From: a bacterium
Lineage (GTDB): Bacteria > Patescibacteriota > Microgenomatia > UBA12405
Length of the DNA stretch: 47,269 nucleotides
Assembly: GCA_021817905.1 (NCBI GenBank)
Contig: JAKAFM010000007.1
Span: forward strand, 1 to 47,269
Direction: 5' to 3'
The translations under genes were made by a program, and so were the position numbers. This document shows, piece by piece, positions 1 through 47,269 of the stretch; the stretch's first letter is position 1, and each line of letters starts with the position of its first letter. Under the pieces are notes generated by a model. That model was not told the origin of the DNA, did no database searches, and saw only the letters and a program-made list of their open reading frames with translations.

Positions 1-15834: not shown

Positions 15835-17418
15835 ATGAACCAATCCGAACAATGTCAGCAAATAGTAAATAACTACCTAGAATTAGGTGCTAATTTTCAA
15901 AAACCACCCGAAGCCAAGCTTGTTCTAATTTCCCAAACCATCGACCCCGCCAAACCCGTCAGTCCCCAGGATATCGTTATCTCCGCTACTATTCAATGCC
16001 GTTCCCCTGGTCGTGCCAGAATGATTCCCCGTGGATCCGAACAGCAACATCTTGCCCAAGACACCCTTGACCAAGGACATTTCACCACCCGAATGCATCT
16101 TTCCACTACCTTCCTCCTTGACTGTACTCGTAGTCTTGTCCACGAAGTCTTCCATTCCCAACCCTATCATAATTCTGAACAGCAAAGTCAACGCACCGTT
16201 CCCGCTACCATTGACCATGTTCTTATTCCCGACAATATAACTGCCACCCAAAAAGACTTCTTCCTTCATGCCATCGAAGACAATTTCACTACCTATACCC
16301 ACCTTAGCAAAATGCTCAAACCGGTTGCCGAAAAACTCTACCGCCTGCGAGTCGGACAAAGTCGATTTTCTGCCACCGAAAGAACTGGACAACTTCCAAA
16401 AGTAACCAATGAAATCGCCATTGAAGCAGCCCGTTATGCCTTACCTATTGGCCAAAGAACCACACTTTTCCACACAGTCAACCACATCACCCTTCTTCGG
16501 TTATTTCGAGAAAGTCAACAGGATTACGTTACTGATGAAGGTCGTCACCTCATCGGCCAAATGATCACCGAAGTTATCAAAAAGTACCCTAATTTTATTG
16601 ACGATCTCCGACTTCCCACGGGTCGCCAAAAAGTTGACTACCATCCCGCTGAAATTCATCATCAAAAAGAAAACTTTGATCAATCACTCGCCGGTCACTA
16701 TTCCAAATTAACCAGTATCACCCCTCACGCTTCCGAAATACTACACCACGCTGCCACGCAGGCCCGTGGTCAAGAGATATCCACCCTCGACCTGCTTAAT
16801 CCCGCTCTCAACCCTTACTTAACCGATCTTTACAATGACGGCATGCACGACCCAGTTACCAAAAGTTTACGTACAGTTACCCTCGGATTCAATTCTATCT
16901 ATTCTCATTCCGGTCATTCCCAAGAGCAGCGCCACCGGGGTGTTTCCAATACCCATCCACCTATTGCTGGTACTTATGACGGTCAGCCTGACTATCAAAT
17001 ACCCCTCATTATTCAAAACGACCCTCTAACGCTTGAATATTATCAAAACGCTATGACAACATTATATGCCAACGTTCAACACGCTCTCGAACTTGGTATT
17101 ACACCAGAAATTGCCTATTTATTATTACCCAACGCCACTTCTATCCGTGTCAGCGAACAAACCGATTTACTCGATTTTCTTAATCTCGATGTGCAACGAG
17201 TCTGCAATCTCGCCCAAAACGAAATCGCCAGAAGTACTATTGACAAAGCAATTCAAGTTCATCAGTATCTCCCCGAATCCAGACAACTATTTCAGGCTCC
17301 ATGTGTCATCCGTAAAAATGCCTCCCTTAGTCCCCGATGTCCCTATGGTACTCGATATTGCGGACAGCCCGTCTACAATTGGACCATTACCGAATTTCAA
17401 GAACGTCGCCTTTATTAG
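15835..17418 (+). CDS. FAD-dependent thymidylate synthase (ThyX)-like, double-length
   Basis: Two ThyX-like halves: HSQPYHNSEQQSQR...YALPIGQRTTLFHTVNHITLLRLF and SHSGHSQEQRHRGVS...YLLLPNATSIRVSEQTDLLDFLNL. Confidence 0.75.
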   Translation: MNQSEQCQQIVNNYLELGANFQKPPEAKLVLISQTIDPAKPVSPQDIVISATIQCRSPGRARMIPRGSEQQHLAQDTLDQGHFTTRMHLSTTFLLDCTRSLVHEVFHSQPYHNSEQQSQRTVPATIDHVLIPDNITATQKDFFLHAIEDNFTTYTHLSKMLKPVAEKLYRLRVGQSRFSATERTGQLPKVTNEIAIEAARYALPIGQRTTLFHTVNHITLLRLFRESQQDYVTDEGRHLIGQMITEVIKKYPNFIDDLRLPTGRQKVDYHPAEIHHQKENFDQSLAGHYSKLTSITPHASEILHHAATQARGQEISTLDLLNPALNPYLTDLYNDGMHDPVTKSLRTVTLGFNSIYSHSGHSQEQRHRGVSNTHPPIAGTYDGQPDYQIPLIIQNDPLTLEYYQNAMTTLYANVQHALELGITPEIAYLLLPNATSIRVSEQTDLLDFLNLDVQRVCNLAQNEIARSTIDKAIQVHQYLPESRQLFQAPCVIRKNASLSPRCPYGTRYCGQPVYNWTITEFQERRLY

Positions 17419-17423
17419 CCAAA

Positions 17424-17981
17424 TTATTTATAATTCTTCCACATCAAACTGGCAGTTGGCCCCATTTGGCCTTTATATTTACTTCCCAGTTTCTGACTTC
17501 CGTAAGGGAATTCCGCTCTCGTCTTAGTTTCCATAAACATCATTTGCGCAATTTTCATCTCTGCATATAGTCTTATGGGTAATCTTGATACATTTGCCAT
17601 TTCCAGTGTTGCTTGACCTTCAAATCCAGGGTCAAAAAATCCTGCCGTTGCATGGATTACCAACCCCAATCTTCCCAAACTACTTTTGCCATTGATTTGT
17701 CCTACCATTTGATCACTAAATGTAAAAATTTCCATCGACGATCCTAAAATAAATTCCCCAGGATGCAACACAAATCCCTTATCTCCAATAATGACCTCTC
17801 TGGATACATCCTGTTTTTCCCGAACATCTATCACTGCCGCTTCATAATTATCAAACACTAATACTCGATTCATCAACCGCATATCATAACTCGAAGGTTG
17901 AAGTAGATTTTCGTCAAAGGGACTAATCCCGATCTGTTTATCCTCCAGTGCTTTCTTGATATCTCGGTCAGAAAAAATCAT
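17424..17981 (-). CDS. dcd: dCTP deaminase
   Basis: LQPSSYDMRL; NGKSSLGRLGLVIHATAGFFDPGFEGQATLEMAN. Confidence 0.95.
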   Translation of the reverse strand: MIFSDRDIKKALEDKQIGISPFDENLLQPSSYDMRLMNRVLVFDNYEAAVIDVREKQDVSREVIIGDKGFVLHPGEFILGSSMEIFTFSDQMVGQINGKSSLGRLGLVIHATAGFFDPGFEGQATLEMANVSRLPIRLYAEMKIAQMMFMETKTRAEFPYGSQKLGSKYKGQMGPTASLMWKNYK

Positions 17982-18023
17982 TGTCCTAAGATATCACACC
18001 TAACTACTTAACTACCAGACCTG

Positions 18024-18776
18024 TTATTGCAATTCAAACACCACCGTCACTTGTTTAAGCATCACTGTTCCACCAGGAACTAACGGCACTCCTCCGCCCC
18101 CCATTCCTTTTTCCATTCCCATCCCATAGTTGACTGGATTTTGAATCGTCACTCCTTCAGTCACACTCAAAATCTTTCCCAACTTCAATCCTCCAGTACT
18201 TGCCATTTCTGTCGCCTTTGTTCTGGCATCTTTAATGGCATCATCAATTAGACTATTAGATACCTCCGACGAATCATTAACACTAAAATTCGGTCCATAA
18301 ACATTATTAGCTCCCGAGGCAGCCAACAGTGCCGCCAAATCAGAGACCTTGCTCACGTCACGTAGAGTAATATCCACTGAATTATTAACCGACCATTGCC
18401 CCGGACGCATCTTTTGTCGCCCGTTATCATAATATTGCTCCTGATTTTGGTAATAACTTAAATTTTGCGTTTTTATATCTTCATCCTTAATACCAAATTT
18501 CTTTAATGCTTCCAACAAAGCTTCTGTTTTTGCATTGACTTCTTTAATTGCTGCTTCCTTGTCATCCATCACCGCTCCAATCCCAGCGCTAAACGTTGCC
18601 AATTGACTGACTTGACTGGTTCTGGCTTCACCAACAACCGTTACCGTCCGTCCTGGAACCGTTTGGATACTTCCCCAATTCATCCGACTCCACGGCATAA
18701 TTCTTACCCCTACCAATAATACCAACCCCAAAACAGTCGACGCCACAATAACCAGCTTTACAGACAGTGATTTCAT
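18024..18776 (-). CDS. SIMPL-domain (DUF541) protein
   Basis: TVTVVGEARTSQVSQLATFSAGIGAVMDDKEAAIKEVNAK...LIDDAIKDARTKATEMASTGGLKLGKILSV. Confidence 0.85.
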   Translation of the reverse strand: MKSLSVKLVIVASTVLGLVLLVGVRIMPWSRMNWGSIQTVPGRTVTVVGEARTSQVSQLATFSAGIGAVMDDKEAAIKEVNAKTEALLEALKKFGIKDEDIKTQNLSYYQNQEQYYDNGRQKMRPGQWSVNNSVDITLRDVSKVSDLAALLAASGANNVYGPNFSVNDSSEVSNSLIDDAIKDARTKATEMASTGGLKLGKILSVTEGVTIQNPVNYGMGMEKGMGGGGVPLVPGGTVMLKQVTVVFELQ

Positions 18777-18811
18777 CTACTTAATGCTACCACAAATACC
18801 CCACCACTTGT

Positions 18812-19099
18812 TTAAATATTTTCTCCATCTGGATAGATGCGAGAACTAAAAGCCGACACCAACCGCATGCTCCTTAACTCAGGTCCAACCGCAGAATATC
18901 TGCAATCAACCCCATCCCGTAATCCATCACCCACAACTACCACACACCTTTGCCCCAACCATTTACAATAATTTTTACCATCATCAGTCCTTCGGACAGT
19001 TACAACCTCCTGCGTTCCATCTCCGCGTTTCACCATCTCGCAAATATAGCTCATCGAGCGATATTCTATACCAAAAATACTAACCAGACAATCAGTCAA
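18812..19099 (-). CDS. hypothetical protein
   Basis: ORF track; overlaps upstream small ORF by 8 nt. Confidence 0.45.
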   Translation of the reverse strand: MTDCLVSIFGIEYRSMSYICEMVKRGDGTQEVVTVRRTDDGKNYCKWLGQRCVVVVGDGLRDGVDCRYSAVGPELRSMRLVSAFSSRIYPDGENI

Positions 19100-19244
19100 T
19101 CCTGATTATCTGGTTTCCATAAACCACTCTTGTTTTTTCTCTCCGATCATTACTCTTATGGCGTTTAATCGCATATCGATAATCTTGATCATACCCCTCA
19201 TTTCCATCATCATAATCATGATAATAATGCTTTTGCTTGGCCAT
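19092..19244 (-). CDS. small hypothetical protein (50 aa) absent from the ORF track
   Basis: GAGGAGTACGAT-ATG; MAKQKHYYHDYDDGNEGYDQDYRYAIKRHKSNDRREKTRVVYGNQIIRID. Confidence 0.5.
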   Translation of the reverse strand: MAKQKHYYHDYDDGNEGYDQDYRYAIKRHKSNDRREKTRVVYGNQIIRID

Positions 19245-19323
19245 ATCGTACTCCTCTACATTAAACTTTTAACGATTATCAATTAAGACTAAATCCCTCA
19301 TCTGAAAAGAAACTGAGAACGCC

Positions 19324-20340
19324 TCAACTACTCCAATCAATTTTTACTTTACACTGCGAACAAATGGTCTCATTAGATTTAACTTCTGCACCACACAAGG
19401 GACAAAAATACTTACCATTCTCTTTTTTAGTCGGCGTCACATAAACCTCATTTCCCACCATTCTCATTCTATAGCTTTCAATCCCGCTAACGCCTCCAAC
19501 TCCATGATTACCCGCTGCCCGAACCGGAAATCCTTCCCGTCTTAAAACTTGGTAAAACACTTTCTGGTTCCCCTTAGATTCTTCCCGAGCAATTTTGACC
19601 GCTCGTAAAGCTTCTCTCTCGTGTCCAACCATTGCTTTGTTTTCTAAAAATTTCCAAACGTCTTCCATTTCCGGCATCAATTCCCGACATTTTTCCAACC
19701 ATTTTTTTTCTTCCAACCTAAATCCAATCGGCTGACATCGCAGCGATTCTATATCAGTTACACCTTCCATACTTTTACCACCTTGTTGTAATAACAGCTT
19801 TCCCAAACTCAAACATTGCTCTTGACTCCACTGAATTACTAAAGCTTCAGCATCCATATCATAGTCATCACCAATTTTATTTCCACGAACAATGTTAAGC
19901 CTCCCTTCAGGATAATAGGCATCTTTGGCACTTATCCAAAAAAGTAAATCATAGCCCTTATCAACCAAGGCATATTCGTTACGAGTTGCTTCGTATTCAG
20001 CCTCAGCATGGGGATCATAATTAGGATTTATTTCCACATCTGCCACCCCATTTTTTGACTTCATTTTATACGAAGTCGTCCGTGCCAAATCATCGCCAAT
20101 ATTCCAGTTTTCAATCACTGCCTTAGCAATTTCTTCATCAGTCATTGAATTCAAATTAACGATCTTTTTGTCGGGGCTTGTTGCTCTTTTTCGTACCACT
20201 ACCGATTCAGCTCTTGGCGCTGGCAATTGCAATGGGTTATAAACCGGTTCTGAAATCGACATCGCCGTCCGCATCACTACCAACACCACCGGGTTAACGC
20301 TAACTTTTTGCTGACTAATATCAATTTCGATTCTATTCAT
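19324..20340 (-). CDS. hypothetical protein with C-terminal zinc ribbon
   Basis: CPLCGAEVKSNETICSQCK; start MNRIEIDI at 20340 within the 20355 ORF. Confidence 0.65.
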   Translation of the reverse strand: MNRIEIDISQQKVSVNPVVLVVMRTAMSISEPVYNPLQLPAPRAESVVVRKRATSPDKKIVNLNSMTDEEIAKAVIENWNIGDDLARTTSYKMKSKNGVADVEINPNYDPHAEAEYEATRNEYALVDKGYDLLFWISAKDAYYPEGRLNIVRGNKIGDDYDMDAEALVIQWSQEQCLSLGKLLLQQGGKSMEGVTDIESLRCQPIGFRLEEKKWLEKCRELMPEMEDVWKFLENKAMVGHEREALRAVKIAREESKGNQKVFYQVLRREGFPVRAAGNHGVGGVSGIESYRMRMVGNEVYVTPTKKENGKYFCPLCGAEVKSNETICSQCKVKIDWSS

Positions 20341-20423
20341 ACTCGTTGCTCGCAAGATTTTTGGCTCGGACTATCACCGTAGCGGCACTGTCAGGGAATT
20401 CCACCCTTGTTCTGATTAATTAC
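20341..20423 (-). promoter_or_regulatory. Cobalamin-riboswitch-like RNA element (compact or partial)
   Basis: Minus strand GGGTGGAATTCCCTGACAGTGCCGCTACGGTGATAGTCCGAGCCA resembles the B12-element core GGTGnAAnTCC...RCnGnCCCGCnACnGTnA...CCGAnnGCCAC; core 20362-20406. Confidence 0.45.
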
Positions 20424-20900
20424 TTACTTTATGCTTCTCCCCAACATAAATAAATAATCAGACAGTCGATTAATAAAAATTAAAACAGTTTTCTCAACCG
20501 GTTGAGTTTTAGCAAGTGTCACCAAACTCCTCTCCGTCCTCCGACACACAGTTCGTGACCAATTAAGCCACACATTCAAACCACTTCCTGGCAACAAAAA
20601 ATTATGTAATTTTTCCATTTCACTTTCCATTTTCTCTATATCTTGCTCAAGAAATTTTATAGATTCACTCAAATCAATTTTTTTATTATATCCAGCCAAA
20701 TACCCCGACAAATAATACAGTTCTTTATTAGTTTTTTCGGTTATTTTTTTTATACCACTTACCTCCTCTCCAACAATTCCCACCGCCGCCATCAACTCAT
20801 CCAAGTCGCCAATTGCTTCGAGTAGTGGACCATCTTTGTCCACTACTCGTCCCATCCATCGGCTCTTGCCATCATCACCCCTTTTGGTTGTCACTGACAT
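20424..20900 (-). CDS. PduO-type ATP:cob(I)alamin adenosyltransferase
   Basis: MSVTTKRGDDGKSRWMGRVVDKDG..EAIGDLDELMAAVG...LPGSG...CRRTERSLV...NRLSDYLFMLGR. Confidence 0.85.
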   Translation of the reverse strand: MSVTTKRGDDGKSRWMGRVVDKDGPLLEAIGDLDELMAAVGIVGEEVSGIKKITEKTNKELYYLSGYLAGYNKKIDLSESIKFLEQDIEKMESEMEKLHNFLLPGSGLNVWLNWSRTVCRRTERSLVTLAKTQPVEKTVLIFINRLSDYLFMLGRSIK

Positions 20901-20901
20901 A

Positions 20902-23370
20902 TTAGCTACATTTACTATAACCACAAAATTGATTGCTACATTTAAAGCAGCCCTCCTCGGCATACAAAGGACTGCCGCAATCGGGGCAAGCACTAAATTT
21001 GCTCTCCGACACTGCCTGCTGAACATGCAATTCGTTCAACACTAACTGTTGCTGGTTACTCCCTTCAATCGGCACCGGCATCGTCAACCCCTCTTTTTCC
21101 TCCCGAAATAAATGCAATTGCTCTCCTCGGGAAATCTCTAAAAGCGATTTTCCAACTGCATCAAACATACTCAAAATCGTTCCCATCCCCATTCCCACTT
21201 TTGTCCCACAGTTAATCCCCACTAACTCATCCGCAATTTCATCAAGACTGGCACCATATTTCAAAGCCAGCGACGACAATCGGCCGGTTACCTCTGAGGC
21301 CCCCGCCATATATCCCCCACTTTTACCTAAATTAACAAACACTTCTACTGGTCCATCTCCGGCCTCAAAAAACACTGAAGTATAAACCTTTCCAACGTCA
21401 CAAACTTTACGCAATCGAACACCGCGTGCCGCCTCTGGTGTCGCTTTCTTTTTAGTCGGCACTAACGCTGCTACTTCAATTTTAGACTTTACCGGTTGTA
21501 TTATTTCTTTCTCTCGCGAACCGGATCGGTAAATGGTAATCCCCTTAGTTCCCAACGAATATGCCAACAAGTAAGCTTTGCGCACTTCCTCCACACTCGC
21601 CTCTTTCGGGAAATTAATTGTTTTTGAAACCGCATTATCCGTATGTTCTTGAAAAGCTGCTTGAATCTTCACGTGCCATACCGGCTCAATTTCCAAAGCC
21701 GTTCTAAACACATTTTTAATATCATCCGGAATTTCATCGATCCCATCCAACTTACCACCATTCTTTACAATTTTTGCCAACAACTGATCATTATAGAGGT
21801 CTCTCTTTTTTAGAACATCAACAAAAATCGGGTTAACAATATAAAGCGTTTTTCCCTCCACGGTATTCTTTTGATACCCCAAACTAAACATTGGCTCAAT
21901 CCCCGAGGAAGCGTCAGCAATCATACTAATCGTTCCCGTCGGTGCAATAGTCGTCAACGCCATATTACGCGGTCGATAATCGCTTCCCGCAAAAACACTA
22001 TCGTTCCATACCGGAAAAACCCCTCGACTTTTCGCTAGTTCCACCGATGCCTCCCGAGCTGCTTGGTCAATAAAACTCATTACTTGTTTCGACCATTTCA
22101 CTCCTTCCTCCGAATCGTAACGAACCCCTAATTTGAAAAGAAGATCAGCAAAGCCCATTACTCCCAATCCAATCCTTCTAAAATTACTCACCGTTACTCG
22201 AATTTGCGGCACCGGAAACTCATTAATTTCCACCACGTTATCCAAAAAATGTATTGCTAACTGGGTCACTCGCTTAAGCTCCGCCCAATCAACATCTCCT
22301 TCTTTAAAAAACCTCGCCACATTAATACTTCCCAAATTACAAGCATCATAAGGCAATAATGGTTGTTCACCGCAGGGATTAGTTGCCTCAATTCTCCCTA
22401 GTTTAGGTACCGGGTTAGATCGACTCTCGTTCATCCGATCAATAAACACCAATCCCGGATCACCATATTGCCATGCCAATCTCGTTACTAAGTTAAAAAC
22501 CTTGTATGCGTTTAACTTCATCGTCACCTGGCCATTGCGGGGGTTAATCAAAGCATAACCCTCACCCTCGTTTTTAGCTTCGGCCCAATCATAAAGCTTT
22601 TTCACCCCCGCTTCCACATCGCGCAGACGGGCGTCAACATCACGGCTCGTTTGCGCTATTCGAATAGCTTCCACAATTTCTTCCGGAATTGAATCATCAG
22701 CCGCATACTGTTTGTCTGGAGCAATCCGTTCCATAAAAGCATTTGTTACTGCCAATGAAATATTAAAATTGGTCAAGCAAAACTCATCCAGCTTTACCAC
22801 CGCAAATCGTAATACGTCTGGATGGTCAACCGACAACATCCCCATATTTGCCCCTCGTCTCACCCCGCCCTGTTTAATTTGGGTTGTTACATCGTTATAA
22901 GCCTGCATAAATGATACCGGCCCCACCGTCGTTCCCCCACTGGAAGCAATATAATCACCACTCGGTCGCAATCGGGTAAACGAAAACCCAGTGCCCCCAC
23001 CACTTTTATGAACCTTGGCCATATCACTCATAGTCTGCAAAATTGAATCCATTGAATCTTCTATTGGCAACACGAAACAGGCCGACAATTGCTGATGCTG
23101 TTTACCAGCATTCACCAAACAAGGTGTGTTGGGAAAAAATTTCTGCTCTGCCATCATGTCATAAAATTGAATCGACGTTTCATCGACCTTTATATCGTTG
23201 GCCCCAAATCGCGACTCCCCTCCAGCCACAGCCTTCGCCACCCGCCAAAAAATATCTTTGGCATCCTCAGTTGGTTTTCCTGATTCGTCTTTCATCGCAT
23301 ACCGCGTTTCCGCGATGTAACGCGCATTTTCTGATAACTGGGGTTCTTGGAGATTTTTTTTATCGATCAT
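20902..23370 (-). CDS. nrdJ: vitamin B12-dependent (class II) ribonucleoside-diphosphate reductase
   Basis: NPCGEQPLLPYDACNLGSINVARF; APTGTISMIADASSGIEPMF; C-terminal CPDCG zinc ribbon. Confidence 0.95.
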   Translation of the reverse strand: MIDKKNLQEPQLSENARYIAETRYAMKDESGKPTEDAKDIFWRVAKAVAGGESRFGANDIKVDETSIQFYDMMAEQKFFPNTPCLVNAGKQHQQLSACFVLPIEDSMDSILQTMSDMAKVHKSGGGTGFSFTRLRPSGDYIASSGGTTVGPVSFMQAYNDVTTQIKQGGVRRGANMGMLSVDHPDVLRFAVVKLDEFCLTNFNISLAVTNAFMERIAPDKQYAADDSIPEEIVEAIRIAQTSRDVDARLRDVEAGVKKLYDWAEAKNEGEGYALINPRNGQVTMKLNAYKVFNLVTRLAWQYGDPGLVFIDRMNESRSNPVPKLGRIEATNPCGEQPLLPYDACNLGSINVARFFKEGDVDWAELKRVTQLAIHFLDNVVEINEFPVPQIRVTVSNFRRIGLGVMGFADLLFKLGVRYDSEEGVKWSKQVMSFIDQAAREASVELAKSRGVFPVWNDSVFAGSDYRPRNMALTTIAPTGTISMIADASSGIEPMFSLGYQKNTVEGKTLYIVNPIFVDVLKKRDLYNDQLLAKIVKNGGKLDGIDEIPDDIKNVFRTALEIEPVWHVKIQAAFQEHTDNAVSKTINFPKEASVEEVRKAYLLAYSLGTKGITIYRSGSREKEIIQPVKSKIEVAALVPTKKKATPEAARGVRLRKVCDVGKVYTSVFFEAGDGPVEVFVNLGKSGGYMAGASEVTGRLSSLALKYGASLDEIADELVGINCGTKVGMGMGTILSMFDAVGKSLLEISRGEQLHLFREEKEGLTMPVPIEGSNQQQLVLNELHVQQAVSESKFSACPDCGSPLYAEEGCFKCSNQFCGYSKCS

Positions 23371-23819
23371 GTATGTTCCGCTTTAAAACTTTTAACTATT
23401 TTTTCAAATTCCTCAATTTTAGTAATATCCATATAAACAGTCGCAAATCGGATATAAGCCACAGGGTCGACTTCTTTAAGCCTTTCCATCACCATCTTCC
23501 CAATTTCCTTTGACGGAATTTCTACACTATTCCAATTAAGTAATTTCATTTCGATCGTGTCAACCAACTTCGACCGCTCATCATTTGTCAATCTCCATGC
23601 CGCCTTCTCAAAACATCGCTCCAACTTTTCTCGTTCGTAATCTTCCACCCGGCCGTCTTTCTTGAGAACTTTTAACTCAATATTTCCCACCCGTTCATAG
23701 GTCGTAAACCGTTTACTACATTTAATGCACTCCCGCCTCCGTCGGGTCACCTTCCCATCCTCCGCATCGCGGCTCTCCAAAACATTTGATTCATCAAAAG
23801 CACAATATGGACATTTCAT
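23367..23819 (-). CDS. nrdR: transcriptional repressor NrdR
   Basis: MKCPYCAFDESNVLESRDAEDGKVTRRRRECIKCSKRFTTYERV. Confidence 0.97.
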   Translation of the reverse strand: MKCPYCAFDESNVLESRDAEDGKVTRRRRECIKCSKRFTTYERVGNIELKVLKKDGRVEDYEREKLERCFEKAAWRLTNDERSKLVDTIEMKLLNWNSVEIPSKEIGKMVMERLKEVDPVAYIRFATVYMDITKIEEFEKIVKSFKAEHT

Positions 23820-23991
23820 AGTCACCACTATTCGTAGTGGATAGCTTCCATCATACCTACTACCAGGAGTGTTAGTCAACTAGAAACTACTATCACATAA
23901 CCCGTCAAAAAGCGGTCAAATAGCCAGCAAATAAATGAGTATAATTTTTACTCATAATCAAGGTAGAGCATACTTTATGCTATAAATAGAC

Positions 23992-24690
23992 ATGGGATTC
24001 GACTCAAAACCGGAGCTAACATGGGACATAATGGCCAATAATCTCACCAAAAAACAAACCTTAACTACAATTAAAAATCCATGGGAACAAGCTCTTACTG
24101 GTATCGCCGGTGACCAAAACAAACAAAAAGAACTCCATGATCTCTATGCCCCATACTTGGCCGTCATGACTGAATATCATCACCTCAATCCTGATTGGAA
24201 ATTTTGGGATAATAACCCAAATATTGGATGGAAATTCCACCTAGATGTACCTCCTGAAAACGTTATAGCAGTCTCTGAATTTCTTAAAACCTACAATGGA
24301 AAAGGTTTTAGACATAAATACTTAAACGGTAGTGCTGTCGAACAAGGTAAAGTCTTTACTGTCTACACCGGTTCAAAAAATGACACTGAAAAAGCAGTTA
24401 AAGAAATTTACGATCACACCCAGCACCTCATCCAAAACCCTCGGGTTAACCCTTCAGAAATCAATGGCGAAACAGAATTCGCCCCCAACATTTATGGACG
24501 ATTCGTTGGCGCCAAAAAAGACGGCTTTCAAGAATACGGACACAATGGCATCTCGTTTCTACAGGGAGATTCAGGGCAAATATTACGTGGCCTTAAAACG
24601 CCAGATCAATGCGTCCAAAATGCAAAAGATGCAGCCCAAAAAATATACGGCGACTACTTTGGCGGTAACATTACTCCCTATCAACCCTGA
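23992..24690 (+). CDS. hypothetical protein
   Basis: ORF track; TATAAA box 23981-23986. Confidence 0.55.
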   Translation: MGFDSKPELTWDIMANNLTKKQTLTTIKNPWEQALTGIAGDQNKQKELHDLYAPYLAVMTEYHHLNPDWKFWDNNPNIGWKFHLDVPPENVIAVSEFLKTYNGKGFRHKYLNGSAVEQGKVFTVYTGSKNDTEKAVKEIYDHTQHLIQNPRVNPSEINGETEFAPNIYGRFVGAKKDGFQEYGHNGISFLQGDSGQILRGLKTPDQCVQNAKDAAQKIYGDYFGGNITPYQP

Positions 24691-24717
24691 TCTTCCTCTT
24701 CCTGCTATAATACCCTC

Positions 24718-25020
24718 ATGGCAAAGCTGATTCAATTCCTGAAGGAAGTTCGGGAAGAATTTAAGAACATTACTTGGCCCAAACGCGAGGCTTTAATTCA
24801 ACTCGTGGTTGTGGTAATATCAATCTCAATCGTTATCTCCCTTATTTTGGGTGGATTCGATTATATTTTTACTAATTCTTTTTCTTACATTAGTAGTATT
24901 AAAACTACCAATACGACAACCAAACCAGAAGCCTTCCCCACCTTCGGCCTTCCCGCCTCCCCCTCGGCTACCCCTAAAACAACCACTAAACCAACTATTA
25001 TTAAAAATGTAAAGAAATAA
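24718..25020 (+). CDS. secE: preprotein translocase subunit SecE with C-terminal tail
   Basis: FLKEVREEFKNITWPKREALIQ plus TM, directly upstream of nusG. Confidence 0.93.
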   Translation: MAKLIQFLKEVREEFKNITWPKREALIQLVVVVISISIVISLILGGFDYIFTNSFSYISSIKTTNTTTKPEAFPTFGLPASPSATPKTTTKPTIIKNVKK

Positions 25021-25616
25021 TGGCTAAAACTTCAACTAAAACTATCAAAAAAGAATTTTTGTTCAAATTATCCGACTACGAACCCGGACTTGATGCCAAA
25101 TGGTATGTTATCAACACCTATTCCGGCCATGAGTACAAGGTCATTGAAAACCTCAAAACCCGGATTAAAACCATGAATTTGGAAGACAAAATCTTTCAAG
25201 CTATTGTCCCCATCCAAAGCAAAATGGTTATCCGCCGTGGCCAAAAGATCAAAACCCAGGAAAAAACCTTCCCCGGCTATGTCATTATCCAAATGATCGT
25301 TACTGACGAATCCTGGATTACTGTCCGTACTACCCAAGGTGTCACCGGTTTTATTGGTATCGACAACAAACCTACTCCAATTGCCCAGTCAGAAGTCGAA
25401 CAAATTCTCAAAACCACCGAAGAAGACAAACCCAAATACCAAGCCCCTTTCGCCATTGGCGACGTCGTCAAAATAACTAATGGTCCCTTTGCTGACTTTA
25501 TTGGTACTATTGATACCATCGACCAAGAACGCGGTAAGCTCAGAGTTCTTGTATCCTTCTTCGAACGGGAAACTCCGGTTGAGCTCGACTTCCTTCAAGT
25601 TTCCAAGGATCTGTAA
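25020..25616 (+). CDS. nusG: transcription termination/antitermination protein NusG
   Basis: KWYVINTYSGHEYKVIENL; FPGYVIIQMIV; GDVVKITNGPFADFIGTI. Confidence 0.96.
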   Translation: MAKTSTKTIKKEFLFKLSDYEPGLDAKWYVINTYSGHEYKVIENLKTRIKTMNLEDKIFQAIVPIQSKMVIRRGQKIKTQEKTFPGYVIIQMIVTDESWITVRTTQGVTGFIGIDNKPTPIAQSEVEQILKTTEEDKPKYQAPFAIGDVVKITNGPFADFIGTIDTIDQERGKLRVLVSFFERETPVELDFLQVSKDL

Positions 25617-25710
25617 TCAAAGCTACCTCCTCCATGCTATAATCACTAGTCAAATTTGAATTGGTGCGCTTCTCACCATTTCATCCAAAATGATTAAATA
25701 TTAGTCTAAG

Positions 25711-25757
25711 AGTGCCCTTTTCAAGGGAAAAGTGGTACGAGGTACCAAAGGGTTTCT
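25711..25757 (+). repeat. Palindromic repeat-like element upstream of rplK
   Basis: CCCTTTTCAAGGG and TGGTAC-GAG-GTACCA hairpins. Confidence 0.5.
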
Positions 25758-25767
25758 CAAAAAATTT

Positions 25768-26193
25768 ATGGCCAAAAAAATCAAAATCGTCGTTAAATTA
25801 GCTATCCAGGCTGGCTCCGCCACCCCCGCTCCCCCAGTCGGTACTGCACTCGGACCTCATGGTATCAAAATCATGGATTTCTGCAAAGAATTCAATGAAA
25901 AAACCGCTGCCATGAAAGGTTCTGTTATTCCCGCCATTATTACCATCTACGAAGACCGCTCTTTCGATTTCGTCCTAAAACAACCACCGGTCTCTGATAT
26001 GATCAAAAAAATGTCTGGTATCTCCAAGGGTACGGGCACTCCCGGCAAAGAGAAAGTTGGTAAATTAACCAACGCTCAAATAGAAACCATTGCCAAAAAT
26101 AAACTTCCTGATTTAAATACCAAAGATCTAGAAGCCGCCAAACGCTCAGTCATTGGTACCGCCCGTTCCATGGGTATTGAAATCGTTAATTAA
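25768..26193 (+). CDS. rplK: 50S ribosomal protein L11
   Basis: IKIVVKLAIQAGSATPAPPVGTALGPHGIKIMDFCKEFNEKT; ATG 25768 preferred over track start 25732. Confidence 0.96.
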   Translation: MAKKIKIVVKLAIQAGSATPAPPVGTALGPHGIKIMDFCKEFNEKTAAMKGSVIPAIITIYEDRSFDFVLKQPPVSDMIKKMSGISKGTGTPGKEKVGKLTNAQIETIAKNKLPDLNTKDLEAAKRSVIGTARSMGIEIVN

Positions 26194-26220
26194 TTTTTTT
26201 TAAAATTTTAAACAAATCAC

Positions 26221-27003
26221 ATGAGCAAAACTACTCAAGCTAAAAAAATGAGCAAAGCGAAATCCGTCTCAGACGGACAAGCCAAAGTGGAAGATCAAGT
26301 CAAACTTGACCAAAAGGCTCCTGCTACCGAAGTCCAAACTACCGAAGAGCAGGTTTCCACCCCTGTTACTACCACCGATGCTGCCAATGAAAACGCCAAG
26401 GTTCGCACCGCCAAAGTCCGAGGCAAAAAATATCGTGCTGCCAAATCCAAAATCGACGTCACTAAATATTACCCTTTAGCCGAAGCTGTTAAGTTGGCCA
26501 AAGCTGCCTCTATTGGCAAGTTTGTCGGTAAAATCGAAGCCCACGTTACTGTTTTCGATATTGGAACAGTTGGTGAAATTACCTTCCCCCACCTTGAAAT
26601 GGCTACCAAAAAGATCGTCGTTACCGATGAATCAGTTATCGCCGCCATCAAAGATGGCAAAATTGATTTCGACATCCTGATTGCTACTCCAGCTACCATG
26701 CCAAAACTATTACCTTTTGCTCGACTTCTTGGTCCCAAAGGTTTAATGCCCAACCCCAAAAACGGCACCCTAACTGATGATCCTCAGGCCGCCATCAAAA
26801 AACTTTCCGCTGCTAAGTTGATTGTCAAAACCGAAACCAAGGCACCCGTAGTCCATATTGTAGTTGGTAAAGTTTCTCAACCAGAATCCGAACTAGCTGC
26901 CAACATCCAGGAATTAATCAATGTCATTAAACCGACCAAGATCAAGAAATTGGCTATCTGCGCCACTATGGGTCCTAGTGTCAAAGTCGAAATCATAAGG
27001 TAA
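26221..27003 (+). CDS. rplA: 50S ribosomal protein L1 with ~75-aa N-terminal extension
   Basis: GKKYRAAKSKIDVTKYYPLAEAVKLAK; MPKLLPFARLLGPKGLMPNPKNGTLTDD. Confidence 0.95.
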   Translation: MSKTTQAKKMSKAKSVSDGQAKVEDQVKLDQKAPATEVQTTEEQVSTPVTTTDAANENAKVRTAKVRGKKYRAAKSKIDVTKYYPLAEAVKLAKAASIGKFVGKIEAHVTVFDIGTVGEITFPHLEMATKKIVVTDESVIAAIKDGKIDFDILIATPATMPKLLPFARLLGPKGLMPNPKNGTLTDDPQAAIKKLSAAKLIVKTETKAPVVHIVVGKVSQPESELAANIQELINVIKPTKIKKLAICATMGPSVKVEIIR

Positions 27004-27022
27004 TCCCATAAACTTTTTTAGT

Positions 27023-27040
27023 CTCCCTTGTCAAAGGGAG
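27023..27040 (+). terminator. Hairpin after rplA (CTCCCTT/AAGGGAG), repeat-like
   Basis: CTCCCTTGTCAAAGGGAG; weak U-tract. Confidence 0.4.
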
Positions 27041-27093
27041 ATTTAGAGGGATTTGTGTATTTTCCTTGACAGTCGTGTTAAAATGCGACTACC

Positions 27094-28467
27094 ATGTCCA
27101 CTAACTCCCCACTTTCCACCTGTGGTATCGATTTTGGCACCACCAATTCCACCGTCGCCATCGTCAAAAATGGTCTTCCTCAAGCCCTTGATATCGATCC
27201 CGACAACAACAGTCCCCATATTCTTAAATCATTAATTTATGCCAACCCTCAAGGCAAAGTTGAAGTTGGCCAAAAGGCAGTTACTAGTTATTTATGGGAC
27301 CTGGAACACATCGAATCCAAGCCTCCTCAAATTATTAATACCGGCCGTTTTATCAAAACTTTTGGCCCGTCAACAGGGAGTGGAGTCGGCCCACCTATTT
27401 TTGTCCCCGAAATAATCGAGGTCGACGACTCCGGTCGCGGTCGCCTCCTCCAATCGCTCAAATCAGTTTTGACCAGTTCTAATTACGCCGGCACCAGTCT
27501 TTTTGGCAAGCCCTATACCCTAGAAGAGCTTTTGGCCTTACTCCTTGGTCAAATAAAAACTCGTGCCGAGAGGATCTGTCAAAAAACCATTGACAATGTT
27601 GTCCTTGGCCGTCCCGTTCGTTATGTTGGTGACCCTACCAAAGAACAACTCGCCTTAACCCGCTTAACCACCGTTGCTCGCATGGTTGGCTTCAAAAATA
27701 TTGCCTTTGAATATGAACCAGTCGGCGCCGCCCTTAGCTTTGGAATAGATATTACCTCTCCTCAAAAAATCCTTGTTTTTGATTTTGGCGGCGGCACCCT
27801 TGACGTTTGCATTATGGAATATCCCTCAAAAAAAGTCTTAGCTGTCTCTGGTCGCCCTATCGGCGGCGATTTAGTTGATACCAAACTCGTCGAAAACAAA
27901 TTACTCAACTATTTCGGTTCTGACGTCATTATCAACCACAAAACCCACCTTTCCCGCTACTTACTCAATTCAATAAGTCAAAACTGGTATCAAATAAGTA
28001 TGCTTAAAACCGTTAAAAATCTTAATGATTTTGAATATTATTTTCCCAATTCTGACGATCGCCAACCCGTCCAAAATTTATATGATTTGATCGTCAACGA
28101 CCTTGGCTATAATTTCTTTGCCACCGTTGACAAAGCTAAAATCAGCCTTACCGATAATCCTCAGGCTAATTTTAGATTCAAACTCCCCCATTATCAAATC
28201 AATACGACGATAATCCGACCTGACTTTGAAAAATATATTGCTCCCCTCGTTGAAGAATCAAAAATTTGCATTGAAGAATCTTTAACTACTGGAGGTCTTA
28301 ATCCTAATCAAATTGACTATGTTATCCTCACTGGCGGTTCTTCAAAAATCCCCCTCTTTCAACAAATGATTACCAACATTTTTGGGAGTTCTAAAATTAT
28401 CAAATCCGACCCTTTCATTAGTGTTGCCCTTGGGCTAGCCTTAAAAGCCGACCAAATCTATCATTAA
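27094..28467 (+). CDS. Hsp70-family (DnaK/YegD-like) ATPase
   Basis: CGIDFGTTNSTVAIVKNG; VFDFGGGTLDVCIM; ILTGGSSKIPLFQQMI. Confidence 0.85.
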   Translation: MSTNSPLSTCGIDFGTTNSTVAIVKNGLPQALDIDPDNNSPHILKSLIYANPQGKVEVGQKAVTSYLWDLEHIESKPPQIINTGRFIKTFGPSTGSGVGPPIFVPEIIEVDDSGRGRLLQSLKSVLTSSNYAGTSLFGKPYTLEELLALLLGQIKTRAERICQKTIDNVVLGRPVRYVGDPTKEQLALTRLTTVARMVGFKNIAFEYEPVGAALSFGIDITSPQKILVFDFGGGTLDVCIMEYPSKKVLAVSGRPIGGDLVDTKLVENKLLNYFGSDVIINHKTHLSRYLLNSISQNWYQISMLKTVKNLNDFEYYFPNSDDRQPVQNLYDLIVNDLGYNFFATVDKAKISLTDNPQANFRFKLPHYQINTTIIRPDFEKYIAPLVEESKICIEESLTTGGLNPNQIDYVILTGGSSKIPLFQQMITNIFGSSKIIKSDPFISVALGLALKADQIYH

Positions 28468-29351
28468 TTTTCCTCGGTTAATTCCAGAATTTTAGTCAAC
28501 AATGTTTGGTAATCTATTCCCATTGCCGCCGCCTCTTGAGGTAAGAGTGAAGTTTCCGTCATCCCTGGCAAAGTATTAATTTCCAAAAGATAAGGCACAG
28601 TATTTTTTAAAATAAAATCAACTCTTCCGTACCCTCGGCAACCAATAGTTTGATACACTTCAAGCGCTTGTTTCTGGACAACATCCCTGACCTCATCCAT
28701 TATTTTCGCTGGCACAATCTCCTCCGAACCGCCTTTTTGATATTTCGAATCGTAATTAAAAAAACTTCCCATTTTCGGTCTTATCTCTATTACCGGTAGC
28801 GCCGTCAACTTATTATTGCCCATCACCCCACATGACACCTCCAAACCTTCAATATACTCTTCAACCATAATCTCACCATATCTTTTTGCCTCAACCAAAG
28901 CTGAACCTAGCATTGATTGATCTTTAACTAAAGTTATCCCAATACTTGAGCCTTCAGACACCGGCTTAACCACACAAGGAAATTGGATATCTTTTTCATC
29001 GTAAACCTGTGGCATTATTATCCCAAGCGAACCTATTTCCCGCCTAAATCGCAATTTATCAATCCCAATTTCCGACGCCCTCACTCCTGAACCTGTATAC
29101 CTTATTCCCAACCCATCTAATATTCTTTGAACCGTTCCCCCTTCCCCGTATTGACCATGTAGTCCAACAAAAACCGTCGTCGGTTTTAATTTTATCAATT
29201 CGTCAACCCATGCCTCTCCCTCAATAGGCACCACTAATTTGGTAACTTCAAAAAGGTTGCGATTAAGATGCTTATATATATTTTCACCAGTCTGTAATGA
29301 CACCTCACGTTCCGACCCCGGACCACCCATCAGTACTAAAACTCGCTTCAT
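28464..29351 (-). CDS. ddl: D-alanine--D-alanine ligase
   Basis: RVLVLMGGPGSEREVSLQTG; YTGSGVRASEIGIDKLRFR; LEINTLPGMTETSLLP. Confidence 0.95.
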   Translation of the reverse strand: MKRVLVLMGGPGSEREVSLQTGENIYKHLNRNLFEVTKLVVPIEGEAWVDELIKLKPTTVFVGLHGQYGEGGTVQRILDGLGIRYTGSGVRASEIGIDKLRFRREIGSLGIIMPQVYDEKDIQFPCVVKPVSEGSSIGITLVKDQSMLGSALVEAKRYGEIMVEEYIEGLEVSCGVMGNNKLTALPVIEIRPKMGSFFNYDSKYQKGGSEEIVPAKIMDEVRDVVQKQALEVYQTIGCRGYGRVDFILKNTVPYLLEINTLPGMTETSLLPQEAAAMGIDYQTLLTKILELTEEN

Positions 29352-29378
29352 CGCCTAAATTATACTAAAATATGACCA

Positions 29379-30770
29379 GTGAAGCAAAAAATAACCCTTA
29401 TTTTTCTGGATTATCTTCGTTTCTTTGCCAAAATTCAGTTAGTCAAAATTAGCCTAATTCAAAAAATCAAAGGCCAATCTCTAACCATAATTGGTATCAC
29501 TGGTTCTACTGGGAAATCAACCTGCCTGCTCGCCACCGAGTCGATTTTAAAGAATCATTTTGTAGTCAAAACCAACAATCTCGCCAATTCAGAAACAGGA
29601 ATACCACTCAATATTCTTGACTTAAAACCAAAGGACTATAGTCCCCTAGACTGGTTTAAAATTGCCCTTTTAATCCCTTTCAAACTCTTAACAAACTGGC
29701 AAAGCTATCAAATATATATTGTCGAAATGGGTATCGATGGACCGGAAGAACCGCACAATATGAGTTTTTTACTCAAAATCATTAAGCCAACCATTGGCGT
29801 GTTTCTCAATGTCGGCCAAGTTCACTCCATGCAATTTGATCCAACCGTCCCCAAAAACATTACCGGAAACAAGCGTCTTCACCAAATTATGCTCAATATT
29901 GGTACCGAAAAAGCTAAATTAATTAACCAACTCCCCTCCACAGGCACTGCCATCATTAATATAGTGGATCCGGTTATTAAAAAAGTTGTCAACACTAAAG
30001 CCAAAATAGTCGTTCCTGTAGTCCAGAATATTACTACCGATGCCACTGGCTTTTCAATGGTCTTTAAAATAAAACACGAAAATTACCAAATTAAAATTGC
30101 TCATTATGCCCTCTCGCCTGCCCATGCCATCACCTTTGGTTGCAGCCTTCTCGTTGCCACCACACTAGGAATTGAGCCCAAAATCGCCATTAAAGAACTG
30201 GAAAATAATCTCAAATTACCCCCTGGACGCGCCAGCCTTCTACAGGGAATAAAAAACACCACCATCATTGATAGTTCTTACAATTCCTCGCCCTATGCTA
30301 CTCAACAAATGCTCGAGCTTCTTCACAATTTTTCCGGCTATAAAATTGCTGTTTTAGGCGACATGCGTGAACTAGGTACGCAATCACAACAGGCTCACAC
30401 CGAACTTTACAAAGTTGCCATAAACACATCAGACTATGTCATTGGTGTCGGACCGGAAACAATTAAATACTTCAAAGTAAATCAAAAGTGCCAAACCTTC
30501 AATTACTGGTGGCAAGCACTTGCTCACCTAAAAGTAATCCTTAAAAGTAAAGAAATTGTCTTAATTAAAGGTTCTCAGAACACCATTTTTACTGAAGAAA
30601 TTGTTAAGGGCATTCTCAAAAATCCAGCTGATGTTTCTCTCCTCTGTCGTCAATCTCCCTATTGGACAAACGTAAAAAACAATTTTCAAAAAGCTAATCA
30701 ATCTTTACCCGTCTCATCGACCCGTCCCAACCCACCAAAATTTCATAAGGAATTGTCTCACTCAACCTAG
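29379..30770 (+). CDS. murF: MurF-like UDP-N-acetylmuramoyl-tripeptide--D-Ala-D-Ala ligase
   Basis: IIGITGSTGKSTCLLATESILK; YNSSPYATQQMLELL; VLGDMRELGTQSQQAH; GTG start. Confidence 0.85.
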   Translation: MKQKITLIFLDYLRFFAKIQLVKISLIQKIKGQSLTIIGITGSTGKSTCLLATESILKNHFVVKTNNLANSETGIPLNILDLKPKDYSPLDWFKIALLIPFKLLTNWQSYQIYIVEMGIDGPEEPHNMSFLLKIIKPTIGVFLNVGQVHSMQFDPTVPKNITGNKRLHQIMLNIGTEKAKLINQLPSTGTAIINIVDPVIKKVVNTKAKIVVPVVQNITTDATGFSMVFKIKHENYQIKIAHYALSPAHAITFGCSLLVATTLGIEPKIAIKELENNLKLPPGRASLLQGIKNTTIIDSSYNSSPYATQQMLELLHNFSGYKIAVLGDMRELGTQSQQAHTELYKVAINTSDYVIGVGPETIKYFKVNQKCQTFNYWWQALAHLKVILKSKEIVLIKGSQNTIFTEEIVKGILKNPADVSLLCRQSPYWTNVKNNFQKANQSLPVSSTRPNPPKFHKELSHST

Positions 30771-31779
30771 CCATATTTTCAATGCTATTTTTTTCACCGG
30801 AATTATTACTAACCACCTCCACTTCATCCCACAATTGTGCTTTTATTTTATCCAATCCTACCACCACCAAATTCATGCAAACTCGTCCCAAAATCGGTGC
30901 ATAGTTACCATTAATTTTAACAAAACCCTTATTACTCAACCGTCGATCAAGTCCCTCAAAATAACCCACTGGCACCACCCCGATTTTCATCTTTTTCAGC
31001 GCTACAAAAGTTCCTCCATAGCTTACCTTATCTCCTGTATTAATTTCCTTTATGTTCGTTAATGTCGAAATAACTCTCATCGCCGGTTTTTCACCCAAAT
31101 AAAGTCCTATTCCCAATCTAGTCGCATTAGTCAGACCTTTAGACATTTTTACAACTCCAGCCGTAGCCGCCAAATGCCAATACTTAGGCGTTAAGCCCAA
31201 TTCCCAGACTAATTGTTTGGCCTGTTCAAATTTTGCAATCTGCATCGTAGTGTAACTATCATCGCTATTATCAGCGTCTGCCAAATGACTCATTAATCCT
31301 TCAACTTCAATATGTTTGTATTTCTTTAGCTCGTCACGCATGATTGATAACTGTTTTATACTTACCCCTTGTCTACCCATCCCGGTATCAACCTTAATAT
31401 GCACGGTCACTTTCTTTCCTAACCTACCAAGCTGTTGTATGGTTTCCATATCTTGAACCATCAACGCTATCCGGGAATAGTCCAAAGCAACTAAATTATC
31501 AGGATGATTACTACCAATCAACAATACCCGTTGTGCCGAATTAACCTTCCAAATTCGCAATGCTTCGTAATAGCTATCAGCCACTAAATAAGTCAGCTTT
31601 TTTTCTTTCAATATCTCAGCCACAATCTCTAAACCATGACCATAAGCATTAGCTTTTATTACTGGCCATACCTCCTGGTCCCCCGCTAACTTTCTATATG
31701 CTTCTAAATTTTCCAAAATGGCCCTCTTTGACACTTCGATCCGATTAAGTGTCACTAATTTCTTCTCAAACCAAGCCAT
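30694..31779 (-). CDS. alr: alanine racemase
   Basis: WPVIKANAYGHGLEIVAEIL; HIKVDTGMGRQGV; GRVCMNLVVVGLD. Confidence 0.95.
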   Translation of the reverse strand: MAWFEKKLVTLNRIEVSKRAILENLEAYRKLAGDQEVWPVIKANAYGHGLEIVAEILKEKKLTYLVADSYYEALRIWKVNSAQRVLLIGSNHPDNLVALDYSRIALMVQDMETIQQLGRLGKKVTVHIKVDTGMGRQGVSIKQLSIMRDELKKYKHIEVEGLMSHLADADNSDDSYTTMQIAKFEQAKQLVWELGLTPKYWHLAATAGVVKMSKGLTNATRLGIGLYLGEKPAMRVISTLTNIKEINTGDKVSYGGTFVALKKMKIGVVPVGYFEGLDRRLSNKGFVKINGNYAPILGRVCMNLVVVGLDKIKAQLWDEVEVVSNNSGEKNSIENMARLSETIPYEILVGWDGSMRRVKID

Positions 31780-31833
31780 GCTCTATTGTATCCCATTCTT
31801 GTCTTCTATGAATATAATGTTAAAATACGCCAT

Positions 31834-32151
31834 ATGAGAATACTAGAGATACTTGGAATTGCTGGAAAAATCAATCGTCTTCCGGTTGATCCATCATCAG
31901 TTGACACCAACTTACTACCCAAACTTCCTGGCTCAATTCATTTTGAACTTCATGGCGATTATATCGATCCCGAACTTGAGATAGGAACGGTCAGCTCAAG
32001 AAAAACCAAGCTACTCCAAACAATAAAAGATCTAAAAAATGTACAGTTTACCGAACAAGAACTCATAGCAGCAGGCAGCAACCACGTTCGAGCCCAAAAC
32101 ACCATCGCCGCCCTTATATCCGGGCTTGATCGACTTAATCGAGGAAGATAA
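31834..32151 (+). CDS. hypothetical protein
   Basis: ATG 31834 in the 31786 ORF, TAAAAT box 7 nt upstream. Confidence 0.5.
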   Translation: MRILEILGIAGKINRLPVDPSSVDTNLLPKLPGSIHFELHGDYIDPELEIGTVSSRKTKLLQTIKDLKNVQFTEQELIAAGSNHVRAQNTIAALISGLDRLNRGR

Positions 32152-32154
32152 GTC

Positions 32155-32730
32155 TTACCCCTTAAATTCTTTATCCTTCTTCATTTCCTTTTCAATCAAG
32201 TCCCGCAAGAACACTGACCTTGGAATCATTCGTTTTTGAGCTACGAAATCTAGATATGAAAGTATTTTGGGTGATACAAAAAAGTTAAATCGAACATCAC
32301 TGTTCTGTTTCGCCTTCTCAATCGCTTCAGTTAAAAGCTTTTCAAGATTATTTTCATTATAAGAAACCCAAATAACCTTATCAGCACTTAACCCCTTAAA
32401 GAGCATTGGTTCAAAACCAGGTTTGTCAGAATAAAGAACAATGACCGGCTTACCTCCATCAATCGCCAAAGTAATTTCATGCCCGATATGCAACGTTGAT
32501 GGATACGAGGCCTCAAACACTGAAAAATCGGCCTTATCCAATGACTTAACTAAATTTACATAAATCTCATGCTTCTCTTTGTCAGGAATCGAGGTAGCCT
32601 CTTTCGGTATGCGAACGATAGTATTATCAATAACATCAAAGCCACTTCCTTTTAAAATTGACCGGATCTGAGAATACACATTCTCGTATTCGGCTTTAAA
32701 ATTGCGAGAACCTGAGAAAAATACCTTCAT
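32155..32730 (-). CDS. nucleoside 2-deoxyribosyltransferase-like protein
   Basis: MKVFFSGSRNFKAEYENVYSQIRSIL...ADFSVFEASYPSTLHIGHEITLAIDGGKPVIVLYSD. Confidence 0.6.
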   Translation of the reverse strand: MKVFFSGSRNFKAEYENVYSQIRSILKGSGFDVIDNTIVRIPKEATSIPDKEKHEIYVNLVKSLDKADFSVFEASYPSTLHIGHEITLAIDGGKPVIVLYSDKPGFEPMLFKGLSADKVIWVSYNENNLEKLLTEAIEKAKQNSDVRFNFFVSPKILSYLDFVAQKRMIPRSVFLRDLIEKEMKKDKEFKG

Positions 32731-32734
32731 AGCA

Positions 32735-33277
32735 CTATTCTAACAAACCTAGTTGTTTAAATAAAGTTCTATTATTCGATCTTGCCCCTAAAATAATCAC
32801 TTTATCACCAAAATGGTGCAAGCGGTTCTTCAAATTGGCCAAAGTTGGATATTTTACCCCCTGATAAAGACAAGTATCACTCTTATCAATATATTGGTGA
32901 AAAATAAGTTTTGATAAAATTAGATTATTAATAATTCCCCACCGTTTAAGCTGTAATGGATCAGTAAAAACTCGTTTCCATTGCCAAAAAATGGCCCTAA
33001 TCAAACTTCTAGAGGTAAAAACAATCAAATCGCTCTCTTCAAAAAAAACATCAATTGCATATGGTCCTTCAACGATCCAATTTTTTAATTCTGTTACTCG
33101 ACGTATATTTTCATCAACCTTTTCAGTCGGATAATATGCATGGTGAGACATGGTAATCGATCCAAAGTCAATAAACAAATCATCAAGACAGATATACGGT
33201 ATCAAAAGTTTTTGCGACAAATATTGTGCTAAAGTACTTTTCCCCGTTGAGCATGGCCCAATGATAAAAATCTTCAT
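32735..33277 (-). CDS. P-loop nucleotide kinase-like (FlaR/adenylate kinase-related) protein
   Basis: MKIFIIGPCSTGKSTLAQYLSQKL; W..EGPYAID. Confidence 0.7.
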   Translation of the reverse strand: MKIFIIGPCSTGKSTLAQYLSQKLLIPYICLDDLFIDFGSITMSHHAYYPTEKVDENIRRVTELKNWIVEGPYAIDVFFEESDLIVFTSRSLIRAIFWQWKRVFTDPLQLKRWGIINNLILSKLIFHQYIDKSDTCLYQGVKYPTLANLKNRLHHFGDKVIILGARSNNRTLFKQLGLLE

Positions 33278-33298
33278 AAAATCTCAGTAGTATATCAA

Positions 33299-34333
33299 TT
33301 ATCCCTTATTTAGTCGATAATAAGCAAGCGTCTCTTTAGCCACTTGTTCCCAATTTTTAGAAAAATTGTGATCATCCCCCTCAACTACCCGAAGTGTTGC
33401 CTGTTGCCCATGGGTATTCAAGGCATCTACCACCGTTTGCTGCCACTCCACCTTGCACCAAACATCGTGAGTCCCCTGAAATATTTCCACCGGCGATTTA
33501 ACCCAACTGTAATAATTTTCAAAAGCATAGCGTCGGGCATCATAATATTTTGTAAACTGGGCAATCATCGCCCGAGCCCCGGCCCCACCGTCAGGATCAC
33601 TTTCTGACGTGTCCAGCACACTTTGAGGAAAGGGTTGCGTCATCGGCGCCCAAAGCACCGTCGGATAGTCTTCTCCAGTAGCCTCCAACACCGATAAAGC
33701 AATTTGTCCCCCGTTACTATGTGCCCAAATCCCAACTCGAGCCGGATCAACAAAAGATTGTTGTTTAATCGTTGCTAGCAAGTCCAACACCTGTGAAACC
33801 TTGGCAAATCGCGCTTCCATCACATCACTACTTTCACTGTCTGATAGTCCATACCCCAAAAAATCAATCGATATCGTCACATATCCCTCTTTAGCCAAAT
33901 AATCCGCCATCTTCCAACTCCCAGATCCTGGGTAATAACCCACCTTCTCCGCATACCCTCGTATCATAATAATGGTTGGATATCGCTTTACATCCTGAGC
34001 TTGTCGAAGGACCGGCACATTTATCACCCCGGAAACCCATTTTCCGTCACTCATAAATCGGTACTCTTTACTGACCCAGGTAACTTTTTCTTTAATTCGT
34101 TTCCGTAAAATAGTAACCTCTTTAGGTTCACCCAATAATTCAAACGCCCCCGCCTTTCCTCCCCGCAACCTCAAAGCATCAAAATCATACTGCTCCAAAT
34201 TTTTACTTATCGCCGGTTGTTCAGCACCCAACGGCACCAATGTCGCTTTATGCTTCCAATAATAAATCCAGCCCCCACCCCCCAGACCAATCAGCCCTGC
34301 TCCTACCAAAACAATGATCAAAATTCGTTTCAC
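33299..34333 (-). CDS. alpha/beta hydrolase (S9/dienelactone hydrolase-like)
   Basis: PTIIMIRGYAEKVGYYPGSG; VGIWAHSNGGQIALSVL; GTHDVW; GDDHNF. Confidence 0.85.
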   Translation of the reverse strand: MKRILIIVLVGAGLIGLGGGGWIYYWKHKATLVPLGAEQPAISKNLEQYDFDALRLRGGKAGAFELLGEPKEVTILRKRIKEKVTWVSKEYRFMSDGKWVSGVINVPVLRQAQDVKRYPTIIMIRGYAEKVGYYPGSGSWKMADYLAKEGYVTISIDFLGYGLSDSESSDVMEARFAKVSQVLDLLATIKQQSFVDPARVGIWAHSNGGQIALSVLEATGEDYPTVLWAPMTQPFPQSVLDTSESDPDGGAGARAMIAQFTKYYDARRYAFENYYSWVKSPVEIFQGTHDVWCKVEWQQTVVDALNTHGQQATLRVVEGDDHNFSKNWEQVAKETLAYYRLNKG

Positions 34334-34357
34334 CCTTGATTTTAACTCATATAGAAA

Positions 34358-34591
34358 TTAGTTCTCAGACTCATATCCTATATCACTAAGTGCCCCCACC
34401 CAATCACAATTTTTCTCACCAACCACACGCGCTGTCACCCTATTAACAAGTCCAACAAAATCCGGAGTATGAATCGACGATTGCATTCCCAGCTGGTATT
34501 CTTCAGGAAGTACTAACCGCCCCGACTGTGACCATACCAGTCCTTTTTTACCTGGTCGACCGGATACACGAGATTCAATTCTCGTTTTCAT
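34358..34591 (-). CDS. hypothetical protein
   Basis: ORF track; TATAAT 5 nt before ATG on the minus strand. Confidence 0.5.
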   Translation of the reverse strand: MKTRIESRVSGRPGKKGLVWSQSGRLVLPEEYQLGMQSSIHTPDFVGLVNRVTARVVGEKNCDWVGALSDIGYESEN

Positions 34592-34630
34592 GGCTGATTA
34601 TAACTCCAAATTTTTCTAGATACTATAGAC

Positions 34631-35149
34631 CTACTGTGCACTTTGCATGTTTACCCACGGATCAATATTCTGCTCTAAATAATGTCTAATTAGTGGCACA
34701 TTAAATTCCTGCTTATATAATCTATCCCCCTCAACCTCTACCAAATTCCACAAAGCAGCCCTCGGCCAGGGCATGACATAATCAATTTCATCAGAATTGA
34801 ATGAATAGCCGTCTATTGGCATTTCTTTTATAAGTTCAGCCATGCATCTTATTCCAATTGACGTTTTAGTGTCCGTCACCACAAACACTACCGGCTCTGG
34901 GATTATTAATCCAAAATGAGCAACCATGTTCTCATTTATTCCCGTTTCTTCTCTTAACTCTCGCAGACCAGTCATTATCGGAGAATAATCACTTCTCTCA
35001 ACATGTCCAGAAATGGTTGACCATAAACCACTTTCCCTTTTCCGAACCAAAACTAAATCTCTTTTCCAATAAGCTCGTTTTTGAAAGTTTTCCAATAGCA
35101 CCACCACCGAAGTCGACTCTGGCCAATGATTTCTCATAAAGTAACCCAT
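34631..35149 (-). CDS. NUDIX hydrolase
   Basis: GLWSTISGHVERSDYSPIMTGLRELREETGI; start likely internal to the 35266 ORF. Confidence 0.85.
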   Translation of the reverse strand: MGYFMRNHWPESTSVVVLLENFQKRAYWKRDLVLVRKRESGLWSTISGHVERSDYSPIMTGLRELREETGINENMVAHFGLIIPEPVVFVVTDTKTSIGIRCMAELIKEMPIDGYSFNSDEIDYVMPWPRAALWNLVEVEGDRLYKQEFNVPLIRHYLEQNIDPWVNMQSAQ

Positions 35150-35160
35150 TTTACACCTAT

Positions 35161-35188
35161 TTGCTTTGATGCCATTCTCATGTATAAT
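35161..35188 (+). promoter_or_regulatory. Putative rplJ promoter TTGCTT-16-TATAAT
   Basis: Boxes at 35161-35166 and 35183-35188. Confidence 0.55.
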
Positions 35189-35194
35189 ACCTTT

Positions 35195-35282
35195 ACTTCC
35201 GAAGACAGTAGGTGCCAAACTAAATCCTACCGAGGGTAAATAGCCTTTTATTGCTGTTCCTCGCATCGTCGGGGAACTTTTT
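35195..35282 (+). promoter_or_regulatory. Ribosomal protein L10 leader with attenuator-like terminator
   Basis: CCGAAGACAGTAGGTGCC...ATCCTACCGAGGG motif; hairpin GTTCCTCGCATCGTCGGGGAAC (35256-35277) plus TTTTT. Confidence 0.8.
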
Positions 35283-35374
35283 AGTTTAAATAGGTCTAAA
35301 TTTGAACCGCAGGGCCAAATTTTGCCTATTTACACAATCCGTCTCAGACGGATATTACACAAATAAATACAATC

Positions 35375-35887
35375 ATGCCAAACCAAGCCAAAGTCCAAAA
35401 GGTTGAAGAAATAACCCAAAAACTTACCACTGCCAAATCAGCGGCTCTCGTCCAATACCAAGGACTCACTGCCAGCCAGGTTTCCGAGCTTCGCGACAAA
35501 GTAAAAGCCGCCGGTGGCGTTCTTGAAGTCAATAAAAATTCCTTAATTACCCGAGCATTGGAAAATATCGGTATCAAACTACCCGAAGTCCTTACCGGTC
35601 CCACTGCCATCGCTTACGGCGTTACCGATGAAATTAATGGCTTCAAAGAAATCGACAAAGTCAATAACGACAAAAAAGTCACCAGTTTCAAATATGGCAT
35701 CTACGACAAAAAACTTTTATCACTCGCTGAATTCCAAAAATTCTTAACTTTACCCAGCAAATCGCAATTAATCTCTCAACTTTTAGGGGGCCTTCAAAAT
35801 CCCCTTCAACGCTTGGCCTACGCTTTGCGTTTTAACCAAACCCAACTCGTTATGGTTTTAGACGCCATAGCCAAGAAGGGTAACTAA
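35375..35887 (+). CDS. rplJ: 50S ribosomal protein L10
   Basis: KVEEITQKLTTAKSAALVQYQGLTASQVSELRDKVKAAG. Confidence 0.95.
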   Translation: MPNQAKVQKVEEITQKLTTAKSAALVQYQGLTASQVSELRDKVKAAGGVLEVNKNSLITRALENIGIKLPEVLTGPTAIAYGVTDEINGFKEIDKVNNDKKVTSFKYGIYDKKLLSLAEFQKFLTLPSKSQLISQLLGGLQNPLQRLAYALRFNQTQLVMVLDAIAKKGN

Positions 35888-35920
35888 TCGCTAATTAGTA
35901 ATTATTATTTTATTTTATAT

Positions 35921-36301
35921 ATGTCAGACAAATCCCAAAAAATAATTGACCAAATAGCTGAATTGTCGGTTCTCGAACTTTCCGACCTGGTCAAAGCCCT
36001 CGAAGAGAAATTCGATGTTAAAGCTGTTGCTATGGCTGCCCCTGCCGCTGCCGGTACCGCCGCTGCTGCCACTCCTGCAGCTGAAGAGAAAAATGAATTC
36101 GATGTCGTCATCACCAACGCTGGTGCCAACAAAATCGCCGTCATCAAAGTGGTTCGCGAATTCAAACCAGAACTTGGCTTAAAAGAAGCTAAAGATATGG
36201 TTGATGCTGTCCCCGCTACCCTTGGCACTATGAAAAAAGATGCTGCCAATGATGCCAAAACCAAACTTGTCGCCGCCGGCGCACAGGTCGAATTAAAGTA
36301 G
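35921..36301 (+). CDS. rplL: 50S ribosomal protein L7/L12
   Basis: LEEKFDVKA...[44 protein letters not shown]. Confidence 0.97.
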
Positions 36302-36321
36302 ACTTTTTATTTTAATCACTA

Positions 36322-36356
36322 AACCCTCCTGAGTTTATCTCAAGGAGGGTTTTTAG
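36322..36356 (+). terminator. Intrinsic terminator after rplL
   Basis: AACCCTCCTGAG...CTCAAGGAGGGTTTTT. Confidence 0.85.
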
Positions 36357-36361
36357 TTTAT

Positions 36362-37396
36362 CTATTTTTCATTCAATATTTTCGCCACTTCCCCTACCTT
36401 CCCCGTCATTTCTTTTTTACATACCAATAATCCTTTTGGGCCGTCAATTACTACAATATTTTCCAATCCGATAATCGCCACCGGTTTACCATCGCTCGTT
36501 TTCACAAAATTATTTTTAGCCTCGATTTCTATTAATTTGTCATTAGAAATTAGAAATTTGTCATTTCTTTGTTGATATTCAAAAACACTTTCCCATGTTC
36601 CAAAATCAGTCCATTCATAATTTGCTTCCACTACCAACGTATTTTCTGCCTCAAATTTCGTTACCATATATTCAATTCCCGCCTTTGGCATTTTTGCATA
36701 CTCAGTTGCTTCATCGGCTCCGCCAATAATTGCCTGCAATGGTCCATACCAATCCGGTGCTCTTCGCCTAAATGCTTCCAACATTGCCCGCGGTGTCCAG
36801 GCATAATGATTGGCATGTAAATACAGCTCCCCCGCCTCAAAATCCTTCTGCAAATCTCCCTCTTCCTCGCGCATAATCCAGCGGTCAACCTGGTAAACAC
36901 CCGTTTCCATTGCTGGGTTTTTAACTTTAATATAATCAACTCCACGTACCAAAAATTTCGGCTTAATCACTCCTGTCACCAATTTACCCGTCTTCTTAAT
37001 CAACTCCTCAGTTTTTTTCATCGTCGCTAAATAATGTTCACTTGGTGTTCGTAAAACATCTGCTTGCACTAAAAAAAATGGTTCATCAGGTGCAATTTGA
37101 AATAATTTTGCCGCCATAAAACCAGTAGCTGGTCCCTGGTCACGATGATCCGGCTCTACAAAAACATTAGCCTTCACAATTTCTGGAACCTGCAACATCG
37201 CTAGTTGAGCCTGAGCGGCATTGGTCTGCAGATATATTTCCTCCGACTTATAAGCCTGACGCAACATCTCCCAAGTCATCTCAAACAAACTTTTCTCCCC
37301 CAGAAACTTAAGAAAATGCTTCGGCATTTCCGGGCTGGATAACGGCCACATCTTGGTCCCTACCCCTCCACAAATAATGACTGGTTTCATAGTCAA
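36362..37396 (-). CDS. mannose-1-phosphate guanylyltransferase-like
   Basis: PVIICGGVGTKMWPLSSPEMPKHFLKFLGEKSLFEMTW; DFGTWESVFEY. Confidence 0.9.
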   Translation of the reverse strand: MTMKPVIICGGVGTKMWPLSSPEMPKHFLKFLGEKSLFEMTWEMLRQAYKSEEIYLQTNAAQAQLAMLQVPEIVKANVFVEPDHRDQGPATGFMAAKLFQIAPDEPFFLVQADVLRTPSEHYLATMKKTEELIKKTGKLVTGVIKPKFLVRGVDYIKVKNPAMETGVYQVDRWIMREEEGDLQKDFEAGELYLHANHYAWTPRAMLEAFRRRAPDWYGPLQAIIGGADEATEYAKMPKAGIEYMVTKFEAENTLVVEANYEWTDFGTWESVFEYQQRNDKFLISNDKLIEIEAKNNFVKTSDGKPVAIIGLENIVVIDGPKGLLVCKKEMTGKVGEVAKILNEK

Positions 37397-38298
37397 TTAT
37401 ACTTCCTCATCTCTTCGGCTGCTTTCTTCATCTGTTCTTTTTCTTTTTTCGAAAATTCCACTTCCAAAACTCGCTCCACTCCATTGCCCCCCAAAATACA
37501 CGGCACACTCAATGCCACCCCACTAATGCCATAATAATTATGCAAAGGCACAGATAATGGAAAAACAGTTTTCGCATCTGATGCAATTGCTTCCATTAGT
37601 TTAGTCACCACCACCGCAATCGCGTAGTACGTTGCTCCCTTTAAGGCAATCACTTCCCCAGCCGCCCCCCGTGTTCTTTGGTAGCAAAAAGTAATCACCT
37701 CTTCATCAATATCACCAAAATCCATAAGTCGCTTACCTCCAATCATGGTATTTTCATAAACCGGAAACGAATGATCCCCGTGCTCACCCAAAATATAGGC
37801 ATGAATCGAACGTGGATTAATCTTAATCTCTTGACTTAAATAATAACGAAACCGCAAAGTATCCAACAATGTGCCACTACCAAAAATCCTGCCTTTCATC
37901 TCTGGAGCTAGAGAGTACGCATACTGCGTCAAGACATCAACCGGGTTGGTTATCATAATTACGATAGCCTTTGGAGCAATCTCAACAATTCTCGGCATTA
38001 ATTCAGCAATTACTTCCTTATTACTGGCAATTAGATCCAATCTTGACTGGCCTTTCAATTGGGCAGCTCCAGCCGAAACTACAATCAAATCGCTGCCAAC
38101 AATATCTTTTAAATCATCAGTAGCGATAAAGTTAACATAATCTAAAATTGGAACCGCGTGTTCAATATCCAATTTTTCACCCAAGGCCCGATCCAAATTC
38201 CGATCATATAACACGATTTCTGAAGGCACCCCCGACAACATCATCGTATACGCTGTTGTCGATCCAACCCGTCCACAACCGATAATCGCCACCTTCAT
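37393..38298 (-). CDS. L-lactate/malate dehydrogenase family protein
   Basis: MKVAIIGCGRVGSTTAYTMMLSG; ITNPVDVLTQYAY; ILGEHGDHSFPVYEN. Confidence 0.92.
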   Translation of the reverse strand: MKVAIIGCGRVGSTTAYTMMLSGVPSEIVLYDRNLDRALGEKLDIEHAVPILDYVNFIATDDLKDIVGSDLIVVSAGAAQLKGQSRLDLIASNKEVIAELMPRIVEIAPKAIVIMITNPVDVLTQYAYSLAPEMKGRIFGSGTLLDTLRFRYYLSQEIKINPRSIHAYILGEHGDHSFPVYENTMIGGKRLMDFGDIDEEVITFCYQRTRGAAGEVIALKGATYYAIAVVVTKLMEAIASDAKTVFPLSVPLHNYYGISGVALSVPCILGGNGVERVLEVEFSKKEKEQMKKAAEEMRKYN

Positions 38299-38301
38299 AA
38301 A

Positions 38302-39252
38302 CTACTGTCTCATATACTCACTCATTTTTGCAACCGTCTCCTTAATAATCGCTTCCCAAACTTCCTCTACATTAATCGCATTATGAGGGGTAAAAACCAC
38401 ATCATCACGATCAACCAGATGACAAAATAAAGCTTGGTTCTCGACTCCAACCCGCTCTCTTGGCACTTCCTCCTCCACCGCATCAAATCCTGCCCCCCGC
38501 AAAATTCCTTGATTAAGTCCCCACAGCACCGCTTTGGTATCCACTACTGGCCCCCGACTTGTCGATACCAAAATGCTTCCTTTTTTCATCAAACCAATCA
38601 TTTTCTTATTAATCAAATGATACGTCTCAGGGGTCGAAGGCACTTGAATAGTCACAATATCTGCATCTTTCAAACAAGTTTCCAAATCAACCGCCTTGTA
38701 ACCTCCTTTTTTTGCCGCCTCCTGGTCTATTTTCTTCTTCACTCCCATAACGTGCATTCCCAGGCCTTTGGCGATGCCAACTACTTTTTGGCCTACTTTT
38801 CCAACACCAATCACCCCCAGTTTCTTTTTATATAACTGTATTCCCGTCGCTGCCTGCAATAACATATCACCTTCTTCGGCCACCTCTTTTGCTACAATAA
38901 TTTTCTTAGCCACCGCCATTACCAACGCCATCGTATATTCCGCCACCGCTCGCGATGTCAAATCTTCCACCAAAATAATTTTAACCTTTCCAACTTTTAC
39001 TTCTGGTTTCAACTCACATCCCCGCACCACAATCAGCTGCAATTGTGGCAATTGTTGCAAAAGTTTTTCCTCCAACGCTTCTTCTTCACCGACACTAATA
39101 ATCTGGTATTGTTCCGCTTTTAAGATACTCTCCGAGAGTAAGCTCGAAAATATACCTACTCCAAATGTTGGCAAATCCATAATCTCCCGTTCAATAATCC
39201 CTTTTTCCCACGGTTTGACTCCAAAAAATGCCACTTTCAATTGTTGCTGCAC
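38302..39252 (-). CDS. D-isomer-specific 2-hydroxyacid dehydrogenase
   Basis: KKLGVIGVGKVGQKVVGIAKGLGMHVMG; ILVSTSRGPVVDTKAVLWGL. Confidence 0.9.
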   Translation of the reverse strand: MQQQLKVAFFGVKPWEKGIIEREIMDLPTFGVGIFSSLLSESILKAEQYQIISVGEEEALEEKLLQQLPQLQLIVVRGCELKPEVKVGKVKIILVEDLTSRAVAEYTMALVMAVAKKIIVAKEVAEEGDMLLQAATGIQLYKKKLGVIGVGKVGQKVVGIAKGLGMHVMGVKKKIDQEAAKKGGYKAVDLETCLKDADIVTIQVPSTPETYHLINKKMIGLMKKGSILVSTSRGPVVDTKAVLWGLNQGILRGAGFDAVEEEVPRERVGVENQALFCHLVDRDDVVFTPHNAINVEEVWEAIIKETVAKMSEYMRQ

Positions 39253-39390
39253 ACATACATTTTAACGCAATTTGCCCGCATTCACATATCGTTTAGTCAC
39301 CTATAGTATTCTGCATACTTGACCTACTAGTATGCATTATGTTTAACTGTTTACAGTTATCAATTACTTTGATCTAAGAGGAGCCACCAT

Positions 39391-39654
39391 ATGGATGATC
39401 AATCAATATCACAAGACAAACTTGTGAAACAAGAATCGACAAAATCTACCCGTAAAATCAACGGCGTGTCGATTGATAACTTGCCCGACTTGTTAACCGT
39501 TGCCGAAGTTGCCGACCTACTTCGAGTCTCCAAGCTGACTATCAAGCGCTGGGGTAAACGCGGAAAGCTTCCTGCTATTCGCATTAACGCCCGCGGTGAT
39601 CGCCGCTACCGCAAAGAAGCGGTTCTTTGGTTACTTGGTATCCAAAGCGAATAA
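39391..39654 (+). CDS. excisionase/MerR-type helix-turn-helix DNA-binding protein
   Basis: LPDLLTVAEVADLLRVSKLTIKRWGKRGKLPAIRINARGDRRYRKEAVLWLL; SD AGAGGAG. Confidence 0.85.
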   Translation: MDDQSISQDKLVKQESTKSTRKINGVSIDNLPDLLTVAEVADLLRVSKLTIKRWGKRGKLPAIRINARGDRRYRKEAVLWLLGIQSE

Positions 39655-39676
39655 AACCAACCCTGCCCACAAGTGA

Positions 39677-40687
39677 TTAACTTACTACTCTCCCTCTCGG
39701 TGTTCGTTTTACCAATCCTTTTTTCATCAGAAACGGCTCATATACTTCCGTAATCGTTCCTACGTCTTCAGTCAACGCCGCGGCAATATTTTCCACCCCC
39801 ACCGGTCCGCCACCATACTGCAATTTGACTACCTCTAAATACTTTCTATCTGCATCAGATAAACCTGACTCATCCACCCCCAAAAGTGACAAAGATTCTC
39901 GTACATGTTTCAAAGTAATAACTGGCTGACTATCTTGCTCAGTTTTCGTAAGGGCAGACCACTGTGTCTGCCCAGGATGAGCTTGATTGATCTGCGCATA
40001 GTCTCGCACTCTCCGTAACAATCGGTTAGCCACCCGTGGCGTTCCCCGAGATCTACGGGCAATTTCAGCTGCTGCCTCCGGATCAATTTTCACTCCCAAA
40101 ACAGCCGCCGTCCGGATCACAATATGCGACAAAGGTTCGTCATCATAAAAATCCAATTGTTGCACATACCCAAACCGATCCCGCATTGGTCCGCTTACCA
40201 AACCTATTCTAGTCGTCGCCCCCACAATCGTAAATTTCTGTAATTTAAGCCTCACCGTCTTTGCTGATGGACCCTTACCCAAAACGATGTCCAAACAATA
40301 ATCTTCCATCGCACTATAAAGCGTTTCCTCAACGATTTTATTAAGTCGATGTATCTCATCAATAAACAAAAAGTCACCCTTTTTAAGGCCTGTTAAAATC
40401 GATGCCAAATCCCCCGCCCTGGCCAATGCTGGTCCTGAAGTAATCTTTATTGACCCGCCCATCTCGCGGGCGATCAAAAATGCCAAAGTTGTTTTGCCTA
40501 ATCCTGGCGGACCATAAAACAGCACATGGTCCAAGCTTTCCCCCCGCGACTTCGCCGCCCGCAAAAAAATATCCATCTGCTCTTTTAATTTTTGCTGACC
40601 AATAAACTCCGCCAACTTCTCCGGCCGTAGTTTAACTTCAACTTTTTCTTCTTCCTGTTTTAAATGTGGATCCAAATTCCCATCCAT
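39677..40687 (-). CDS. ruvB: Holliday junction branch migration helicase RuvB
   Basis: RPEKLAEFIGQQKLKEQMDIFLRAAKSRGESLDHVLFYGPPGLGKTTLA. Confidence 0.97.
   Translation of the reverse strand: MDGNLDPHLKQEEEKVEVKLRPEKLAEFIGQQKLKEQMDIFLRAAKSRGESLDHVLFYGPPGLGKTTLAFLIAREMGGSIKITSGPALARAGDLASILTGLKKGDFLFIDEIHRLNKIVEETLYSAMEDYCLDIVLGKGPSAKTVRLKLQKFTIVGATTRIGLVSGPMRDRFGYVQQLDFYDDEPLSHIVIRTAAVLGVKIDPEAAAEIARRSRGTPRVANRLLRRVRDYAQINQAHPGQTQWSALTKTEQDSQPVITLKHVRESLSLLGVDESGLSDADRKYLEVVKLQYGGGPVGVENIAAALTEDVGTITEVYEPFLMKKGLVKRTPRGRVVS
39952..39973. repeat. Palindromic repeat inserted in ruvB
   Basis: GGGCAGAC-CACTGT-GTCTGCCC inside a non-conserved stretch. Confidence 0.7.
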
Positions 40688-40742
40688 AACATCATTGTAC
40701 CAAACTCAAACAACCATAAAACCAAACAAAAACCGAAACAAC

Positions 40743-40979
40743 CTAGCTACCCCGAATTCGAAAAACAAAAGTAATCGTAGTTTGAGTAATTCCTTCACCT
40801 GCAGGAGTCAACCGAGCACCCTCACCCTGCACTTCGCCACCAAAATCCTTCAATAGCCTTTTTGCTCTTCGGCTCCACGTCTCCGCAGCCTCAGGTAACA
40901 TTTGCTCATCAACAATACGAACACCCACTCTCAACGAGCCATCACTCCGTTTTTCAAAAATAGTTTCTCCCTTACTCAT
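40743..40979 (-). CDS. hypothetical protein
   Basis: MSKGETIFEKRSDGSLRVGVRIVDEQ; TATACT 6 nt upstream of ATG 40979. Confidence 0.6.
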   Translation of the reverse strand: MSKGETIFEKRSDGSLRVGVRIVDEQMLPEAAETWSRRAKRLLKDFGGEVQGEGARLTPAGEGITQTTITFVFRIRGS

Positions 40980-41003
40980 AACCAAAGTATAACACACCAC
41001 CGT

Positions 41004-41570
41004 CTATATATTCTTCAAACACCACTCCACCCGCTCTTCCAACTCCACCATTTCTTTTGGAATCCGCTTTATCACATTTTCAATTTCACTCCGACCAAAA
41101 CCTAGCTGTTTTAAGCTCATAAAAACCTCATCCGCAACCACTTCATCCTGGTTCAAATCCAACTCTCCTAATCCTCCGATTTTTGATTTAAGATCCACAA
41201 TAATTCGCTGCGCCGTCTTCTTTCCAATTCCTTTTATTTTTTGAAAAAATGCCACATCAGCACTTCCAATAGCTTTAATAATATGCTCCCCGGTCGTTTC
41301 TCCCATCACTCCCATCGCCGTTTTTGGTCCTACTCCCGAAACGCTAATTAACAATTTAAACACCTCCATATCATCGTAATTTTCAAATCCAAACAAACTC
41401 ATATCATTTTCCGACACCGCCATATACGTCACCACCTTAACCTCATCACCCTCATCATGCTTACTCAAAAAATTTCTATTAACATGCACCAAATACCCCA
41501 CCCCACCAACATCGATTTCTACCGTCAGTACATACTTATGTCCAATCACCCCCTTCAAACTCGAAATCAT
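41004..41570 (-). CDS. ruvA: Holliday junction branch migration protein RuvA
   Basis: MISSLKGVIGHKYVLTVEIDVGGVGYLVHV; VSGVGPKTAMGVMG; IKGIGKKTAQRIIVDLK. Confidence 0.95.
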   Translation of the reverse strand: MISSLKGVIGHKYVLTVEIDVGGVGYLVHVNRNFLSKHDEGDEVKVVTYMAVSENDMSLFGFENYDDMEVFKLLISVSGVGPKTAMGVMGETTGEHIIKAIGSADVAFFQKIKGIGKKTAQRIIVDLKSKIGGLGELDLNQDEVVADEVFMSLKQLGFGRSEIENVIKRIPKEMVELEERVEWCLKNI

Positions 41571-42061
41571 AGCTCATTATAGCTTACTGTCCGGGCTGCC
41601 GTTAGTGCAATCGCCACCGCATCAGCTGCATGACTTGGGGTAATCACCTCCGTCAATCCCAACAACTCTCTTACCATTATTTCCACTTGCTCCTTTTCTG
41701 CCTGGCCATACCCCACTAATGCCATTTTTACCTGCAAAGGCGTAAATTCTTGTACCACCAAATGACAATTGGCTGCCACAATTTTTATTACTCCAATCGC
41801 CTCTGACACCCCAAGTGCCGACTTGGCATTCCTGGCAAAAAACAATTTTTCCAAAACCAAAACTTCTGGTTTATAGTTCCTGATCAACAACGCTATTTCA
41901 TCATAAATTTTCTTAAGCCTTTGTGGACTTTCCAATGTTCGGCTGGCAACTATTACTCCACAGTCAACCAGCTCAAAATCACGGTCACTTTTTGGACTTT
42001 TGACAGGCATTATCACCCCCCACCCCGTATTTTCCAATCCCGGATCAATGCCTAGTATCAT
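41567..42061 (-). CDS. ruvC: crossover junction endodeoxyribonuclease RuvC
   Basis: MILGIDPGLENTGWGVI; LEKLFFARNAKSALGVSEAIGVI; SHAADAVAIALT. Confidence 0.96.
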   Translation of the reverse strand: MILGIDPGLENTGWGVIMPVKSPKSDRDFELVDCGVIVASRTLESPQRLKKIYDEIALLIRNYKPEVLVLEKLFFARNAKSALGVSEAIGVIKIVAANCHLVVQEFTPLQVKMALVGYGQAEKEQVEIMVRELLGLTEVITPSHAADAVAIALTAARTVSYNEL

Positions 42062-42203
42062 CTGACAGACTCCTTAAACTATTTCGCAACAAATCATTTG
42101 CTAACGACTTCATGTGCCTCGGCATCACCTCAGCAAAAATTACCCTGGTTGACACCTTCTCAATATTCCGTGCAAAAGCTTCAGGTCTTCCACCTCTTTT
42201 CAT
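42045..42203 (-). CDS. small hypothetical ORF (52 aa) overlapping the ruvC start
   Basis: MKRGGRPEAFARNIEKVSTRVIFAEVMPRHMKSLANDLLRNSLRSLSDDTRH; absent from ORF track. Confidence 0.35.
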   Translation of the reverse strand: MKRGGRPEAFARNIEKVSTRVIFAEVMPRHMKSLANDLLRNSLRSLSDDTRH

Positions 42204-42251
42204 TGCTTATTTTACCAAGTCATCACCCAAACAATCTATCCGGCTTTAGTC

Positions 42252-42452
42252 TCATAATTTCAATTGCTTAGCACTTCCAGCTCGAGGCACTGTCTTTGAA
42301 CCAGTCTCTGAAATCTTCCCATCAACACCAACCGTAGCATCAACCACCATACCATCCGAATTAGTTTCAAAACTAAACTCAGTTAAATTTTGTTTTTTAC
42401 CATCTACCACAATAGTAGTAATAATTCGTTCATTTTTAGATAATTCTTTCAT
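42252..42452 (-). CDS. hypothetical protein
   Basis: ORF track. Confidence 0.45.
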   Translation of the reverse strand: MKELSKNERIITTIVVDGKKQNLTEFSFETNSDGMVVDATVGVDGKISETGSKTVPRAGSAKQLKL

Positions 42453-42501
42453 ATGTAATAAGTATATAAAATTATAACGTCTCCGTCAAACCATCACCCT
42501 A

Positions 42502-42687
42502 TCAACCCGGAACTCTCACCTGAATTTCCTCGTTTAAATGAGGCACCGCCTGCCCCAAATCCGTCCTTTCTGACTTCAAAAAATCCCAGGGCGATTTCCC
42601 TTTAGTAACCTTTAAAACCTCACCTGATTTTCGAAAATTATGTTCGTTCATATAATTCAGTATGATCCCTTTATTTCCACTTGTCAA
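42502..42687 (-). CDS. hypothetical small protein
   Basis: ORF track; internal start MNEHNFRKSGEVLKVTKGKSPWDFLKSE possible. Confidence 0.4.
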   Translation of the reverse strand: MTSGNKGIILNYMNEHNFRKSGEVLKVTKGKSPWDFLKSERTDLGQAVPHLNEEIQVRVPG

Positions 42688-42805
42688 GTATATAGTAATA
42701 CTTATAGGATTATATTAAACTTCTCCACTTTTCCACAAAATCTTTACATATCTTTTACTATAAGACAAAGTAGCTAAATAGTATAAGATCTTGATAAACT
42801 AAAAC

Positions 42806-43927
42806 ATGGATTACACCGGTTTATATCTACTTCTTAAAAAACAGTTCCCGAATCTAAAAATCGAAAAAGATTTTCCGCTTGCCCCCCTTACCACCCTCAA
42901 TATTGGCGGTCCCGCCGATATTTTTATCGAAACCAAAACCAACGATGAATTGGTTAATATACTGAAATTCCTCGGCCAATTCCCTGCCCTGTCAACCAGC
43001 CCGACAACTGGCGCGGGGGAAGAGTTAGAGAATGGTTTTGTCACCATGCTTGGCAACGGCTCGGGAATCCTCATTGCCGACGCTGGCATCCGTGGCATTA
43101 CTATCAAAAATACTGCCAAAACCATTACCATTCACTACCAATCTTCCAGCAATAATCAATCAACAAAGTTAAAAAATAATTCCACCCATCGCCTCGAAAA
43201 TGAGCCTCAAAAATACCTAAACTTCGGCAGTCTTGACTACGACGAAACAGGTTACCCTACAGTCGATGTTACCCTCGACGCTGGTGTCCTAATGCCCCAG
43301 GCCATTACGTTTCTACTTAATCAAGGCATCACCGGATTGCAATGGTTTGCCTATATCCCCGCCTCTATCGGCGGCGCCACCTGGTACAACCTTCACGGTG
43401 GCAGTTATCATTTTGCCGATTATATCCAATCAGCCGAGGTATTTGATTTAAAAGAACTTCAAATAAAACATTTAAATTTTGGCGCTGAAGCGCCAGCAAA
43501 GAGTTTCGACTACGAAAATTCTCCCTTTCAAAACCACCCGGAATGGGTTATCCTCTCTACCACCCTCCGCCTTTTTAAAGGCGATATTGACCGCGCCAGA
43601 AACGTCGTTACCCAATGGATCCTCCAAAAAAGCAAAGTCCAACCGATGAATTCCGCCGGTTCGGTCTTTCAAAATCCTTCACTTAAAGATTCCATCCGTC
43701 TCTGGGGCGAGCAGAAATCAGCTGGTTGGATCATCGATCACGAATTAGGACTTAAAGGCAAACAAAGCGGCGGAGCTCAAATTAGTCTTCAACATGCCAA
43801 TATCATTATCAACACCGGCACTAGTACCGCTGCCGACTATCTTAGTCTAGTAAAAGAAGTTCAAACCAAAGCCAAACAACGCTTCAATCTTGATTTAAAA
43901 ATGGAAGTCAAAACGCTGGGAATGTGA
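42806..43927 (+). CDS. murB: UDP-N-acetylenolpyruvoylglucosamine reductase
   Basis: FPLAPLTTLNIGGPADIFIET; GLQWFAYIPASIGGATWYNLHGG; SAGSVFQNP; SAGWIID. Confidence 0.93.
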   Translation: MDYTGLYLLLKKQFPNLKIEKDFPLAPLTTLNIGGPADIFIETKTNDELVNILKFLGQFPALSTSPTTGAGEELENGFVTMLGNGSGILIADAGIRGITIKNTAKTITIHYQSSSNNQSTKLKNNSTHRLENEPQKYLNFGSLDYDETGYPTVDVTLDAGVLMPQAITFLLNQGITGLQWFAYIPASIGGATWYNLHGGSYHFADYIQSAEVFDLKELQIKHLNFGAEAPAKSFDYENSPFQNHPEWVILSTTLRLFKGDIDRARNVVTQWILQKSKVQPMNSAGSVFQNPSLKDSIRLWGEQKSAGWIIDHELGLKGKQSGGAQISLQHANIIINTGTSTAADYLSLVKEVQTKAKQRFNLDLKMEVKTLGM

Positions 43928-43940
43928 TACCATAGGCTAT

Positions 43941-44159
43941 ATGACAGAAATAGACCTATCAAAAATCCAGGCAACACTAGACAAGGTAACCAGAAATCCT
44001 ATCAGCGCCTATCAACTATTTGAACAACTAACAGAACTCGGTGTCCAACTTGAAGAAAAAGCTCCAGAATTCCAAACAAGATCCACTACCAACACCCCTG
44101 AACCTCCCACCCCCAGGGAAACAATTCTAACAAAGTTATTTCATCCCCACCATTCTTAA
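43941..44159 (+). CDS. hypothetical protein
   Basis: ORF track. Confidence 0.45.
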   Translation: MTEIDLSKIQATLDKVTRNPISAYQLFEQLTELGVQLEEKAPEFQTRSTTNTPEPPTPRETILTKLFHPHHS

Positions 44160-44204
44160 TCTTCCTCCTTAACTCCTACGTATCAGGTATGTTATAGTAC
44201 CCGC

Positions 44205-47269: not shown

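What the first reader, a model, noticed from the sequence alone, without database searches (positions are those of the whole stretch)
20341..20423. Compact cobalamin-riboswitch-like core next to B12-dependent RNR and adenosyltransferase genes
Seen (minus strand): AAGGGTGGAATTCCCTGACAGTGCCGCTACGGTGATAGTCCGAGCCA. It aligns with the conserved cobalamin riboswitch core GGUGnAAnUCC...RCnGnCCCGCnACnGUnA...CCGAnnGCCAC with one clear deviation (CCCGC to GCCGC) and a 2-nt shortening before GCCA. It sits 1 nt after the PduO-type stop and immediately before the zinc-ribbon gene 19324-20340, downstream of nrdJ. The usual 5' GGGAA strand and B12 box are not obvious, so it may be minimal or divergent. If real, it would place an uncharacterised gene under B12 control.
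Basis: partly seen in the sequence, partly recalled or inferred. Interest (0 to 1): 0.78.

Follow-up and report, generated by a model that had tools for sequence, protein, structure and literature searches.

The report
B12 riboswitch before an orphan gene
A short RNA switch that probably senses vitamin B12 sits right at the start of an uncharacterised zinc-ribbon gene in an ultra-small bacterium; the same switch-plus-gene pairing recurs across its whole class, so the unknown protein very likely has to do with B12 shortage.

Summary
The element matches AdoCbl-II (RF01689) at 34.0 bits, just under Rfam's 36.5 cut-off, and is the genome's only such hit. The same RNA lies in the same place (nrdJ–pduO–[RNA]–gene X) in about 30 of 35 family genomes, with strong covariation. 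The "deviation" CCCGC→GCCGC is loop L5 (UGCCG). This looks like the translational OFF mechanism of known cobalamin riboswitches. The usual closing stem (P1/P3) could not be detected in this family, though the same test detects it in relatives.

Of 26 loci chosen only by protein similarity outside the host family, many away from nrdJ/pduO, 24 carry a cobalamin-type riboswitch by covariance model; one more shows it by eye. Other riboswitch targets in the class are class I RNR and DUF4430/DUF6580 genes, so X belongs to a B12-shortage regulon. Its biochemical function is unknown: only a zinc ribbon, no PDB fold match. No binding was tested.

The parts
20352..20427 (-). Aptamer region as aligned by Rfam AdoCbl-II (overlaps the pduO stop)
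   Evidence: RF01689 34.0 bits, model 1-81/81
20404..20407 (-). P4 5' strand (AGGG)
   Evidence: covaries (AU/UA/CG/GC), 100% paired
20393..20396 (-). P4 3' strand (CCCU)
20388..20389 (-). P5 5' strand (AG; UG in sister sequences)
   Evidence: UA 15, AU 12 of 28
20383..20387 (-).
   Evidence: pairs with L13 across 36 loci, two with U-A changed to G-C and one with G-C changed to A-U
20381..20382 (-). P5 3' strand (CU)
20377..20379 (-). P6 5' strand (CGG)
   Evidence: CGG/CCG, CCG/CGG, CUG/CAG, GGG/CCC, UCG/CGA
20367..20369 (-). P6 3' strand (CCG)
20353..20356 (-). P13 5' strand (CUUG)
   Evidence: all four pairs show changes on both sides
20346..20352 (-). L13 loop CGAGCAA; CG[A]GCA pairs with L5 with a bulged A
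   Evidence: all five pairs form in 33 of 36 loci
20342..20345 (-). P13 3' strand (CGAG), ending 1 nt before the AUG of gene X
   Evidence: sequence
19324..20340 (-). Gene X: regulated 338-aa orphan protein with C-terminal zinc ribbon
   Evidence: zinc ribbon only; family across the class; riboswitch upstream of its homologues
20424..20900 (-). PduO-type cobalamin adenosyltransferase
   Evidence: PF01923 E 2.7e-37; TIGR00636
20902..23370 (-). NrdJ, B12-dependent ribonucleotide reductase
   Evidence: TIGR02504 661.6 bits
23367..23819 (-). NrdR-like repressor, first gene of the apparent operon
   Evidence: PF22811 and PF03477

Best explanation
The element is a compact class-II-type cobalamin (AdoCbl-II-like) riboswitch in the leader of gene X, inside an apparent nrdR-nrdJ-pduO-X operon of a Shapirobacteria-like bacterium. 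Shown: P4, P5 and P6 form and covary; L5 UGCCG is complementary to L13 CG[A]GCA; and the P13 stem abuts (in relatives contains) the start codon of X. Inferred: when adenosylcobalamin binds, the L5-L13 kissing loop locks the otherwise unstable P13 hairpin over the translation start and X is not made; when B12 is scarce P13 opens and X is translated, while nrdJ and pduO upstream stay outside this control. X is therefore a B12-shortage protein. My best guess is a cytosolic factor that helps acquire, handle or economise B12, whose only detected user in this genome is NrdJ. (The confidence is for the riboswitch and its control of X, not for the role of X.)
For: Rfam match and genome-wide significance. 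Family-wide conservation between pduO and X: 29 of 35 genomes at E<1e-4, tracking NrdJ/PduO presence, e.g. G008 (97% complete) lacks NrdJ, PduO and the RNA. Covariation: 94.8% of cells paired vs 80.9% in shuffles, 68 two-sided changes vs 22.6, 0/500 shuffles as high, and slid partners fall to 32-49%. Kissing loop with compensatory changes in L008, L052 and L020. P13 alone is weak, -1.3 kcal/mol, as expected of a stem that needs the kissing loop. Start codon inside P13 in L036/L042/L044 and a GGA Shine-Dalgarno-like P13 strand in class members such as L080 and L009. Of 26 loci selected by protein similarity outside the family, 23 have an Rfam cobalamin-clan match and model R1 finds 24. Published mechanism: the L5-L13 kissing loop stabilises P13 and blocks translation in btuB and env8HyCbl, the latter with a bulge (PMC10653944). 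NrdJ is the only RNR large subunit in the genome, with no other B12-binding domain found.
Against: The score is below Rfam's cut-off. The outer stem P1/P3 is undetectable here although the positive control detects it, so ligand binding by this reduced aptamer is unproven. Single-strand folding energy is not better than shuffles. Direction (OFF) is inferred from position; activating corrinoid riboswitches exist (PMC10653944). AdoCbl versus MeCbl/HyCbl preference cannot be told from sequence. The function of X rests on association only.
Confidence: 0.85

Rival explanations
1. The RNA is a cobalamin riboswitch, but X stands in for B12 rather than acquiring it: a B12-sparing or growth-control protein for nucleotide supply, made when NrdJ lacks its cofactor.
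For: In G087 the same riboswitch type precedes an ATP-cone protein and a class I RNR small chain. In G009, which lacks detectable NrdJ and PduO but has NrdD, X with its riboswitch follows an NrdG2-like gene. X lies in RNR operons in the host family.
Against: In most of the rest of the class X stands alone, not next to RNR genes. Other riboswitch targets are DUF4430/DUF6580 genes, which look like uptake. X has no similarity to any RNR part.
Confidence: 0.35
2. A degenerate, non-functional remnant of a cobalamin riboswitch in this one genome.
For: Below Rfam's cut-off; closing stem not found. One relative (G032, L132) does have a copy lacking P4.
Against: All core helices and the kissing loop are intact in the window, and the same reduced form is conserved with covariation across the family.
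Confidence: 0.06
3. Chance resemblance in a short intergenic stretch.
For: Short, and folding energy is ordinary.
Against: E 1e-6 genome-wide, conserved position, compensatory changes, and the protein-led test.
Confidence: 0.01
4. The element senses a cobalamin but acts on mRNA stability or on the upstream nrdJ-pduO message rather than on translation of X.
For: It lies in the 3' region of the nrdJ-pduO message.
Against: When X stands elsewhere in the genome, the riboswitch is with X, not with nrdJ/pduO. P13 covers the start of X.
Confidence: 0.06

Closest known systems
RF01689 AdoCbl-II (AdoCbl-variant) riboswitch
   Same: Full-length model match, same P4-P5-P6 core, AGUCCGAGC joining region, no large periphery
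   Different: Score just below cut-off; P3 pairs of the model broken and no outer stem above chance in this family; inserts in L4, L6 or around L13 in some relatives
env8HyCbl-type class II cobalamin riboswitch (translational, kissing loop with a bulge)
   Same: L5-L13 kissing loop with a bulge, P13 over the translation start (PMC10653944)
   Different: L5 is UGCCG rather than the UCCCG consensus; ligand untested; stem P1/P3 not detected
RF00174 Cobalamin riboswitch / RF01482 AdoCbl
   Same: Same clan; homologues of X in other families of the class have RF00174- or RF01482-type leaders
   Different: In the window RF00174 scores 18.5 bits, below its 31.5 cut-off
B12-riboswitch control of B12-independent RNR
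   Same: Cobalamin riboswitch tied to ribonucleotide reduction; seen here in G087 before a class I RNR small chain
   Different: In the window the controlled gene is an orphan zinc-ribbon protein and the RNR is itself B12-dependent

Membership tests
RF01689 AdoCbl-II riboswitch | Score at or above the curated gathering cut-off (36.5 bits) | tested here: not met
   34.0 bits; relatives at the same site in the same family reach 37-47 bits
RF01689 AdoCbl-II riboswitch | P4, P5, P6 core helices | tested here: met
   98-100% of cells paired with two-sided changes
RF01689 AdoCbl-II riboswitch | Closing stem P1 and P3 | tested here: not met
   P3 pairs broken; outer stem no better than shuffled flanks, z -0.9, while class-level controls give z 3.9
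Cobalamin riboswitch clan (class II, translational) | L5-L13 kissing loop | tested here: met
   All five pairs in 33 of 36 loci, compensatory changes in three; 95.1% of cells paired
Cobalamin riboswitch clan (class II, translational) | P13 covers ribosome-binding site or start codon | tested here: met
   P13 ends 1 nt before the ATG in the window; ATG within P13 in L036, L042, L044
Cobalamin riboswitch clan (class II, translational) | Binds a cobalamin and changes expression | not testable with these tools
   Needs in-line probing and reporters
Cobalamin riboswitch clan (class II, translational) | Genomic link to B12-related genes | tested here: met
   Adjacent PduO and NrdJ; presence tracks NrdJ/PduO in the family

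The most novel reading that the evidence does not exclude
A reduced cobalamin aptamer without a closing stem, held together by the L5-L13 kissing loop, controls a class-wide orphan protein family that is the main B12-starvation effector of these ultra-small bacteria, with a fold not seen in the PDB and a new role in getting, handling or replacing B12.
Probability: 0.25. Interest if true: 0.8.

Novelty: new variant of a known kind. Interest (0 to 1): 0.62.

Why it matters
Candidate-phyla bacteria have tiny genomes, and how they obtain and ration cofactors such as B12 is poorly known; I found no paper in the held library that describes B12 riboswitches in them. A riboswitch fixed in front of one orphan family across the class ties that family to B12 and makes its function directly testable. 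The L5/L13 match also shows why a plain consensus scan undervalues such elements.

Tried and rejected
Outer stem P1 in the window (GUAAG/CUUGC, 20427-20423 with 20356-20352), which would compete with P13: no better than shuffled flanks, so not claimed. Folding energy as evidence: not better than shuffles. Function of X by domain search (Pfam, NCBIfam, PHROGs, PADLOC), PDB sequence profiles and fold comparison of two AlphaFold2 models: only a zinc ribbon; no fold match at E<=0.001. X outside the class: the one hit in another class (G624, L104) reads as a prolyl-tRNA synthetase, a chance zinc-ribbon match. DUF4430 in the window's genome: not found. The 24251-24186 (-) match of model R1 (10.8 bits, E 0.16) was taken as chance. 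RF00174 as the family was rejected for the window.

Full report
OBSERVATION. A default Rfam scan finds nothing there above cut-off. A relaxed scan of 401 bases aligns RF01689 AdoCbl-II over its whole length at 20427-20352, 34.0 bits against a cut-off of 36.5, E 2.1e-6. Genome-wide it is the only RF01689 hit, E 1.0e-6; RF00174 scores weakly at the same spot.

CONSERVATION. In 96 relatives RF01689 gives matches in 61, over the cut-off in 25. Named loci show the host family is Candidatus Shapirobacteria. In that family the element follows pduO and precedes a zinc-ribbon gene. A covariance model built from 15 family and class sequences (R1) finds it in 29 of 35 family genomes at E<1e-4, with a thirtieth (G006) at 0.004 directly behind its pduO. 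Presence tracks NrdJ and PduO: G001, G008, G020 and G031 lack both and have no significant hit. In G007 pduO is at a contig end. The exception is G009, discussed below.

STRUCTURE. Hand-parsed helices from 36 loci, checked against the DNA, show P4, P5, P6 and P13 almost always paired, with many compensatory types. On the model-aligned set (28 distinct rows) 94.8% of cells are paired against 80.9% in shuffles, 68 two-sided changes against 22.6, covariation score 0.378 against 0.137; no shuffle in 500 reaches these three values, and sliding the partners drops pairing to 32-49%. That alignment leans towards the model, but the hand-parsed set agrees. It is complementary to a loop conserved downstream, CG[A]GCA, with one bulged base. 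The pairing changes in step: GGCCG with CGAGCC in L008 and L052, UACCG with CGAGU in L020; L032 is a mismatch at one pair. The L13 stem (P13, 20356-20353 with 20345-20342) ends 1 nt before the ATG; in L036, L042 and L044 the ATG lies inside P13, and in class members such as L080 and L009 the P13 strand is a GGA Shine-Dalgarno-like sequence.

WHAT IS MISSING. The Rfam P3 pairs are broken in the window. A test for the outer stem gives z -0.9 for the window type and -1.0 for the other family type, but z +3.9 for twelve class-level loci. A first test with wider flanks also found none. The test is simple and its power limited, but it points to a reduced aptamer. Folding energy alone is unremarkable.

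MECHANISM. In the E. coli btuB and env8HyCbl riboswitches the L5-L13 kissing loop stabilises P13 and so blocks translation, with a bulge in env8HyCbl (PMC10653944). The anatomy here is the same and P13 alone is weak (-1.3 kcal/mol). I infer an OFF switch on translation of X by a cobalamin, most likely AdoCbl given the neighbours. Binding, ligand and direction are not shown.

THE REGULATED GENE. X is 338 aa with a C-terminal zinc ribbon and no other recognised domain. A profile finds it in 45 of 281 class genomes at E<=0.001, some of the weaker matches covering only the zinc ribbon, and no true hit outside the class in a phylum sample. The key test: of 26 loci outside the host family chosen by protein similarity alone, 23 have an Rfam cobalamin-clan match at E<=0.05, and model R1 finds 24, L078 being the addition. 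L087 shows one by eye with large inserts. L102, a pduO-X operon, shows none in the stretch held. In L103 the riboswitch precedes pduO, with X behind it. Most of these X genes are not beside pduO or nrdJ. L096 (=L027) contributed one sequence to R1, and several proteins from these loci entered profile A8, so they are not independent of those two tools; their riboswitches were not used to choose them, except L096 and L103, first seen. AlphaFold2 models are good over the core with no PDB match at E<=0.001 for either model, and no viral match for the first.

REGULON. Elsewhere in the class the riboswitch precedes an ATP-cone protein with class I RNR small-chain fragments (L012, G087) and DUF4430 and DUF6580 proteins (L018, L009). 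DUF4430 resembles the C-terminal domain of transcobalamin, from my own knowledge; that was not tested here. In G009, which has NrdD but no detected NrdJ or PduO (80% complete), X with its riboswitch follows an NrdG2-like gene. In the window's genome NrdJ is the only RNR large subunit, and no PF02310 domain or DUF4430 was found. So X belongs to a B12-shortage programme; whether it gathers, handles or spares B12 is open.

NOVELTY. Searches of the held library found no report of cobalamin riboswitches in these bacteria; subscription papers are mostly absent and Rfam's own hit lists could not be checked. The element is a variant of a known riboswitch class; the class-wide link to an orphan gene is the new part.

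Noticed in passing
window 35181-35292 (+): Ribosomal protein L10 leader (RF00557), 55.4 bits, above its cut-off: a normal autoregulatory leader.
   Followed up: no
L012 1501-2873 (G087): Cobalamin riboswitch in front of an ATP-cone protein and class I RNR small-chain fragments; the small chain appears split into two ORFs.
   Followed up: partly
L009 459-1580 (G074): Two AdoCbl-II riboswitches about 1 kb apart around a DUF4430-DUF6580 pair behind pduO, a possible cobalamin uptake cassette.
   Followed up: partly
L008 / G009:C61 9589-9685 and G009:C22 544-3312: Riboswitch plus gene X behind an NrdG2-like gene in a genome with NrdD and no detected NrdJ or PduO; its NrdD match is in two pieces about 1 kb apart with in-frame stops, perhaps an intervening sequence.
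   Followed up: partly
L132 (G032:C15 5591-5653): A family copy of the riboswitch that lacks P4 altogether but keeps P6, L13 and P13; decayed copy or assembly error.
   Followed up: no
L045, L052, L053, L057, L037: Large hairpin inserts in L4, L6 or next to L13 of the riboswitch in several family members.
   Followed up: no
window 18024-18776 (-): A SIMPL (DUF541) protein gene follows gene X here, and similar genes follow it in several relatives.
   Followed up: no
L009, L020, L025, L013 downstream of the riboswitch: Long riboswitch-controlled proteins in other families of the class are not found by the X profile, but some carry a similar S-P-P-G-like stretch; possibly remote relatives.
   Followed up: no
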